A stretch of DNA of 64,000 bases, taken from the NCBI GenBank assembly GCA_937981555.1, contig CALJOK010000091.1:1-64000 (forward strand). The letters run 5' to 3'. Every line of letters starts with the position of its first letter. The stretch's first letter is position 1. Both the position numbers and the translations under genes were made by a program. Below, one piece after another: positions 1 through 64,000 of the stretch. The notes under the pieces are model-generated. The model had not been told where the DNA came from. It saw nothing but the letters and a program-made list of their open reading frames with translations, and did no database searches. The stretch comes from an uncultured Saprospiraceae bacterium (GTDB taxonomy: Bacteria > Bacteroidota > Bacteroidia > Chitinophagales > Saprospiraceae).

Positions 1-188
1 TAGTCGTGATAATCCTGTTGCTGATGTTTGTCCAAAACTTGATAGTAAATAATCTGTGTATAAATCTAATTTATCTTGCATCTCACAAAGCTAGGCTTTC
101 ATTACTTTTTTTCAAAAGTGCGTAACTTGAGTTATTAATTATCTCAAATATTTTTTAAAAATCATTTTTAAATCAAAACAATTATAAT

Positions 189-1493
189 ATGAAACAATTA
201 TTTACATTAATTTTAGTAGCAATGACCATTAGTGTTTTTGCACAGGTACAAGTAACTTTTCAAGTAGATATGACTGGACAAACAGTATCACCTGATGGTG
301 TTCATATCGCAGGTAGTTTGAATGGTTGGGATACTTCTGCTAATATGTTGACTGACCAGGGCAGTAATATTTATGCCGTTACTTTGAACTTAACTCCAGG
401 TGCAGATTACGAATTTAAATACCTAAATGGTAATGCTTGGGGAACAGAAGAAGCAGCACCAGCGACATGTACGATTGGAGGTAACAATAGAATTTTTACA
501 GCTCCGACTTCTGATATGACGCTTGCTGCAACACCTTTTAATGATTGTCCTACCACCGTAGAAACACAGATGATAAAATTTAGTGTGGATATGACTGGGC
601 AAACCGTTTCAGGTAATGGAGTACATGTAGCAGGTAATTTTCAAGCATGGAATCCTGGCGGAACAGCTATGACTGATGCAGGTAGTAATATTTATGAAGT
701 AACCCTTCCTGTCTTATCAGACATCAATGTTGTACAATACAAGTTTGTAAATGGTAACGACTGGGGAATGGAAGAAACGCCAGGTGCTGGTTGTGGAAAT
801 GGAGATAACAATAGAATGTTTATCATCAAAGATGCTGGAGATATTGATTTACCAGTTGCGACATTCGGAGGTTGTACTAATCCAATACCTACACGAACAG
901 TTATTTTTAAAGTTAATTTGGATGGAGCTGCAGCTTCTGCAGATGGCGTTCATGTAGCAGGGAATTTCCAAGGGTGGGTTCCTGAAGGCACAACAATGAC
1001 TGACGCTGGAAATGATACTTACGAAGTGGCGGTAGAAGTAATGAAACCAATGGTATATTTAGAATATAAATATTTAAATGGAAATGCATGGGGGACAGAA
1101 GAATCAGTTCCAGATGATTGTAGTTTCAACAGTAACCGTTTTGCTGTTATGGATTACGATAGCCCAGATGTAGTTACTTTGGAAAATTATGTAATTGGTA
1201 CTTGTAATGATTTGAGCGTTGCTACCATTGATTTAGCTTCATCACCATTGTTTAAAATTACTCCAACAATTGCGAATGAAAGCGTTTCCATTACTTGGGA
1301 AACTTCGATAAGTGGACAAGCTTTATTACTAGTTCATGACCTTCAAGGAAAGTTGGTTTTTCAGCAGAAAAAAGAAAATCTTCAATCTTCCGATAGCGAA
1401 ATAATCAATGTTAGTGATTGGACGTCAGGTATGTATATCGTCCAATTAAGAACAAGCAATAGTTTGTATAGTCAGAAAATTGTTGTTGAATAA
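189..1493 (+). CDS. Secreted triple CBM20/48-like carbohydrate-binding protein with T9SS sorting domain
   Basis: A Sec signal peptide (about residues 1-18, ending FAQ) is followed by three similar modules of ~105 residues at about 22-120, 127-230 and 235-340. Each has the pattern VDMTGQTVS, GVHVAGNFQGW, MTDAG, YKFxNGNxWGxEE and a Cys pair. This resembles the E-set starch/glycogen-binding fold (CBM20/CBM48-like). The last ~80 residues look like a type IX secretion C-terminal sorting domain (ending GMYIVQLRTSNSLYSQKIVVE-like), so the protein should reach the cell surface or medium. No catalytic domain is visible, so I infer a glycan-capture protein. It is the first of four same-strand genes leading into two GH30 and one GH3 enzymes. 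The exact CBM family and the ligand are not certain. Confidence 0.75.
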   Translation: MKQLFTLILVAMTISVFAQVQVTFQVDMTGQTVSPDGVHIAGSLNGWDTSANMLTDQGSNIYAVTLNLTPGADYEFKYLNGNAWGTEEAAPATCTIGGNNRIFTAPTSDMTLAATPFNDCPTTVETQMIKFSVDMTGQTVSGNGVHVAGNFQAWNPGGTAMTDAGSNIYEVTLPVLSDINVVQYKFVNGNDWGMEETPGAGCGNGDNNRMFIIKDAGDIDLPVATFGGCTNPIPTRTVIFKVNLDGAAASADGVHVAGNFQGWVPEGTTMTDAGNDTYEVAVEVMKPMVYLEYKYLNGNAWGTEESVPDDCSFNSNRFAVMDYDSPDVVTLENYVIGTCNDLSVATIDLASSPLFKITPTIANESVSITWETSISGQALLLVHDLQGKLVFQQKKENLQSSDSEIINVSDWTSGMYIVQLRTSNSLYSQKIVVE

Positions 1494-1597
1494 TATTTAC
1501 TAGTAACAATATATTTACATAAATCGTTTCGGCGATTAAAACTACATCAATAGTTTGAACCGTCGAGATGATTTATGGTTTTTTATAAAAAATAAAA

Positions 1598-3070
1598 ATG
1601 GTAATCAAAAAAATAAGTTTATTGCTCTCTGTATTATTGTTTGCAATTATATTGTTATTTCAATTTAGTTGTAGCGATGATGAAATTCCAATTCCACCAA
1701 ATAATGGAAATAACGATAAGGAGGGGAAGGTTGCCGTTTGGCGTTCTGATAAATCAGGACTCCTTAAAATAGCCAAAGAACCAGAATTGCTTCCATATGA
1801 AACTGCAACAGATTTTGATGTGAGTATCTCCATTAATGAAGCGACAGAATATCAAGTCATGGAAGGATTTGGAGCAGCACTTACTGGTTCATCTGCTTAT
1901 GTGATTCAAACTCATCTAGAGGAAGCAGCGCAAAATCAATTGTTACAAGATTTGTTTGATGCTGAGAATGGCATTGGAATTAGTTTTATCCGATTGACTA
2001 TTGGAGCATCTGATTTTTCCCTTTCTGACTTTACTTATAATGACTTAAGTGTGAGTCAATCTGATATTCCTCAAGACAATTTTGACTTGTCTATGGAAGA
2101 TCAATATTTGACTCCTTTGTTACAAAAAATTATAGCTATTAATCCCGATATAAAAATAATGGCTACACCATGGTCTGCACCCGCGTGGATGAAAGAAAAT
2201 GAATCATTGAAAAATGGTGGGAATTTGAAAAGTAATTTACAAGAAAGTTATGCGATATATTTACTCAAATACATTCAAGCAATGGCAGTAAAAAATATCC
2301 CTATTCATTCTATTACCATACAAAATGAGCCACTATATGCTGCCCCTTACATCAGTATGGAAATGAGTGCTGAAGAACAAAAAATATTTATTCGAGATTA
2401 TTTAGGCCCTCAATTTGCTGCCAACAACATAACGACCAAAGTTATTATTTATGACCACAACTGGGACGACGTAAATTACCCATTAGATATTTTAAGTGAT
2501 GCAACTGCAAAAGATTATATCGAAGGTACAGCCTTCCATTGCTATGCAGGAGATGTTTCTGCTATGTCTCAAGTTCATGATGCACATCCTGATGCAGGTA
2601 TTTATTTTACAGAATGTTCAGGTGGTGATTTTGCTCCAGACTATGCGTCAAATCTTTCTTGGAATACAGAAAATCTTATCGTAGGCGCAACTAGGAATTG
2701 GTCCAAAACGGTACTCTTTTGGAATCTTGCATTAGATGAAAATAGTGGCCCCAAAAACGGAGGATGCGATAATTGCCGAGGTGTAGTAACTATAAATTCT
2801 AGTACAAAAGCAATTACAAAGAATGAAGAGTATGTATTGCTTGGACATATTTCAAAATTTGTAAAATCAGGTGCCAAACGTATAGAAACCCCCAACACTC
2901 GTGGGCAAGATATATCTCAAGTTGTCTTTATAAACCCTGATGGAGCAATCGTGGTTGTTGCATTTAATCATAAAAGTGAACCACAAAAAGTTCAATTTCA
3001 ATACCAGGAGAATGCTTTTAATTATGAAATAGAAAGTGGCATGTTAGTGACTTTTTTATTTGAAGTCTAG
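1598..3070 (+). CDS. GH30 glycosidase lipoprotein (probable endo-beta-1,6-glucanase type)
   Basis: A lipoprotein signal peptide with lipobox Cys at about residue 25 (QFSC) precedes a GH30 (beta/alpha)8 domain plus beta-side domain, ~450 residues. The family hallmark VMEGFGAALTGSSA is at about 88-100. The acid/base Glu is in TIQNEPLYA (about E244) and the nucleophile Glu in YFTECSGG (about E339). GH30 members hydrolyse glucosylceramide, beta-1,6-glucan or xylans. The glucan context (GH3 downstream, paralogous GH30 next door) favours beta-1,6-glucan, which is an inference. The lipid anchor places it on a membrane, probably facing outward or in the periplasm. Gaps of 104 and 117 bp to its neighbours suggest one transcription unit. 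Confidence 0.85.
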   Translation: MVIKKISLLLSVLLFAIILLFQFSCSDDEIPIPPNNGNNDKEGKVAVWRSDKSGLLKIAKEPELLPYETATDFDVSISINEATEYQVMEGFGAALTGSSAYVIQTHLEEAAQNQLLQDLFDAENGIGISFIRLTIGASDFSLSDFTYNDLSVSQSDIPQDNFDLSMEDQYLTPLLQKIIAINPDIKIMATPWSAPAWMKENESLKNGGNLKSNLQESYAIYLLKYIQAMAVKNIPIHSITIQNEPLYAAPYISMEMSAEEQKIFIRDYLGPQFAANNITTKVIIYDHNWDDVNYPLDILSDATAKDYIEGTAFHCYAGDVSAMSQVHDAHPDAGIYFTECSGGDFAPDYASNLSWNTENLIVGATRNWSKTVLFWNLALDENSGPKNGGCDNCRGVVTINSSTKAITKNEEYVLLGHISKFVKSGAKRIETPNTRGQDISQVVFINPDGAIVVVAFNHKSEPQKVQFQYQENAFNYEIESGMLVTFLFEV

Positions 3071-3187
3071 TGTGCTTGACTTCAAAGCATCCATTCATTC
3101 GATTAAAATCTAACATTTACACATAAAAAAATAAGGTAGTGTTACAAATATTTTAATTTTTTCACCTTAACAAAAAATCATCCTCTT

Positions 3188-5590
3188 ATGCGAGACCTAT
3201 TCGTTTTATTATCATTTATTTGTGTTTTTAATACTGTTATTTACGCTCAGACTGTTACACCATGGTTGACAAATGGTAACCAATCTGCATTACTAGAACA
3301 ACAGGGGTCAATTTCCTTCGTTGGGAATTCGAATCCAACATCGAATTCAATAATAATTAATAAGAATGTCCTTTCACAAAGTATAGAGGGATATGGTTTT
3401 TGTTTAACCCAAGGTAGTGCTGAAGTAATAAATGGTCTCTCAAATACGAAGCGTGACGAACTTCTAAATGAATTATTTGGAACGAATGGACTTGGTATCT
3501 CTGCATTGAGAATTAGTATAGGTGCTTCTGATTTGAGTAATTCTGTTTATTCTTACAATGAAACTCAGGGGGATGTAAACATGAATAATTTCAGTTTAGC
3601 AGGACCTGATTCAACCCATCTAATTCCTTTACTTCAAGAAATTTTACTAATCAATCCTGACATAAAAATACTAGCAACTCCCTGGACAGCGCCTACATGG
3701 ATGAAAGATAACGGTACATGGATTGGTGGTAGTTTAAATCCAAGTTATTATGCTGCGTACAGTCTGTATTTTATAAAATACTTAGAAGCATTACAGGGTT
3801 ACGGTATTGATATATGGGCAATTACTCCTCAAAATGAACCGGAAAACCCCTTTAATGAACCTAGTATGTTAATGTCTGCCTCTGAGCAAACCGATTTTAT
3901 TAATAACCACTTGGGGCCTGCTATCCAACTGTCAACTTTCAACACCAAGATCATTGCCTTCGATCATAACTGTGATAATACAGCTTATCCAATTCAAGTA
4001 TTAAATAATAGTAGCTATGTTGATGGTGCAGCTTTTCATCTGTATGCTGGAGATATTTCAGCTCTTTCTACAGTACATGATGCTACTGGTAAAAACATCT
4101 ATTTTACAGAACAATTCACAAGCAGTAATGGCAATTTTAATGGAGATTTCGGTTGGCATATGCGTAATGTTATTATTGGAGCTTCTAATAATTGGTCGAA
4201 AACCGTTTTTGAATGGAATCTGGCTTCCGACTCTAATCACGATCCTCATACTCCAGGAGGATGTACCGATTGCCTTGGAGCGCTTACGATCCCAGATGCG
4301 AATAATTATACTAGGAATGTTTCCTATTATATTATTGGTCAAATAGCTAAATTCGTTTTTCCAGGAGCTCAAAAAATTGAAGCCATAAGTACCAATAATG
4401 GAATCTCCACTACGGCTTTTAAAAACTTAGATGGGACAATAGTGGTGATAGCATATAATAATAATAATCAAACCAAAACCATTCGTGTGATTGATGGAAA
4501 TGATAGCTTTAGCTATAGCTTACCCAAAAAGTCAGCTGTCAGTTTTGTCTGGTCTACTTCCAATAATCCAACTGCTCCGATCGCACCTTCAGCACTCTCT
4601 GCTAGTTCACTCAGCTCGAGTAGTATTGAATTAAATTGGGCGGATAATTCCAATAATGAAGACTTCTTCGAAATTCAACGATCGCTTAATGGAACTTCTA
4701 ATTGGCAAACTACTGCCACTCCTTCTAGCAATGTGACTTCTATTGTTGATAATAATCTCAACCCTTCAACTGAATATTTCTATCGAATTCGCGCAACTAA
4801 TTCTGCAGGTAATTCATCATGGTCGAACATTGCAAATGCAACTACACAGAGCAACTCAGGAGGTGGTGGTCCTGCAGGGATTTATAACATTATTGCCCAG
4901 CACAGCGATAAAGGTTTAGATGTTGCTAATCAAGCCGGTAATAACAATGCTAACATTCATCAATGGGAAATCTTTAATGGAGGAGGAGACAATCAGAGAT
5001 GGGATATATTGCAAAATGATGATGGAACTTATCAAATTAAAGTTATACACTCTGGAAAATGTTTATCTGTTCGTTCTTCCAACAACAACAATGTTGTGCA
5101 AAAGAAATGTGATGGAAGCAATGGACAAAAATGGGATATAAGTTCGGTAGAAATTGATTATTATTCTTTAACCAATCAGCTAAATGGAGATGCTTTGGAA
5201 GTAGAAAGTGCTGCTCTAAATAATGGAGGAAATGTTCAAACTGGTAACTATGCAAATGGTTCTCATCAAAAGTGGAAATTTGAGCCAGTATCAGGTGGAG
5301 GTTCTTCAAATTTTCAATCACCAACTAACTTAGCGTTGCTAAGTAATGTAAAAATATTTCCCAACCCAACCAATCAATTTTTAAATATACATCTACCAAC
5401 AAACTGGAAAGATGATATAGTTAGCCTTATGATAGTTGATCTAAATGGTAGAGTTATTTTTACTAAAACATTAATGTTTGAGCTTAGTTTAAGCATTTCC
5501 GTTAGAGATCTTACCACAGGCATTTATTTTGTCAAAATCCAAAACTCAAAAGATGAAATTATTTCAAAAAGTTTTGAGATAAAACATTAA
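3188..5590 (+). CDS. Secreted multidomain GH30 glycosidase: GH30 - FN3 - ricin-type lectin - T9SS domain
   Basis: A signal peptide (about 1-20) is followed by a GH30 domain to about 458, with acid/base Glu in TPQNEPENP (about E217) and nucleophile Glu in YFTEQFTS (about E308). A fibronectin III domain lies at about 465-555. After a Gly-rich linker comes a ricin-type beta-trefoil (about 565-700) with repeated Q-W motifs (NQRWDI, GQKWDI, HQKWKF), a likely carbohydrate-binding CBM13-like module. The final ~80 residues are a T9SS sorting domain (FPNPTNQFLNI start). It is a paralogue of the preceding GH30 but is released or surface-displayed by T9SS instead of lipid-anchored. This suggests an extracellular endo-acting enzyme that binds insoluble glucan. 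Subfamily and substrate are inferred. Confidence 0.88.
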   Translation: MRDLFVLLSFICVFNTVIYAQTVTPWLTNGNQSALLEQQGSISFVGNSNPTSNSIIINKNVLSQSIEGYGFCLTQGSAEVINGLSNTKRDELLNELFGTNGLGISALRISIGASDLSNSVYSYNETQGDVNMNNFSLAGPDSTHLIPLLQEILLINPDIKILATPWTAPTWMKDNGTWIGGSLNPSYYAAYSLYFIKYLEALQGYGIDIWAITPQNEPENPFNEPSMLMSASEQTDFINNHLGPAIQLSTFNTKIIAFDHNCDNTAYPIQVLNNSSYVDGAAFHLYAGDISALSTVHDATGKNIYFTEQFTSSNGNFNGDFGWHMRNVIIGASNNWSKTVFEWNLASDSNHDPHTPGGCTDCLGALTIPDANNYTRNVSYYIIGQIAKFVFPGAQKIEAISTNNGISTTAFKNLDGTIVVIAYNNNNQTKTIRVIDGNDSFSYSLPKKSAVSFVWSTSNNPTAPIAPSALSASSLSSSSIELNWADNSNNEDFFEIQRSLNGTSNWQTTATPSSNVTSIVDNNLNPSTEYFYRIRATNSAGNSSWSNIANATTQSNSGGGGPAGIYNIIAQHSDKGLDVANQAGNNNANIHQWEIFNGGGDNQRWDILQNDDGTYQIKVIHSGKCLSVRSSNNNNVVQKKCDGSNGQKWDISSVEIDYYSLTNQLNGDALEVESAALNNGGNVQTGNYANGSHQKWKFEPVSGGGSSNFQSPTNLALLSNVKIFPNPTNQFLNIHLPTNWKDDIVSLMIVDLNGRVIFTKTLMFELSLSISVRDLTTGIYFVKIQNSKDEIISKSFEIKH

Positions 5591-5616
5591 ACGAATAAAC
5601 TTAAAGATTACAACTT

Positions 5617-7917
5617 ATGAAAGATACCTTTTTTTTAAAATGGCTTATCATGGTACTTTTTATCTCCTTTGGATGGGGGTGTAACCAAAAAACAACTTTA
5701 GTTCAAGCAAATAAAACGGTTTCATTAGCCACCATGACTAGTAATTGGAATAAAGCAGATTCAATCTTAGCCTTAATGACCCTTTCTGAAAAGTTAGGAC
5801 AACTTCAACAATTAGATGGAGGAATAAGTAAAAATGATTTACCTCGATTAATTGAAGCTGGTAAAGTGGGGTCGGTACTCAATGAAGTCAATCCTAACTT
5901 GATTTTTAAATATCAAAAGATTGCGATAGAGAAAAGTCGTTTGGGAATTCCATTGTTAATAGGGCGAGATGTTATTCATGGCTTTCGAACCATGTTTCCA
6001 ATCCCCTTGGCACAAAGTGCTAGTTGGAATATGGATATCATCAAAGAAGGTTCAAGAATTGCGGCAAAAGAAGCAAGTGCTATCGGAGTTAATTGGACTT
6101 TTGCACCAATGATTGATATTAGCAGAGACCCTCGTTGGGGCAGGGTAGCAGAGTCTCCAGGAGAAGATGCTTTTTTGACTAGTCAAGTTGGCGCTGCTAT
6201 GATAAAAGGATTTCAAGGAGATGGAAAATTTGCAGATGGAAATGTTGCTGCATGTGCAAAACATTTCGCAGCGTATGGAGTGACAGAAGGTGGTCGAGAT
6301 TATTCTACTGCAATAATCGGGGAGCGACAATTAAGAGAAATCTACCTTCGTCCATTTCAAGCTGCCATAGAACATGATGTGATGAGTTTTATGACTTCAT
6401 TTAATGAAGTCAACGATATCCCTGCATCTGGAAATCAATTTCTCTTAAAGCAAGTGTTGCGAGAGGAATGGAAATACAAAGGAATGGTGGTAAGCGATTG
6501 GGAGTCTATTAAAGAAATGATTGCACATGGTTATTGTAAAGATTTAAAAGAGGCAGGTTATAAAGCGATGCGAGCAGGTGTTGATATGGAAATGGTCAGT
6601 ACGTCTTATAATGATTATTTAGAAGAATTGATGAATGAAAAAAAAATAAATATCAGCCAAATTGATGAGGCAGTTCGTCGTATTTTATGGATGAAAATCC
6701 GATTAGGGTTATTTAAAAATCCTTATCCTATTAAGAAAAATGCAGGTAGTATTTTAAGTAAAGAACATCTAGCTGCTGCCAAAAAAGCGGCTACCGAAAG
6801 TATGGTATTACTAAAAAATGAAAACGAAATTTTGCCTCTTTCGAAAAAATATAAATCAGTAGCAGTAATCGGACCTTTAGCAAATGCTCCACATGAACAA
6901 ATGGGAACTTGGGCTTTTGATGGAAAAAAAACAGATTCACAAACGCCATTAAAAGCCATTCAAAATATTTTTAAAGACAAGGTGAAAGTAAACTTTGCAT
7001 CAGGTTTAGAAATAAGTCGAACCAAAAATCATGATGGATTTGCAGCAGCACTTGCAGCAGCTAATCAGTCAGATGTTGTTTTGTATTTCGTGGGAGAGGA
7101 ATCCATTTTGTCAGGAGAAGCACATTGCCGTGCTCATTTGAATTTGCCAGGAGCGCAAGAAGCCTTGTTGGATGAATTATCAAAAACAGGAAAAAAAATA
7201 GTGTTGGTTGTGATGGCAGGTCGTCCATTAATTTTGACCAATTTGTTGCCAAAAGTAGATGCAGTTCTATATGCATGGCATGGAGGAACAATGGCAGGTC
7301 CTGCAATTGCTGACCTCTTAATAGGGCATGCAAATCCTTCAGGAAAATTACCCATTACATTCCCCAAAGCAGTTGGTCAAATTCCAATGTACCATGCTCA
7401 TAAAAATACTGGTAGACCAGCCAATGAATCCAATTGGGTGTCCATTGATAAAATACCTGTTGAAGCATGGCAGACGTCTTTAGGAAATACCTCACATTAT
7501 TTAGATGAAGGATTTACGCCACTTTTTCCATTTGGTTATGGGTTATCTTATTCATCTTTTGAGTATAAAAATTTAAGGGTTAATAAAAATAAAATGACCA
7601 CCTCTAAATCTATCCTTGCAGAAGTGGAAGTAACAAATACTGGAAAATATAAAGGAAAAGAAATCGTACAACTTTATATTCAAGACTTATTTGGAAGTGT
7701 TACTCGTCCGATAAAGGAGTTGAAAGGTTTTCAAAAAATTGAATTAAAAGCAGGAGAAACTCGTACAGTTCAATTTGAGATTTCAGCAAAACAATTGAAT
7801 TTCTATAATGCGGATTTAGAATTTACAACAGAGATAGGAGATTTTAAATTGTGGATTGGAGCGCATGCTGCTAGTCAGGATTTTGTGGAGTTTGAAGTTG
7901 TTAGTGATGTTGAGTAA
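5617..7917 (+). CDS. bglX: GH3 beta-glucosidase, periplasmic lipoprotein
   Basis: Full-length BglX-type GH3 enzyme (766 aa). It has a lipoprotein signal (Cys at about 22, GWGCN), the N-terminal TIM barrel with LLIGRDVIHGF, RDPRWGRVAESPGED and KHFAAYG motifs, and the catalytic nucleophile Asp in VVSDWES (about D294). A C-terminal alpha/beta sandwich (from about 385) and a fibronectin-like domain (about 650-766) follow. It hydrolyses terminal beta-glucosidic bonds of oligosaccharides, here probably those released by the two GH30 enzymes just upstream (26-bp gap, same operon). The downstream neighbour is convergent. The family assignment is firm. The linkage preference is inferred from context. 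Confidence 0.9.
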   Translation: MKDTFFLKWLIMVLFISFGWGCNQKTTLVQANKTVSLATMTSNWNKADSILALMTLSEKLGQLQQLDGGISKNDLPRLIEAGKVGSVLNEVNPNLIFKYQKIAIEKSRLGIPLLIGRDVIHGFRTMFPIPLAQSASWNMDIIKEGSRIAAKEASAIGVNWTFAPMIDISRDPRWGRVAESPGEDAFLTSQVGAAMIKGFQGDGKFADGNVAACAKHFAAYGVTEGGRDYSTAIIGERQLREIYLRPFQAAIEHDVMSFMTSFNEVNDIPASGNQFLLKQVLREEWKYKGMVVSDWESIKEMIAHGYCKDLKEAGYKAMRAGVDMEMVSTSYNDYLEELMNEKKINISQIDEAVRRILWMKIRLGLFKNPYPIKKNAGSILSKEHLAAAKKAATESMVLLKNENEILPLSKKYKSVAVIGPLANAPHEQMGTWAFDGKKTDSQTPLKAIQNIFKDKVKVNFASGLEISRTKNHDGFAAALAAANQSDVVLYFVGEESILSGEAHCRAHLNLPGAQEALLDELSKTGKKIVLVVMAGRPLILTNLLPKVDAVLYAWHGGTMAGPAIADLLIGHANPSGKLPITFPKAVGQIPMYHAHKNTGRPANESNWVSIDKIPVEAWQTSLGNTSHYLDEGFTPLFPFGYGLSYSSFEYKNLRVNKNKMTTSKSILAEVEVTNTGKYKGKEIVQLYIQDLFGSVTRPIKELKGFQKIELKAGETRTVQFEISAKQLNFYNADLEFTTEIGDFKLWIGAHAASQDFVEFEVVSDVE

Positions 7918-7976
7918 AATAGAGATAGGGGGAGGTACATCTGTTATCAGTAAAAATTCGGTTTAGGATTTTTCAT

Positions 7977-8609
7977 TTATACAATGGCTGGATTCAAAAA
8001 CATCAAATCATCATAACCTTCAATATGATTAAAGCCAATGCTTTTATAAAATGCTTTCAATTTATAAAAGGACTTTTCAAAATCTTTATCTAAGGTTTTA
8101 AGATTCATCTGATTCTCCCATTTAGTATTAGGAATAGAATACTTTTGAGATTCAAATTGAATTGGAAAAGTTTGAACAACAAATATACCGCAACTTGATG
8201 CAAACTTTAAGCAAACATTTTTAAGAACCATTTCACCAATTTTTTTGCTTCTAAATTCTTCTAGAATTTCAATTCTTTGAATGATGCAAAGGTCAAGGTT
8301 ATTAAAAGTAAAATTGTAATAATCCTGAATGTCTTCATTGAAATCATTTTCATCAAAATCAAAAATCCTATTTCCTATCCGCACAACATACTCTTCTGAA
8401 TCAAAAATCTCATGAATGTTTTTTTGCTGATTCAAGGCTTCTCCAATATGGATGAATTTCAATACTATTTTTCCTATTTGAATTTCATTTTCATCCTCTG
8501 GATTTATTTGAAGAATTGAGCCAACATAAGTTGAGATGAAATCACTTGGACTATTATCATTAATTGGAAAAAATAAATTGAAGTCTATAAAATAACAATA
8601 CTCTTTCAT
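7977..8609 (-). CDS. GNAT-like N-acetyltransferase of unknown substrate
   Basis: The 210-aa product has no signal peptide. The ATG at 8609 is preferred over a TTG nine bases upstream. The C-terminal half carries a pattern like the acetyl-CoA-binding core of GNAT enzymes: beta strand LDLCIIQRIEIL, then EEFRSKKIGEMVLKN (an R-x-x-x-x-G type P-loop) and finally YKLKAFYKSIGFNHI, the usual GNAT end motif. The N-terminal half is acidic and I do not recognise it. The gene starts 19 bp after the stop of the tyrosine recombinase on the same strand, so the two are probably co-transcribed and it may be cargo of that mobile unit. The substrate is unknown. Confidence 0.6.
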   Translation of the reverse strand: MKEYCYFIDFNLFFPINDNSPSDFISTYVGSILQINPEDENEIQIGKIVLKFIHIGEALNQQKNIHEIFDSEEYVVRIGNRIFDFDENDFNEDIQDYYNFTFNNLDLCIIQRIEILEEFRSKKIGEMVLKNVCLKFASSCGIFVVQTFPIQFESQKYSIPNTKWENQMNLKTLDKDFEKSFYKLKAFYKSIGFNHIEGYDDLMFLNPAIV

Positions 8610-8627
8610 TTTTATCAAATCTAGTTT

Positions 8628-9833
8628 TTAGTTATCAAAAACATCCATTGCATCGTCTAAATCCTTGTTAATTATCTTAGCATATATCTCAGTCGTCCGA
8701 ACTGAAGCATGACCTAACAATTTACTCACATGATGAATTTTCATGCCTTTGCTCAATGCTCTTGTTGCCCAAGTATGGCGACTTGTATGGAAACTAACTC
8801 GTTTTTCAATTCCAACCTTTTTTGCAATAATTAAGAGACTTTTATTTGCCGAAACATTCTTACTGTTGATAGCATCAGATAATTCATTCTGTGTTTTATA
8901 ATCTCGGTCGTCAAGGATTGGAAAAATTCTATCGCTTAGTTTTTGGTTCTCTTTTTTGTATTTCAAAATAATTTCCAAAGCTTTTTGCGGAAGTTTTATT
9001 GCAACTTGGCTATTTGTTTTTTTTGTTTTCATAGTAATATGTGTTCCATTAAAATGTAGCCACTTCAAAGTACAAATATCAGAAACTCTAAGTCCTCCAG
9101 CATAACAGGAAAATACAAAAGCATCATGGTGGACTTCTCGCATAGAACCTTTTACCACATTAAATTCTTCAAATGCTTTTAATTCAGTTTCTGTCAAATA
9201 TGATTTGTTGGTCTTTTCCCATTTCAACTTGTAACGATTAAACGGATTTTTTTCAAAAGGAAAAAGTTGTTCATCAACTGCTTCGTTGATTACTTTTCTT
9301 ACTGATTTTAAATCCGTATGTCTAGTGTTATTACAATTCCCATGTTTTTCGAAAAGATACTTTTCATATTTTTTAAGGAAGGGAATATTGATATCTTCCA
9401 TGTAGAGTTTTTGCTCACCGACATATTCTTTCATTTTATTAAGTGCTGTTCTGAATCTTTTGAAAGTTCGTTCTTTTCCTTTATCGCGATAATCCTGAGC
9501 AAACTTATAAGCGTATTCAAAAAAGTCAGGACTACGTTTAGAAGAAACTCTATTTAAAATATCTTGAGTTCTTACAATTGGATGTTCTAATTCAAGGTCG
9601 ACAAAAGCGGCTTGAGCTTCAGCAAGTTTTACTTTTATCAATGAATTTAATCTGGTGGAGTTGGAGTAGGAGCCTATTACTCTTTGTTTTCCTTCATCCC
9701 AATACTTTGGCTCCAGTCTGATATTGAGAGAGATAAATTTTGTTTTCCTGTTTTTGGTTACACGTAACCATAGTGGAGCAAGACCTGCTTTATTGGTCTT
9801 TTGTTTTCGAAGTATTACTTTTATTGTTACCAT
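8628..9833 (-). CDS. Tyrosine recombinase / site-specific integrase (copy 1)
   Basis: The 401-aa integrase has the layout common in Bacteroidota: an N-terminal arm-type DNA-binding domain (about 1-90, MVTIKVILRKQKTNKAGLAP), a SAM-like core-binding domain (about 100-200) and a C-terminal catalytic domain. Visible catalytic residues are Arg in CYAGGLRVSDI, the HTSRHTW box (H349, R352), His375 in LLGHASVRTTE and the nucleophile Tyr384 in EIYAKI. It is a close paralogue of the integrase at 29945-31156. The last ~45 residues are nearly identical. The promoter side carries the structured repeat at 9860-10085, a likely recombination site. It appears intact, so it is possibly active. Confidence 0.92.
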   Translation of the reverse strand: MVTIKVILRKQKTNKAGLAPLWLRVTKNRKTKFISLNIRLEPKYWDEGKQRVIGSYSNSTRLNSLIKVKLAEAQAAFVDLELEHPIVRTQDILNRVSSKRSPDFFEYAYKFAQDYRDKGKERTFKRFRTALNKMKEYVGEQKLYMEDINIPFLKKYEKYLFEKHGNCNNTRHTDLKSVRKVINEAVDEQLFPFEKNPFNRYKLKWEKTNKSYLTETELKAFEEFNVVKGSMREVHHDAFVFSCYAGGLRVSDICTLKWLHFNGTHITMKTKKTNSQVAIKLPQKALEIILKYKKENQKLSDRIFPILDDRDYKTQNELSDAINSKNVSANKSLLIIAKKVGIEKRVSFHTSRHTWATRALSKGMKIHHVSKLLGHASVRTTEIYAKIINKDLDDAMDVFDN

Positions 9834-9859
9834 TTTCTCATGCTTTTTGCTACTCTAAA

Positions 9860-10085
9860 GGTACAACAAAAGGTACAACTTTTTGGTTATTTAAGTGCTT
9901 TTTGTTTCTTTAATTTGCGTATATAAAATTATAACTAACTGGTAGTCAGTTATTTAAGTTAAAATTAAAGTATAATTATATTGATGATTAATTACCGCCT
10001 CGGGTACTCTTAAATGCGTAACTAGTTGGTAATCAACTTGTTGCGCATTTTTATTTTTATATGGTTAAACAATGGTAAAACAATT
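9860..10085 (+). repeat. Recombinase-associated composite repeat, copy 1
   Basis: This unit of ~226 bp lies directly upstream of integrase 1. From left to right it contains: two tandem GGTACAACA-type units 12 bp apart (from 9860); a palindrome centred on TGGTAGTCA (9931-9953); a conserved CCGCCTCGGGTACTC block (about 9995-10009); a 39-bp near-palindrome (10012-10050) with arms AAATGCGTAACTAGTTGGT and ATCAACTTGTTGCGCATTT; and tandem GGTTAAACA/GGTAAAACA (10062-10085). Copies 2 (31199-31430) and 3 (55574-55807) have the same order and orientation. I infer arm-type and core-type sites for the adjacent tyrosine recombinase. Confidence 0.85.
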
Positions 10086-10404
10086 AGTTTTTTTCTGCAT
10101 TATTTCTCCAAATTGACTTTAGTTCAATTAAGAGAAAAATCATCAACATCAAACTTACTTTTCTTCAATCTTCAAATTTTTTTTTCCATAGACTTTCCTA
10201 ATAAATCCAATACCTACTAAAGTTATAATTGATATTTCAAACAATGAATTCCTCATCCCCAATTCTTAATTTATCTAAATTAGGCGCATATCCCTTCCAA
10301 TATCAAGATATGAATCAAAATCAAAAGTAAAAGAACCAATTTTGAAATCTCAATCAACCAAGAGTAAGTACTTTTCACTTCCATTTTAAAAAAATGAAAG
10401 ATTA
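10086..10404. other. Gene-free stretch left of the CotH-like gene
   Basis: These ~320 bp of AT-rich sequence lie between the composite repeat and the ATG of the CotH-like gene. An open frame from 10026 overlaps the repeat and has no recognisable features, so I do not call it. The stretch probably contains the promoter of the downstream gene, but I could not pick a convincing -33/-7 pair. Confidence 0.5.
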
Positions 10405-12579
10405 ATGAAGTATTTATTTCTTCCGCTGTTCCTTCTTTTCCAAATCAACATTAATGCGCAAGTTGACCATTGGGAAACGGCTGTTTATGCGGATAGTCTT
10501 TGGAAGTATCGATTGGGCATTAGCGAACCTCCAGCTGATTGGAATACGATCAATTTTAATGATGCCGACTGGCTAGAAGGAGAAGGAAGCATTGGCTACG
10601 CTGATGGCGATGACAATACCATTATTGACCCCACCGAATCACTTTACATGCGACGCAAATTTAATGTGGTGGACAAATCCCAAATAGCGTCCATCGTATT
10701 TCATGCTGATTATGATGATGGTTTTGTAGCATATCTCAATGGTGTCGAAATAGCCCGCGCCAATCTTGAAGGTAATCCGCCTGCTTATGATGCTTGGACG
10801 CCCGATTTCAGAGAAGCCCTAATGTATGATGGAGGACTGCCCGTTGCTTTTTATTTGAATCAAGTCAACATTCAACAATTGCTTAACGACGGTGAAAATG
10901 TCTTGGCTATTCAAACCCACAATTATGAAGGGCTAATCAGTTCTGATATGACCACTTTATATTGGTTGTCATTTGGTCTGACGGATACTTCTAATAATTA
11001 TGGGCCGACACCAGATTGGTTTGTCACCAATGATTTTGAAACACCCTTGCCTATTGTGAAAATTAATACTTGGGGAGAGTACATTCCTGATGAGCCTTCT
11101 ATCCAAGCGGAAATGGGCATCATCTGGAATGGTGATAATCAACTCAATCATACGTCAGATTCTACCAATGAATATTTCGGAAATATTACTATCGAAAGAC
11201 GTGGACAATATTCTCAAATCTATTATCCGAAAAATGGATATAGCATCGAATTAAAAGATGCGAACTGGGAAGATATGGATTCATCTTTTTTGAATTTCCC
11301 CAAAGAAGAAGATTGGGTTTTACATGGTCCTTATGCTGACAAAACACTCATTCGAAATGTGTTGGCGATGCGCATGGCTAACAGTATCGGTCAATACGCT
11401 GCCCGTACCCGATTGGTTGAATTGCTTATCAATGAATCCTATGAAGGTGTCTATGTTTTGATGGGAAAAATCAAGCGAGATGAGAATCGAGTGGACATTG
11501 CGAAACTAAAAGCAGAAGACATTGCTGGCGATGAATTGACCGGTGGGTACATCATAAAATGTGATAAAGGTTCCACAGATTGGTACTCTCAATATGATAT
11601 GGTTAATAATTTTGGTCAAAAATTACGCTTCCAATATGTCTCTCCAAAACGTTCTAAAATACAACCTGAACAAGAAGCATATATCCAGTCTTATGTCGAT
11701 AGTTTTGAAACGGCAATGAAGTTTCCCGACGTTGCAGTTGGTGGAAAATTTTATGATGATTTTATTGACTTAGAATCATTTGCAGATCACTTTATCTTGC
11801 AAGAGTTAACCAAAAATGTGGATGCTTATCGGATTAGTTTTTATATGTTTAAAGATAAGGATAGCAATGGTGGACTGTTAAAAGCTGGGCCGGTTTGGGA
11901 TTTTAATTTTGCTTTTGGAAATGCAGATTATTGCAATTCATGGACGGATCACGGATGGGTGTATGATGAACATTGTGGGATCTTTAATCCATTTTGGTGG
12001 GGCGAGCTTTTTGAACAAGAAGCCTTTACCAACTTGGTGAAATGCAGATGGGAGGAGTTGCGTACTAATGCGCTGAGCTTAGACAGCATCTTTACATTTA
12101 TTGATGAAAAAGCATTGTTATTAGCACCTGTGGTAGATCGGAATTTTCAACGTTGGCCAGTATTAAGCGGCTATGTAATGCCAAGTCCTTTTACGCCAGG
12201 GACTTATCAAGGAGAAATAGATGCGATGAAAAACTTTATAGCTGATAGGATGATTTGGATGGATGAAAATATTTTTGGGATTTGTAGACCGGTAGCAATT
12301 GAAGAGATTATTTCCAAAGAAGTTTTTGTCGTCAGTCCCAATCCTGCCTCAGGACAATTAAATATAACAACATATTTGCATCAATCAGGGAATTTGAAAT
12401 TAACCATGTTGGATGCTTTGGGAAGAGTTTGTTGTTTAAAAAATATAGAAGTTTTGGCAAGAGGAAATCAAGCTGTCAGTTTGGATATTTCTACTTTGGA
12501 AAATAGAACTAGTGTTTACTTTTTGAAAGTTGAGATGGATGAAAAACTGCTGGGGATTGAGCGAGTTATTGTAAATTGA
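10405..12579 (+). CDS. Secreted CotH-kinase-family protein with T9SS sorting domain
   Basis: A signal peptide (about 1-18, NINAQ) is followed by a beta-sandwich-like N-terminal region (about 25-200) with WNTINFNDADWLEGEGSIGY, a pattern common in secreted Bacteroidota proteins. A CotH kinase-like domain (about 240-610) includes RNVLAMRMANSIG, EGVYVLMGKIKRDENRVD, LTGGYIIKCDKG and PVWDFNFAFGNADYC. A C-terminal T9SS sorting domain (about 640-724, VSPNPASGQLNI) ends the protein. Spore-coat CotH of Bacillus is an atypical protein kinase. Bacteroidota homologues are exported and uncharacterised. It is the first gene inside the fructan module, just before the sensor regulator, but has no obvious fructan role. 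Confidence 0.8.
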   Translation: MKYLFLPLFLLFQININAQVDHWETAVYADSLWKYRLGISEPPADWNTINFNDADWLEGEGSIGYADGDDNTIIDPTESLYMRRKFNVVDKSQIASIVFHADYDDGFVAYLNGVEIARANLEGNPPAYDAWTPDFREALMYDGGLPVAFYLNQVNIQQLLNDGENVLAIQTHNYEGLISSDMTTLYWLSFGLTDTSNNYGPTPDWFVTNDFETPLPIVKINTWGEYIPDEPSIQAEMGIIWNGDNQLNHTSDSTNEYFGNITIERRGQYSQIYYPKNGYSIELKDANWEDMDSSFLNFPKEEDWVLHGPYADKTLIRNVLAMRMANSIGQYAARTRLVELLINESYEGVYVLMGKIKRDENRVDIAKLKAEDIAGDELTGGYIIKCDKGSTDWYSQYDMVNNFGQKLRFQYVSPKRSKIQPEQEAYIQSYVDSFETAMKFPDVAVGGKFYDDFIDLESFADHFILQELTKNVDAYRISFYMFKDKDSNGGLLKAGPVWDFNFAFGNADYCNSWTDHGWVYDEHCGIFNPFWWGELFEQEAFTNLVKCRWEELRTNALSLDSIFTFIDEKALLLAPVVDRNFQRWPVLSGYVMPSPFTPGTYQGEIDAMKNFIADRMIWMDENIFGICRPVAIEEIISKEVFVVSPNPASGQLNITTYLHQSGNLKLTMLDALGRVCCLKNIEVLARGNQAVSLDISTLENRTSVYFLKVEMDEKLLGIERVIVN

Positions 12580-12682
12580 TTTTTTGAAAATTTTTGTCGT
12601 ATTTTGAAAAAAAGAACATACTTGGAAAATGTATTGGGATTCTCTATCAGATGGTTTTCCTAAAGAAACAGTAATAAAATTT

Positions 12683-15421
12683 ATGCCATCTAAATATCTA
12701 AATGTTAATTGGTTTATTCTTTCGTTGATTTTGATTTCATTTACATCATGCAATCAAAATAAAGAAAGTAAAGAATTTCGCATTGGTTTCTCCCAATGTT
12801 GTAATGACAATTGGCGGGATATGATGGAGCAAGAAATGCGAATGGAATTGTCCTTTCATCCCGAAGTTGCATTTGAAATGTTGGTTGCAGATAACTCTAG
12901 TGAAACTCAGACTTCTCAGATTCGAGAGTTGGTTGCCAAGGGAATTGACCTACTTATTGTAGCACCCAATGAAACGGAACCGCTTACAGCAGTTGTGGAA
13001 GAGGTATATCAGAGTGGGATTCCTGTGGTCTTAATTGATAGAAAGGTCAACTCAGAAAACTACACCGCTTTTATTAGTGCCGATAATTATCAGATTGGAA
13101 AAACAGCAGGTGAATATATAGTGAGTAGGTTTAATGGTGTCGGTAAAATTTTGGAAATTCAATTGTCCATGAATATCTCCCCAGCCATCGAAAGAAGTCG
13201 AGGATTTCGAGATGCCATTGCTATTTACCCAGATTTGGAAATTGTAGCAGCGGTAAAATCTGAAGGAAATATAGAAAAACTGGTAAAAGATTTTCCGCTT
13301 GTGATAAACCAATATCCAGCAGCAAACATAGTATTTGGTCATACGGATGGACTGAGTAAAACTGCTGCTAAAGTATTGGACACCCTTGGAAAAAAAGACC
13401 AATTATTTTATCTCGGAGTAGATGGAACTCCAGGTCCTGATGGAGGACTCCAAGCCATTGATGATGGTTTTTTAGATGCCACTATGCTTTATCCTACAGG
13501 AGGAACTGAGGTCATTCAATTGGCGATGAATATTCACCATAAGGAATCTTTCGATAAACAAAATAAGCTGCAAACCACCGTTATTGACAAGCGGAATATC
13601 CGCATCATGTCTTTGCAATACAACAAAATTCTAAGTCAACAAGAAAACATCGAAAGACAACATTCTAAAATTGAAGAGCAGATTGAGTTCTATTCCAATC
13701 AACGTAATTTGATTTATATTTTATTGGGAGCCTTGATTATTGTGGTGCTTTTGGGTGCCTCTAATCTTTTATCGCTTCTGGCAAAAAAAGAAACGAATAA
13801 GAAGTTGGAACTAAAAAATCAGGAAGTTATTGAACAGCGAAACCAGATCATGGAAATCGCAGAGAAAGCTCGAATTGCTACCGAAGAAAAATTCAAATTC
13901 TTTACCAATATCTCTCACGAATTCCGTACTCCATTAACTTTAATTCATGGAGCGGTAGATGATTTGCTGAGTTCAGAAAAGTCTAGAGAGAAAAGAAAAG
14001 ACTTAGGATTGATTCGCAAAAATTCGAATCGCTTACTTCGATTGGTGAATCAACTTATGGATTTTCGGAAAATCGAAAATGGCAAAATGGAGGTAGTCGC
14101 AGTAAAGCAAGATTTGATCTCTTTCCTAAAGGATATTATTAGCGCTTTTGAAAAACAATCAAAGCAACGAAAAATAGACTTGACTTTTTTTTCCAGAGAA
14201 AAAGAAATCGAAGTTTGGTTTGACTCAGGTATGTTGGATAAAGTCGTTTTTAACTTGTTGTCCAATTCCTTTAAATTTACTGAGGATGGCGGTCGAATTC
14301 ACATCATCGTAGTTAAAGATGAGTTGAGTAAAAACGTTTTAATAAAAGTAGAAGATAATGGAAGAGGAATGTTAAAGGAGCATGCTGAAAATGCCTTTGA
14401 ACGTTTTTACCAAGGTGAATCTTACAGTACGCAAGGAACTGGATTAGGATTGTCACTCTCTAAAATGTTGGTTGAGTTACATCACGGAACGATCGCAGTA
14501 GAAAGTGAAGAAGGGGTGGGGACTCGTTTTGAAATTCATTTGTTATTAGGCAATGAGCATTTTAAACCAGAAGAAATTAATGGTGAACAAATAACTCCTG
14601 TTTTTGAAAGAGCGAAAGAAGAAGTTGTTGAGGAGCAATTAGAGAGAGAGCAATTTGATGTCTTCCCTGAAGTCCTACAAGAACAGAGTGTTTTAATTAT
14701 AGAAGACAACGATGATTTGAGAACTTTTTTGGAAAGAAAACTTTCTCCGATCTACGAAATTCTCCAAGCGTCTGATGGCAATGCTGGGCTTGATGAGGCT
14801 TTTGAGAAAATACCTGATTTGATTATTTGTGATGTGATGATGCCGGGAAAAGATGGACTTGAACTTGCGAACATTTTAAAATCTGATTTACGTACCTCTC
14901 ACATTCCCATCATTTTATTGACTGCTCGTGCTACCCGAGATCAGGAACTCGAAGGTCTTAAAACGGGCGCAGATATTTACCTCACCAAACCTTTTGATTT
15001 TGATATTTTAAAACAACACATTCATTCTTTATTGCGGAATCGTTCTGTTATGAAATCTCGCTACATTGGTGATATCGCCATCAATGCATCGCCTTCTGAT
15101 AAATTGAATAAGAAATTTATTAACGAATTCAAAGCTGCAGTTCATGAAAAATACACCGATCCAAAGTTGGGGGTTAACGATATTTGCGAAGCGTTGAATT
15201 TATCGAGAGTACAGGTTTATCGAAAAGTGAAAGCCATTTTAGATTGCTCGGTAACAGACTATATTCAGAATGTACGATTGGAACATGCGAAATATTTGTT
15301 GCGAGAAAGTGAGCTAACCATTGCCGAAATTGCTTATCAAGTAGGCTATACTTCACCTTCGTATTTTTCTACTGCTTTTAAGGCGAAGTTTAATCAGACA
15401 CCTAGTTCGTGGAAGGGATAA
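12683..15421 (+). CDS. Hybrid two-component system regulator (periplasmic sugar sensor - HK - receiver - AraC HTH)
   Basis: All elements of a signalling system are in one ~912-aa protein. It has an N-terminal membrane signal (SFTSCNQ), a LacI/ribose-binding-type periplasmic domain (about 30-320) and a transmembrane helix (about 342-365). The histidine kinase has phospho-acceptor His in ISHEFRTPL (about H412) and an HATPase domain with DNGRGM and GTGLGLSL. The receiver has Asp in ICDVMMPGKDG (about D717) and Lys in LTKPF. A C-terminal AraC HTH ends the protein. The ATG at 12683 is preferred over 12629 because it puts the signal peptide at the N-terminus. Regulators of this architecture with ribose-binding-type sensors (BT1754 of Bacteroides thetaiotaomicron) sense fructose and switch on fructan loci. 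The GH32/SusCD genes downstream fit that role. Confidence 0.92.
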   Translation: MPSKYLNVNWFILSLILISFTSCNQNKESKEFRIGFSQCCNDNWRDMMEQEMRMELSFHPEVAFEMLVADNSSETQTSQIRELVAKGIDLLIVAPNETEPLTAVVEEVYQSGIPVVLIDRKVNSENYTAFISADNYQIGKTAGEYIVSRFNGVGKILEIQLSMNISPAIERSRGFRDAIAIYPDLEIVAAVKSEGNIEKLVKDFPLVINQYPAANIVFGHTDGLSKTAAKVLDTLGKKDQLFYLGVDGTPGPDGGLQAIDDGFLDATMLYPTGGTEVIQLAMNIHHKESFDKQNKLQTTVIDKRNIRIMSLQYNKILSQQENIERQHSKIEEQIEFYSNQRNLIYILLGALIIVVLLGASNLLSLLAKKETNKKLELKNQEVIEQRNQIMEIAEKARIATEEKFKFFTNISHEFRTPLTLIHGAVDDLLSSEKSREKRKDLGLIRKNSNRLLRLVNQLMDFRKIENGKMEVVAVKQDLISFLKDIISAFEKQSKQRKIDLTFFSREKEIEVWFDSGMLDKVVFNLLSNSFKFTEDGGRIHIIVVKDELSKNVLIKVEDNGRGMLKEHAENAFERFYQGESYSTQGTGLGLSLSKMLVELHHGTIAVESEEGVGTRFEIHLLLGNEHFKPEEINGEQITPVFERAKEEVVEEQLEREQFDVFPEVLQEQSVLIIEDNDDLRTFLERKLSPIYEILQASDGNAGLDEAFEKIPDLIICDVMMPGKDGLELANILKSDLRTSHIPIILLTARATRDQELEGLKTGADIYLTKPFDFDILKQHIHSLLRNRSVMKSRYIGDIAINASPSDKLNKKFINEFKAAVHEKYTDPKLGVNDICEALNLSRVQVYRKVKAILDCSVTDYIQNVRLEHAKYLLRESELTIAEIAYQVGYTSPSYFSTAFKAKFNQTPSSWKG

Positions 15422-15452
15422 AGATTTGATTTCACAATAAAAAGAATAATTC

Positions 15453-16052
15453 ATGAAAAACTTAATGACACTTTTAGTTAGTACAATCTTGATTTTATCT
15501 TCTTGTAGTCCAAGTAATAAAATTGAAAATGAATCTTGTTTTGATCTACCTCTAGCGGAGAGCAATATTTTAGACCAAGAAGAATATCTAATAATTGAGT
15601 CAGTATTGAGCAAAGAATTCAATGATCCAAATTTAGTTCAAATTTCACAGGAATCGCTTTCTAATGCTGATTCAATAATTTTGGTTTCCTACGTTAATAG
15701 CGATAATTATCAATTTGATTCAACGTTGGTAAAAGATTATATCACGCTCAATAGCACCTCCTTTTTGTGGGGAGAATTATTTACCATAAAACAGAATTTG
15801 ATAAATAATAATGAACTGGAATGTTACTTTATTGACAACGCCGTTGATGGCTGGAAAAGTTATTATGATAAATTTAAGGATTCGGTAGGTTATCTAAAAT
15901 TTGGAAGACCAATTTATAATGAAGATGGAGAAGCCCTAGTTGTCTATCATCATGCTTGTGGAATATGGTGCGCTTCAGGATACGTCGCAACGCTAAAAAA
16001 AGAGGCTGGGAAATGGGTAGTTACACAAAATATTATGACTTGGCAGAGTTGA
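15453..16052 (+). CDS. Hypothetical lipoprotein
   Basis: This 199-aa protein has a clear lipoprotein signal peptide (lipobox ILSSC, Cys at about 18). The C-terminal ~60 residues (GYLKFGRPIYNEDGEALVV, then HHACGIWCASGYVATL) resemble a pattern seen in uncharacterised Bacteroidota lipoproteins: a bacterial beta-sheet hairpin with a C-x-x-x-C pair followed by a K-x-x-GKW ending. It starts 31 bp after the hybrid regulator and may be co-transcribed. I do not recognise a function. It lies between regulator and transporter genes of the fructan module, but nothing in it indicates carbohydrate binding. Confidence 0.65.
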   Translation: MKNLMTLLVSTILILSSCSPSNKIENESCFDLPLAESNILDQEEYLIIESVLSKEFNDPNLVQISQESLSNADSIILVSYVNSDNYQFDSTLVKDYITLNSTSFLWGELFTIKQNLINNNELECYFIDNAVDGWKSYYDKFKDSVGYLKFGRPIYNEDGEALVVYHHACGIWCASGYVATLKKEAGKWVVTQNIMTWQS

Positions 16053-16285
16053 AAATAATTAATTCATGTTTTGCAACAATGTTAAGGAGATGCAGCATGA
16101 AAGAAATGTTTAATAGCAGAAACAAAATCAAAAACGCATGTATCATTTCCTAACATCCTTCTAAATTAAATTTTCACCCAAGTTCTTAAAGTGTTGATTA
16201 TCAGTAAATTACAGTATTGTTTATAAATGAACCAAATTTAAAAGTAATTGATACATTTTAGAAACTCTTCATCTTAGCATGGCTA

Positions 16286-16293
16286 TACATTTG
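16286..16293 (+). promoter_or_regulatory. Candidate -7 promoter box of the sugar porter gene
   Basis: TACATTTG matches the Bacteroidota -7 consensus TAnnTTTG and lies 22 bp before the ATG at 16316. A TTTA at 16257-16260 is too far upstream to be a standard -33 element, so this is a partial match. The preceding ~200 bp hold nothing else I can name. Confidence 0.35.
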
Positions 16294-16315
16294 AGTAATT
16301 CAAAACTAAATAGTC

Positions 16316-17689
16316 ATGAAAATCAACAATGTATCTTACTGGTCAGCGACCGTCGCCCTCGCGGGATTTCTCTTCGGATTTGATACCGTAGTAATATCAG
16401 GAGCCAACCTTCCTATCAAAGAACTCTGGAATACTTCACCACTTTTTCACGGTATGTTTATCATGTCTATGGCTTTATGGGGAACCGTAATTGGCGCCAT
16501 GTTCGGCGGTATTCCATGTGATAAACTAGGTCGTAAGAAAACCCTATTTTGGATTGGTGTACTTTATACTATTTCCGCATTAGGTTCTGCTATGGCACCC
16601 GATCCATTTACCTTTTCATTTTTCCGTTTTATTGGAGGACTAGGCGTAGGAGCATCTTCGGTAGCTGCTCCCACTTATCTTTCCGAAATCGCTCCAGCTG
16701 ATAAGCGTGGCGGTCTCGTGGCTCGCTATCAGTTTATGATTGTCTTTGGAATTTTCATTGCCTTTTTTAGTAATTATTTATTGAAAGGAGTCGGAGGAAG
16801 TATTGACTGGCGATTGATGTTAGGAGCAGAGGCAATTCCAGCTATAGTTTATTGCTTTATGGTCGTAGGTGTCCCAAATAGTCCACGATGGTTAGTGTTG
16901 CACAAAGGTGATGAGGAAGAAGCAAGTAGTGTCTTATCTCAGATGGGCATTAGTAATGTCAGCGAACACATTAAAGAGATAAAAGCATCGGTTACGGAAA
17001 CAGTTAAGACTGGGTTTTTTAATAAGAAATATTCTTTTCCCATCACCCTCGCATTTTTGCTAGCATTTTTCAATCAGCTATCGGGCATCAATTTCATTTT
17101 GTATTACGCTCCAGAGATTTTAGAAGTTGCTGGTTTGGCTAGTAAAGAATCTTTGATGAGTTCCATTTCCATTGGTTTGGTCAATTTGATATTTACCATG
17201 TTAGGAATGTATTTAATAGATCGTTCAGGTAGAAAAAAACTGATCCTATGGGGTTCCATTGGGTACATCATTAGTTTGAGTATGGTTGCCTATGCTTTTT
17301 ATAGCGGAGCTGGTTCTATGTTTCTATTATTTTTTATTCTGATGTTTATTGCTTCCCACGCTGTTGGTCAAGGCGCAGTTATTTGGGTTTTTATTTCTGA
17401 AATTTTTCCAACAAAAGTTAGAGCAAGCGGACAGAGTTTTGGTTCTGGAGTCCATTGGGTATTTGCTGCGCTGATTACTTTAATCACTCCTGTATTTCTA
17501 GATCAAGATAATGGGATTTTTAAAGACAACCCTTGGCCTATATTTGCTTTCTTCGCTGGTTTTATGGTACTACAATTATTATTTGTCCTGTTCATTATGC
17601 CAGAGACAAATGGTAAGAGTCTAGAGGAATTAGAAAAGGAGTTGAGTAAGTCGGACTTGGAGATGTCGCTAAAAAATACCTCAAGTTAA
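16316..17689 (+). CDS. MFS sugar porter (probable fructose/H+ symporter)
   Basis: This 457-aa major facilitator of the sugar porter family has 12 predicted membrane segments. The family signatures are present: GFDTVVISGA in helix 1, DKLGRKKTLF in loop 2-3, NQLSGINFILYYAPEI in helix 7, DRSGRKKLILWG in loop 8-9, and a PETNGKSLEELE tail at the cytoplasmic end. It should import a monosaccharide across the inner membrane. Its position between the hybrid sensor regulator and SusC/SusD, with GH32 enzymes and a kinase further on, points to fructose, as with the transporter in the Bacteroides levan locus. Specificity is inferred from context only. Confidence 0.88.
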   Translation: MKINNVSYWSATVALAGFLFGFDTVVISGANLPIKELWNTSPLFHGMFIMSMALWGTVIGAMFGGIPCDKLGRKKTLFWIGVLYTISALGSAMAPDPFTFSFFRFIGGLGVGASSVAAPTYLSEIAPADKRGGLVARYQFMIVFGIFIAFFSNYLLKGVGGSIDWRLMLGAEAIPAIVYCFMVVGVPNSPRWLVLHKGDEEEASSVLSQMGISNVSEHIKEIKASVTETVKTGFFNKKYSFPITLAFLLAFFNQLSGINFILYYAPEILEVAGLASKESLMSSISIGLVNLIFTMLGMYLIDRSGRKKLILWGSIGYIISLSMVAYAFYSGAGSMFLLFFILMFIASHAVGQGAVIWVFISEIFPTKVRASGQSFGSGVHWVFAALITLITPVFLDQDNGIFKDNPWPIFAFFAGFMVLQLLFVLFIMPETNGKSLEELEKELSKSDLEMSLKNTSS

Positions 17690-17778
17690 TTTTAAAAATA
17701 ACAAACCAAATTTCATTTGTCTGCTGTAGGTAGAATACTAACTCTATTGGAAATTAATTTAAAAAAATCACGTGTTTT

Positions 17779-20700
17779 ATGAAAAAATTTAACTTAATAA
17801 CTTTCTTTTTCTTGCTGCTGTCAACTGGTTTATATAGCCAGATAGTAGTGACGGGAACTGTGCTTGACGAAGAAACAAAAGAAACCCTGATTGGTGCAAC
17901 CATTCAGGTTGTAGGTACTGGCGATGGTACTGCAACGGATTTTGAAGGTAAATTTTCAATCACTTTAACAGAACCAGGTGCATTAGAAATTTCTTACACC
18001 GGTTATGCTCCTAAACGTATTGATAACGTTTCGGAATCAGGAGACATCGAGATATTTTTAAGTGTTGGAAAACTCCTAGATGAAGTTGTCGTGGTTGGAT
18101 ATTCCACTCAAAAAAGAGCCAATGTCACGGGATCAATTTCTGTGGTAGATGTATCGGAAGTGGCCAAGGGAGCTTATTCAAACGTCATCCAATCCATGCA
18201 AGGAAAAGTAAGTGGGGTAACCATTACTCAAGATGGACAGCCAGGTGGAGGAAGAACGAATTTGAAAATTAGAGGAATAACTTCAGTTAATGGAAACACG
18301 CCTCTTTATGTGGTGGATGGTGTTCCGACTACCTCTGACTTAAATAATATTAGTGCTACAGATATTGAATCCATTCAAATATTAAAAGATGCCTCTGCGA
18401 GTATTTATGGTTCGCGAGCAGCAGCAGGTGTGGTGATTATTACGACCAAAAAAGGAAAAAATGGAAAGCTATCGGTAGATGCTGGGATGCTATCTGGAGT
18501 TCAACAAATTAACAGAAAAATTGACTTATTGGATGCGACGCAATGGGGCGACGTTTATTGGGAAGCTGCGAGAAATACGGGATTGACTCCTAATCATCCT
18601 GCATATGGAGGTGGACCAGAGGCGGCATTAGTGACCACTCCTTATATCATTCCTAATGGAAAACAAATCTATCAAGTCGATGCAGCAGGAACAAATTGGT
18701 ACGATGAAATTTATAGTGATGCATGGCAGCAGCAATATTATTTAAATGCAACGCAAGGTGGTGAAAAGGGAAATTTTTTCCTCGGACTAAATTATTTCGA
18801 TCAAGATGGATTGATTAACAATACGAAATATAATAGAATCAACACTCGATTAAATTCTAGTTATAAAATTTTCAAAGGACTTACTGTAGGAGAAAATCTC
18901 TCCGTTTCATTTGCCAATGAAGTGCAAGTTGGAGTACAGCGTGGACAAGACGGTGTACCAACTGATGTCCTCAGGCAACATCCTGCTTTACCTGTTTTTG
19001 ATTTAAAAGGTGGTTATGCAGGAAAGATTGGCGGGTTTCCAGATGTCAGAAATAATGTAAGTCTTTTGGAGAAAAACAAAGACAACACGAATCGTATCAA
19101 CAGAGTGCTTGGTAATGTTTATGCAGAATGGAATCTTTTCGAATCCCTTGGAATATTGGATGATCATCAATTAAAATTTAGAACTAGTTATGGTATCGAG
19201 CATTCGGATAATTATGCTAGACAATTTCAAGCTAGTTTTCAAGAAGGTGATTTTGATATTCAAAATAACTTCTTAGGAAATTTTTACAACCGAGGAAGAA
19301 CAACTACTTGGACAAATACCGTGAGTTATGATAAGACTTTTGGGAAACATAGTTTGGGTGCCAACCTTGGGTATGAGACAGTTGATAATGAGTCGGAATT
19401 TTTACTTGCAGAGAATACTGGTTTCTTAATTGAAGATGTAGATTTTACTTTTCAAAGTGCGGCTTCAGGAGATGCTCGAACTTCTGGTGGAGGAACAGGG
19501 AATGCTTTGCGCTCTTTATTCGGAAGATTGAATTACAACTTCGATGAGAAATATTTGCTTTCTGGAATCATGCGTCGGGATCAAACTTCTCGATTTAGTG
19601 ATATAGGTTACTTCCCTTCTGTTTCTGCAGGTTGGGTAATTTCCAAAGAATCCTTTTTTAAAGAAATGGGCTTCGCAAGTAAAATAGATCAATTAAAATT
19701 AAGAGGATCTTGGGGACAATTGGGTAATCAAACCGCAGGAGATTTTACACAATTGAGTTTGTTTGGATCTAATACCAATAGTGGCGACTACGATATTGCG
19801 GGTACTAATACAGGTGTTGAACAAGGTTTCATCGTTTTATCAAGAGGTAATCCTAATGTGACTTGGGAGACCACTACTCAATCTAATATTGGTTTAAACC
19901 TTTCCATGTTCAATGGCAAAATAAATTTCGAATTTGATGTATGGAATAAAAAGACAGAGGATATTTTGTTTAGACTTCCTTTGTTGGCGGTGCAAGGAGA
20001 AGGGCAACCACCATTCGTCAATATTGGAGAAATGAGTAACAAAGGAGTTGATGTAAATATTGGATACAATACTAAGATTGGAAAAGATTTTACCCTCGAT
20101 GTCTCTGCTCAATTTGGAGCCTATAGAAATAATTTTGAGAAATTTGGTTTTGAAGTTTCCCTTGGAAATGAAGATGAATCATACATAGAAACAGGTGATG
20201 GTATTACGAGGATAGTTGAAGGACAACCTTATGGTGTTTACTACGGACATCAGGTAGAAGGTATTTTCCAAAACCAAGCTGAAGTAGATGCACATGCTAC
20301 CCAAACAGGGAAAGACATAGGAAGATTAAAGTATGCAGATTCTAATAATGATGGGATAGTGGATGACAAAGATCGAGTTTACCTTGGAAGCTTTCATCCA
20401 GATTGGACAGGAGGTCTTGGCATTAATCTCTCTTGGAAAAATATTACTTTCTCTACTGCACTTTATGCTTCTGTTGGGAATGAAATTTATAATAGAAACA
20501 AAGTGTACACGGACTTTGCACAATCGGAATTATTTAATCATGGAACAGTAATTTTGGATGCATGGACTCCAGAAAACACAGGCTCCTCCATTCCTTCGGT
20601 TATCCTTGATGATAAAGGAAACAATGAATTTAGAGCTTCTTCTTATTTCATAGAAAATGGTTCTTACCTAAAAGTTAGACATCTTAAACTGGGCTATCAA

Positions 20701-20892
20701 GTACCTAAAGACTGGTTAAAATTTGCTGGTGCCAATGTTTATGTCGAAGTACAAAATCCATTCATCTTGACGGGCTATTCTGGTGTTGATCCGGAATTAC
20801 CATTTGAAGGAAATAGTAATATTCCTGGAATTGATAATGGAGCTTATCCATTGGCTCGAACCATTTTATTGGGAGTAAGCATTAACCTTTAG
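17779..20892 (+). CDS. susC: SusC/RagA-family TonB-dependent outer-membrane transporter
   Basis: This 1037-aa protein has a signal peptide (about 1-20, LYSQ), an N-terminal carboxypeptidase-regulatory-like domain (about 22-105) with [19 protein letters not shown], then the SusC plug with [19 protein letters not shown] and [28 protein letters not shown], and a 22-strand barrel ending GVSINL with the usual terminal hydrophobic residue. It imports oligosaccharides together with the SusD lipoprotein encoded next. With GH32 enzymes in the same locus, fructo-oligosaccharides are the likely cargo. It starts 89 bp after the porter gene. A strong hairpin separates it from susD. Confidence 0.95.
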   Translation: [1037 protein letters not shown]

Positions 20893-20917
20893 AATCGTGG
20901 ATGATGCTTACTAAATC

Positions 20918-20942
20918 TCAAAGATTTAGTAAACGTCAACCA
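20918..20942 (+). promoter_or_regulatory. Perfect hairpin between susC and susD
   Basis: TTACTAAATCT and AGATTTAGTAA form an 11-bp perfect stem around a 3-nt loop, 25 bp after the susC stop. No T-run follows, so it is not a standard terminator. It may act as an mRNA stability or processing element that sets the SusC:SusD ratio. Confidence 0.5.
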
Positions 20943-21015
20943 TAAACGCTAAATATAAAAAACGAAAACTGATCCAGCTGAACGAAGGATCATTTTTCTA
21001 TAAAAATAAAATATC

Positions 21016-22695
21016 ATGATTAATCATATTTATAAATCAATTTTTTTCCTACTTGCTTTTGGAACAATTCTTTTGACCTCATGTCAAAAAGAACTTTTAG
21101 AAAAATCCCCAAAAGGAGTATTAGCTGAAGGTGTGGCGAGTGCAGCTACGGTTGACAAACAAGTGATAGCTACCTATCAAGCACTAGGTGGACATTTCTT
21201 TGGTAACGACCAATCCTTTGCAGGACCTTCCAGCAATTGGATCATGGATGTTCGAGCTGATGATGCTTATAAAGGAGGTGGTGGAATCGGTGATCGAACA
21301 GATATTCACCAATTAGAAACAGCTACTATGGATCCCACCAATTATGCTTGTTTCCAAAAATGGAGAAATCCATATTTCGGAATTGCGAGGTGTAATGTTG
21401 CGATTCGGGAAATCACCAATTTAGAAGATCCTCTTTATCCAAAAGAAGTTCGTATTGCAGAAATGCGATTTTTAAGATCTCATTTCCATTTTGATTTAAA
21501 GAGAAATTTTAATCAAATCGTTTATTTGGATGAGACGATGGATCCTACCATGGAAACGAATACTAATTTCAATGATGCTGAATTATGGGATTTAATTCAG
21601 GCTGACATGCAATTTGCTTTCAATAATTTGCCAACCGAGCAACCTGAAGTTGGACGAGTTAATAAATATAATGCTGCCGCATATCTCGCAAAAATTGCTA
21701 TCGAAAGACAACAATGGGCAGCAGCAATTGGGCATTGTGATTATGTGATGGGTGGACCATTTGATTTATTAGATGACTTTCAACAATTGTCAGAGTTAGA
21801 TTTTGAAAACAGTTCTGAATCTGTTTTTACCATTCAATATTCTACTGCCAATATTTTCTTAAATCATAACTGGGGCAACCTATTAAATGTAACATCAGGT
21901 CCTGGAATTAATGGAGGTGGATATGCAAATGGGGATGATTTTTATTTGGCAAGTCAGAATCTAGTCAATGCTTTTAAAGTAGATAATAATGGACTACCAC
22001 TTTTTGACAACTTTAATTCAGGTAGTAGCGTGACTCAAGGAAGTTACCCTGGCCCTTTAGATCCAAGAGTAGATTTTACAGTAGGAAGGATTGGTATTCC
22101 TTGGAAAGGAACGGCGAACTATGATAACGCTTGGGTGAGATCACAAGATTATGCTCCTGGATTTAGTGGTAAAAAACATGTCATTGCTCCTGATGATCCA
22201 CGGGTACACAATTCTTTTCCTTGGGCAGCTTCTGGTTTGAATTTTAATGTAATTCGCTATGCTGAAATTTTGCTTTGGAAAGCAGAGGCGATTATTGAAT
22301 CTGATGGAGATCTTTCAGAGGCAATTGATTTGATTAACGAGATTAGACAACGAGCAAAAGATAGCGAATACGTCAAAACTTTGGATGGATCTGCGGATGC
22401 AGCTAATTATAATATTAGTCTATACGACAATAGCGGATGGACAAAAGAAACAGCAAGACAGGCATTAAGATTTGAACGAAGATTAGAATTAGCAATGGAA
22501 GGGCATCGTCTTTATGATTTGAATAGATGGGGAATTACTAATGATGTAATGAATGCTTACTACCAAAAAGAAGGCGAAAGAGTGGAGTACTTAGAGGGTT
22601 CTACTTTCCAGTCAGGTAAGCATGAATACTTACCAATACCACAAGGAGAAATCGATTTAGCACCAGATTTATATTCACAAAACTTAGGATACTAA
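21016..22695 (+). CDS. susD: SusD/RagB-family glycan-binding lipoprotein
   Basis: The 559-aa protein has a lipoprotein signal (Cys at about 23, LLTSCQKELLEKSPKG), TPR-rich SusD-like N- and C-terminal regions and the typical end of the family: RYAEILLWKAEAI, INEIRQRA, RFERRLELAMEGHRLYDLNRWG and YLPIPQGEIDL. SusD proteins lie as lids on SusC transporters and bind the target glycan at the cell surface. The gene follows susC by 123 bp and precedes a DUF4960 lipoprotein, the same order as in fructan (levan) loci of Bacteroides. Confidence 0.95.
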   Translation: MINHIYKSIFFLLAFGTILLTSCQKELLEKSPKGVLAEGVASAATVDKQVIATYQALGGHFFGNDQSFAGPSSNWIMDVRADDAYKGGGGIGDRTDIHQLETATMDPTNYACFQKWRNPYFGIARCNVAIREITNLEDPLYPKEVRIAEMRFLRSHFHFDLKRNFNQIVYLDETMDPTMETNTNFNDAELWDLIQADMQFAFNNLPTEQPEVGRVNKYNAAAYLAKIAIERQQWAAAIGHCDYVMGGPFDLLDDFQQLSELDFENSSESVFTIQYSTANIFLNHNWGNLLNVTSGPGINGGGYANGDDFYLASQNLVNAFKVDNNGLPLFDNFNSGSSVTQGSYPGPLDPRVDFTVGRIGIPWKGTANYDNAWVRSQDYAPGFSGKKHVIAPDDPRVHNSFPWAASGLNFNVIRYAEILLWKAEAIIESDGDLSEAIDLINEIRQRAKDSEYVKTLDGSADAANYNISLYDNSGWTKETARQALRFERRLELAMEGHRLYDLNRWGITNDVMNAYYQKEGERVEYLEGSTFQSGKHEYLPIPQGEIDLAPDLYSQNLGY

Positions 22696-22760
22696 ATTTT
22701 AGTGTCCGGGTATTTAACGACTATTTAGAATAGGATTGTTTTTGTATGCATCATGGAAAG

Positions 22761-22793
22761 GTTGAAATTTTTCCTTTCGGAAATCAACTTTTT
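22761..22793 (+). terminator. Imperfect hairpin with T-run after susD
   Basis: GTTGA pairs with TCAAC and TTCC with GGAA, with an asymmetric internal loop, and TTTTTT follows. It could be a weak terminator or attenuator between susD and the DUF4960 gene. The pairing is imperfect, so confidence is low. Confidence 0.3.
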
Positions 22794-22870
22794 TAACCCT
22801 TGACAAATACTCAGGCAGTCTAACAATTAACAATTTATTTATTTTTAAAATTATTAAACTATTAAAAATT

Positions 22871-24109
22871 ATGAAAAAGTTTTTTTTCTTAACTACTATG
22901 TCTATGTTACTTATGTGGACTAGTTGTAAAAAAGATGATGACCCAATTGGAGGTGATACAAATATTACCATATTTGAAATCACAGCACCATTTCAAGCAG
23001 TAGGTTCTATTAGTGGTACTTCAGTATCTGTCGCATATCCATTTGGAGAGGATGTTTCTGCAGTTACTGTATCTGCAACGATTCCTGCTGGAGCAACAAT
23101 TAGTCCTTCAAATCCTGTAGATTTTTCTGGCGGGCCAGTTACTTTTACGGTAACTAATGGATCCTCTACAAGCACATATACCGTTACTTTGAATGAAGGA
23201 GCAAACCCACTAAGAATTGTTTTGGTTGGTGATGGTGCTTTGGGTGATTTAGCAGCAGAATCTAAAATTGCTTATGATTGGGCACTTGGAGAGTACAATG
23301 CAGAAGCTAAATACTATTCGTTTTCAGATTTAACAGCAGATGCAATCAGCTCTGCAAATGTAATTTGGTATCACTATGTTTCTACTCCAGGAGTAGATGC
23401 TAACGGAGATCCAGCTGCTCCTCAAGATAGTAATGGTGATGGTATTTACCAAGCATCAGAAGTATTACCAGCAAGCGCTGCCAATGCTGCAGGGTTGATG
23501 GAAGATTTCGTTAAAGCAGGAAAGAATATTGTTCTTTCTGGTAGTACTGGTACTTTAGTTGGAGCAATGGGTAGAATTGATGAACAATATAATCCTAATA
23601 ACTGGTGGTACAATACAGGAGACCCAGTTGAAAATCCTGACTGTTGGGGAATTTCGTTCGCTGATGGTACGGTTACAACTGGTGACTTTCCAGCAGACAA
23701 TGGATCTTATTGGTTATTTAATGATATAGCAAGAAATACATACAATTTTACTGGCTTTGACTATGATGGTATTTGTTTGAGTCCTGGTGGAAAGAAAAAG
23801 GATCGTCAAAACAATTGGTTCTTTGTTGATATGTTTGATGGTCAAGTTGATCCAGCGGTTATCAATTCTTCTAAGGATAAATTCGAAGAAGTAACTGCAT
23901 CTACTGTAAGAGCTTCTTACGAATGGGATCCATTAGAAAATGGAATTGAGTTTGGAGCTATCATTGAATTTGGCCCTGATGGAGCCTACGAAGGTACAGT
24001 CTTGGCTATGCCTGTAGGTGCTTATGAGTGGGATAGAACTGGTGGAGATGGTCCAATAACGAATGTTGTTGACATCACTAAGAATTTTTTGAACAGATAT
24101 AAGAACTAA
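22871..24109 (+). CDS. DUF4960 surface lipoprotein, probable fructan-binding protein
   Basis: This 412-aa lipoprotein (Cys at about 19, WTSCKKDDD) has an Ig-like beta-sandwich at about 35-115 (VTVSATIPAGATISPSNPV, TVTNGSSTSTYTVTL) and then a domain beginning LRIVLVGDGALGDLAAESK that I assign to DUF4960. The DUF4960 protein of the Bacteroides levan locus (BT1761) is a surface fructan-binding protein encoded beside SusC/SusD and GH32 genes. The same position here supports a surface glycan-binding role. A convincing terminator follows the gene, so the sus-like transcript probably ends here. Confidence 0.8.
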   Translation: MKKFFFLTTMSMLLMWTSCKKDDDPIGGDTNITIFEITAPFQAVGSISGTSVSVAYPFGEDVSAVTVSATIPAGATISPSNPVDFSGGPVTFTVTNGSSTSTYTVTLNEGANPLRIVLVGDGALGDLAAESKIAYDWALGEYNAEAKYYSFSDLTADAISSANVIWYHYVSTPGVDANGDPAAPQDSNGDGIYQASEVLPASAANAAGLMEDFVKAGKNIVLSGSTGTLVGAMGRIDEQYNPNNWWYNTGDPVENPDCWGISFADGTVTTGDFPADNGSYWLFNDIARNTYNFTGFDYDGICLSPGGKKKDRQNNWFFVDMFDGQVDPAVINSSKDKFEEVTASTVRASYEWDPLENGIEFGAIIEFGPDGAYEGTVLAMPVGAYEWDRTGGDGPITNVVDITKNFLNRYKN

Positions 24110-24128
24110 TAAAGTTCGATGACCTACT

Positions 24129-24172
24129 GAATGAAATGGTAGCTATTTTGTCTATCATTTCATTCTTTTTTT
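24129..24172 (+). terminator. Rho-independent terminator after the DUF4960 gene
   Basis: A 14-bp stem, GAATGAAATGGTAG with CTATCATTTCATTC (one G-U pair), has a 9-nt loop and is followed by a run of eight or more T. It ends the susC-susD-DUF4960 transcript, so the GH32 genes downstream must have their own promoter or depend on read-through. Confidence 0.8.
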
Positions 24173-24343
24173 CCTTTCGCTTTTTTCACAAAAACACTCA
24201 AGCAGATAATCAATTTATTCCTAGCCCAATTTTGATTACCTGGTTAATACCGAATCTCTTTTTTGGATGTCAAACATGACTCTTAGTATCATTTGAGGAA
24301 TAGAATTTTGTTTCTCGTTTGAAGTAACTCATAATTTTTTTTG

Positions 24344-26845
24344 ATGAGAAAAATTCCTTTTTACTTTCTTCTTTTTTTACTCAACTTAGGTTGTCATCTA
24401 AATGGGGATGCTCAGATAGTAGCACATTTCTCATTTGATGAAGCTTTTGGAGAAAGCGAAATTATGGAGACTACGAGTACAAATACTTATCCCGTTGAAA
24501 ATTACCAAAATAATCCCGAACGTATTTTTGGTGTAAATGGTAATGCCTTGCGATTGGATGGTTATTCCACTTGGGTAGCTATGTCCAACTTTAATATTCC
24601 AAATATTAGTAATGAAATGACCGTGGAATTCTGGTATGCTACGGAATCATTTAATGCAGAACCTGCTGGCTTGGTTCATCAGGTAGAAGGAGGTCAAGGT
24701 TTCTCCATCAATGTAAATCCTTATGGAAAATTGGTGATACAATTTTATGCAGAAGGCAGTTCCTATGTTATTACGACGACCCAACGAATTGAAAAATACA
24801 AGTGGAATCATATTGTCTTTCAAATCGACTTACCAAACAATAAAGCGCTGTTATTCGTAAATGGAGAATTGTGGAACGAAAAAATCACAGACAATCATAA
24901 TCAAATAGATCTCAATAACAACCTAACTTATATTGGACGCTCCAAGAGTACTGTTAATTTTGATGGCTTCCCTTTAGCTGTTGCCAATGGTGCAATTGAT
25001 GAATTGACTTTTTATAATAACATCATTTCGGAAACGACTATTCAAAATAATTATAATCAATATGCATCTACAGAAGTAGATCTGGATATTGATCATAATA
25101 TCAGACATGCAAATGATTATTTGCGACCACGCTATCACCCGATGCCTAATACAAGTTGGACAAATGAATCTTATGGTTTTACTTATTACGCAGATAAGTA
25201 TCATCTTTTTTTTCAAAAAAATCCAAATGCACCGATGCTGAATTTCATGCATTGGGGACATTTAAGTAGTCCTGATTTGGTCAATTGGACAGAGGAAAAA
25301 ATAGCACTCGCTCCCAAAGAAGGATTTGCATCGAAAGGAACTTGGTCAGGCACTACTTTTTTTGACGAGAACAATAATCCTGTCATTTCCTATACAGGTG
25401 TGAATGGAGTTTTCGCGGGCATTGGTATGGCTTATCCATTGGACTCTACCTTAAATGATTGGTCGCTTTCCGATGATAACCCAGTAATTCCTACCGCTCC
25501 TGCTAATGTAAATCACTTGGATTTTCGTGATCCATACATATGGAAAGAAGGTGATACTTATTATATGGTAGTCGGATCTGGATTGCAAAATAGTGGAGGA
25601 GGAATTTTGTTTACTTACACTTCTAGTGACCTGATCAATTGGATTAATGTACCTGCCATTTACAATAATGCTGATGTATCCAATGCGGGCACATTTTGGG
25701 AAATGCCTTATTTTAATAAAATAAATGACGAAGATTATCTGCTCGTAGTGACATCACAATTTAATTCCAAACCTGCAGAAACCATTTATTGGATGGGTTC
25801 TTTCGATGGAAATTCTTTTACCCCATATCAGGACGAACCTAAACGATTTGAACATTTAACCAGACATTTTCTATCTCCAGCCATCGGTTTAGATGAGGCT
25901 AATCGGCTAACTTATTCTGGAATTATTCCCGAGGATAGAGATGTGGCTCTCCAAGTGGCAGCAGGGTGGCGGCATATTTTTTCTTTACCAAGAGTTCTTC
26001 GTGTTTTGGATGATGGCAAAACTCTCGGACACTTACCACATCCTAACCTTTGCAGAGCTAGGCAAAATGAAGTTGTCGTGGAGAATCGAACTATTACGAA
26101 CAACTCTAATTTCAATCTGCCAGAATACCAAGGGACACAATCGGAATTGTATTTTAAATTATATACACCTGGAGTTGATGAGTTTAAAATTCAAGTATTT
26201 AAAAATGAAGCGGCGACCCAACTTACTTCCATCACTTTTGATAAAGTTCAAAATAGATTAGGAATCAATAGAATTTTATCTTCCACTTATCAAACTGTTG
26301 AAAATAATCGTTCGGAGTCTTATGATTTTTATCCGCATGATACCATTGAAGTGCGTGTTTTTTTAGACCACTCGGTAATGGAAGTTTTTGTAGATAATGT
26401 GGTGGTGATGTCTGCGCGTGTTTATCCATTAGCAGGTAGTCAATTGATTGATATTGTAACCGAATCAGATGCAGCAATAGAATTGTTAGAATTTAGAGCT
26501 TGGGATATTGTCGATAAAGAGGTGTTAAGCTCAGTTGAGGTTTGTGAAATAACTGACTTGCCAAGCGATTTGTATACCACGATAAAAGAAGTCAATAGAG
26601 AAAAAGAAAAACTGCATGTTGTTTTTCCAAATCCTTTTGAGGAAAATATTAAGATAGAATTTAAGAATACAGGAGGAGAGTCAAGAGGAACTTATTATTT
26701 ATATGATCTATTAGGTCGAGCTGTATTGGAAGGTAGCTTTGAAGATACAGATGAAATAAAACTCAAAGACATATCAAAGGGCATTTATTTTTTGACCTTG
26801 TTTCGAAACAAAAAAACAGAATTGTTTAGGTTGATAAAAAAGTAG
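24344..26845 (+). CDS. LamG-GH32 protein with altered nucleophile motif and T9SS sorting domain
   Basis: The ATG at 24344 follows an in-frame TTG. A signal peptide (ending GDAQ, about 25) precedes a concanavalin A-like/LamG domain (about 27-235), a GH32 five-blade propeller (about 255-560), a C-terminal beta-sandwich (about 590-730, DHSVMEVFVDN) and a T9SS domain (about 750-833). In the alignment to GH32 enzymes the nucleophile motif WMNDPNG is WTNESYG here, so the nucleophile Asp is Glu (about E275). The stabiliser Asp is present in LDFRDP (about D396). The acid/base Glu is in FWEMP (about E453), where most members have WECP. It may be an unusual GH32 or a fructan-binding protein without activity. 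T9SS export makes it extracellular, upstream of uptake by SusC/SusD. Confidence 0.82.
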   Translation: MRKIPFYFLLFLLNLGCHLNGDAQIVAHFSFDEAFGESEIMETTSTNTYPVENYQNNPERIFGVNGNALRLDGYSTWVAMSNFNIPNISNEMTVEFWYATESFNAEPAGLVHQVEGGQGFSINVNPYGKLVIQFYAEGSSYVITTTQRIEKYKWNHIVFQIDLPNNKALLFVNGELWNEKITDNHNQIDLNNNLTYIGRSKSTVNFDGFPLAVANGAIDELTFYNNIISETTIQNNYNQYASTEVDLDIDHNIRHANDYLRPRYHPMPNTSWTNESYGFTYYADKYHLFFQKNPNAPMLNFMHWGHLSSPDLVNWTEEKIALAPKEGFASKGTWSGTTFFDENNNPVISYTGVNGVFAGIGMAYPLDSTLNDWSLSDDNPVIPTAPANVNHLDFRDPYIWKEGDTYYMVVGSGLQNSGGGILFTYTSSDLINWINVPAIYNNADVSNAGTFWEMPYFNKINDEDYLLVVTSQFNSKPAETIYWMGSFDGNSFTPYQDEPKRFEHLTRHFLSPAIGLDEANRLTYSGIIPEDRDVALQVAAGWRHIFSLPRVLRVLDDGKTLGHLPHPNLCRARQNEVVVENRTITNNSNFNLPEYQGTQSELYFKLYTPGVDEFKIQVFKNEAATQLTSITFDKVQNRLGINRILSSTYQTVENNRSESYDFYPHDTIEVRVFLDHSVMEVFVDNVVVMSARVYPLAGSQLIDIVTESDAAIELLEFRAWDIVDKEVLSSVEVCEITDLPSDLYTTIKEVNREKEKLHVVFPNPFEENIKIEFKNTGGESRGTYYLYDLLGRAVLEGSFEDTDEIKLKDISKGIYFLTLFRNKKTELFRLIKK

Positions 26846-26942
26846 GGAAACGAGCAATTAAATATTGAAGCGAAAGATCAATTATAGATACTGTAATTGT
26901 CTCCGAACAAAATCATTTTACAAAATTTAAAAAAATAAAAAT

Positions 26943-29006
26943 ATGGATTATATAGCTAAAGGATTATTGTTGGTATTTATAATGTTATCGTTTTCCTGTG
27001 CGAATACTGTGGCGGATGGTGAATTCAAAAATGTTGCGAATAGGAATATATCAAATGATTATTACACCGAAAAACACCGACCTCAATTCCATTTTACACC
27101 AGAAGCTAATTGGATGAATGATCCGAACGGTATGGTTTACTACGAAGGAGAATATCATCTTTTTTATCAGTATTATCCAGAAGGAAATACGTGGGGACCT
27201 ATGCATTGGGGGCATGCCATTAGTACGGACTTGATGCATTGGGAGCATTTACCTATCGCATTATATCCTGATGAGCATGGTTTGATATTTTCAGGGTCTG
27301 CTGTGGTGGATTGGAATAATACGAGTGGTTTTGGAGAAGGAGATCAACCACCTTTGATTGCTATTTTTAGTTATCATGATTTGGAAAAAGAGCGGGCTGG
27401 GTTGGAAGATGATTTTCAAACACAGGGTATCGCTTACAGTAATGACAAAGGGAGAACGTGGACGAAGTATGAGGGAAATCCAGTCATTGCTAATCCCGGA
27501 GTACGTGATTTTAGAGACCCAAAAGTCATCTGGCATGAAGAGACCCAACGTTGGGTGATGGTCGTAACGGCATTGGATCATTTGATGATTTATGGTTCTG
27601 AAAATTTAAAGGACTGGTATTTATTATCCAAATTCGGAAAGGAGGTAGGCAGTCATGATGGCGTATGGGAGTGCCCGGATTTGTTTCCATTGAAAGATGA
27701 AAATGGAAAAGAGCATTGGGTGATTTTGCAAAATATGAATCCAGGAAATCCGAATGGTGGTTCTGGTCTGCAATATTTTATCGGTCATTTTGATGGAAAA
27801 GAATTTACGATCAATGAAGACTTTATGAAGTTGTTAGGAACCCTTCCTGCCAATAATCCAAAAGGAGAAGTATTTGAAGATTTTGAAAAAGATTATAGTA
27901 AATGGACGGTGGAAGGAAAGGCATTTGGAGCGAAACCAAGTAATGGAGCTTTGGCTAGACAACAAGTGGTTAGAGGCTACGAAGGGCAAGGTTTAGCCAA
28001 TAGTTTTCATGATGGCGACGCCTCTTCGGGAAGTATGATTTCAAAGGAATTTACGATTGAAAAGAAAGCCATAAACTTCCTGATAGGAGGAGGCAATCAC
28101 CGAGGATTAACTTACATCGCCTTGTTGGTGGATGGCAAACAAGTTCGGGAAGCGGAAGGAAATAACTCCGAAACTTTAACTTGGAAAGGCTGGAACGTTG
28201 AGCCTTATCTTGGCAAAAAAGCACAAATCAAAATCGTGGACAAACACACCAAGGGCTGGGGGCATCTCAACGTAGATCAAATCACTTTTGCCAATGAAGT
28301 TGCCTACTCCAAAAAAAGTAAATCAGTTTGGTTAGATGCAGGAGCTGATAATTATGCGGGGATTACTTGGTCGGATATTCCTGCTGAGGATGGTCGAAGA
28401 ATCTTTATCGGTTGGATGAGTAATTGGGCTTATGCACAAGTTGTTCCCACCACCAAATGGCGGTCTGCGATGACCATCCCTTGGACATTGGGTATTCAAA
28501 ATATCAATGGTATTCCAATGCTAACTGGAAAGCCAGTAAAAGAAATAAACAAGCTGCACACTAACGATATTAGAACCATTGCGAAAGATAAACCAACAGC
28601 GCTTCCATCGAACGGATTGGCAGATATATCTATGAAAATGAAAGTTGGAAAAAACGGAAAATATGGTTTTAAATTATCGAATGATTTAGGCGAGTTTGTA
28701 CATTTCTATTTTGATACAGCTTCAGGGAAATTATTTTTTGACAGAAGAAAAAGTGGCGATGTATCTTTCTCTAGTGATTTTCCTGCCATTCATGAAAAGC
28801 TTAGAACGAGTACTGCTGAGGAGCTCACAATTCGAGCTTTAGTAGATGTTTCTTCTATTGAAATATTTATTGACAATGGGCAAGATGTTTTTACGGAGAT
28901 CTTTTTTCCAGGGGAGGTGTATTCGAAATTGGAAGTGATGATGGATGATGAAGGGGAGTTAGTGGAAGGAAAAATGACAGAGGTAAAACGGGTTTGGGAA
29001 AACTGA
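26943..29006 (+). CDS. GH32 fructan hydrolase lipoprotein (levanase/inulinase type) with inserted beta-sandwich
   Basis: This 687-aa protein has a lipobox Cys (about 19, SFSCAN). The GH32 catalytic set is canonical: nucleophile Asp in WMNDPNG (D60), stabiliser in FRDPKV (D192) and acid/base in WECPDLFP (E243). A ~145-residue insertion (about 295-440; FEDFEKDYSKWTVEG, FLIGGGNHRG, HTKGWGHLNVDQI) interrupts the propeller before WLDAGADNYAGITW. This type of insertion is found in a subset of bacterial GH32 enzymes. The usual C-terminal beta-sandwich ends the protein. It should release fructose from fructo-oligosaccharides in the periplasm or at the surface. It is followed by a sugar kinase 34 bp downstream. 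Levan or inulin preference cannot be read from sequence. Confidence 0.92.
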   Translation: MDYIAKGLLLVFIMLSFSCANTVADGEFKNVANRNISNDYYTEKHRPQFHFTPEANWMNDPNGMVYYEGEYHLFYQYYPEGNTWGPMHWGHAISTDLMHWEHLPIALYPDEHGLIFSGSAVVDWNNTSGFGEGDQPPLIAIFSYHDLEKERAGLEDDFQTQGIAYSNDKGRTWTKYEGNPVIANPGVRDFRDPKVIWHEETQRWVMVVTALDHLMIYGSENLKDWYLLSKFGKEVGSHDGVWECPDLFPLKDENGKEHWVILQNMNPGNPNGGSGLQYFIGHFDGKEFTINEDFMKLLGTLPANNPKGEVFEDFEKDYSKWTVEGKAFGAKPSNGALARQQVVRGYEGQGLANSFHDGDASSGSMISKEFTIEKKAINFLIGGGNHRGLTYIALLVDGKQVREAEGNNSETLTWKGWNVEPYLGKKAQIKIVDKHTKGWGHLNVDQITFANEVAYSKKSKSVWLDAGADNYAGITWSDIPAEDGRRIFIGWMSNWAYAQVVPTTKWRSAMTIPWTLGIQNINGIPMLTGKPVKEINKLHTNDIRTIAKDKPTALPSNGLADISMKMKVGKNGKYGFKLSNDLGEFVHFYFDTASGKLFFDRRKSGDVSFSSDFPAIHEKLRTSTAEELTIRALVDVSSIEIFIDNGQDVFTEIFFPGEVYSKLEVMMDDEGELVEGKMTEVKRVWEN

Positions 29007-29040
29007 ATCAATACTAAATTTTACATAAATAAAATGAAAA

Positions 29041-29781
29041 ATGGAAATATTAGGAATTGACATCGGTGGCTCTGGAGTTAAAGGAGCCATTGTAAATACC
29101 CGAACAGGAGAATTGGTAAGTGAAAGGTTGCGTATTCCAACTCCACAACCTTCCACTCCAAAAAACATTGCGAAAACAGTTAAAAAATTAGTTAACCAAT
29201 TTGACTACAAAGGTACGGTAGGCTGTAGTTTCCCAACTGTAATTATTAATGGAAAAGCAACGACTTCAGGTAACATTGATGAGTTGTGGTTGAATACTCA
29301 AGTGGATAAATTATTTAAGAAAAAAACAGGACTTCCGTTTATAGTGTATAATGATGCGGACTTGGCAGGAATGGCTGAAATGCGAATGGGAGCGGGGAAA
29401 GGATTAAAAGGAATGGTCATCATGGTAACGATTGGAACTGGCTTGGGAACTGGAATTTTCTATAATGGAAGGTTAGTGCCTAATATCGAATTAGGTAGAG
29501 TGCTTGGCAAAGATGGACAACCTATTGAATTCTATGCAGGAGACAAAGCAAGGAAAGAAAATAAATTAAGTTGGGAAGATTGGGGCAAACGATTTGATTT
29601 TTTCTTAAATCATATCAACCGAGTTTTCTCTCCAAATTATTTTATTCTAGGAGGAGGAGCAAGTAAGAAATTTGATTTATATAAAAATCAAATAACCGTT
29701 GATTTACCGATAAAAATTGCTCACTTTAAAAATAATGCAGGAATAATTGGTGCAGCGATGGCTGTGGAAGAAGAATTATGA
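29041..29781 (+). CDS. ROK-family sugar kinase resembling polyphosphate glucokinase
   Basis: The 246-aa cytoplasmic kinase has an N-terminal phosphate-binding motif (GIDIGGSGVKGAI), the catalytic Asp in VYNDADLAGMAEMRMGAG and the second Gly-rich motif TIGTGLGTGIF. The sequence pattern (TPQPSTP, VGCSFPTVI, SPNYFILGGGASKKF) is closest to polyphosphate-dependent glucokinases (PPGK) and not to typical fructokinases. The usual ELGH of ROK proteins is ELGR here, and the zinc-site cysteines are absent, as expected for PPGK. In a fructan locus it should phosphorylate the liberated hexose. Whether it uses fructose or glucose, and ATP or polyphosphate, is open. It is the last gene of the fructan module. 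Confidence 0.8.
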   Translation: MEILGIDIGGSGVKGAIVNTRTGELVSERLRIPTPQPSTPKNIAKTVKKLVNQFDYKGTVGCSFPTVIINGKATTSGNIDELWLNTQVDKLFKKKTGLPFIVYNDADLAGMAEMRMGAGKGLKGMVIMVTIGTGLGTGIFYNGRLVPNIELGRVLGKDGQPIEFYAGDKARKENKLSWEDWGKRFDFFLNHINRVFSPNYFILGGGASKKFDLYKNQITVDLPIKIAHFKNNAGIIGAAMAVEEEL

Positions 29782-29944
29782 TTTAGATAGAATGGCTTAA
29801 TTCTTTACTACTCTCAAAAAAATGTTTCTTTTTTCCTTGTCTCAGTATCAAAGTAAATTACGTTATCTATATACTTTATGGGCTGGGTTGAATTAAAATT
29901 ATTCAAGCTTTTACTATTTCCATTTTAGGCAGATAGACCGAGAA

Positions 29945-31156
29945 TTAATTATTAAAAACATCCATAGCATCATCTAAATCTTTATTAATGATTTTTGCAT
30001 ATACTTCTGTAGTACGAACTGATGCGTGACCTAACAATTTACTTACATGATGAATTTTCATGCCTTTGCTAAGAGCTCTTGTTGCCCAAGTATGACGACT
30101 GGTGTGGAAACTGATTGGCTTTTCTATCCCAGCTATTTTTGCTAATTTCCGAAGACTCTTATTGGCATAAGCATTCTTCCCATTGATGGCATCTGATAAT
30201 TTATCAGAGTTTTCGTAATCTTTTTCAGAATCTAAAAGAGGGAAAATATGGTCACTAGGTCTTTGTCCCTCTACTTTATATTTTTCTATTAACCCCAAAG
30301 ATTTGTCAGGTAGCTTAATGGTTACCGTACTATTGGTTTTGTAGGTGTCAATAATGACATGTGTGCCATTAAAATGAATCCATTTCAATCTGCAGATGTC
30401 TGAGATTCTAAGTCCTCCGGTGTAACAAGCAAAAATGAAAACATCTTTATGAATAGCAATTTTATGTTTGGGATTTACTTCACATTCTTCAAATGCTTTT
30501 AATTCCATTTCAGTCAGATAGACTTTTGTCGTTTTTTCCCATTTCAATTTGTAGCGATTGAATGGATTTTTTTCGAAAGGAAGTAAGTCATCATCAACGG
30601 CTTCATTTAAAATTCTACGAAAAGATTTTAAATCCGTATGTATAGTGTTTTCTTTATTTCCATGTTTTTTTGTGAGAAAGTATTCGTAGTTTTTTAAAAA
30701 AGAAGTATTCAAATCTTCTAAGGTGAAATGCTTTCCATCAAGATGGTCTTTGAGTTTATTGAGTGCAGAACGGAATCTTTTATATGTTCTAGTTTTGCCT
30801 TTGCTTTGAAATTTTCTTTCAATAAAATTATATCCATATTCTAAAAATTGAGGAGAAGCTGTACCAAGAATACTTGCCTTAATATCTTTGGTTCTTACAT
30901 TCACATCATTAGTATGCAATTCAACATAGGTGCCAAGCACATCAGAAATTTGTTTTTTCAACCATGCATTGAGCCGAGTAGAGTTAGGGTAGGAGCTTTT
31001 GATTTTTTGTTCATCCTTATTCCAAGAGGAGGGAGGTAATCTAAAATTCAGGGAAATGTATTGAGGTTTTCTATCTTTAATCATGCGGATATAAAGAGGA
31101 GCTTCACCAGATTTATTAGTTCTCTCGGTGCGGAGAATTAGTTTTACTGTTGCCAT
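29945..31156 (-). CDS. Tyrosine recombinase / site-specific integrase (copy 2)
   Basis: This 403-aa protein has the same three-domain layout and strong similarity along its length to integrase 1. Its catalytic residues are Arg in CYTGGLRISDI, H351 and R354 in HTSRHTW, H377 in LLGHAS and nucleophile Y386 in EVYAKI. The start ATG lies 42 bp from the composite repeat 31199-31430, which therefore covers its promoter. It is convergent with the sugar kinase gene, with 163 bp of unremarkable sequence between them. No excisionase, relaxase, replication or transposition gene lies near either integrase, so these are single-gene recombinase units. Confidence 0.92.
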   Translation of the reverse strand: MATVKLILRTERTNKSGEAPLYIRMIKDRKPQYISLNFRLPPSSWNKDEQKIKSSYPNSTRLNAWLKKQISDVLGTYVELHTNDVNVRTKDIKASILGTASPQFLEYGYNFIERKFQSKGKTRTYKRFRSALNKLKDHLDGKHFTLEDLNTSFLKNYEYFLTKKHGNKENTIHTDLKSFRRILNEAVDDDLLPFEKNPFNRYKLKWEKTTKVYLTEMELKAFEECEVNPKHKIAIHKDVFIFACYTGGLRISDICRLKWIHFNGTHVIIDTYKTNSTVTIKLPDKSLGLIEKYKVEGQRPSDHIFPLLDSEKDYENSDKLSDAINGKNAYANKSLRKLAKIAGIEKPISFHTSRHTWATRALSKGMKIHHVSKLLGHASVRTTEVYAKIINKDLDDAMDVFNN

Positions 31157-31198
31157 GTTTTCTCGTATTTTTGCTTAATACAAATATACGCATAATAG

Positions 31199-31430
31199 TG
31201 CTAACGGTAAAACATTGGTTAAACAATTTGGTGATTTTTTGACCTTATTTTAATTTATATGTAATAAATAGTTTTGTATTTAATTGATAATCAAGTTTTT
31301 AATTAAAAAACAAAGTATAATTAATATGGTTACGAAGAGCCGCCTCGGGTACTCGTAAATGCGTAACTAGTTGATAATCAACTTGTTGCGCATTTATTAT
31401 TTTGTATGGTTAAACAATGGTAAAACAATT
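31199..31430 (+). repeat. Recombinase-associated composite repeat, copy 2
   Basis: This 232-bp unit upstream of integrase 2 has tandem GGTAAAACA/GGTTAAACA (from about 31205), a palindrome TTGATAATCAA (31284-31294), a CCGCCTCGGGTACTCG block, the 39-bp near-palindrome (31357-31395) with arms AAATGCGTAACTAGTTGAT and ATCAACTTGTTGCGCATTT, and tandem GGTTAAACA/GGTAAAACA at the right end. It is almost colinear with copy 3 (55574-55807) over its full length and in the same orientation as copies 1 and 3. Confidence 0.88.
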
Positions 31431-31679
31431 GTTTTTTTTCTGCATAATTCTCCTGATTTGAACCTTTTTCAATTAAGGAATGAGTAAATATTTTTCTTCT
31501 TTTATTTCAGTTTGATATTTCAATTTTGGTTTCCAATCTTCTCAAAATTTCTAATGGAAATGCTAATTCTAAAATATCGGATTATTAGTTTTATTATTTC
31601 ATCTCCTACCATCAGTTTTTGGGTTTCTACCTTTCTTTCTAAGCGGAATATTTTAATTAGAGGCAAAAAAAAATTATTC
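31431..31679. other. Gene-free stretch between repeat copy 2 and the AraC gene end
   Basis: With the repeat, this makes a ~520-bp gene-free interval from 31157 to 31679. Beyond the repeat I see only AT-rich sequence and no clear terminator. A frame from 31512 overlaps the 3' end of the AraC gene in antisense and is not called. Confidence 0.45.
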
Positions 31680-32579
31680 CTAATGAGCCTCAGAGCGTTT
31701 TCTTTCCCGATAACCCTTTGGAGAATAATTAGTTTGATTTCTGAAAAATTTACTATAGTGAGAAGGTGATTTAAAATTTAAAATGTAAGCGATTTCTGAA
31801 ATCGTAAAAGTCGAATGAATCAAGTACTTTTTTGATTCTGAAATTATATTGTTATAAATCGTTTGAGAAGCGGAGATTCCAGTTAAGGAATTACAAATCC
31901 TATTTAAATGTGTGGAGGTGATATTCAATTCTGAAGCATATTCGCTTACTTTTTTGCTTGCATCAATTTTCCCTTTTATCAATTTTTTAAACTTTCTGAG
32001 GTGCAAAAATTCTTTACTTTCTTTTTTGTTCGAAACATCAATTCCAATTTGTTGAGCCATACGATTGATATAATATAAAATTAAACCAATGGAAGAAATA
32101 TTAAATATGGACTGATAGATACCTCCGTCATTTTGTTCTTCATTAATTTGTTCGCAAAGGTCAAGGATAATATTGTAGGTAGGATGATTATTGAACTTTT
32201 CAATAAGTCTTACCTCATTAAAATTCGAAAATCCAGCAGGTGTTTTTTCCATTAATTCCTCCAAAATATTTAGTGAAAAACTTAGCGTCCAACCTTCCGT
32301 AGGTTGTTCAAATTTTAAACTATGGATATGGTCTTCTGGAATAAGGATAATGGTCGGTTCAGTAATCAATTTTTGAATGCTATCAGCTTTGAAAAAAACA
32401 CCGCCACCTTTTATTACATTAATCTGAAATAAGGAGGAATGTAAATGCGGTTTAATATAACCATTATGTTTTTCTTTATTCCATTGAAGCGATTCAATAA
32501 ACAAAAAGTAAGGGCTAACTTCTTTTCCTTCATCACCATAAATCCCAATATTTTTAAAATTCAATTTACTCTTTTCCAT
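31680..32579 (-). CDS. AraC-family transcriptional regulator
   Basis: The 299-aa protein has an N-terminal cupin-like sensing region (about 20-150; HLHSSLFQINVIKGGGVFF, EPTIILIPEDHIHSLKF) and a C-terminal pair of AraC helix-turn-helix motifs (about 195-295; VSEYASELNITSTHLNRICN, FTISEIAYILNFKSPSHYSKFF). Regulators of this kind bind a small effector through the cupin and activate nearby catabolic genes. It is divergent from the TonB receptor and is the only DNA-binding regulator in the aromatic island. I therefore infer that it acts on the repeated operator found at 32732, 46162, 46216 and 55332. One operator copy lies in its own upstream region, which suggests autoregulation. Confidence 0.88.
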   Translation of the reverse strand: MEKSKLNFKNIGIYGDEGKEVSPYFLFIESLQWNKEKHNGYIKPHLHSSLFQINVIKGGGVFFKADSIQKLITEPTIILIPEDHIHSLKFEQPTEGWTLSFSLNILEELMEKTPAGFSNFNEVRLIEKFNNHPTYNIILDLCEQINEEQNDGGIYQSIFNISSIGLILYYINRMAQQIGIDVSNKKESKEFLHLRKFKKLIKGKIDASKKVSEYASELNITSTHLNRICNSLTGISASQTIYNNIISESKKYLIHSTFTISEIAYILNFKSPSHYSKFFRNQTNYSPKGYRERKRSEAH

Positions 32580-32681
32580 GGTTATAGGTTTTCATTAAAC
32601 TGAAAATACTAATCATATTTATTCAAATGCATTAACAACTATGCTTTGTCTGTAAGATCATTTCATCATGTATAATTCATA

Positions 32682-32689
32682 TAAAATTA
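32682..32689 (-). promoter_or_regulatory. Possible -7 box of the AraC regulator gene
   Basis: Read on the minus strand this is TAATTTTA, one mismatch from TAnnTTTG. It lies 42 nt from the operator at 32732, close to the 43-nt spacing seen at three other promoters of the island. The implied leader is long (~100 nt), so confidence is limited. Confidence 0.35.
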
Positions 32690-32731
32690 ATGTATAAAAA
32701 CTAAAACTGATGCAGAAATACAAAAAATAGA

Positions 32732-32749
32732 TGTAAAAATCGAACATTT
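32732..32749 (+). promoter_or_regulatory. Island operator, copy A (TGTAAAAATCGAACATTT)
   Basis: It lies in the divergent region between the AraC regulator and the TonB receptor and is identical over 17 bp to copies at 46162 and 55332. It is the likely binding site of the AraC-type regulator. It may serve either or both genes. Confidence 0.65.
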
Positions 32750-32855
32750 AATCTTTTCATTCTACCTTATTTATTTACTTGTAAGCATCAAAAGCGAAAT
32801 TCAAATTTTAACTAATCGAATTTCATTTTATTCATTCAACGAAACTATTTCAAAA

Positions 32856-35558
32856 ATGAAAAATCAATTTTACAAAATTCTTTTTTTTATTGTAGCCATT
32901 TCTTTTAGTGTTGGTGCATTTGCTCAAACTACTGTAACAGGAAAAATAACTGATACAGAAGATGGCGAACCCCTTATTGGTACAAGTGTAATTATTGCAG
33001 GTACTTCTGAGGGGACAACTACTGATGAGGATGGTAATTATTCCTTGACTAGCAGTCAACCTCTTCCTTGGAATTTAGAAGTTTCATATACAGGTTATTC
33101 TACTCAAACTTTTGAAGTAACAAGTGCAGGAGAAATGAATATACAACTTAAGCAAGGTGTTATCTTCGGTCAAGAAGTGGTAGTATCTGCATCACGTAAA
33201 AAAGAAAAAGCAGTAGATGCACCAGCATCTATTTCAGTATTATCTCCTGCCAAACTTTCCGTAGTTGCGGATGGAGGGAATGTAGTTAATGGTCTAAAAA
33301 ATACGGTAGGTGTTTCTGTTGTTGACCAAGGTATTGACCGTTCTGCGATTCAGCTTCGTGGTTCAGCAATTGTTAATCAGAATAGAGTTCAAGTCTTTAG
33401 AGATTACCGTCCAATGACAGAAATTTCTTCCCAAAATTTTGAATCTCAATTGACTCCTATCTCAGGTGTTGACATCAAGCAAGTAGAGGTGCTTAGAGGA
33501 CCAGCGGGTGCGTTATATGGCCCGGGTGTAGATGCAGGTGTCATCCATTTTATCACCTTAGACCCTTGGGACAAAAGCGGGACAACCATTTCAGCTACCG
33601 CAGGAGAACAAAGTCTTTTAAAATTTGACATTAGACATGCTGGTGTCCTCAATAAAAAATTTGGGTACAAAGTATTGTTAGGTGGGATGACTGCTCAAGA
33701 TTTCCAACTAGAAGAAACATTAGCAGCAGACGTCACAGCTAACCAATGGGGAGGCTCGACTTCTATGATTGGTGCAGGTGATTATGAAGGAGAAGTATTG
33801 GAACATGGAGGGAACCTAATTAAAGATGTCGGAAACAGATATGGAACAGTCGCCTTATATTTTAAACCTACGGAAAAAATATCTTTGACTGGTACGTATG
33901 ATTTTGGACAATATAAAGGAAATCGAAGAAATGTTCAGGGAGATTTTTATCAAAAAGAAACGCGTCATAACTTTCAATTAAGAGGGCAAATAGGAGATTT
34001 ATTTGCAGCCGTCAATTACTCTAGACTTCCGATTGGCAATGGTTCTTTGGATGGTCCACAGTTCAATGCGAACTACGTAAATTCAAATATTAATAGCCTT
34101 GGAGAAGCTGCTGAAGTAAAAGTGGAAGCTCAATATCCTATCACTTTGGGGTCAGTAGAATTGGTGGCCGGAGGAGATTATTTGTCTTATCAACCGACTG
34201 ATAATTTCTTGAGAGGTGGAAGAAATGCCAACGAGAATTATAATATCTACGGGGGGTACTTGCAAGCCAAATATGACATTTCAAAAAAGTTGACGGCCAA
34301 CGTAGTGGGTAGAATAGACAACTTTGTAAATTTTGAAACGACTGCTTTTTCACCAAGGGCGGCGCTAATTTATAAACCTACTCCTTCTAGTCAATTCAGA
34401 CTTTCTTATAATCGGTCTTTTTCTTCTATGAATCCAATTCGAACATTTTTGGATTTCAGATTGGCAAGTTTACCATTTGGTGCTCAAATCCAAGCGGTCG
34501 GCGGAAAGGCAGGTGCTCAGTTTACGAATCCTATTGCATTCGGTCTTCCGTTTGCTCAAGGCATCAACGGTTCTTCCTTGTCGGGCGACCAACTTTCACT
34601 TCAAGATATTCTTAGCAACGGAGCAATCATGGGAGCTTTAAATGGTGCTGGAATTGACGTTGCTGCTTTGACTGCCGCAGCTTCGGGGCAAAATACAGAT
34701 TTAACTTACGCCCTATTTAGAGATAATGTGGCCATTCCTACCTTGGAAGGTCATGGTTCTACCACAGCAGAATTAACGACTACGAATACATTTGAAATAG
34801 GATATAAAGGGGTGATTGCAGATAAGCTATCAGTTCAAGTAGATATTTATAACAACCGAATAGAAAATTTTGAATCCAATGCTACGCCACTTACTCCATT
34901 CATCCAAGCTCCAAGTTTAGGTGCAGATTTAGCGGCAATTGCCAATAGTGCAGGATTAGATGGAGCTGCAGTTGAAGCAGCCGTCAACATGACACCATTT
35001 GGAAATGGAGGTAATATCGGCATTGCAGAATCGGACTATTCTCAAAGCAGACCTGATGACGAAGCTCCGCATGTCAATTTTGGATTCTTAAATTTTGGAG
35101 AAGCCAATTACTGGGGCTATGACATTGGTTTAGAATATTACGTCACTCCAGAAGTTTCTGTTTTTGGAAATTACTCAGGTTTATCAAAGAACCAATTTTC
35201 TTTGGAAGATTTGGGAGAGTCTGCAGATTCAGGATTTCCACCACAATTTTTAAATACACCTAAGAGTAGAGTTCGGTTCGGGGTAAATTATCTAGAACCA
35301 ACGGGTTTATTTGGAGGACTTGCCGTTTCTTATAATAGTGAATTTGAAGCGATTTCAGGAATTTATAGAGGGACAGTAGAAGCTCGAACTTTGGTAGATT
35401 TGACGGTAGGGTATGCCATGAAAAATGGATTGAAAGTTACCTTAGGCGCTGCGAATTTATTGAATAAAAAATACAGTTACTTCCCAAGGTTAGCTCAGAT
35501 TACTAGAGTGGTGACGCTTAATGCTCAATATCATTTTGGAGGGAAAAAGGAAAAGTAG
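32856..35558 (+). CDS. TonB-dependent receptor of the aromatic island
   Basis: This 900-aa outer-membrane receptor has a signal peptide (about 1-23, GAFAQ), a carboxypeptidase-regulatory-like N-terminal domain (about 25-105; DTEDGEPLIGTSVIIAGTS), a plug (about 115-230; QEVVVSASRKKEKAVDAPASISVLS, VEVLRGPAGALYGPG) and a barrel ending VVTLNAQYHFGGKKEK. It lacks the SusC-specific features and no SusD follows, so it belongs to the general or CirA-like class. It is followed by a sulfatase, an alkylsulfatase-like protein and aromatic genes, so a charged (sulfated) phenolic compound is a reasonable cargo, by inference. The stop codon lies within the left arm of the large inverted repeat 35555-35659. 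Confidence 0.88.
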   Translation: MKNQFYKILFFIVAISFSVGAFAQTTVTGKITDTEDGEPLIGTSVIIAGTSEGTTTDEDGNYSLTSSQPLPWNLEVSYTGYSTQTFEVTSAGEMNIQLKQGVIFGQEVVVSASRKKEKAVDAPASISVLSPAKLSVVADGGNVVNGLKNTVGVSVVDQGIDRSAIQLRGSAIVNQNRVQVFRDYRPMTEISSQNFESQLTPISGVDIKQVEVLRGPAGALYGPGVDAGVIHFITLDPWDKSGTTISATAGEQSLLKFDIRHAGVLNKKFGYKVLLGGMTAQDFQLEETLAADVTANQWGGSTSMIGAGDYEGEVLEHGGNLIKDVGNRYGTVALYFKPTEKISLTGTYDFGQYKGNRRNVQGDFYQKETRHNFQLRGQIGDLFAAVNYSRLPIGNGSLDGPQFNANYVNSNINSLGEAAEVKVEAQYPITLGSVELVAGGDYLSYQPTDNFLRGGRNANENYNIYGGYLQAKYDISKKLTANVVGRIDNFVNFETTAFSPRAALIYKPTPSSQFRLSYNRSFSSMNPIRTFLDFRLASLPFGAQIQAVGGKAGAQFTNPIAFGLPFAQGINGSSLSGDQLSLQDILSNGAIMGALNGAGIDVAALTAAASGQNTDLTYALFRDNVAIPTLEGHGSTTAELTTTNTFEIGYKGVIADKLSVQVDIYNNRIENFESNATPLTPFIQAPSLGADLAAIANSAGLDGAAVEAAVNMTPFGNGGNIGIAESDYSQSRPDDEAPHVNFGFLNFGEANYWGYDIGLEYYVTPEVSVFGNYSGLSKNQFSLEDLGESADSGFPPQFLNTPKSRVRFGVNYLEPTGLFGGLAVSYNSEFEAISGIYRGTVEARTLVDLTVGYAMKNGLKVTLGAANLLNKKYSYFPRLAQITRVVTLNAQYHFGGKKEK

Positions 35559-35659
35559 GAGTCAGGAGCGAGGGGACAGGAGTCAGGTCGAAATAATTAA
35601 CGATACAGTTTCTACAAAATTTCGACCTGACACCTCTTCTCTGACTCCTCGCTCCTTAC
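35555..35659. repeat. Long inverted repeat built from GACTCCT-type units (copy 1)
   Basis: A left arm (35555-35594, AGGAGTCAGGAGCGAGGGG, ending AGGTCGAAAT) pairs with a right arm (35619-35659, starting ATTTCGACCTGAC, ending GACTCCTCGCTCC) over ~40 bp with few mismatches. The loop is ~24 bp. The TonB receptor stop codon is inside the left arm. A related element lies at 42564-42692 and a half unit at 37353-37369. Confidence 0.85.
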
Positions 35660-35683
35660 TTTAATTCTAATAAATTTGATTGG

Positions 35684-37357
35684 ATGAAATACTTTCTCAA
35701 TAGTCTTTTTCTTATCGGTGTTGCTCTTGTTTTTTTCAACTGTTCTTCTACTTTTGAAAAACAAGAAATCCCGTTACCTAATATTCTATTCATCATTGTA
35801 GATGATTTAGGTTTCGCAGATTTAGGTTGTTATGGAAGTGAAATTGATACTGAAAATATTGACGCTTTAGCCAAGGAAGGAATTTTGTTTACCAATTTTT
35901 ATGCCTCTCCAAACTGTTCTCCAACTCGGTCTATGATAATGTCAGGGATGGATAACCACCAAGCTGGAATAGGCGCAATGGCTATGCTAACTGGTCCCAA
36001 TCAAAAAGGTAAATCAGGATATGAAGGTTATTTAAATAACAATACTATTGCATTTTCAGAACTGCTACAAGACCAAGGATATCGAACCTATTATTCTGGT
36101 AAATGGCATTTGGGAAATAATAAAATTTCAAATCCAAATGCAAGAGGTTTTGATAAAGCATGGTGGCAAGTAGGTGGAGCACCCAAATCTCATTTCGATT
36201 TGAGTTCAGGTGGGAAGTTAAATTATTTTGAAAATGACAAACCTCAGGAGCAAACTTCTGAATCCTTTTTTTCCACTAGCTTCCTTACGGATAAATTGAT
36301 AGCGTATATTGATTTGGAAAAAAAATCCAAGCAACCCTTTCTCGGGGTTCTTTCATTTAGTGCTGTACATTTTCCTATTCAATGTCCAGAAAATCATATT
36401 GATTTGTATGATGGAAAATATGAAAAAGGGTATGAGGAATTAAGGAAGTCAAGGTTGGCAGCACAAAAGGAAAAAAGAATTATTTCAAATAATATTAAAT
36501 TGTCCAACCTTCCACCGCAGATAAAGCCGTGGGAAAAATTAACGAAGGAGGAAAAATTATCCCAATCCAGAAGGATGGAAGTTTATGCGGGAATGGTCAA
36601 ACACATGGATGATAATGTTGGGAAATTTTTTTCTTATTTAAAGAAAAATAATCAATATAAAAATACCTTAGTTATTTTGATGTCAGATAATGGAGGCGCA
36701 GGTTTCGATGGCTACCAATCAAAACGAGGTCAAAAAAAATATGCACAAGCAAATAATGAAATTGAAAATACGGGAAAAGAAGGCTCTTTAAATTTTATTG
36801 GTGCTGGATGGGGGAGTGCGACTTCCACACCTTTCCGATTATTTAAAAGACATATTTCAGAAGGAGGATTGCGAGTTCCCATGATTGTGAGTGGAGGTTA
36901 TTTAAAATCGAATTTAAAAAGTAAATTTAAAAATGATTTAATCAATCACCAGATATTTACGGTTAGAGATATTGCTCCAACGATTCAAGAAATGGTAGGT
37001 ATAGAATATCCTGCTGATAAATACAAAGGCAGGAATATTTTACCTCAAACAGGAAAGTCATTTGTAAAAGTATTGTTGGAAAAGCCTACTGAAGGGATTC
37101 ATGATAAGGATGAAATATTTGGTTGGGAATTATTTAAAAGAAAAGCAGTTCAAAAAAATGGATGGAAAATACTTTGGATAGAACCACCATTTGGAACAGG
37201 AGCATGGGAGTTATTTAATTTAAAAGAAGACCCTACAGAACGAAATAATTTAGCAAAAATACATCCTGAAAAACTAAAAGAAATGATAGCTGCGTGGGAA
37301 AAATACAAATTAGAAAATAATGTGATTATTTCAAATGGCGAACTACTATTTCCCTGA
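35684..37357 (+). CDS. Type I formylglycine-dependent sulfatase, lipoprotein
   Basis: The 557-aa arylsulfatase-family enzyme has a lipoprotein signal (Cys at about 20, FFNCSS), metal-binding Asp residues in FIIVDDLGFADLGCYGS (about D40, D41) and the sulfatase signature NCSPTRSMIMSG, in which Cys78 is the residue converted to formylglycine. GKWHLG and MSDNGG motifs follow. It should hydrolyse a sulfate ester at the cell envelope. Maturation requires a formylglycine-generating enzyme or anSME, which is not in the window. It lies between the TonB receptor and an alkylsulfatase-like gene, so a sulfated aromatic substrate is inferred. Confidence 0.88.
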   Translation: MKYFLNSLFLIGVALVFFNCSSTFEKQEIPLPNILFIIVDDLGFADLGCYGSEIDTENIDALAKEGILFTNFYASPNCSPTRSMIMSGMDNHQAGIGAMAMLTGPNQKGKSGYEGYLNNNTIAFSELLQDQGYRTYYSGKWHLGNNKISNPNARGFDKAWWQVGGAPKSHFDLSSGGKLNYFENDKPQEQTSESFFSTSFLTDKLIAYIDLEKKSKQPFLGVLSFSAVHFPIQCPENHIDLYDGKYEKGYEELRKSRLAAQKEKRIISNNIKLSNLPPQIKPWEKLTKEEKLSQSRRMEVYAGMVKHMDDNVGKFFSYLKKNNQYKNTLVILMSDNGGAGFDGYQSKRGQKKYAQANNEIENTGKEGSLNFIGAGWGSATSTPFRLFKRHISEGGLRVPMIVSGGYLKSNLKSKFKNDLINHQIFTVRDIAPTIQEMVGIEYPADKYKGRNILPQTGKSFVKVLLEKPTEGIHDKDEIFGWELFKRKAVQKNGWKILWIEPPFGTGAWELFNLKEDPTERNNLAKIHPEKLKEMIAAWEKYKLENNVIISNGELLFP

Positions 37358-37369
37358 CACCTGACTCCT
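37353..37369. repeat. Half unit of the GACTCCT repeat
   Basis: CCTGACACCTGACTCCT overlaps the sulfatase stop codon and matches one arm of the inverted repeats at 35555-35659 and 42564-42692. No opposite arm is present. Confidence 0.6.
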
Positions 37370-37394
37370 AATATACCTATTTAATAAAAAAATA

Positions 37395-38765
37395 ATGAAA
37401 CAATTAAACCTAATTCTTCTTCTTTTCCTGACCTCTTTTTTTGCTTGTCAAAATACTGATTCTACAAATAGTATGACCGACACGACCGAAGAGAAAGAGC
37501 ATCCGAATCACACCAAATTAAAAGCACAGTCGAATGAATTTATCAAAGAGTTGATTCAATTAGGAGAGCGAGTTTATATGGGAGTGGGTTACGATGGTTC
37601 TAATGCTGCGATGATTGTTGGAGATGATGGATTAGTCATCGTAGATGGATTGCGAGGTATAGGTGCTGCGGAAGAACTACTTAGAGATTTTCGAAAAATA
37701 ACGGACAAGCCTATTAAAGCATTGATTTATACCCATGGACATGGAGACCATACAGGAGGAGCGAAAGCTTTTATTGAAAATCCATCACAAACTAGAATCA
37801 TTGCCCGAGCTCATTTTAAAGAAGAATTGGAAGGAAATTCTCCAGTCAAAAAGATGTTGATAAAACGGAACATTCGGCAATTTGGTAGAGACTTAGCTGA
37901 TGAAGAAATTGTGAATCGAGGCGTCGCTGCAGGACGTACACCAACCGACCGAGCAGGAAAAGGATATGTTCCACCTAATGAAACTTTTGAAGATTCTTTA
38001 TTCCTAACTATTGCAGGAATAGACATTGAATTGCATGCAGCTAATGGGGAAACCAATGACGAATTATTCGTGTGGTTACCAAAGGACAAAACCTTATTTA
38101 CGGGAGATAATTATTATAAGGCTTTCCCAAATTTGTATGCCATCAGAGGAGGGCAATATCGAGATGTAAAAAGTTGGGGGGAAGCCGTCAAAAAAATGAG
38201 CCAATTACCCGTCGAACATTTAGTCCCAGGGCATACTCGTCCTTCAAGTGGGAAAGAAAAAATTCACAAAGATTTATCTAATTATTCCGAAGCTATTTTA
38301 AGTGTATATGAGCAAACGATTACTGGTATGAATCAAGGACTTTCGGTGGATGAATTATGTGCACAAGTACAATTACCTGCTCACTTAAAAGATGCTGAAA
38401 ACTTACAAGAATTTTATGGAAGTGTCCCTTGGGGCGTGCGTTCTATTTTCTTTCATTTCGTCGGTTGGTTTGATGGAAACCCAAGTCAACTATATCCACT
38501 TGCACCAAAAGTAGAAGCGGAACAAATGGTGAAATTGGCAGGAGGAAAGAAAAAAATAAAAGAACAGTTTCAACAAGCGATGAAAGAAAAAAATTATCAA
38601 TGGGGAATGCAATTAGCAGATTATATATTGGCATTGGATAAAAAAGATGAAGCAGCAAGACAGATGAAAATTCAAGCATTAAGAAAATCTGCGGCAACGC
38701 AAATTAATGCACCTGCTCGAAATTATTATTTGTCTTATGCTAAAGAAATGGAGGAAGGGAAGTAA
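37395..38765 (+). CDS. Alkylsulfatase-like metallo-beta-lactamase-fold lipoprotein
   Basis: The 456-aa protein has a lipobox Cys (about 18, SFFACQN). Its MBL domain carries the zinc motif THGHGDHTGG (H114, H116, D118, H119), further ligands in NGETNDELFVWLP and a GD in FTGDNYYKAFPN. HLVPGHTRPSSG lies towards the end of the MBL domain. The C-terminal part (about 285-456; GSVPWGVRSIFFHFVGWFDG, YQWGMQLADYILALDKKDEA) matches the alkylsulfatase dimerisation domain of SdsA/Yjcs/BDS1-type enzymes. These release inorganic sulfate from sulfate esters with zinc and without formylglycine. It is shorter than typical SdsA because the SCP2-like C-terminal domain is absent. It starts 37 bp after the type I sulfatase. 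Confidence 0.83.
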   Translation: MKQLNLILLLFLTSFFACQNTDSTNSMTDTTEEKEHPNHTKLKAQSNEFIKELIQLGERVYMGVGYDGSNAAMIVGDDGLVIVDGLRGIGAAEELLRDFRKITDKPIKALIYTHGHGDHTGGAKAFIENPSQTRIIARAHFKEELEGNSPVKKMLIKRNIRQFGRDLADEEIVNRGVAAGRTPTDRAGKGYVPPNETFEDSLFLTIAGIDIELHAANGETNDELFVWLPKDKTLFTGDNYYKAFPNLYAIRGGQYRDVKSWGEAVKKMSQLPVEHLVPGHTRPSSGKEKIHKDLSNYSEAILSVYEQTITGMNQGLSVDELCAQVQLPAHLKDAENLQEFYGSVPWGVRSIFFHFVGWFDGNPSQLYPLAPKVEAEQMVKLAGGKKKIKEQFQQAMKEKNYQWGMQLADYILALDKKDEAARQMKIQALRKSAATQINAPARNYYLSYAKEMEEGK

Positions 38766-38867
38766 ATGCGAATTATGGATTGATGATTATGGATGCAGGT
38801 AGATGGAGTAGTCAATCTTTTGAACTTCTGGATAGAAGTCATTTTACCAACTAAAAACAAGAACAAA

Positions 38868-39707
38868 TTGACTGAATCAAAAACACAGGTGGTCTTACTA
38901 GGAACGGGAACGCCTATCATGGCTCCAGGGCGATTCCAAAGTGCAACAGCTATCATCGTAAATGGTCAGCCATATATCATTGACTGTGGAAGTGGAATAT
39001 TGGAACGGCTCTCGCAAGCAAGAGAAAAAGGATTGGATGCTTTGGCGAATAAAAATTTAACCAAGCTTTTTTTGACACATTTCCATCCCGACCATACCGT
39101 TGCTTTGCCTGGGTTTTTAATTGCACCATGGAATATGGGGAGAAAAAATCCCCTCGAAATTTTTGGTCCCAAAGGAACGGAAAAAATGATAAACGGTATT
39201 TTAGAAGTTTATAAAATGGGAATCAACGAACATCTTCATGATGGCCCCAAACCTTTGAAGCCTATCGAAACTGCCATCACAGAAATAGACGAAGGCATTA
39301 TTTATCGAGATGAAAATGTAACCGTTGAAGCGATAACCGTCGAGCACGGCAGCTTCGAAGCGTATGCCTATAAATTTACCACACCTCATAAAACCATTGT
39401 CATTTCAGGAGATACTTGTCCTGTTCCACGACTGTATGAATTAGCCAAAAATTGCGACATTTTAGTGCATGAAGTTTTTTGTGAATCTGCGATGCCAGAA
39501 CTATCTCAACAATATCAAGACTACTTTAGAAAGGTGCATACAGGAAGTATCGAACTAGGAAAAATTGCTCAAAAAATTCAACCTAAATTATTGGTACTTA
39601 CGCATCAAATTGCCTATCACAAAACGGCCAATGATATCATTAATGAAGTCAGAGAAAATTATGATGGGCCTCTTGCTTATGGAAATGACCTTGATGTTTT
39701 TGAATGA
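38868..39707 (+). CDS. RNase Z/arylsulfatase AtsA-type metallo-beta-lactamase hydrolase
   Basis: The protein is ~280 aa when started at the TTG at 38868, just before TESKTQVVLLGTGTP. The upstream ATG at 38793 would add 25 residues that do not fit the fold. The fold starts with VVLLGTGTPIMAPGRFQSAT and has the zinc motif LTHFHPDHTVALPGF, EVITVEHGSF-like and VISGDTCPVP elements, and a final LVLTHQI. This pattern matches the RNase Z-like subgroup that includes the zinc arylsulfatase AtsA of Pseudoalteromonas. There is no signal peptide, so it is cytoplasmic. With two other sulfatase-like genes directly upstream, a role in removing sulfate from an imported aromatic sulfate is plausible but unproven. 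Confidence 0.75.
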   Translation: MTESKTQVVLLGTGTPIMAPGRFQSATAIIVNGQPYIIDCGSGILERLSQAREKGLDALANKNLTKLFLTHFHPDHTVALPGFLIAPWNMGRKNPLEIFGPKGTEKMINGILEVYKMGINEHLHDGPKPLKPIETAITEIDEGIIYRDENVTVEAITVEHGSFEAYAYKFTTPHKTIVISGDTCPVPRLYELAKNCDILVHEVFCESAMPELSQQYQDYFRKVHTGSIELGKIAQKIQPKLLVLTHQIAYHKTANDIINEVRENYDGPLAYGNDLDVFE

Positions 39708-39787
39708 GCATAAATAAGAATTAGGTAAGTAGAAGATGTTAGCTCAGAGTACTAAATAATTTTTACCAAAACAAAACATTTACATAA

Positions 39788-41104
39788 ATGAGAATCGATG
39801 TTGGAAAAGTAATTGACGAAGCTAAACTCAATAGCTTTCATATAGTGTTAGCACTTTTGGGTTTTCTATTTACCATAGTAGAAGGATTTGAAATGATTTG
39901 TTTGGGGATGATTACGACGGAGATTGCTAAGGATTGGGCGATTAGTCCAAAGGATTTAGAGTTTGCGCATACCGCTGTGTTAATTGGGATTTTGGTCGGG
40001 TCATTTGCCGCTGGAGTATTGACGGATAAAATAGGTAGGCGAAATTCTATCTTAATCATGTTTACCCTTGCATCAGTAGGAATGGGGCTGAGTTTTTATA
40101 TCGAGAATATGACTCAATTGGTCATCCTGAGATTTATTACAGGATTTGGTGCAGGTGGCGCATTACCCATTGCGGTGGCATTGGTCTCAGAATATGCTCC
40201 TTTGAAATATAGGAATTTGCTGGTAATTATTGCTTATGCTGGAGCACCGTTTGCAAGTTGGGTGGGAGGATATTTAGGAAATTATTTTATTGCTAATTAT
40301 GGATGGCAAGGGATGTTTTTATTAGGTTTTATTATGGCCTTACCCATTTTGATATGGATGTTTTTTTGGGTACCTGAATCGGTAAAATATTTAGTTTTAA
40401 AAAATAAAAATTTAGATAAAGCGAAACTGCTATTAAAAAAATCAGATCCGACCTTATCCATTACGAATGAGGACGAACTATTTATCAATGAACCTCCACA
40501 AACAGAAAGTTCAATTGCCTCTTTATTTTCAGGAAATATGGCAACGACTACGATACTACTTTGGACTGCATTTATTGCTGGACAAGTGGTGGTGTATTTG
40601 ATGTCGATTTGGCTGCCTACATTTTTACAAGATGCGGGTTGGGCACCAGATTTAAGTCGGCAAGCCGTAGGACATTATTATTTAGGTGCCAGCATCGGAG
40701 GAATAATTCTTGGCTATTTAGCGGATAAATTTGGAGCTTCCAAAATCATCATCGTCACTTTTCCAATAGCAGCAGTTTTATATTTTATACTAGGTCAATC
40801 GGTGGATGACATCAATACTTGGTGGATTGTTGCACCCTTTGCAGGAGCATTCGCAGTAGGAGGAATTATGGCGCTCGCCCCTTTTGCGGCAAGTCTTTAT
40901 CCAACGAGTAGCAGAGGAACAGGAGTAGGTGCTGCTTTGGGAATGGGAAGAATTGGTAGCCTCATTACGCCAACTATTGGAGCTACATTATTGGCATCTA
41001 GTTATACGGCTACAGGGTTTTATAATTTTGCTATGATTGCTCCAATTGTAGCTTCGCTTTCTATTTTTTTACTAGTGTTTTTGAAAAAAAAAAATAATCA
41101 ATAA
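39788..41104 (+). CDS. MFS transporter, aromatic acid:H+ symporter (AAHS) family
   Basis: The 438-aa protein has 12 predicted membrane helices. The AAHS features are visible: helix 1 with VEGFEMICLGM in place of the DG(Y/F)D motif of PcaK, DKIGRRNSILIM in loop 2-3, GFGAGGALPIAVALVSEYAP in helices 4-5, and FWVPESVKYL after helix 6. Family members import 4-hydroxybenzoate, protocatechuate, vanillate or related acids. Both acidic residues of the helix 1 motif are Glu here instead of Asp. It ends 2 bp before an aldehyde dehydrogenase gene. The combination supports import of an aromatic acid or precursor for the 4,5-cleavage route encoded downstream. Confidence 0.85.
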   Translation: MRIDVGKVIDEAKLNSFHIVLALLGFLFTIVEGFEMICLGMITTEIAKDWAISPKDLEFAHTAVLIGILVGSFAAGVLTDKIGRRNSILIMFTLASVGMGLSFYIENMTQLVILRFITGFGAGGALPIAVALVSEYAPLKYRNLLVIIAYAGAPFASWVGGYLGNYFIANYGWQGMFLLGFIMALPILIWMFFWVPESVKYLVLKNKNLDKAKLLLKKSDPTLSITNEDELFINEPPQTESSIASLFSGNMATTTILLWTAFIAGQVVVYLMSIWLPTFLQDAGWAPDLSRQAVGHYYLGASIGGIILGYLADKFGASKIIIVTFPIAAVLYFILGQSVDDINTWWIVAPFAGAFAVGGIMALAPFAASLYPTSSRGTGVGAALGMGRIGSLITPTIGATLLASSYTATGFYNFAMIAPIVASLSIFLLVFLKKKNNQ

Positions 41105-41106
41105 GG

Positions 41107-42564
41107 ATGAAAAAATACGGTTCATATATTAATGGAGAATGGAAATTAGAAGGGGAGACCTTTAAAGATTTTAGTCCAGTTACCCAATCTGTTTTTGCGG
41201 AGGTGGTAGATGCAAATGCCTCTGATGCATCTGCAGCAATTGAAGCCGCCCATGATGCATTTGCTCATTGGTCTAATTTGGCTCCTGAAACTCGAAAAGA
41301 TTATTTATTAAAAGTAGCAGATGCAGTAGAAAGTTTAGCAGCAGAAGTGGAAGATATTATTATAGATGAAGTGGGTTCATGGATAGGAAAAGCAAAGTTT
41401 GAAATAAAATCATGCGTCCATTTTTTTAGAACAGCAGCAGCTCTCACAGAGCAAGTAAAAGGTTATGAACTTCCTTCTGAGCAAGGAAAAAAAAGTATTG
41501 TGGTTAGAGAACCACTAGGAGTCGTTTCGGTTATCACACCTTGGAACGTACCCTTGAATTTATCCTCTCGAACGACCTCTGGAATTTTGGCAGTTGGCAA
41601 TACTGTTGTTTTAAAACCTTCCGAAGAATCTCCAATATCGGGAGGTTGGATTTTAGCAAAGGCATTTGAAAAAGCAGGTGTTCCTAAAGGCGTCTTTAAT
41701 GTATTGACTTGCTCAAAAAAAAATGTCTCGGAAGTAGGAGAGGTGTTGGTTACACATCCTAAAGTAAAAGCAATCAGTTTCACAGGGTCAACAAATGTCG
41801 GAAAAAGTATAGCATCAAAAGCAGGAGCATTGTTAAAAAAAGTAAGTGTAGAATTAGGTGGAAAAGATGCAATGATAATTCTGGAAGATGCGGATTTACA
41901 AAAAGCAGTTACAGGCGCAACCTTTGCTTCTTTTTTTCATGCAGGACAAATATGTATGGGGCTTAAAAGAATCTATGTAGATGAAAAAATTGCAGCTGAA
42001 TTTATCCAAAGATTTGTCCAAAAAACTAAGACGTTAGGCATCGGCGATGTAAGAAAATTCAATTGTCCAATTGGCCCACTCATCAATGAAACACAAGTTA
42101 TAAAAATTGAAAATCAGGTAAAAGATGCTTTGGGAAAAGGAGCAACTTTAATGACAGGTGGGGTGAGAAATGGCTTGTATTATCATCCAACTATTTTAAA
42201 GGAGGTGACACCTGAAATGGAAGTTTATGCAGAGGAGTCATTCGGTCCTGTCGTTTGTATTTACACTTTTAAAAATGTGGAAGAAGCGATTGACGCAGTT
42301 AATGAATCCGAGTTAGGATTGTCAGGAGCGGTCATCACGGAGGATACGGAAAAGGGTTTTTCTATCGCTCGACAAATGGAATCTGGAATGTGTCATGTGA
42401 ATGATGGAACTATCTACGGAGAAGCATTAGCTCCTTTTGGAGGCGTGAAAAATAGTGGAACGGGAAGATATGGTGGGCTTGCCTCAGTAGATTCTTTTAC
42501 CCAAACTCAATGGATTACTATTGACCAAGGAGGACGGAAGTATCCTCCTCCGTTTGTTGAATAG
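41107..42564 (+). CDS. NAD(P)-dependent aldehyde dehydrogenase (probable aromatic aldehyde dehydrogenase)
   Basis: Full-length ALDH superfamily enzyme (485 aa): TPWNVPLNLS (Asn147), coenzyme motif SFTGSTNVGKSI, general base Glu249 in VELGGKDAMI, catalytic Cys283 in FFHAGQICMG and ESFGPVVCIY near the C-terminus. The pattern resembles vanillin/benzaldehyde dehydrogenases. It probably oxidises 4-hydroxybenzaldehyde or a related aldehyde to the acid used by PobA. It is translationally close to the AAHS transporter (2-bp gap) and followed by an SDR alcohol dehydrogenase after an inverted repeat. Substrate is inferred from context. Confidence 0.87.
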   Translation: MKKYGSYINGEWKLEGETFKDFSPVTQSVFAEVVDANASDASAAIEAAHDAFAHWSNLAPETRKDYLLKVADAVESLAAEVEDIIIDEVGSWIGKAKFEIKSCVHFFRTAAALTEQVKGYELPSEQGKKSIVVREPLGVVSVITPWNVPLNLSSRTTSGILAVGNTVVLKPSEESPISGGWILAKAFEKAGVPKGVFNVLTCSKKNVSEVGEVLVTHPKVKAISFTGSTNVGKSIASKAGALLKKVSVELGGKDAMIILEDADLQKAVTGATFASFFHAGQICMGLKRIYVDEKIAAEFIQRFVQKTKTLGIGDVRKFNCPIGPLINETQVIKIENQVKDALGKGATLMTGGVRNGLYYHPTILKEVTPEMEVYAEESFGPVVCIYTFKNVEEAIDAVNESELGLSGAVITEDTEKGFSIARQMESGMCHVNDGTIYGEALAPFGGVKNSGTGRYGGLASVDSFTQTQWITIDQGGRKYPPPFVE

Positions 42565-42692
42565 GTGTCAGGAGTCAGGGGCGAGGGGTCAGGTCGAGAC
42601 TACTTACTACAGTTAGGTTAAAGAGAAGGAATGTATATGTTGTGTTTCTAAAAGTTCTTGACCTGACTCCTCGCCCCTGACCCCTGACTCCT
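42564..42692. repeat. Long inverted repeat built from GACTCCT-type units (copy 2)
   Basis: The left arm (42564-42599, GTGTCAGGAGTCAGGGGCG onward) pairs with the right arm (42656-42692, CTTGACCTGACTCCTCGCC onward) over ~36 bp. The loop is 56 bp and TTTTT follows. It overlaps the aldehyde dehydrogenase stop codon and may end or attenuate that transcript. It shares its arm sequence with the repeat at 35555-35659. Confidence 0.85.
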
Positions 42693-42739
42693 TTTTCCTA
42701 ACCCTTGAAGATTTATCTGCACTTCTAAAAAAAATAAAA

Positions 42740-43513
42740 ATGATTTTAAAAAATAAAACAGTAGTCGTAACAGGATGCTCATCAGGAATAGGAGCAGAAA
42801 CGGCTCGCCAATTAAAAGCGCAAGGTGCAACAGTCATAGGTTTAGATATAAAAGAACCATCCGAAAATGTTGACCAATATATTCCGATAGACCTTGCTGA
42901 TGATGCATCCATTGCAAATGCAGTCGCTCAAGTAGAAAGCAAAATAGATGCGCTATGTAATATTGCGGGTGTTCCTCCGACACTACCTCCAATGGTTCAA
43001 ATTAAAGTCAATTTCTTTGGACTTCGCACCTTTACTAATTTGATGATTCCAAAATTAAATCAAGGAGCATCTATTGTAAATTTTGGTTCTATAGCAGGAA
43101 TGAAATATATGCAACGTATTCCGCTCATCAAGCAATTGATAGCTTTTGAAAAAGCAGAAGATGGGGAAACTTGGATGAAAGAAAATGAGGTGTATGGAGA
43201 AGAAACCTATAATTTTTCTAAAGAGGCAGTCATCCTGTGGACAATGAAAATGGCTCCAATAGCTATAGAAAAAGGATTCACCATAAAGTGCGTCAGTCCT
43301 GGTCCAGTTAAGACGCCAATCTTACAAGACTTCCTAGATACGATTGCGAAAAAAAATGCTTTACCCCCGACAGGTTTTGAAGGCGAACCATCTGATATTG
43401 CTTCTTTTGTAATCTTCTTATGTAGCGAAGGAGGACGATGGATGAATGGTCAAAATATTCTCATTGACGGAGGGTTGTTGGCAACTAGAATGGGTGCAGG
43501 AATGGGTTTGTAA
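42740..43513 (+). CDS. Short-chain dehydrogenase resembling coniferyl-alcohol dehydrogenase
   Basis: The 257-aa SDR has the Rossmann motif TGCSSGIGAETARQL, NIAGVPP, a Ser in FGSIAGMKY and catalytic Tyr/Lys in YNFSKEAV, with SPGPVKTPILQDF and the C-terminal GQNILIDGGLLAT. The spacing and the motifs around CNIAGVP and WMKENEVYGEETYNFSKEA resemble the CalA/coniferyl-alcohol and 3-alpha-hydroxysteroid dehydrogenase subgroup. It probably oxidises an aromatic alcohol to the aldehyde handled by the neighbouring aldehyde dehydrogenase. The exact alcohol cannot be read from sequence. Confidence 0.8.
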   Translation: MILKNKTVVVTGCSSGIGAETARQLKAQGATVIGLDIKEPSENVDQYIPIDLADDASIANAVAQVESKIDALCNIAGVPPTLPPMVQIKVNFFGLRTFTNLMIPKLNQGASIVNFGSIAGMKYMQRIPLIKQLIAFEKAEDGETWMKENEVYGEETYNFSKEAVILWTMKMAPIAIEKGFTIKCVSPGPVKTPILQDFLDTIAKKNALPPTGFEGEPSDIASFVIFLCSEGGRWMNGQNILIDGGLLATRMGAGMGL

Positions 43514-43620
43514 ATGTATTGTTATAAAAGTAAGTTTTGAATTAATTTAAATTTACTTATCGAAAAAAATATTAAAAAAGAGTGGGGAATTTACTCTAGA
43601 AGAATTTAAAAAAATAGAAA

Positions 43621-44793
43621 ATGGTCACGCTATTTTACATTGCATTAATAGTTTTAGTGCTAGCAGAATTAGTCAAAGGATTAAGTGCGAATGGAACACC
43701 TCCTATCTTGCAAAAATATGCTTGGCAGTTGGACTTAGCCTATTTTATGTGGAGTAATATTTTATACATTAGAATTTTTCTAGTGGTTATTTTAGCTTTT
43801 CTATGTTGGTCGATGACTCCTGCTGAATGCTCCTCTGTACTCATTCCTACTGTGATTTTAGGAGCGCTATGGGCGTTTATCTATTGGTTGTTTAATCTTT
43901 TTTGGGTTGGTAAACACAAATTCGACCCGCTTAAAAATCCAGTATATACAACTGCCGCTCAAAATAAAATTCCACTCTCGGAACAAATAATGGGAGTAGA
44001 TTGGAATGGTGTTCAAAAAGCATATCCTGTCAGTATGATTTTCTATCATCACCAAGTTGCCGATACCATTAGCGACCAACCAATATGGGTAACCTATTGT
44101 GGCCTATGTCGAAGTGGGCGTATATATGATGTTTTGATAGATGGTCAAGCTTTGGATTTTGGCTTAGTTGGTGCGATTACTTTTAATGCGGTTTTTAAGG
44201 ATAATCAAACAGGTTCCTGGTGGCGACAAGAAACAGGGGAGGCGGTCAAAGGAAAACATAGTGGTAAATTGTTACAAGATATTCCCATGGAGCAAATGAG
44301 TTTGGAAAATTGGTTAGCTAAACATCCTAACTCAAAAGTGCTACAGCAGGATTCAAAGTATCAAAAGATATATAACTTTTTGACTAGTGTGATGAATTAT
44401 GAAGCGAGTTTTCCAGGTTGGCATCGACAAGAAACTCCTCGTTTAATCATTGGGTTAGAGATAGATGGTCATAGCCGAGCTTATGATTGGGAGCAACTAC
44501 AAAAAAGAAGAATGGTCTTGGATTCGATTGGAAATAAGCATTTGCTTTTATTGAGTTCTAAAGATGGAACATCACCTTTTGCCTATGATAGAAATGTTGG
44601 TGGTCAAGTTTTAGAATTTGAATTTAATAACAATGAAATTACGGATACTAAAACAAATTCTAAATGGAACCAGTTTGGTCAATGTATAGAAGGTGAAATG
44701 AAGGGAACACAATTAAGCAGCGTGCAAATCTATCAACAATTTATTCGAGCATGGGCGAGTTTTCATACCGATACAACTTATTATCAGTTCTAA
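43621..44793 (+). CDS. DUF3179 membrane-anchored protein
   Basis: The 390-aa protein has two or three N-terminal membrane helices (about 1-20, 48-66, 76-96) and a C-terminal DUF3179 domain: IMGVDWNGVQKAYPVSMIFYHHQVADT, then VTYCGLCRSGRIY, TGSWWRQETGEAVKG and the late FAYDRNVGGQVLEF. DUF3179 has no established function. The TYCxLC motif could bind a metal or cofactor. It is the last gene of the TonB-sulfatase-transporter group and is followed by a strong terminator. Its link to aromatic metabolism rests only on position. Confidence 0.78.
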   Translation: MVTLFYIALIVLVLAELVKGLSANGTPPILQKYAWQLDLAYFMWSNILYIRIFLVVILAFLCWSMTPAECSSVLIPTVILGALWAFIYWLFNLFWVGKHKFDPLKNPVYTTAAQNKIPLSEQIMGVDWNGVQKAYPVSMIFYHHQVADTISDQPIWVTYCGLCRSGRIYDVLIDGQALDFGLVGAITFNAVFKDNQTGSWWRQETGEAVKGKHSGKLLQDIPMEQMSLENWLAKHPNSKVLQQDSKYQKIYNFLTSVMNYEASFPGWHRQETPRLIIGLEIDGHSRAYDWEQLQKRRMVLDSIGNKHLLLLSSKDGTSPFAYDRNVGGQVLEFEFNNNEITDTKTNSKWNQFGQCIEGEMKGTQLSSVQIYQQFIRAWASFHTDTTYYQF

Positions 44794-44830
44794 AGAATCA
44801 TATAAATAGTTTTCATACAATTTGAGTTAT

Positions 44831-44869
44831 CGAAGCATCTATGCGAAAAATAGATGCTTCGTTTTTTTT
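44831..44869 (+). terminator. Rho-independent terminator after the DUF3179 gene
   Basis: A perfect 12-bp stem (CGAAGCATCTAT with ATAGATGCTTCG) has a 7-nt loop and is followed by eight T. It lies between convergent genes and ends the plus-strand transcript of the first half of the aromatic island. Confidence 0.88.
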
Positions 44870-44891
44870 GTAAAAAATTAATAAAAATATT

Positions 44892-46094
44892 TCAAATCTT
44901 CTTCACTCTTACTTTTGGTTTTAAATCCGTTCGACAGAACGCATGAAGAAAACAGGTTTGTTCTGACATCAACAAGGTCTCCCTTGCCACCTCGTCATCT
45001 TTACTCGAGTGTAAAAACACATGTGTCTCAACAGGGTCAGCTGAACCAGCTTTTCCTGTTTTACCAGATGCGCCACCTAGTGAAAAGTGAGTATCTTGAA
45101 TGATACTATATTTTTGTAAATCCGTTTTCATCATTGCAGAGTACCGTCCAAACTGGGTCATAAAACAAAAACCAATTCCTGCAGAAATATAAGAATTAGC
45201 ATCAGGGGCAAGACCTTGTCCGCCGTTTTCTTTTCCTTCATCTGAAAGGAATCTAAAAATAGAACCATGAGGATTGTAAAGGTGTTGTTCGATTACTTTG
45301 ACACCATCAGGTCGAAGGGTACAAACGCCTCGCAGGTGCAATTGGCGACTTTGTTTTTCTTTTAAACTAGAGCCTTGGCTACTTGTAATTTCATCTGTAA
45401 TCTCACTCATCCCTTTTCGTAAAATAAGCGGTTCATCCAATTCATTTTCAGCAGGTTGAGCATGGTCAAATCCTACACTTATTTCATCATATAAGTTACC
45501 CTTTATTTCTCCAACCCCTTTGGAAGAAATTTCTTTACCATTGTGTCCCAATTTAAAAAGGCTATGATGTTCTCCAGTCATCAATCCATTTAAAGGCGAA
45601 GCAATCGTAGCATCCAAGACCAACTTTTGTAAGGTGTTTGCATCGGCATCACTTTCGATTTCAGCTTCCAACAAAACGGGTAATGCCCCACCAATCATCG
45701 TTCCTTTTCTCATCGAACCTTGCATGGTGTAGTAATTATCTTGCGTAAGTTTAATGTTATGGATTTCAATATTTCGAATTTTAGCTAGTGCTAAAACTTC
45801 ATTCATATAGGAACTTATCATTCCAACGGTAAGGAAAGTTAAAGGAGCAGGGCATTCATCATGCCCATTTAAATAACTTCCTTCATCACTTGCTAACCGC
45901 CAAATTGTGTTGGTACTATTGGCACTCACTAAAGCTTCTTTTTGCATATGACTGAGTGACCTTACACAAGTTCTGATAGCATCTCCTTTTCGTAAAGGCA
46001 AAGTGCCTAAGTCCACATCATCAGGATTAGCAACTTTAAAAAAATAGGGGAGTCCACTTTCTTTTAAGGGATTGGGAAGATTTTTTTTAATCAT
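44892..46094 (-). CDS. Tandem OsmC-like protein of the aromatic island
   Basis: The 400-aa protein appears to be two OsmC-like halves in tandem. The first (about 35-190) has WRLASDEGSYLNGHDECPAPLTFLTVG and ends LDATIASPLNGLM, where a second Cys would be expected but is Ser. The second (about 250-395) has FRFLSDEGKENGGQGLAPD, SYISAGIGFCFMTQFGRYS and a Cys in MSEQTCFLHAFC. OsmC/Ohr proteins are Cys-based peroxidases, usually ~140-180 aa. Here the Cys pair is not intact in the first half. It has its own operator-promoter unit (operator 46162, -7 box 46111) and is divergent from the 4,5-cleavage operon, so it is co-regulated with aromatic catabolism. Function is unknown. Confidence 0.7.
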   Translation of the reverse strand: MIKKNLPNPLKESGLPYFFKVANPDDVDLGTLPLRKGDAIRTCVRSLSHMQKEALVSANSTNTIWRLASDEGSYLNGHDECPAPLTFLTVGMISSYMNEVLALAKIRNIEIHNIKLTQDNYYTMQGSMRKGTMIGGALPVLLEAEIESDADANTLQKLVLDATIASPLNGLMTGEHHSLFKLGHNGKEISSKGVGEIKGNLYDEISVGFDHAQPAENELDEPLILRKGMSEITDEITSSQGSSLKEKQSRQLHLRGVCTLRPDGVKVIEQHLYNPHGSIFRFLSDEGKENGGQGLAPDANSYISAGIGFCFMTQFGRYSAMMKTDLQKYSIIQDTHFSLGGASGKTGKAGSADPVETHVFLHSSKDDEVARETLLMSEQTCFLHAFCRTDLKPKVRVKKI

Positions 46095-46110
46095 GTTATT
46101 TTTCTTTCTA

Positions 46111-46118
46111 CAAATTTA
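46111..46118 (-). promoter_or_regulatory. -7 promoter box of the OsmC-like gene
   Basis: Read on the minus strand this is TAAATTTG, a full match to TAnnTTTG, 17 nt before the ATG. The operator at 46162 lies exactly 43 nt further upstream. No -33 TTTG is at the standard distance, which fits an activator-dependent promoter. Confidence 0.6.
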
Positions 46119-46161
46119 ATTGAGATTAGAAAAACAAGGTTGTAAGATAGAATTTAACAAT

Positions 46162-46179
46162 TGTAAAAATCGAACATTT
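46162..46179 (+). promoter_or_regulatory. Island operator, copy B1 (TGTAAAAATCGAACATTT)
   Basis: Identical over 17 bp to copies A and C. It is oriented with its TGTA end towards the OsmC-like gene, 43 nt from that gene's -7 box. It is the probable site for the AraC-type regulator. Confidence 0.7.
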
Positions 46180-46215
46180 TTATTAATGGCTTTTATTAAT
46201 TCTGAAATTTTAAGT

Positions 46216-46231
46216 ATGTTCGTTTTGTACA
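46216..46231 (-). promoter_or_regulatory. Island operator, copy B2 (inverted, for the 4,5-cleavage operon)
   Basis: On the minus strand this is TGTACAAAACGAACAT, 14 of 16 positions identical to the other copies. Its TGTA end faces galB and lies exactly 43 nt from the TATTTTCG box at 46275, so it mirrors the arrangement at the OsmC-like gene. Confidence 0.62.
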
Positions 46232-46274
46232 GTAAAATAACAGAAATATATTTTAATCTAAATGGTTAATGTTC

Positions 46275-46282
46275 TATTTTCG
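46275..46282 (+). promoter_or_regulatory. -7 promoter box of the 4,5-cleavage operon
   Basis: TATTTTCG matches TAnnTTTG at seven of eight positions and lies 43 nt downstream of operator B2. It would give a leader of roughly 35-40 nt before the galB ATG. Confidence 0.5.
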
Positions 46283-46325
46283 CTTATCGAGCATTTCTAA
46301 AAATAATTTTTTTTAAATAAAATAT

Positions 46326-47054
46326 ATGAAACTTTTAGTTGTTGGAGCACATGGTGCAGACTTCGTTTGGCGAGCAGGAGGAACTATTGCAAAAGTAGTT
46401 GAGGATGGTGGTACCGTCTTAAATCTTGCCTTATCTTATGGAGAAAGAGGAGAGTCAGGTGTACTGTGGAAGGAAGACCCAAACAGAACGGTCGATGAAG
46501 TAAAAAAACTAAGACATGAAATGGCACAAGCCGCATCTGATATTTTGGGATGTGAATTTCAATGTTATGATTGGGGAGACTATCCGATGATTCTAAATGA
46601 GGAACGCATTAATCAATTAGCTAATACAATTAGAACATTTGCTCCCGAAGTAATTCTAACGCATACGCCAATCGACCCTTTTAATCCTGACCATCCTTTA
46701 GCATATGAAGCAGTACAAAAGGCAAGATTATTATCTGCAGGTGCAGGTGTAGCAGCGGCATTTGAAAGAATTGACCCACCACGGTGGTTTTCTTTCGAGC
46801 CACATCAACCAGAACTTTCAGGTTTCGTACCTGATACTTATGTGGACATTACGAGTGTCTTTGAAAAAAAGGTAGCTGCGATGGGATGTATGAAAGCACA
46901 ATCTTATTTGAAAGATTATTATACGGAACTAGGGTCGAGGAGAGGAAATCATGCGAGAAGAATTTCTGGAATTCAATCTATTAAATTTGCAGAATGTCAT
47001 CAAAGTTGTGTTCCAGTAGTCGGTAATATAAATATTCTAAAACACCAGCGATGA
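46326..47054 (+). CDS. galB: 4-oxalomesaconate hydratase, GalB/PIG-L type
   Basis: The 242-aa protein is of the PIG-L deacetylase fold. The usual AHPDDE motif is replaced by GAHGADFVWRAGG, the variant of GalB hydratases, and NPDHPLAYEAVQKAR carries the further metal ligands. GalB of Pseudomonas putida hydrates 4-oxalomesaconate (enol form) to 4-carboxy-4-hydroxy-2-oxoadipate in gallate catabolism. The same step completes the protocatechuate 4,5-pathway. The product is the substrate of the aldolase encoded next, and the two genes overlap by 4 bp (ATGA), so they are translationally coupled. It is the first gene of the 4,5-cleavage operon. Confidence 0.85.
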   Translation: MKLLVVGAHGADFVWRAGGTIAKVVEDGGTVLNLALSYGERGESGVLWKEDPNRTVDEVKKLRHEMAQAASDILGCEFQCYDWGDYPMILNEERINQLANTIRTFAPEVILTHTPIDPFNPDHPLAYEAVQKARLLSAGAGVAAAFERIDPPRWFSFEPHQPELSGFVPDTYVDITSVFEKKVAAMGCMKAQSYLKDYYTELGSRRGNHARRISGIQSIKFAECHQSCVPVVGNINILKHQR

Positions 47055-47698
47055 AATCATTGGAAGAAAAAATAAAGGCACTTTCCAAATTTGGAACGGC
47101 AACTATTCATGAGGCCATCGGTAGGGAGGGTAATCTACCGATGCAAATCAAAGCATTGAATCAAAGCATGCGCTTATGTGGACCTGCCTATCCAGTAAAA
47201 TTAAAACCTTTTAATAATATTTTATTGCATCGTGCCTATGCTTATTCTCCGACTGGTTCTATCATCGTAGCAGATTGTCAAGGTGGTTATGAGGGTGGTT
47301 ATTGGGGAGACATGTTGACCTTAGGTTCTATGCAACAAGGCGTAAAAGGTTTAGTGATAGATGGCTGTGTTCGGGATGCTGAGGATATAGAAAAATTAGG
47401 ATTCCCAGTTTTTTGTCGAGGCTTATCCATTTTAGGTACAGGGAAAGATGGAGCAGGAACTTTGAATGAAACCATTACCATTGGAAAGGTAAAGATAGCC
47501 CCAGGAGATATTATTGTTGGAGATAGAGATGGGGTAGTGGTCGTTCCTGCTGACCGAATTGATGAGGCTATTGAAAAATCGATAGCTCGAGAAGAGAAAG
47601 AAGAAAATGTCAGAAGACAATTAAGAGAAGGAAAAAATTCTCTGGAAATATATGGTTGGGGAGAAAAATATGGATTTGAAACTAGAAGAAAAAATTAA
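47051..47698 (+). CDS. galC: 4-carboxy-4-hydroxy-2-oxoadipate aldolase, GalC/LigK type (RraA family)
   Basis: The 215-aa RraA-family class II aldolase has LSKFGTATIHEAIGREGNLP, RLCGPAYPVKLKP, WGDMLTLGSMQQGVKGLVIDGCVRD and GDIIVGDRDGVVVVPADR. Arg and Asp in VIDGCVRDAEDI are the typical substrate- and metal-binding residues. LigK/GalC enzymes cleave 4-carboxy-4-hydroxy-2-oxoadipate to pyruvate and oxaloacetate, the last step of the 4,5-pathway. The start codon overlaps the stop of galB. Some RraA proteins have other roles, but the operon context leaves little doubt here. Confidence 0.87.
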   Translation: MKSLEEKIKALSKFGTATIHEAIGREGNLPMQIKALNQSMRLCGPAYPVKLKPFNNILLHRAYAYSPTGSIIVADCQGGYEGGYWGDMLTLGSMQQGVKGLVIDGCVRDAEDIEKLGFPVFCRGLSILGTGKDGAGTLNETITIGKVKIAPGDIIVGDRDGVVVVPADRIDEAIEKSIAREEKEENVRRQLREGKNSLEIYGWGEKYGFETRRKN

Positions 47699-47703
47699 AT
47701 ATT

Positions 47704-48897
47704 TTGAAGAAACCAAAAATAGCAATATTAGGATTGGGTGAAGCTGGAAGTCATTTTGCAAATGACTTAGCTCGACTTGGTTATACGGTATCTGGATGGG
47801 ACCCTGATTTAAAAAGAACCCTTGACGAAAAAATTCACATTGCAAATAACAATGCTCATGCGGTGGAAGATGCGGATGTGGTTTTTAATGTAAATTTATC
47901 AAGCGTTGCAAAATCAGTAGCAGAAGAGATAAAGCATTGTGTAAAAAAAGAAGCTATATTTTGCGAAATGAATACTTCTTCTCCATTTGAAAAAAAAGAA
48001 ATTCAAAGCATTTTAAAAAATGAATGTACCGTGTTAGATGTCGCTATCATGGCACCTGTTCCGAAAGCAGGAATTCAAACTCCTTTTTTAGTATCTGGAG
48101 AAAATGCGATAGCTTTCCGCAACTACTTTTCTGAACTTCCAAATATTCAAATAATTGAAGCACCCGTAGGTAAAGCTGCTGAATTGAAATTATTAAGGTC
48201 GATTGTTTACAAAGGAGTTGCGGCGGTGATTTGTGAAGCGATGGAAGTAGCAGAGAAATTTGACTCAGTCCCATTTATGGAAGAGCAGATTAGCTCAATA
48301 ATGGGTGGTGATAAAAATTTAATAGAACGTTTTGTCGAAGGAAGTAAAAAGCATGCCATCCGAAGAAGTCATGAAATGGAAGCTGTTACCTCCATGCTTA
48401 AAAAAGAAAATCTAAGTGCGCTGATGTCAAAAGCAGCTCTTGATAATCTTTCCCGCTATGTGGAAACTAAGAAAGATGACCCCTCCACGATTTATGAAGA
48501 AAAGCAAAAACTGAAAAAAGCATTTTTGGATATTCCAGGGACGTATGTTTTTACCCCTGACCATAGTCGGAAAGGATATGAATTGAATATGTTTTGCATG
48601 TCTTTGAATGAAGCGGAAAATCGAGAAAAGTTTAGAGCAGATGAAAAAGCCTATGTCGATTTATTTCCAATGACGGAAGAACAAAAGCAAGCTGTATTAA
48701 ATAGAGAATGGCTGGAGATGCTGAGACTTGGAGGTAATATTTATTACACTTTTAAGATTGCCATTTTTGATAGAAAATCTATGCAACATGTTGGCGGTAA
48801 AATGTCAGGAATGACGGAAGAAGAATTCAAAGATATGATGTTGAGTGGGGGACGGTCAATAATAGGTAATAGAAGTAAAATTAAACAATCAAAATAA
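47704..48897 (+). CDS. ligA: Fusion: 6PGDH/DUF1932-like dehydrogenase + LigA (protocatechuate 4,5-dioxygenase alpha subunit)
   Basis: The 397-aa protein starts with TTG five bases after galC. Residues 1-270 form a 3-hydroxyisobutyrate/6-phosphogluconate-dehydrogenase-like unit: NAD(P) motif ILGLGEAGSHFAN (9-20), APVPKAG, APVGKAAELKLLRSIVYKG (catalytic-type Lys about 162) and a helical DUF1932-like region. Residues 274-389 match LigA, the small subunit of protocatechuate 4,5-dioxygenase: DIPGTYVFTPDHSRKGYELN, MSLNEAENREKF, ADEKAYVDLFPMT, EMLRLGGNIYY and GGKMSGMTEEEF. LigB, its partner, is the next gene (10-bp gap). No separate LigA exists in the window. The substrate of the dehydrogenase part is unknown. 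LigC is encoded separately downstream, so the fused domain is not simply a missing LigC. Confidence 0.88.
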   Translation: MKKPKIAILGLGEAGSHFANDLARLGYTVSGWDPDLKRTLDEKIHIANNNAHAVEDADVVFNVNLSSVAKSVAEEIKHCVKKEAIFCEMNTSSPFEKKEIQSILKNECTVLDVAIMAPVPKAGIQTPFLVSGENAIAFRNYFSELPNIQIIEAPVGKAAELKLLRSIVYKGVAAVICEAMEVAEKFDSVPFMEEQISSIMGGDKNLIERFVEGSKKHAIRRSHEMEAVTSMLKKENLSALMSKAALDNLSRYVETKKDDPSTIYEEKQKLKKAFLDIPGTYVFTPDHSRKGYELNMFCMSLNEAENREKFRADEKAYVDLFPMTEEQKQAVLNREWLEMLRLGGNIYYTFKIAIFDRKSMQHVGGKMSGMTEEEFKDMMLSGGRSIIGNRSKIKQSK

Positions 48898-48907
48898 TTT
48901 TTGAATT

Positions 48908-49753
48908 ATGGCTAAAATAGTCGGTGGTATAGGATGTAGTCATGTTCCTGCAGTTGGTGCAGCATCAGATCATGGTAAAACTAAAGATGGATATTGGACA
49001 CCCTTATTTAATGCTTTACCTGCTGCCAGAAAATGGTTAAGTGATTTAAAACCAGACGTGATGATATTGGTATACAACGATCATGGTTCTGCATTTTCGC
49101 TTGAACTCATTCCCACCTTTGCCATCGGTACTGCGGAGAATTTTAAGCCAGCCGACGAAGGATATGGGCCGCGGGATATTCCTGATGTGGAAGGACATGC
49201 AGAACTAGCTTGGCATATTGCAGAATCTTGTATTATGGATGAATTTGATTTAACCATTGCCAACAAAATGGATGTTGATCACGGCTGTACGGTACCCTTG
49301 ACGGTGTTTTTTGGAGAGGTAGAAAAATGGCCTGTCAGAGTCATTCCGATTTGTGTCAACGTAATTCAGTTTCCTCCACCGACTGCCAATAGATGTTTCA
49401 ATTTGGGGCGAGCCATCAAGAAAGCTATCAGTACATTTCCCGAAGATTTGAATGTGGTCGTTGCAGGGACAGGTGGCATGTCACACCAACTGCAAGGAGA
49501 ACGGTCAGGCGTGGTCAATACTGAATTTGACATCAACTACTTAAATCAATTGAGTGAGGATAATGATAAAAACCGCTACATGAATCATATCGACTATATT
49601 CGAGAAGCTGGTTCGGAAGGCATCGAAATGGTAATGTGGCAAATCATGCGCGGGGCAATGGAAGAAAAGATTGTAGAAAAATTTCGGAAGTATCATGTGG
49701 CCAGTAGCAATACCGCGTTTGGAATAATTTGTTTCGAAAACGAAGAAGCATGA
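48908..49753 (+). CDS. ligB: Protocatechuate 4,5-dioxygenase beta (catalytic) subunit, LigB
   Basis: The 281-aa LigB-superfamily extradiol dioxygenase has Fe(II) ligands at the expected places: His12 (GCSHVPAVG), His59 (VYNDHGSAF) and a Glu in GSEGIEMVMW (about E240). The catalytic His is His193 in GTGGMSHQLQGERSG. Positions agree well with SYK-6 LigB (H12, H61, E242, H195). It opens the protocatechuate ring between C4 and C5 to give 4-carboxy-2-hydroxymuconate-6-semialdehyde. Unlike one-piece gallate dioxygenases it carries no C-terminal LigA domain. The LigA domain is on the preceding gene. The stop overlaps the start of pobA by 4 bp. Confidence 0.92.
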   Translation: MAKIVGGIGCSHVPAVGAASDHGKTKDGYWTPLFNALPAARKWLSDLKPDVMILVYNDHGSAFSLELIPTFAIGTAENFKPADEGYGPRDIPDVEGHAELAWHIAESCIMDEFDLTIANKMDVDHGCTVPLTVFFGEVEKWPVRVIPICVNVIQFPPPTANRCFNLGRAIKKAISTFPEDLNVVVAGTGGMSHQLQGERSGVVNTEFDINYLNQLSEDNDKNRYMNHIDYIREAGSEGIEMVMWQIMRGAMEEKIVEKFRKYHVASSNTAFGIICFENEEA

Positions 49754-50940
49754 ATCTAAAAACACAAGTTGGAATTATTGGAGCAGGCCCTGCAGGATTA
49801 TTGTTATCTAGAATCTTGCACAATCATGGGATTGAAAATATCATTTTGGAAAACCGAAATGAATCCTACTTGAGACAACGGTTACGAGCTGGGGTGATGG
49901 AACAAGGAACGGTAGAAACGTTTATGGAAGCGGGAGTAGGCGAAAAATTAGCCAAAGGAAAAATGGTGCATGAAGGAATTTATATTCATGCTAAAGGAAT
50001 TCAAAATAGATTAGATGTCAAAGAATTAAGTGGTGGTAAAGAGGTGACTGTTTATGGGCAAAAAAACATCACGAATGATATGATTGACCATGCCCAAAAA
50101 GATGAAATTCAAATTGTCTGGGAAGCAAAGGCACAACGATTAGAACATATCGACGATGATGGGGAATCGGCAATCATTCATTATTCTTTGCATGGAAAAA
50201 TGTACACCCTCGAATGTGATTTTATTGCAGGCTGTGATGGCTTCCACGGAATCTCTCGTCCATCTCTTCCTATCACTCAAAAAAATATTTATAGTTATGA
50301 ATTTCCATATTCGTGGTATGGAATTTTGGCGGAAGCACCACCAATTGCGCATGAGGTTATTTATGCCCACCATCCAGATGGATTTGCTTTGCAAAGTATG
50401 CGAGGCCCAGAATTAAGCAGACTTTATATTCAATGTCCCAATGGAACAGACCCTGGTGCATACGAAGATGAATGGTTGTGGGATGAATTGGATAAAAGAT
50501 TGGGCGTGACCAATAACCGAGGAAATATTATCAGCAAAGGAGTCGCCCCGATGCGGTCATTTGTATGTGATGTGATGCAACATGGAAAACTATTTATAGC
50601 AGGTGATGCCGCACATATTGTTCCCCCAACGGGAGCTAAGGGAATGAACCTCGCCGTTGCCGATGTGAAGGTGTTGTCCAAAGGATTGATTCATCATTAT
50701 AAGGATAAGGACGATGATATTTTGAATAGATATACTGAAATCTGTCTTAGGCGAATTTGGAAAGTAGAGCGATTTTCTTGGTGGGTCACCACGACATTTC
50801 ATGTAGATGAAAATCAAGATGAATTTACCACCAAGATGCAAGAAGCCACTATTTCTTATATGTTAGATTCTCAAATTGGTGGTCAATCTTTCGCAGAAAA
50901 TTATGTGGGATTACCCATTCTTTGGAATGAAAAAAAATAA
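49750..50940 (+). CDS. pobA: 4-hydroxybenzoate 3-monooxygenase (PobA)
   Basis: FAD-dependent aromatic hydroxylase of ~396 aa. The ATG at 49750 is chosen because it overlaps the ligB stop (ATGA) and places the FAD motif GIIGAGPAGLLLSRIL at the N-terminus. The longer frame adds seven residues. RLRAGVMEQGTVE, DFIAGCDGFHGISRPSLP and LFIAGDAAHIVPPTGAKGMN are the characteristic FAD/NAD(P)H and substrate-site motifs of p-hydroxybenzoate hydroxylase. It converts 4-hydroxybenzoate to protocatechuate, the LigAB substrate, and so links the upstream part of the island to ring cleavage. Confidence 0.93.
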   Translation: MNLKTQVGIIGAGPAGLLLSRILHNHGIENIILENRNESYLRQRLRAGVMEQGTVETFMEAGVGEKLAKGKMVHEGIYIHAKGIQNRLDVKELSGGKEVTVYGQKNITNDMIDHAQKDEIQIVWEAKAQRLEHIDDDGESAIIHYSLHGKMYTLECDFIAGCDGFHGISRPSLPITQKNIYSYEFPYSWYGILAEAPPIAHEVIYAHHPDGFALQSMRGPELSRLYIQCPNGTDPGAYEDEWLWDELDKRLGVTNNRGNIISKGVAPMRSFVCDVMQHGKLFIAGDAAHIVPPTGAKGMNLAVADVKVLSKGLIHHYKDKDDDILNRYTEICLRRIWKVERFSWWVTTTFHVDENQDEFTTKMQEATISYMLDSQIGGQSFAENYVGLPILWNEKK

Positions 50941-50945
50941 TTAAA

Positions 50946-51884
50946 ATGAAATTGATTTTAGCTGGTTCAGGTTCTATTGCAAGAAAGCATATCAAAGCCA
51001 TTCAGAATATTGATGGGGTTGAACTCACGCTGTTAGGTGTAGATGAAGCTGAAGTTGCAGCAGTTGCAAAGGAGCATAATCTTACTTCCTATTCAACAGA
51101 TTTATCTTTATTGACCGCTTCGGATGCAGATGCAGTTATCTTGGCTACACCAACTCCGCTTCATGCACAACAGACAATCGACTGTTTGAATGCTGGTAAA
51201 CATGTACTCGTAGAAATTCCAATGGGGATGAATCTGGAAGAGTGTAGAGCCATTACATCTGCTCAAGAAGCAACGGGTAAAATTGCGATGGTCGCACATA
51301 CCAGAAGATTTAATCCACCACATCAATGGCTTCGTGAACAATTTAAAAAAGGCAAATTGCATTTGCATCACTTGGTGGTGGAAACCTTTTTTCATCGTCG
51401 TGAAAATGTAAATGCTTTAGGAAAAAAACGAGATTGGGTAGATCATCTTTTGTGGCATCATGCCTGCCATAGTGTTGACCTTTTTGGTTGGCAAGCTGAT
51501 GAAGCAATTATCAAACGATGGGCGCAGCAAGGACCAGTTAGTTCGACTTTAGGAATCCCCTTGGACATGACGATTGGTTTAAAAAGTACAAGTGGAAAAC
51601 TCTGTACCATCGCATTGTCCTTCAACAATGAAGGGCCTTTAGGTACTTGGTTTAGATATATTTGTGAAGAAGGAACTTTTAAAGTACGGTACAACGACAT
51701 GACAGATGGTTGGGATAAGGATTTTAATTACGATTGGGAGGAGGAAACCGACAATGGAATTGAATTACAAGATAGAGAATTTATTAATGCCATAAAAGAA
51801 AATCGACAACCTCGGTCGAGTGTACACGATTGCTACGACTCCATGGAAATTTTACATAAACTGGAATACCTTTCCAATAACTAA
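50946..51884 (+). CDS. ligC: 4-carboxy-2-hydroxymuconate-6-semialdehyde dehydrogenase (LigC)
   Basis: The 312-aa Gfo/Idh/MocA-family oxidoreductase has the Rossmann motif LAGSGSIARKHIKAIQNIDG, ATPTPLHAQQTIDCLNAGKH, EIPMG, VAHTRRFNPPHQW, a strongly conserved DHLLWHHACHSVDLFGWQ, LSFNNEGPLGTWFRYIC and NGIELQDREFI. These closely resemble Sphingobium LigC. The reaction oxidises the ring-cleavage product (hemiacetal form) to 2-pyrone-4,6-dicarboxylate using NAD(P). It lies 5 bp after pobA and 8 bp before the tautomerase gene. Confidence is high, because the DHLLWHHA block is specific to this group. Confidence 0.92.
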   Translation: MKLILAGSGSIARKHIKAIQNIDGVELTLLGVDEAEVAAVAKEHNLTSYSTDLSLLTASDADAVILATPTPLHAQQTIDCLNAGKHVLVEIPMGMNLEECRAITSAQEATGKIAMVAHTRRFNPPHQWLREQFKKGKLHLHHLVVETFFHRRENVNALGKKRDWVDHLLWHHACHSVDLFGWQADEAIIKRWAQQGPVSSTLGIPLDMTIGLKSTSGKLCTIALSFNNEGPLGTWFRYICEEGTFKVRYNDMTDGWDKDFNYDWEEETDNGIELQDREFINAIKENRQPRSSVHDCYDSMEILHKLEYLSNN

Positions 51885-51892
51885 AATTAAAC

Positions 51893-52975
51893 ATGTCCAC
51901 ATCTATTCCTATTTCCATTATCAGAGGAGGTTCATCCAAAGGCGTTTTTTTCAAAAAAAGTGATTTACCTGAGGATGAATCAAAACGTCAGAAAATACTT
52001 TTGGAGGTCATGGAAGGAAAAGGTCATGGCGACCTTAGACAAGTAGATGGTCTAGGTGGAGCAAATTCATTGACTGCAAAAATTGCTGTCGTGAGTAAAT
52101 CAAATGATTCGAATGCAGATTTAGATTATCATTTTTATCAAGTCGTTATTGGAAAAGGGGAATTGTCAGATAGTCAAAATTGTGGGAATATATTGGCAGG
52201 AGTTCTTCCATTTGCTTTGCAAGAAAATTTATGTTCCGCTGACCATCCTCAAACCACTAAGGTGATAAAAATGTTAAATAGTAATTCGCTTTGCGAGGTG
52301 ACTATCGAAACACCCAACGAAGTTTATAATCCAAACGGTTCAACTAAAGTTCATGGAGTGTTAGGTACGGGTTCCAAAATTCTATGCAATTATTTGGATA
52401 TAGCAGGAAAGAATACGGGAAGTCTGACTCCAACGGGGAAAGTGAAAGATGAAGTCAACGGAATAGAAATTACCTGTGTGGATAACGGGATGCCTGTCGT
52501 TTTGCTTAGGGCAAAAGATGTTGGAATTACGGGGTATGAAACTAAAGAAGAACTAGACCAGAATACTGAGTTGAAAAAACAATTAGAAGACATTAGATTG
52601 CAAGCAGGAGAGATGATGAATTTAGGAGATGTCAGCAAAAAAACGGTACCTAAAATGACGTTGATTGCTCCACCAAAGATGGGAGGAATGATTAATACTC
52701 GAACTTTTATTCCACATGTTTGCCACGCTTCCATTGGTGTGCTCGGAGCAGTTTCAGCAGTAACAGGTTGTTTGTTACCAGGTTCGGTCGCAGAAGATAT
52801 CATTGGACGACAAGCCTTAGAAAATGGTTCACATCAATTTATGGCAGAGCATCCATCGGGGACATTGGAAGTCACTTTGAATGTACAAACCGAAAAAGAG
52901 CAACTTAATTTCCCGAAATCTGGAGTGGTAAGAACCGCAAGAGTATTGTTAAGAGGAGATGCCTTTTTACCTTAA
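51893..52975 (+). CDS. galD: 4-oxalomesaconate tautomerase/isomerase (GalD/LigU type, PrpF family)
   Basis: The 360-aa PrpF-fold isomerase has IIRGGSSKGVFFKKSDLP at the N-terminus, GLGGANSLTAKIAVV, the Cys-containing LSDSQNCGNILAGVLPFAL, CVDNGMPVVLLRAKDVG and C-terminal EHPSGTLEVTLNV. PrpF-type enzymes in this pathway (GalD in Pseudomonas, LigU in Sphingobium) convert 4-oxalomesaconate to the isomer used by the hydratase. It lies between ligC and ligI, so pathway placement is clear. Whether it performs keto-enol tautomerisation or 1,3-allylic isomerisation cannot be decided from sequence. Confidence 0.88.
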   Translation: MSTSIPISIIRGGSSKGVFFKKSDLPEDESKRQKILLEVMEGKGHGDLRQVDGLGGANSLTAKIAVVSKSNDSNADLDYHFYQVVIGKGELSDSQNCGNILAGVLPFALQENLCSADHPQTTKVIKMLNSNSLCEVTIETPNEVYNPNGSTKVHGVLGTGSKILCNYLDIAGKNTGSLTPTGKVKDEVNGIEITCVDNGMPVVLLRAKDVGITGYETKEELDQNTELKKQLEDIRLQAGEMMNLGDVSKKTVPKMTLIAPPKMGGMINTRTFIPHVCHASIGVLGAVSAVTGCLLPGSVAEDIIGRQALENGSHQFMAEHPSGTLEVTLNVQTEKEQLNFPKSGVVRTARVLLRGDAFLP

Positions 52976-52984
52976 AAAATAAAT

Positions 52985-53870
52985 ATGCAAAGAAAAATAA
53001 AGACCTGCATGCCGCCAGACCATAACCCGGTCAAACCAAAATTCCAATTACCTAAAAATGCTTGTGATGCACATTGTCATGTTTTCGGACCTGCCAATGT
53101 TTTTCCATATCACCCTACAGCAAGTTACAACCCACCTGATGCTGGCAAAGAAAAATTAAAAGCCTTGCACGATTATATCGGAATTGACCGAGCGGTGATT
53201 GTACAAGCGAGTTGTCATGGACCTGATAATAGAGCGATGCTAGATGCGATTGCATGGTCGGGTGGAAGATGGAAAGGAGTCTGTATTGCTAACAATTCAT
53301 TTACGGAAGAAGATTTTGAAGCATTAGATAAAGGTGGCGTAAAAGGAGTTCGATTTAATTTCGTTAAGCATTTAGGTGGAGCACCCGATCTTACTGAAAT
53401 GAAAAGTGTATTAGATAAAGTCAAACCACTTGGTTGGCATTTAGTCATTCATGTTAATGCGGAAGACCTCATAGAATATGAGAATTTTTTTTTTTGATAC
53501 CCTAGGGGATATGATTATCGTCGTTGACCACATGGGAAGAGTACCTACCGATAAAGGAGTTGAACAAAAGGCTTTCGAAATTTTATTGAAGTTTTTAGAA
53601 AATGAAAATTGGTGGGTCAAAGTTTCAGGTGCTGAGAGAATATCTGTAGCGGGACCTCCATTTTATGATGCGATACCCTATGCTCAAGCCTTAATCAAGG
53701 CTGCACCTGATCGAGTGATTTGGGGAACTGATTTTCCACATCCAAATATCAAAGAGCATATGCCTAATGATGGTGCGCTTGTAGATTTATTGAGACTTTT
53801 TTCTTATGATGAAAATATCATGCATAAAATTCTAGTTCAAAATCCTGCTAGATTATATGGCTGGGATTGA
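52985..53870 (+). CDS. ligI: 2-pyrone-4,6-dicarboxylate hydrolase (LigI), reading frame broken at a T11 tract
   Basis: The amidohydrolase-family lactonase is split in two frames. The first part (52985-53497, 170 aa) has NACDAHCHVFGPANVFPYHP (H30, H32), VIVQASCHGPDN, KGVRFNFVKHLGG and LVIHVNAEDL. The second part continues in the +1 frame from about 53490 with MIIVVDHMGR, WVKVSGAERIS and VIWGTDFPHPN (metal Asp) to the stop at 53870. The break is an 11-T run at 53485-53495. With ten T the frame is continuous and gives ~294 aa, close to LigI (~293). The enzyme opens 2-pyrone-4,6-dicarboxylate to 4-oxalomesaconate. The break may be a sequencing error, a slippage site corrected by RNA polymerase, or a true mutation. 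Confidence 0.88.
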
Positions 53871-53926
53871 TGGGGAATCCCAAAGAATAAAGTCTATTAT
53901 TCAATAAAAATAAAATAGGTTTCAAT

Positions 53927-54124
53927 ATGAGCGATGTAAGAATTTGTCTCACTTGTGGAGGGAAGGCCAAATACAAAGAGAAAGATGGCGTCATCATTTT
54001 TACAAAAGTAGAAGAAGATGTAGCCTTCAAAAAAATTGAACAGTTGAAAAAAGCAATGACAAAGTATAAAGAAAAAGTTGAAGCCTTAGAATTACAAATA
54101 GCGGAGCTTAAAAAATCAAAATAA
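53927..54124 (+). CDS. Small protein with CxxC and coiled coil
   Basis: This 65-aa reading frame is on the same strand as the 4,5-cleavage operon, 56 bp after ligI. It has one CxxC pair (ICLTCGGKAKYKEKDG) resembling half a zinc ribbon and a Lys/Glu-rich C-terminal helix (about 33-65) with heptad-like spacing. No match to a known family comes to mind. It is not a LigA subunit. Followed 14 bp later by another small gene. It may be a real small gene given regular spacing and composition. Confidence 0.5.
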   Translation: MSDVRICLTCGGKAKYKEKDGVIIFTKVEEDVAFKKIEQLKKAMTKYKEKVEALELQIAELKKSK

Positions 54125-54138
54125 ATAAATTATTAAAG

Positions 54139-54369
54139 ATGAGTTTTGACCTTAAAACAGTAATTGAGATTGCTTCGGCAATTATGATTTTAGCAGGTTT
54201 CGAATTATTTAATCGCAAAAATATTAGAGGATTTCATATCATGGGAGTCGGTCAATTCTTAGCTATGATTGTATGTGGTTATGCAAGTCTTTGGTTTTTG
54301 TCCTTTATGCATTTTGTTAATTTTATTATGCAGATTCGGGGATGGATGAAGTGGAAAGAAGCAAAATGA
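54139..54369 (+). CDS. Small membrane protein with two helices
   Basis: The 76-aa frame begins MSFDLKTVIEIASAIMILAGF and contains two or three hydrophobic stretches (about 8-24, 33-50, 52-68) with a basic C-terminal end (RGWMKWKEAK). It lies 14 bp after the CxxC small protein and ends before a convergent gene. I do not recognise a family. It is the last gene of the plus-strand run of the aromatic operon. Confidence 0.55.
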   Translation: MSFDLKTVIEIASAIMILAGFELFNRKNIRGFHIMGVGQFLAMIVCGYASLWFLSFMHFVNFIMQIRGWMKWKEAK

Positions 54370-54387
54370 AATTACGTAATCGTATTG

Positions 54388-55245
54388 TTATTTTTCATCG
54401 TAAACATAAGACAATCCTTTCTGCTCGTCTACAATTGTTATCCCCGGAAACTTAAAATGAGCGCCAAAAATAAGGGCGTCCTTTTCTTTTGCCCTGCCAA
54501 TTAATAGTTCTATACTTTGTTTGACCAACTGCGGATTGGAATCAAATCTTCCATACCAACTTGGATGTAGGATTTGGATGGGATGTCTGAATGCATCTGC
54601 TACGTGTAATAAGGTTTTTGATTCGGAGGTGAATTCTACAGCAAAGTGGTCTAGTCGATGTCCTGGAGTAGGAATCATTTTTATGCCAGGCAGAAATTCT
54701 TCTTCCGCTTCTACTAAGCGTATGCGGTTTTTAAGAGCGGGTAAAATTTTACTACCAAAATTATTTCGAAAAGCCATTCCTTTTTGGACTTGCTCCTCTG
54801 GTGCAAATTTTGAAAACACCCGCTGATAATTATTTACGAGTGCTTGCCTGCTTGTTTCGTTGGTCCATAATTCGTAAGCTGCTTTTTGGAAAAATATTTT
54901 TGACTTATCAAAATGTTTTAAACCACCAACGTGGTCGAAATCTGAATGCGTGATAATGATATAATCAATGTCGTCTGGGGTGATGCCTTTGAGAGACATA
55001 TTTTTGATTAAGTTATCGATTCCCTTTCCAGTATCTACTAAAATATTCGTCCCTTCATATTTGACCATCAAACAATTAAAACCTGTGGGATATAAAAAGC
55101 CTTTTTCGCCAGTTTTTTCGATGTTGGATAAAAGCTCATCTGGGGAAACTTGAGCAAAAACTTTCCGTAAATCTAGTTCTACAAAAGAATCTTCAAATAC
55201 GGTGTACTGGAATTTGCCGTGGGAAAAATCAAAAAATGAATTCAT
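54388..55245 (-). CDS. Metallo-beta-lactamase-fold hydrolase
   Basis: The protein is ~285 aa. The ATG at 55245 is chosen because it is preceded by an AAGAAGGAAC purine-rich site and a well-placed promoter. The longer frame adds a non-homologous 24 residues. Zinc-site motifs are IITHSDFDHVGGLKHFDK, MIPTPGHRLDHFAVEF, LLHVADAFRHP and the final ALIFGAHFKFPG. This is the AHL-lactonase/MBL family pattern (HSDxDHxGG, with Ser in the second position). Substrate is unknown. It may hydrolyse a lactone or ester. It has an island operator and -7 box, so it is co-regulated with aromatic catabolism. Confidence 0.82.
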   Translation of the reverse strand: MNSFFDFSHGKFQYTVFEDSFVELDLRKVFAQVSPDELLSNIEKTGEKGFLYPTGFNCLMVKYEGTNILVDTGKGIDNLIKNMSLKGITPDDIDYIIITHSDFDHVGGLKHFDKSKIFFQKAAYELWTNETSRQALVNNYQRVFSKFAPEEQVQKGMAFRNNFGSKILPALKNRIRLVEAEEEFLPGIKMIPTPGHRLDHFAVEFTSESKTLLHVADAFRHPIQILHPSWYGRFDSNPQLVKQSIELLIGRAKEKDALIFGAHFKFPGITIVDEQKGLSYVYDEK

Positions 55246-55280
55246 GTTCCTTCTTTTTTTTGCAAGCGTTTGTTTAGGAA

Positions 55281-55288
55281 CAAAATTA
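55281..55288 (-). promoter_or_regulatory. -7 promoter box of the MBL hydrolase gene
   Basis: On the minus strand TAATTTTG, a full match to TAnnTTTG, 36 nt before the ATG at 55245. The operator at 55332 is exactly 43 nt further upstream, the same as at the OsmC-like gene. Confidence 0.6.
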
Positions 55289-55331
55289 ATGGAGAAAGGG
55301 AAAGGAAGGATATACAAAAGAATTTATCCAT

Positions 55332-55348
55332 TGTAAAAATCGAACATT
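55332..55348 (+). promoter_or_regulatory. Island operator, copy C (TGTAAAAATCGAACATT)
   Basis: Identical to copies A and B1 over 17 bp, with its TGTA end towards the MBL hydrolase gene. It is the right-most copy and lies just inside repeat copy 3, the presumed boundary of the aromatic island. Confidence 0.7.
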
Positions 55349-55573
55349 CTTTAGGAAAATGACTTTGTAAATATGCTAAAGTATTCGAAGTAGAAAAAAA
55401 TAAAATCAAGGCATGGAGATAATGACCACTTGATGTAAGTGATGGAAAACCATATCCTCAATTTGAATGTAATAGGGTATAGGGTAGAGACAACCTGATT
55501 ATTCATTGATACATAGGAGAGAGATTCGAAAGAATGGCAAGTCGAAATGATTCTCTCTCAATCATCAAGATGA
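55349..55573. other. Gene-free stretch between the operator and repeat copy 3
   Basis: No coding frame is evident. The only structure is an 8-bp inverted pair GAGAGAGA (55517-55524) / TCTCTCTC (55552-55559). No recombinase remnant could be recognised where integrases stand beside the other two repeat copies. Confidence 0.45.
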
Positions 55574-55807
55574 TGCTAATGGTAAAACATAGGTAAAACA
55601 ATTTGGTGATTTTTTGACCTTATTTTACTTTATATGTAATTAATAATTTTGTATTTATCTGATAATCAGTTTTTTTAAATAAAAAATAAAATATAATTAA
55701 TATGATTACAAAGAGCCGCCTCGGATACTCGTAAATGCGTAACAAATTGATAATCAACTTGTTGCGCATTTTTTATTTTTATGTGGTAAAACAATGGTTA
55801 AACAATT
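55574..55807 (+). repeat. Recombinase-associated composite repeat, copy 3 (no adjacent integrase)
   Basis: This 234-bp unit is colinear with copy 2. It has tandem GGTAAAACA units at the left, a palindrome CTGATAATCAG (55659-55669), a CCGCCTCGGATACTCG block, the 39-bp near-palindrome (55733-55771) with arms AAATGCGTAACAAATTGAT and ATCAACTTGTTGCGCATTT, and tandem GGTAAAACA/GGTTAAACA at the right. It is in the same orientation as the other two. No integrase gene is present to its left, unlike copies 1 and 2. Confidence 0.88.
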
Positions 55808-56297
55808 GGATTTTCAAGTAATTTAAATTCCCATTGCAAGTCAAATTTTAGGAGGGAACAATGTTACCAATAATGATATTGAGATGTTAAGAATAGTTTT
55901 TCAATTACTATATCAAAGTGAGTAATATTATTTCCCTTCAATTCCTCCTCAACGTAAATACTTCATTTTCAGGTAATCCTCCATTCCATATTTCAATAAT
56001 CTGCTAATGATTTTAATAGTCATTGGGTCAAGGGTATAGTATTTAGTAATAAGTAACAATTGAGCCTAAACAGGACTGTATATTTCTTAATACGAGTGTT
56101 TCACCTCTTCCTATTTATCCTTAATTAAACGACAACAAACCAAGTTTTAACAAACCTTTTATCAATTATTAATTTATTTATGTTTTCAATCCAGTAAAAA
56201 ATCATTTAGCACTTTTTTTTCCTCGCTCAATCCCCCAAAAATCCTATTCACTCAATCTCCATTTTTCATTCTTCCAATAATTCCGTAATATCATTGG
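55808..56297. other. Gene-free stretch before yceI
   Basis: About 490 bp of AT-rich sequence without a supported gene. It should contain the promoter of the YceI-kinase-regulator operon, but I cannot identify it with confidence. Confidence 0.45.
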
Positions 56298-56849
56298 ATG
56301 AAACATTTTAAGCAAATTTGGCTATTCATATTTTTGGTATTTACTTGGTTAAATGGATTTACTCAGGTCTATCAAACTATTGAAGGGAATGTCTTTTTTA
56401 AAAGTGATGCTCCTTTGGAGATTATAGAAGCAAAATCAAAAAAACTAAAAGGCGCTATCAATATTTCCAAACGTACTTTTGCATTTTCGATTCCAATTCG
56501 TTCCTTCGAAGGGTTTAATAGTCCGCTGCAACGAGAACATTTTAATGAAAACTATTTAGAAAGTGGCCAATTTCCCCAAGCTACTTTTACTGGTAAAATT
56601 ATAGAGAAAATTGATTTTACTAAAGATGGAAAATATACGCTTCGGGCAAAAGGGAAATTGACCATTCATGGAGTAACTCAAGAACGAATTATCAAAAGTC
56701 AATTGGAAATCAAAAAGGGAAATTTATTGGTCGATACTAATTTTACCATTTTACTGGACGAACATCAAATACGTGTACCAAAAATTGTCTATCAAAAAAT
56801 CGCTAAGGAAATAAAGGTGAATATGAAGGCTGTTTTTGAAAAATATTAA
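56298..56849 (+). CDS. YceI-family periplasmic lipid-binding-like protein
   Basis: The 183-aa protein has a Sec signal peptide (about 1-22, NGFTQ) and a YceI beta-barrel lipocalin-like domain: KSKKLKGAINISKRTFAFSIPIRSFEGF, QREHFNENYLESGQFPQATFTGKI and GKLTIHGVTQERIIKSQLEI. YceI proteins bind isoprenoid or amphipathic molecules in the periplasm. The precise role is unknown. Two bases separate it from the sensor kinase gene, so the three genes yceI, kinase and response regulator should be one operon in which YceI may be part of the sensed process. Confidence 0.85.
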   Translation: MKHFKQIWLFIFLVFTWLNGFTQVYQTIEGNVFFKSDAPLEIIEAKSKKLKGAINISKRTFAFSIPIRSFEGFNSPLQREHFNENYLESGQFPQATFTGKIIEKIDFTKDGKYTLRAKGKLTIHGVTQERIIKSQLEIKKGNLLVDTNFTILLDEHQIRVPKIVYQKIAKEIKVNMKAVFEKY

Positions 56850-56851
56850 AT

Positions 56852-59719
56852 GTGCGAGATTTTATAATCATACTTCTTTTACTTCTTAGCGCTCTTTCTT
56901 TGGAGGCGCAAGTTCCTTATTTTAAGACTCATCCATTTTCCGAAACTCATAAGAATACAGTTGTAAATACCATGTTAGAAGCCAAAGATGGATTCCTTTG
57001 GTTTGGAACTTCTAATGGATTATTTCAATTTAATGGATTGGAATTTAAACAAATTGCTTTAGCGGATACCATTTTAATTTCTAATGTGACTGCATTATTT
57101 GAAGATGAGAATGCTACCATTTGGACGGGGACAAAGGAGGGTGAAATATTCTTTTTAGAAAAAAATAAACCATTGAAAAAATGGATGCCAGAGGAAGGAA
57201 CTCCTGCAGTGATGATTACAGGTTTTACAAAAACGAGAGATGGGATATTTTGGATAAGCACTTATGGCGAAGGCGTTTATTATTTCGAAAATGGACGAAT
57301 GTTTAATATGGATATGGAAGATGGATTGACCGATGTTGAAATTTATTCTATGACTCGACAACGGGATAATCATATTTTAGTAGGTACTGATGCGGGGATA
57401 AGTATTTGCAAAGTCAAGGATGGGAAAAAACAAATTCATCAATTGACAACTGCTGATGGTCTTTCTGATGAAATTGTAAAGGTATTGTTAAGTGCTGAAA
57501 GTGGTGATTTTTGGACAGGGACTTTTGACCGGGGAGTAGATTTTTGGAATGCCAAAAAACAAACTTTTGAATCACTTATTCCGGAGTGGGATCATGGAGA
57601 AATTAATTCATTGGAAGTTTTTAAAGAAAAAGAATTATGGATAGGAACGGAAGGGAATGGATTGTTTCGATTTAATTTAAAAACCAAAAAATTACAAAAA
57701 ATAAATTTACCAGAGTTTGAAAACTCTAAGGTTTATGACTTACACAAAGATGTAGAAGGCAATCTTTGGGTACTCAATAATAAGGTAGGGATCAGTTCTG
57801 CCAACCGTCAATTTGAATGGGTGAATCATGATTTGGGAAATGTTCAAACCGTTCTGACTGACCAAGGAAATCGAATTTGGTTAGGAACACCAAATGGTCT
57901 TTTCTTTATGAAAAATCAAACTGATGGAACAAAAATTTTTGAACCATTTTTTCCAGAAAAAAATATCAATGTAATTAGTTTGTTTGAAGATGCTTTTGGA
58001 AATATTTGGATCGGAACATTTGGTCAAGGGGTGTACTGCTATAATTTTTCAAAAAATAAAACAAAGTACTTTTCTCGAAAGGATGGATTACTCAATGATA
58101 ATATTTTATCCATTGATGGTTTAAATAATATGCTTTGGTTAGCAACTCTTGGAGGAGTGTTTGAATTAGATTTAAGTGAGGACATTTTTTCCCAAAATAG
58201 TCAATTTCGAAATTACACAAATGAAGATGGATTGGGTTCAAATTTCATTTATAAAGCATTTGTTTGTAGTACCAATCGGACTTGGTTTGGGACGGATGGG
58301 AAAGGGTTAAGTGTTTTAGAAAATGGAAAAATTACAAATTACCTACAAGCGAATAATATACCACTTAAGACCGTTTACACCATTACCGAAGACCATCGAG
58401 GTAGCATTTGGTTTGGTACGGCAGAGCAAGGAGTTTTTGAATTTGATGGAGAAAATTTTCATCAACTCAATGTCAGAGAAGGTGTTCGAGATTTGGAAAT
58501 TTCGAGTTTGGTGACCGATAGTTTGGGGAATATTTTAATTGTTCATCCTTCGGGAATTGACATTCTAAATCCAGCAACTAAACATTTAATTTATTACGAT
58601 GATGAAGTTGGATTGGAGGATTTAGAACCGGTGCTTAATTCTTTTTCGGCTGATAGAAGTGGCAACATTTGGTTAGGTGGGAAAAATAAATTAGTTCGAT
58701 ATTCTGCACTTAACGAGCAGTTAGAAATTCATCCTAGAAATATAATTGAAGGGATTAATGTTTTTTTTGAACCTATTGATTATCATTCCATAAATCAATT
58801 TTCTCATACTGAAAACAGTCTAGTGTTTAACTATGTTGGTTTATGGTTTACCGATCCTGAAAAAGTTGAATATCGATATCAATTAGAAGGCTATAATCCC
58901 GATTGGATTTACTCCAAAGACAATCAAGCACACTACTCTGATTTACGTCCTGGGGAATATGTTTTTAAAGTTACCTCAACTGAAAATGGAGCTTTTGATG
59001 GAGAACCGATTTCGAGTTACACCTTTGAGATTAAAGCTCCTTTTTGGCAGCAGACCTGGTTTTATGTTTTTGTAATTGCATTGTTATTAAGTCTGGTCTA
59101 CCTCTGGGCAAAATGGAAAAGTAATCGTTTGCAAAGAGAAACCGATCTTCAAAAGGAACGTGTGGAGAGTCAACTTGAAGTGCTTAAAAGTCAAATCAAT
59201 CCACACTTTTTATTTAATAGTTTTAACACATTAATTTCTTTGATTGAGGAGGAACCAGAAACTGCTTCAGAATATGTGGAGAAGCTTTCAGATTTTTATC
59301 GAAGCTTATTACAGTATCGAGAGAAGGATTTAATACCATTACAAGAGGAGTTGGGTTTGTTGCGTAATTTTAAATTTTTAATGAAAAAAAGATTTGGGGA
59401 AAACATTCAAATTGACATTCCGAATGTGAATGGACGAGTGGCCTTTGTTCCCCCTTTGACTTTGCAAATGTTGGTGGAGAATGCAATCAAACATAATGTG
59501 ATTTCTAAAAGGAAGCCATTGCATATTTCACTCTCAATAGGGAAGGATGAAATTGTAATTTCTAATAATTTACAAAGAAAATTAACTCAAGAAAAATCTA
59601 CTCATTTCGGGTTGCAAAGTATTCAGACGAGATATGATTTATTGAGTAATAAAGAAATAAGAATAGACGAAACCAAAACTGATTTCAAAGTTACTATTCC
59701 AATTTTGGAGGAAAAATAA
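56852..59719 (+). CDS. Two-component sensor: periplasmic beta-propeller - Y_Y_Y - LytS-type histidine kinase
   Basis: The 955-aa protein starts with GTG (the overlapping ATG at 56850 is in a closed frame). A signal sequence (about 1-19) precedes many ~45-residue two-component propeller repeats (recurring DGLxxxxIxSM, WFGTxxxG, IWIGTFGQGVY), a Y_Y_Y domain (about 645-725; YRYQLEGYNPDWIY) and a transmembrane helix (about 735-753). The LytS/YehU-like kinase has phospho-acceptor His785 in NPHFLFNSFNTLISL and an HATPase with MLVENAIKHN and FGLQSIQTRYDLL. Unlike the hybrid regulator at 12.7 kb it has no receiver and signals through the separate LytTR regulator encoded 12 bp downstream. Confidence 0.92.
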   Translation: MRDFIIILLLLLSALSLEAQVPYFKTHPFSETHKNTVVNTMLEAKDGFLWFGTSNGLFQFNGLEFKQIALADTILISNVTALFEDENATIWTGTKEGEIFFLEKNKPLKKWMPEEGTPAVMITGFTKTRDGIFWISTYGEGVYYFENGRMFNMDMEDGLTDVEIYSMTRQRDNHILVGTDAGISICKVKDGKKQIHQLTTADGLSDEIVKVLLSAESGDFWTGTFDRGVDFWNAKKQTFESLIPEWDHGEINSLEVFKEKELWIGTEGNGLFRFNLKTKKLQKINLPEFENSKVYDLHKDVEGNLWVLNNKVGISSANRQFEWVNHDLGNVQTVLTDQGNRIWLGTPNGLFFMKNQTDGTKIFEPFFPEKNINVISLFEDAFGNIWIGTFGQGVYCYNFSKNKTKYFSRKDGLLNDNILSIDGLNNMLWLATLGGVFELDLSEDIFSQNSQFRNYTNEDGLGSNFIYKAFVCSTNRTWFGTDGKGLSVLENGKITNYLQANNIPLKTVYTITEDHRGSIWFGTAEQGVFEFDGENFHQLNVREGVRDLEISSLVTDSLGNILIVHPSGIDILNPATKHLIYYDDEVGLEDLEPVLNSFSADRSGNIWLGGKNKLVRYSALNEQLEIHPRNIIEGINVFFEPIDYHSINQFSHTENSLVFNYVGLWFTDPEKVEYRYQLEGYNPDWIYSKDNQAHYSDLRPGEYVFKVTSTENGAFDGEPISSYTFEIKAPFWQQTWFYVFVIALLLSLVYLWAKWKSNRLQRETDLQKERVESQLEVLKSQINPHFLFNSFNTLISLIEEEPETASEYVEKLSDFYRSLLQYREKDLIPLQEELGLLRNFKFLMKKRFGENIQIDIPNVNGRVAFVPPLTLQMLVENAIKHNVISKRKPLHISLSIGKDEIVISNNLQRKLTQEKSTHFGLQSIQTRYDLLSNKEIRIDETKTDFKVTIPILEEK

Positions 59720-59731
59720 AATTCAAATCAT

Positions 59732-60484
59732 ATGAGAATTTTAATTATAGAAGATGAAGAAAGAGCTGCTAAACGGCTTGCAAAACTAATCACCGAATTG
59801 GACAATTCCATTGAAGTATTAGCACAATTGGATAGCGTAGAATCTGTGGTAGAATGGTATACTTTCAATGATGTGCCAGAGCTTTTATTTATGGATATTC
59901 ATTTAGCTGATGGTTCCGCGTTTGAAATTTTTAATCAAATAAAAATTTCGCAACCAATTATTTTTACTACTGCATATGATGAATATGCTATACAAGCCTT
60001 CAAGGTGAATGCGATTGATTATTTATTAAAACCGATAAAAAAAGAAGAAGTAAAAACTGCAATTGAAAAATATAAATCTTCTCAATCTCAAAATAATTTT
60101 AACTACGAAGACCTCGCTAAGCATTTGCAAAATCGAGAGGCAAAAAAATTAAAACGGTTTTTAATCCGAGTAGGACAAACCTTAAAAACAGTTGAAGTAA
60201 ATGATGTGGCTTATTTTTATACCGAAGATAAAATCACTTTCTTAATTTCAAATGAAGGGAAAAGATATCCCATTGATTATTCGTTGGAAAAATTAGAGGA
60301 GGAATTGGATAATGAAATTTTCTTTAGAATTAATCGACAATTTATTGTGAGAGTGAGTGCAATCACAAAGATGGTGACTGTTTCGAAATCACGAGTAAAA
60401 TTATATTTAGAACCTTGCTCGGCAGAAACAATTGTGAGCACGGAGCGTTCTGGGAAATTTAAAAAGTGGCTGGTTGGAGAATGA
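59732..60484 (+). CDS. LytTR-family response regulator
   Basis: The 250-aa protein has an N-terminal receiver with acidic pocket ILIIEDEERAAKR, phospho-acceptor Asp55 in LLFMDIHLADGSAF and Lys in DYLLKPIKKEEV. A C-terminal LytTR DNA-binding domain (about 140-248; FLIRVGQTLKTVEVNDVAYFYTEDK, FFRINRQFIVRVSAI) follows. It is the cognate partner of the LytS-type kinase just upstream. LytTR regulators bind short direct repeats. Targets cannot be deduced here, although yceI is the obvious candidate. It is convergent with the TolC-like gene, with only 9 bp between the stops. Confidence 0.93.
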   Translation: MRILIIEDEERAAKRLAKLITELDNSIEVLAQLDSVESVVEWYTFNDVPELLFMDIHLADGSAFEIFNQIKISQPIIFTTAYDEYAIQAFKVNAIDYLLKPIKKEEVKTAIEKYKSSQSQNNFNYEDLAKHLQNREAKKLKRFLIRVGQTLKTVEVNDVAYFYTEDKITFLISNEGKRYPIDYSLEKLEEELDNEIFFRINRQFIVRVSAITKMVTVSKSRVKLYLEPCSAETIVSTERSGKFKKWLVGE

Positions 60485-60493
60485 AAGATGTCT

Positions 60494-61717
60494 TTAGTCT
60501 TTTGCCAAATAATTCCTAAAAGGCAGTTGGATTAATAAGCCTGAATATTCCAAATATTCCACTAAAGTTTGGATTATTTCATATTCTAATTTTTGCAAAA
60601 GCATTTCAATATTGAGTGTGTTCTCTCTTAGTTTTAATAATGCCTTTGGAGGAGTTTCTGCAATTTTTTGATATTCTTTTAATGCATATTCTGCTTGTCC
60701 ATTTTCTAATTGTTGTGCGACTAATTCATATTTGCGAATCAAGTTTTCCAGTTGTTGCAATTGAAAATATTTTCCTTCCGAAATTTGGCTTTTTACATTT
60801 CTAAAATCACTTTCTGATTCTCGAACATTTACTTCTAATTCGTTCAATTCTATTCTTCCCATACTTTTAAAAGGAATATCAAATCCGATTCCAATAGAAA
60901 AACTTTTTCGAAAATTATCGTCGTCGTCATATCCATATTTAGCTTGAATAAAGCCTAACGAAAATTTATTTTTAGAGGATTCCGATTGATATTCTAACAT
61001 TCGATTATACGCTTTTGCTGATTGTACTTCAATTTGTGGATGGACAGATTTAGAAGAGTTTAAAGATTGTAACAATGCTTTTACATCTTTGACGTCAATC
61101 ATTCCTGCTCCATTGACTTTAATTTTTTTGTTCGTAGAAATATTTCGTTGGATATTATTTTGAGTAGTCAAAATGGCATTTTCTAAATCCATAATTTCCC
61201 TACGGTTTTTTTGTGCATTGTCTTCTGCCTCAATCAATTCCATTATATCAAAATCATCTAAAGAAATGCTTCGTTGCAACAAGGTGACCTTGTCTTTTAA
61301 CAATGTTTCTTGTTTTCTTTTTAACATTAGAATTTCATCTAAAAAAATATCATGGATAATTAGATCATATCTTTTTCGAATGGCTTCGCTTTTGGCGACC
61401 TCCAATTCTTTCTCAGTCATATACCGAATGGTTTCTTGAAATTGTCGTTGAGTTTTGATGTTTTTTAAACTGTTGGGACTGACTCGAACCAAATATTCTT
61501 GTTTTCGAAAATCAAATTCATTGGTCTCTGTTCTTACTTCTAACTTTTCAATATAAGACATATCGTAGGAACGTGTGTTCAAATTATTAATTTTATTTCT
61601 TTGAAAGATGACAGATTCCTCCTTCTGATAACTTTTTAAAAAATCGTTCATGGAAATCTGCCCCAAAAAAATAATGGGTAAAAATATTAACAAGTGAAGT
61701 AAAATATATTTTCTCAT
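60494..61717 (-). CDS. TolC-like outer-membrane efflux-type protein
   Basis: The 407-aa protein has a signal peptide (about 1-19, IFLGQ) followed by long, mostly helical stretches rich in Glu, Lys, Gln and Leu (for example EKELEVAKSEAIRKRYDLIIHD and QLQQLENLIRKYELVAQQLEN). A short beta-rich segment (FSLGFIQAKYGYDDDDNFRKSFSIGIGF) is also present. This is the layout of outer-membrane efflux proteins, but one duplicated half is hard to see, and the sequence is atypical. It lies 20 bp after a HlyD-like gene in the same operon as a DUF4956 membrane protein. I infer an envelope-spanning export or scaffold system. Confidence 0.65.
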   Translation of the reverse strand: MRKYILLHLLIFLPIIFLGQISMNDFLKSYQKEESVIFQRNKINNLNTRSYDMSYIEKLEVRTETNEFDFRKQEYLVRVSPNSLKNIKTQRQFQETIRYMTEKELEVAKSEAIRKRYDLIIHDIFLDEILMLKRKQETLLKDKVTLLQRSISLDDFDIMELIEAEDNAQKNRREIMDLENAILTTQNNIQRNISTNKKIKVNGAGMIDVKDVKALLQSLNSSKSVHPQIEVQSAKAYNRMLEYQSESSKNKFSLGFIQAKYGYDDDDNFRKSFSIGIGFDIPFKSMGRIELNELEVNVRESESDFRNVKSQISEGKYFQLQQLENLIRKYELVAQQLENGQAEYALKEYQKIAETPPKALLKLRENTLNIEMLLQKLEYEIIQTLVEYLEYSGLLIQLPFRNYLAKD

Positions 61718-61737
61718 AGCATTTTATTTTCTAATAT

Positions 61738-62841
61738 TTATTCGGTTCCTAAATCTATTTTATTCCTAAGACTTGTTGCAGATGTTTTTGGAGGTGTAAA
61801 TGCGCGAATCATTTTTTGCTTTGAAATATCTTTTGTCTCAAGTGATTTGAGTACCACTTTTTCTTTTTGTAAAAAATCATTTTCCGCAGGAATTTCAATT
61901 TGAATCTCTCGGCCATAAGTTTTGAAAGTTGGATTTTTTCGAAGTCGTTCTGGGATTTCGATAATTCTAGAACCTAGACCTACGACTTTTCCCATGCATT
62001 TTGAACCCGTCTGAACACCTGAAAGAACAATGATGCTATCACCCATATTTACATTCAAAATTAAGCTCTCCAAAACATAGGCTTTAACTTGAGTTGGATT
62101 TTCTTCGTAAAATGTAATCAACGTGTTATAAGCTGAAAACTGTTCTCCCTCTTTGCAAAAAATTGTTCCCACCACGCCATCGGTCGGAGCAAAAATGGAT
62201 AATTTATCTTCCTCTTCTTTTACAAATTCTAATTCATTTTGCAGTTTTCTAATTTGAATTTTAGTTGGATTTTTTGCAGCATACAGTTCGTTTTCCAATT
62301 CCTTAATTTGAGTATCAATAGGTTTGACGGCAAGCTTAAGTTCTCTTTTTAATCCTTCAATTCTGATAGTATTTGGACTTCGACCTTTTTTGTCTTTTGC
62401 AGGTTTAATACTTTCGAGGTCTTTGATTAAAGATTCTTTGATGGATATTTCAGATTCAAGTTGAGCGATTTGGATTTGGATTTCGCTTACTTTAGATGCT
62501 TTTTGAGCGAGCAATTGATTGATGAAAGATTGAATTTCTGCTTCCCTAAAATTTGATTGGGATTCCAACTTTGCAATTTCATGATTCAAATCGCTTTGGG
62601 TCAATTCCAAATTCGAACGAGTGACTTCCATCAATAAATCTCCTTTGTTTACTTTGCTTCCAGGGGTAACATAAATATTTTCGATAGTCGAAGGATGTTC
62701 TAATCTAATTTCCATTTCTTTATTTTCAGCAAAACCAAAAAAGATAAAAGTTTCATTTCCGTATTGCCAATTGAACATCACTAAGGCAATCAAAATGGTA
62801 ATAAAAGCAATCAAATGAGAATTCAAATATTTCATTATCAA
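61738..62841 (-). CDS. HlyD-like periplasmic adaptor (membrane fusion protein)
   Basis: The 367-aa protein has an N-terminal membrane helix (about 8-26), a first lipoyl half-motif (RLEHPSTIENIYVTPGSKVNKGDLLMEV), a long coiled coil (about 75-225), the second lipoyl half (IFAPTDGVVGTIFCKEGEQFSAYNTLITF) and a beta-barrel domain with VNMGDSIIVLSGVQTG. This is the layout of membrane fusion proteins that bridge inner and outer membrane. No ABC, RND or MFS exporter accompanies it; the partner in the inner membrane appears to be DUF4956. Its start overlaps the DUF4956 stop by 4 bp (ATGA-type). Confidence 0.83.
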   Translation of the reverse strand: MIMKYLNSHLIAFITILIALVMFNWQYGNETFIFFGFAENKEMEIRLEHPSTIENIYVTPGSKVNKGDLLMEVTRSNLELTQSDLNHEIAKLESQSNFREAEIQSFINQLLAQKASKVSEIQIQIAQLESEISIKESLIKDLESIKPAKDKKGRSPNTIRIEGLKRELKLAVKPIDTQIKELENELYAAKNPTKIQIRKLQNELEFVKEEEDKLSIFAPTDGVVGTIFCKEGEQFSAYNTLITFYEENPTQVKAYVLESLILNVNMGDSIIVLSGVQTGSKCMGKVVGLGSRIIEIPERLRKNPTFKTYGREIQIEIPAENDFLQKEKVVLKSLETKDISKQKMIRAFTPPKTSATSLRNKIDLGTE

Positions 62842-63554
62842 ACGTTTTCAGCTATGTTTTCAAAATTAATTTTTATAGATTGAATCGTTGCTAATGCAGC
62901 AAGAGCGGAATCGAATTGTTTGGCATCTGATTCCTTTTTTAATTTTAAATGATATTCATAAGTGATAAATTTTTGAGCAGGAAGTACTTTGTTGCCTTTG
63001 GTTTTTGGATTGGAAATTTGATATCTAATCTTAGCATATCTTTTACAAAATTGATTTAAAATTATTTCAACTTCAGATAATTCCTCTGATGATTTTGGTA
63101 AATCAAATTTTAAAATTCCAGTCAAATTTGAAGTTGAAAAATGTAAAGGACTAAATCTTAAAATGAGTGCAAAAACACAAAATCCAATCGTTCCAACAAT
63201 CCCGATGATAAATCCATAAACCCCACAAGCAATGCCAGCAGCAAGGGAAGCAAAAATAAAAACCATATTTCGAGGAGCTCGAAGATTAGTTCGAAAACGA
63301 ATAATTGCTAATGCTCCTAACATTCCCAGACCTCTCGCCAAACTATCTCCAATAGCTTGCATAACCGTCGCCGCAACAATGGCAACTAAAATTAATGCTT
63401 GCAAAAAACCAACTGGAATCGTGACTTGTTCGGTGGTTTTATCATAGGTGTAAGCGATAAGCGAGGACAATAAAAACGCTAACAATACAGTAAAAAGGAT
63501 AGTGATGAAAGTCGGATTTTCAGAACTGCCTTGGAGTGATAAATAGTCAAGCAT
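62838..63554 (-). CDS. DUF4956 integral membrane protein
   Basis: The 238-aa protein has four predicted membrane helices in the first ~135 residues (TILFTVLLAFLLSSLIAYTY, VGFLQALILVAIVAATVMQA, NMVFIFASLAAGIACGVYGF, IVGTIGFCVFALIL) with the conserved RGLGMLGALAIIRFRTNLRAPRN between them. A soluble C-terminal region (about 140-238) resembles an ACT-like alpha/beta domain. DUF4956 proteins are often encoded near polyphosphate polymerase (VTC) and CotH genes. Here the partner genes are HlyD- and TolC-like. Function is unknown. A palindrome lies 38 bp upstream of the start. Confidence 0.85.
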   Translation of the reverse strand: MLDYLSLQGSSENPTFITILFTVLLAFLLSSLIAYTYDKTTEQVTIPVGFLQALILVAIVAATVMQAIGDSLARGLGMLGALAIIRFRTNLRAPRNMVFIFASLAAGIACGVYGFIIGIVGTIGFCVFALILRFSPLHFSTSNLTGILKFDLPKSSEELSEVEIILNQFCKRYAKIRYQISNPKTKGNKVLPAQKFITYEYHLKLKKESDAKQFDSALAALATIQSIKINFENIAENV

Positions 63555-64000
63555 AGTTTTTCTATTAAGATTTTTTAAGCAGCAATTTAGAAATGATCAA
63601 TATTAATTGATCATTCCATTTTTTAAACCAAAATAGATTCTTAGGAAAATGAACCTAAATTTATTTTGTTAGCTGTGCCCAAATCTAAATCAATCTCAGA
63701 CAACTAGAAATTGATTTTTGGTAAACAGGAATAAATTTTAACTGAATAGGATTATCTCATTTCTGAAAAAAGAGAAGTAAATTATTTATGATTTTTTTGT
63801 TTTAAAAACTAAAAAAGCAAGCAAGATTTGTTTTGGAAAAATATACTCAACAAGAATATTTTTGGGATGATTGAGGAAAGTTAATAATAGTGTTCAGTTC
63901 AATCCCTTTTTTTTCCCGTTCAGATAGATTGGTTATAAAAAAGGTTAAATTAGAAACAACTTTGTAAAATCGAGTTCATGTTAATTTAAAACACATTCGC
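63555..64000. other. Gene-free upstream region of the DUF4956 operon
   Basis: About 446 bp reach the window end without a supported gene. Apart from the palindrome at 63592-63615, the stretch is AT-rich. It probably holds the promoter of the minus-strand operon and possibly a divergent promoter for a gene beyond the window. Confidence 0.5.
63592..63615. promoter_or_regulatory. Perfect palindrome upstream of the DUF4956 operon
   Basis: AATGATCAAT and ATTGATCATT form a perfect 10-bp inverted repeat around a 4-nt centre, 38 bp before the DUF4956 start. Position and symmetry suggest an operator for a dimeric regulator. Confidence 0.45.

Follow-up and report, generated by a model that had tools for sequence, protein, structure and literature searches.

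Among the described systems closest to the locus reported here, PcaA of Pseudarthrobacter is known, from the accessible part of one report, as a one-piece LigA–LigB enzyme (PMC8431788). For the two-subunit LigAB, the accessible text of another report holds that Phe103 of the alpha subunit is said to set C5 selectivity, that the F103V/T/L/H variants are active, and that LigA with an N-terminal tag still assembles with LigB (PMC10094722). The ligJABC operon of Novosphingobium aromaticivorans includes SARO_RS14280, to which the accessible portion of its description assigns "no known role"; the same portion gives ligR as flanked by both predicted transcription units in 82 of 152 genomes (PMC12710314). 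In the accessible part of a table for SYK-6, one gene number is left free between ligR and ligJ (PMC12997858). The open-access literature yielded no published description of a fusion between LigA and a dehydrogenase, which agrees with an earlier reading of the DNA made from its letters (hereafter the sequence-only reading) that had known of none, and for DUF1932 only unrelated work was found there. The architecture described below is new as far as the open-access literature was searched, and it is rare, occurring in two genera.

The window, that is, the whole stretch of 64,000 nucleotides that was analysed, contains a cluster of aromatic-degradation genes on the forward strand, in which a gene of 397 codons with a TTG start and zero internal stops joins a DUF1932-type oxidoreductase to LigA (Table 1). 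The C-terminal half matches the LigA model of Pfam (PF07746; residues 294–379, profile positions 1–86 of 87) with 124.1 bits against a cut-off of 25.3, and the PCA_ligA model of NCBIfam (TIGR02792; residues 274–390, profile positions 1–117 of 117) with 150.4 bits against 108.6. The LigA chain of the PDB entry 1b4u (1b4u_A) aligns with residues 273–391, nearly the whole half, with an E-value of 8.7e-34. The best-scoring LigA model, NF009917, narrowly misses its subfamily cut-off (165.7 vs 173 bits). A chance or weak LigA match is ruled out by the Pfam and NCBIfam scores together with the 1b4u alignment. The N-terminal half carries NAD_binding_2 (PF03446, 44 vs 21 bits) followed by DUF1932 (PF09130, 31.5 vs 25 bits), both above the gathering score, which places it among the DUF1932 oxidoreductases, and residues 5–255, again nearly the whole half, align with an NAD-binding phosphogluconate dehydrogenase-like protein (PDB 3qsg, E 5.9e-18). 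Its motifs read GLGEAG, DVAIMAPVP, KLLRSIVYKG, and HAIRRSHEM. Neither of the LigC-type models, for the GFO/IDH/MocA fold and for the PF19858 C-terminal domain, is matched by the fusion. The sequence-only reading had assigned residues 1–270 to an NAD(P)-binding DUF1932-type unit with GLGEAG and residues 274–389 to LigA, and would have given up the latter if LigA profiles failed to match there; the profiles support both assignments.

Table 1. Features of the fused gene and of the surrounding cluster, in window positions.
Feature	Coordinates	Strand	Evidence
Fused gene, DUF1932-type NAD(P)-binding oxidoreductase + LigA subunit	47704..48897	+	Domain and structure matches, G229 counterpart
Oxidoreductase half, ~residues 1–255	47704..48468	+	NAD_binding_2 5–134, DUF1932 204–247
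Variable linker, ~residues 256–272	48469..48519	+	Low identity to G229
LigA half, residues 273–391	48520..48876	+	Pfam, NCBIfam, PDB matches
galB, PIG-L-type 4-oxalomesaconate hydratase	46326..47054	+	5cgz, E 1.4e-57
ligK-like CHA aldolase (RraA family)	47051..47698	+	Directly upstream of the fusion
ligB, catalytic subunit	48908..49753	+	Domain models, alignment to 1b4u_B
pobA, 4-hydroxybenzoate 3-monooxygenase	49729..50940	+	Subfamily model 512.4 bits, cut-off 351
ligC/pmdC-like CHMS dehydrogenase	50946..51884	+	GFO/IDH/MocA + PF19858; closest solved structure PmdC 9azo, E 2.3e-98
galD, 4-oxalomesaconate tautomerase	51893..52975	+	NF033377 446.9 bits, cut-off 440
ligI-like PDC hydrolase, two frames	52985..53870	+	Name from family and position

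Met360 of the fusion (48781–48783) stands where SYK-6 LigA has Phe103. The same Met occurs in three relatives of the family and in the seven LigA sequences (loci L005–L011) obtained by an exact short-peptide scan of genome contigs, so Met360 is a LigA variant and not a hallmark of the fusion. The scan gave eight loci in all, and a miss in it does not indicate absence; the eighth locus (L012) was dropped as an unrelated nucleotide-sugar dehydrogenase. An AlphaFold model of the fusion, for which the input alignment consisted of LigA relatives only (five of the seven, with L005, which contains an X, and L008 omitted), was poor, with a mean pLDDT of 51.2, and says nothing on geometry.

The neighboring genes agree with what the sequence-only reading had listed, namely ligB 10 bp past the stop of the fusion and a separate LigC-like gene, which is nearest to PmdC. 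In the alignment to 1b4u_B, LigB retains the SH, NDH, GIE, and GMSH positions, which we take to be the iron ligands and the catalytic His, with metal and acid–base roles. The ligK-like gene scores below the curated CHA aldolase cut-offs (171.1 vs 179 and 168.4 vs 304.5 bits), and galB is 56% identical to its Thermus oshimai homologue, which lies in an equal gene order. The ligI-like gene is read in two frames (52985–53497 and 53478–53870) that join at a T run, each matching its own part of Amidohydro_2, and the joined query matches the genome of a relative (G113) in one stretch. The split comes either from a slip in the assembly or from a gene that is broken; in the latter case, this strain may have a blocked PDC branch. 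Adjoining the cluster on the opposite strand (44892–46094) is a gene for a 400-aa protein in which Pfam matches OsmC only at residues 292–387, and the OsmC-related (seleno)protein model of NCBIfam reports two stretches.

The genome that contains the window (G000) is 96.95% complete, and its single LigA is the fused one, as expected from the claim that no free-standing LigA exists here. Since no other LigA was found in the genome, the dioxygenase assembled in this cell has to include the N-terminal unit, barring an internal start. A fusion of equal length, likewise with a TTG start and an intact frame, is present in a genome of a different genus (G229). It is matched by all three domains (PF03446 with 41 bits, PF09130 with 40.2 bits), is 61% identical to the window protein overall, and lies in the order ligK-like end, small ORF, fusion, ligB, pobA start. 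A stop or frameshift between the halves, the other finding that would have counted against the sequence-only reading, is absent from this second 397-aa frame as well. As judged from the two genes, the fusion of LigA and the oxidoreductase in one frame is real and confirmed, and the copy in G229 rules out an assembly artefact.

A count of the architecture across genomes, as the sequence-only reading had proposed, found LigA in 4 of 398 genomes of the family, that of the window included, and the fusion in two of these four; an earlier draw of 298 family genomes gave the identical four. Besides these two family draws, the surveys took in 396 genomes from the order and 395 each from the class and the phylum, the draws overlapping. 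LigA above the cut-off was found in them only in G000, G113, G156, and G229, with a partial match in G724 (G388, with 22.3 bits for LigA, was under the cut-off and left out). It was fused only in G000 and G229, and no further fusion appeared in the draws from the order (396), class (395), or phylum (395). In G113 and G156, LigA is a free chain of 136–141 aa, and an oxidoreductase homologue was not found in either genome despite matches to ligA, ligB, ligC-like, and galD genes. Since G156 is fragmented (90% complete, ∼630 contigs; for comparison, G229 is 85% complete with ∼640 contigs), the absence there is weaker than in G113, which is 97% complete. These relatives appear to manage without the oxidoreductase, and G113 suggests that it is dispensable for the pathway. 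Within the family, the oxidoreductase does not correlate with galD, because all four LigA genomes carry a galD match, two of these matches being partial and under the cut-off.

Between the window and G229, the oxidoreductase parts (residues 1–250) are 55% identical, with differences at the three codon positions of 0.38/0.22/0.57, and the LigA parts (residues 269–392) are 81.5% identical, with differences of 0.21/0.11/0.48. The linker in this comparison (residues 251–268, 18 codons) is 17% identical. The codon-position pattern suggests that purifying selection acts on both halves and that the linker between them is loose. In a visual comparison, the window linker, TIYEEKQKLKKAF, reaches the start site of the free LigA in G156, MTKEEKAELRKAF, which is consistent with two neighboring genes having merged where ligA begins.

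Stand-alone homologues of the oxidoreductase half were sought by tblastn with residues 1–256 against 72,556 plasmid records, of which 108 matched, and 60 places were listed. At least 37 of the 60 have a listed LigB, GalD, or LigK match at a distance of 10 kb or less, and three further places (Thermus, Arthrobacter StoSoilB13, and Rhizobium Pop5) have a LigK-like neighbor. At least 40 of the 60 listed places, including all of the 13 best-ranked, are thus near ligB, galD, or ligK, although they are not independent, near-duplicate records (Azospirillum, Sphingobium) being among them. For 20 of the 60, no ligB, galD, or ligK neighbor was seen among the matches listed, so the wider DUF1932 family has other roles too. 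In genomes with the free LigA loci of the peptide scan, DUF1932 proteins were present in five of seven, one of the genes lying beside galD (L034) and another sharing a contig with ligA at a distance of ∼17 kb. By gene order, the DUF1932 oxidoreductase is a recurrent separate gene of protocatechuate-4,5 and gallate clusters and not a stray. The fusion therefore unites two genes that are already neighbors elsewhere.

The labels LigJ and LigC in the following plasmid gene orders are our assignments by position. In Sphingopyxis FD7, the order is LysR, DUF1932, amidohydrolase (LigJ), ligA, ligB, and Gfo/Idh/MocA (LigC), and Sphingobium xenophagum has the same order with two extra small genes. In Novosphingobium KA1, it is DUF1932, amidohydrolase, ligA, ligB, hydrolase, and Gfo/Idh/MocA. 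On plasmid pCAR3 of this strain (L018), a second ligAB pair lies between LysR and DUF1932; the two pairs, one on each side of the DUF1932 gene, are of different type and run in opposite directions. A LigC-like gene is present in each of the four fetched sphingomonad plasmid clusters with DUF1932 and ligAB (L018, L020, L023, and L027). Pantoea and Klebsiella have the order galB, ligK, galD, and DUF1932. In two records, the stand-alone homologue is near an annotated gallate dioxygenase gene, with no LigC-like gene in the 5–6 kb on each side. The order PIG-L, ligK, DUF1932 in Thermus oshimai matches galB, ligK, fusion in the window. On this Thermus plasmid (L019), a pobA-like gene and a gene annotated as catechol 2,3-dioxygenase are neighbors of the galB-like, ligK-like, and DUF1932 genes. 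The 14.7 kb examined there gave no match to LigA or LigB; a different ring-cleaving enzyme is possibly feeding the same lower pathway. In Rhizobium (L030), the DUF1932 gene adjoins an RraA-family gene and transporter genes, and in Methylobacterium (L029; a frame-to-stop reading gives 616 aa, the annotated gene being 906 bp) an Ldh-family oxidoreductase and a LigI-like amidohydrolase. No ring-cleaving dioxygenase is annotated in either stretch, and these neighbors may hint at the natural substrate class.

In an alignment of 20 sequences, the two fusions and 18 stand-alone homologues from outside the family, the motifs GxGE[AV], DxAx[ML]xxV, K[LM]xRS, RSxxxKG, and HxxRRxxEM are present in 20 of 20, and GxGExG in 18, with both fusions among them. 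Both fusions thus contain GLGEAG and KLLRS, as looked for in the beta-hydroxyacid dehydrogenase superfamily, in which the conserved Lys of K[LM]xRS presumably has a role. By analogy with the similar gene order of the sphingomonad plasmids, SARO_RS14280 is probably the DUF1932 gene of its operon, as far as the accessible part of its description goes (PMC12710314), and the gene number left free in the accessible SYK-6 table fits such an arrangement there (PMC12997858).

Taken together, we consider the chances slightly better than even that the fusion is one polypeptide with two working units, a LigA for LigB and a tethered oxidoreductase that would act on an acid of the lower pathway and not on CHMS. 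By homology, the C-terminal unit is a LigA whose partner would be the LigB encoded 10 bp downstream, the two making up a protocatechuate 4,5-dioxygenase. Homology and motif conservation identify the N-terminal unit as an intact NAD(P)-binding oxidoreductase of the DUF1932 type, within the beta-hydroxyacid-dehydrogenase superfamily. Operon neighbors in the order ligK, DUF1932, ligA, and ligB would have merged at the ligA start, so that the oxidoreductase became tethered to the ring-cleaving enzyme. Such a tether would give fixed stoichiometry and nearness, and a channel is not implied. A tethered oxidoreductase is sterically reasonable, since N-terminally tagged LigA assembles with LigB in the accessible account (PMC10094722). 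The predicted substrate is a keto or hydroxy acid at the level of 4-oxalomesaconate, KCH, or CHA, or a wrongly reduced form; the oxalomesaconate/CHA level is favored because DUF1932 genes adjoin galD, galB/ligJ, and ligK. As we know of no redox step in the stretch from oxalomesaconate to CHA, the oxidoreductase would either repair wrongly reduced acids or belong to a side branch not yet recognised.

How the long frame is read in the cell bears on this proposal. Start-like codons by the junction (ATG 241, GTG 253, and TTG 275 in the window; ATG 263 in G229) could yield some free LigA, and on that basis the two halves might be fused on paper only, with an internal start supplying LigA and the long protein a side product. 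We regard this as very unlikely, because within residues 236–295 no start-like codon is common to the window and G229, and both genomes have an unbroken long frame of identical length. The frame break at the T run of ligI indicates that a small indel may exist in this assembly, but that an error deleted the stop between two separate genes is hardly conceivable, since a second genome carries the fusion in a protein that is 61% identical overall. A mainly scaffolding role, in which dimers of the half keep the dioxygenase assembled, or the half sets LigA expression, and catalysis is unneeded, would suit the rarity of the fusion, the two relatives that lack the oxidoreductase, and the modest DUF1932 match of 31.5 bits; it is nevertheless distinctly unlikely in view of the cofactor motif and other conserved motifs kept in both fusions and of the codon pattern of purifying selection in the oxidoreductase half.

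A stronger competitor, though in our estimate still an unlikely one, is that CHMS is the direct substrate of the oxidoreductase half, which would then be an additional CHMS dehydrogenase or reductase and would channel or detoxify the semialdehyde. The half is joined to a subunit of the CHMS-making enzyme, and the CHMS/PDC branch (LigC-like, LigI-like) is in the cluster, but that branch brings its own LigC-like gene, as do the sphingomonad clusters L018, L020, L023, and L027. In favor of this explanation, no LigC-like gene was found in the 14.7 kb around the Thermus oshimai DUF1932 gene. The two records with gallate dioxygenase genes, in which the fetched stretches have no LigC-like gene, count against it, gallate cleavage not being known to yield CHMS. 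Two relatives, moreover, have LigAB and LigC-like genes without the oxidoreductase. CHMS is not favored as the substrate because LigC-like genes accompany DUF1932 and DUF1932 genes occur near gallate dioxygenase genes. DUF1932 as a replacement for LigC is disfavored for the first of these reasons and because the window copy of LigC is nearest to PmdC. The channelling of semialdehyde put forward in the sequence-only reading would duplicate LigC and is not favored either; that reading stands in its domains, neighbors, and lack of a free LigA, and is weaker in the mechanisms it suggested.

For the preferred reading, that of a working LigA with a tethered lower-pathway oxidoreductase, the wider meaning lies in the stand-alone genes. 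On genomic grounds, the fusion is a Rosetta stone that links LigAB to an orphan oxidoreductase of the pathway, because the stand-alone homologue recurs near pathway genes and SARO_RS14280 has "no known role" in the accessible part of its description (PMC12710314). Going further, the orphan DUF1932 oxidoreductase of 4,5-cleavage operons may be a physical partner of LigAB in a ring-cleavage/redox complex, receiving or guarding a LigAB-derived intermediate, with the two as separate proteins in most bacteria; this extension is tentative and, on balance, doubtful. The ligJABC operon gene without a known role belongs to a model degrader of lignin aromatics and is probably a relative of the fusion half (PMC12710314, accessible part). 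That such a probable relative is naturally joined to LigA suggests a function of the gene product alongside the ring-cleaving enzyme, and perhaps upon it. The fusion offers a single protein in which cofactor, substrate, and complex can be probed, and hence a handle on the role of the orphan neighbor. Because PDC is produced from lignin through this pathway, yields could be affected by a redox or repair step that has been overlooked.

In comparison with known systems, the LigA half corresponds over nearly the whole chain to the LigAB alpha subunit (1b4u), with ligB as the next gene, but the free LigA of the relatives G113 and G156 has 136–141 aa, whereas the fusion has an oxidoreductase joined at the N-terminus. 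Gallate dioxygenase (3wku) and PcaA of Pseudarthrobacter likewise contain a LigA-like unit within a longer chain. In these one-piece class III dioxygenases, however, LigA is joined to LigB, while in the window LigB is separate and the partner of LigA is an oxidoreductase. The DUF1932/NAD_binding_2 oxidoreductases (3qsg and 4ezb) share the domain order, motifs, and pathway neighbors of the fusion half, but the stand-alone homologues are 24–36% identical to it and are encoded by a separate gene in the 18 that were aligned. LigC/PmdC (9azo) is also NAD(P)-dependent and acts in the same pathway, but it belongs to another family (GFO/IDH/MocA) and is encoded in the window by a gene of its own.
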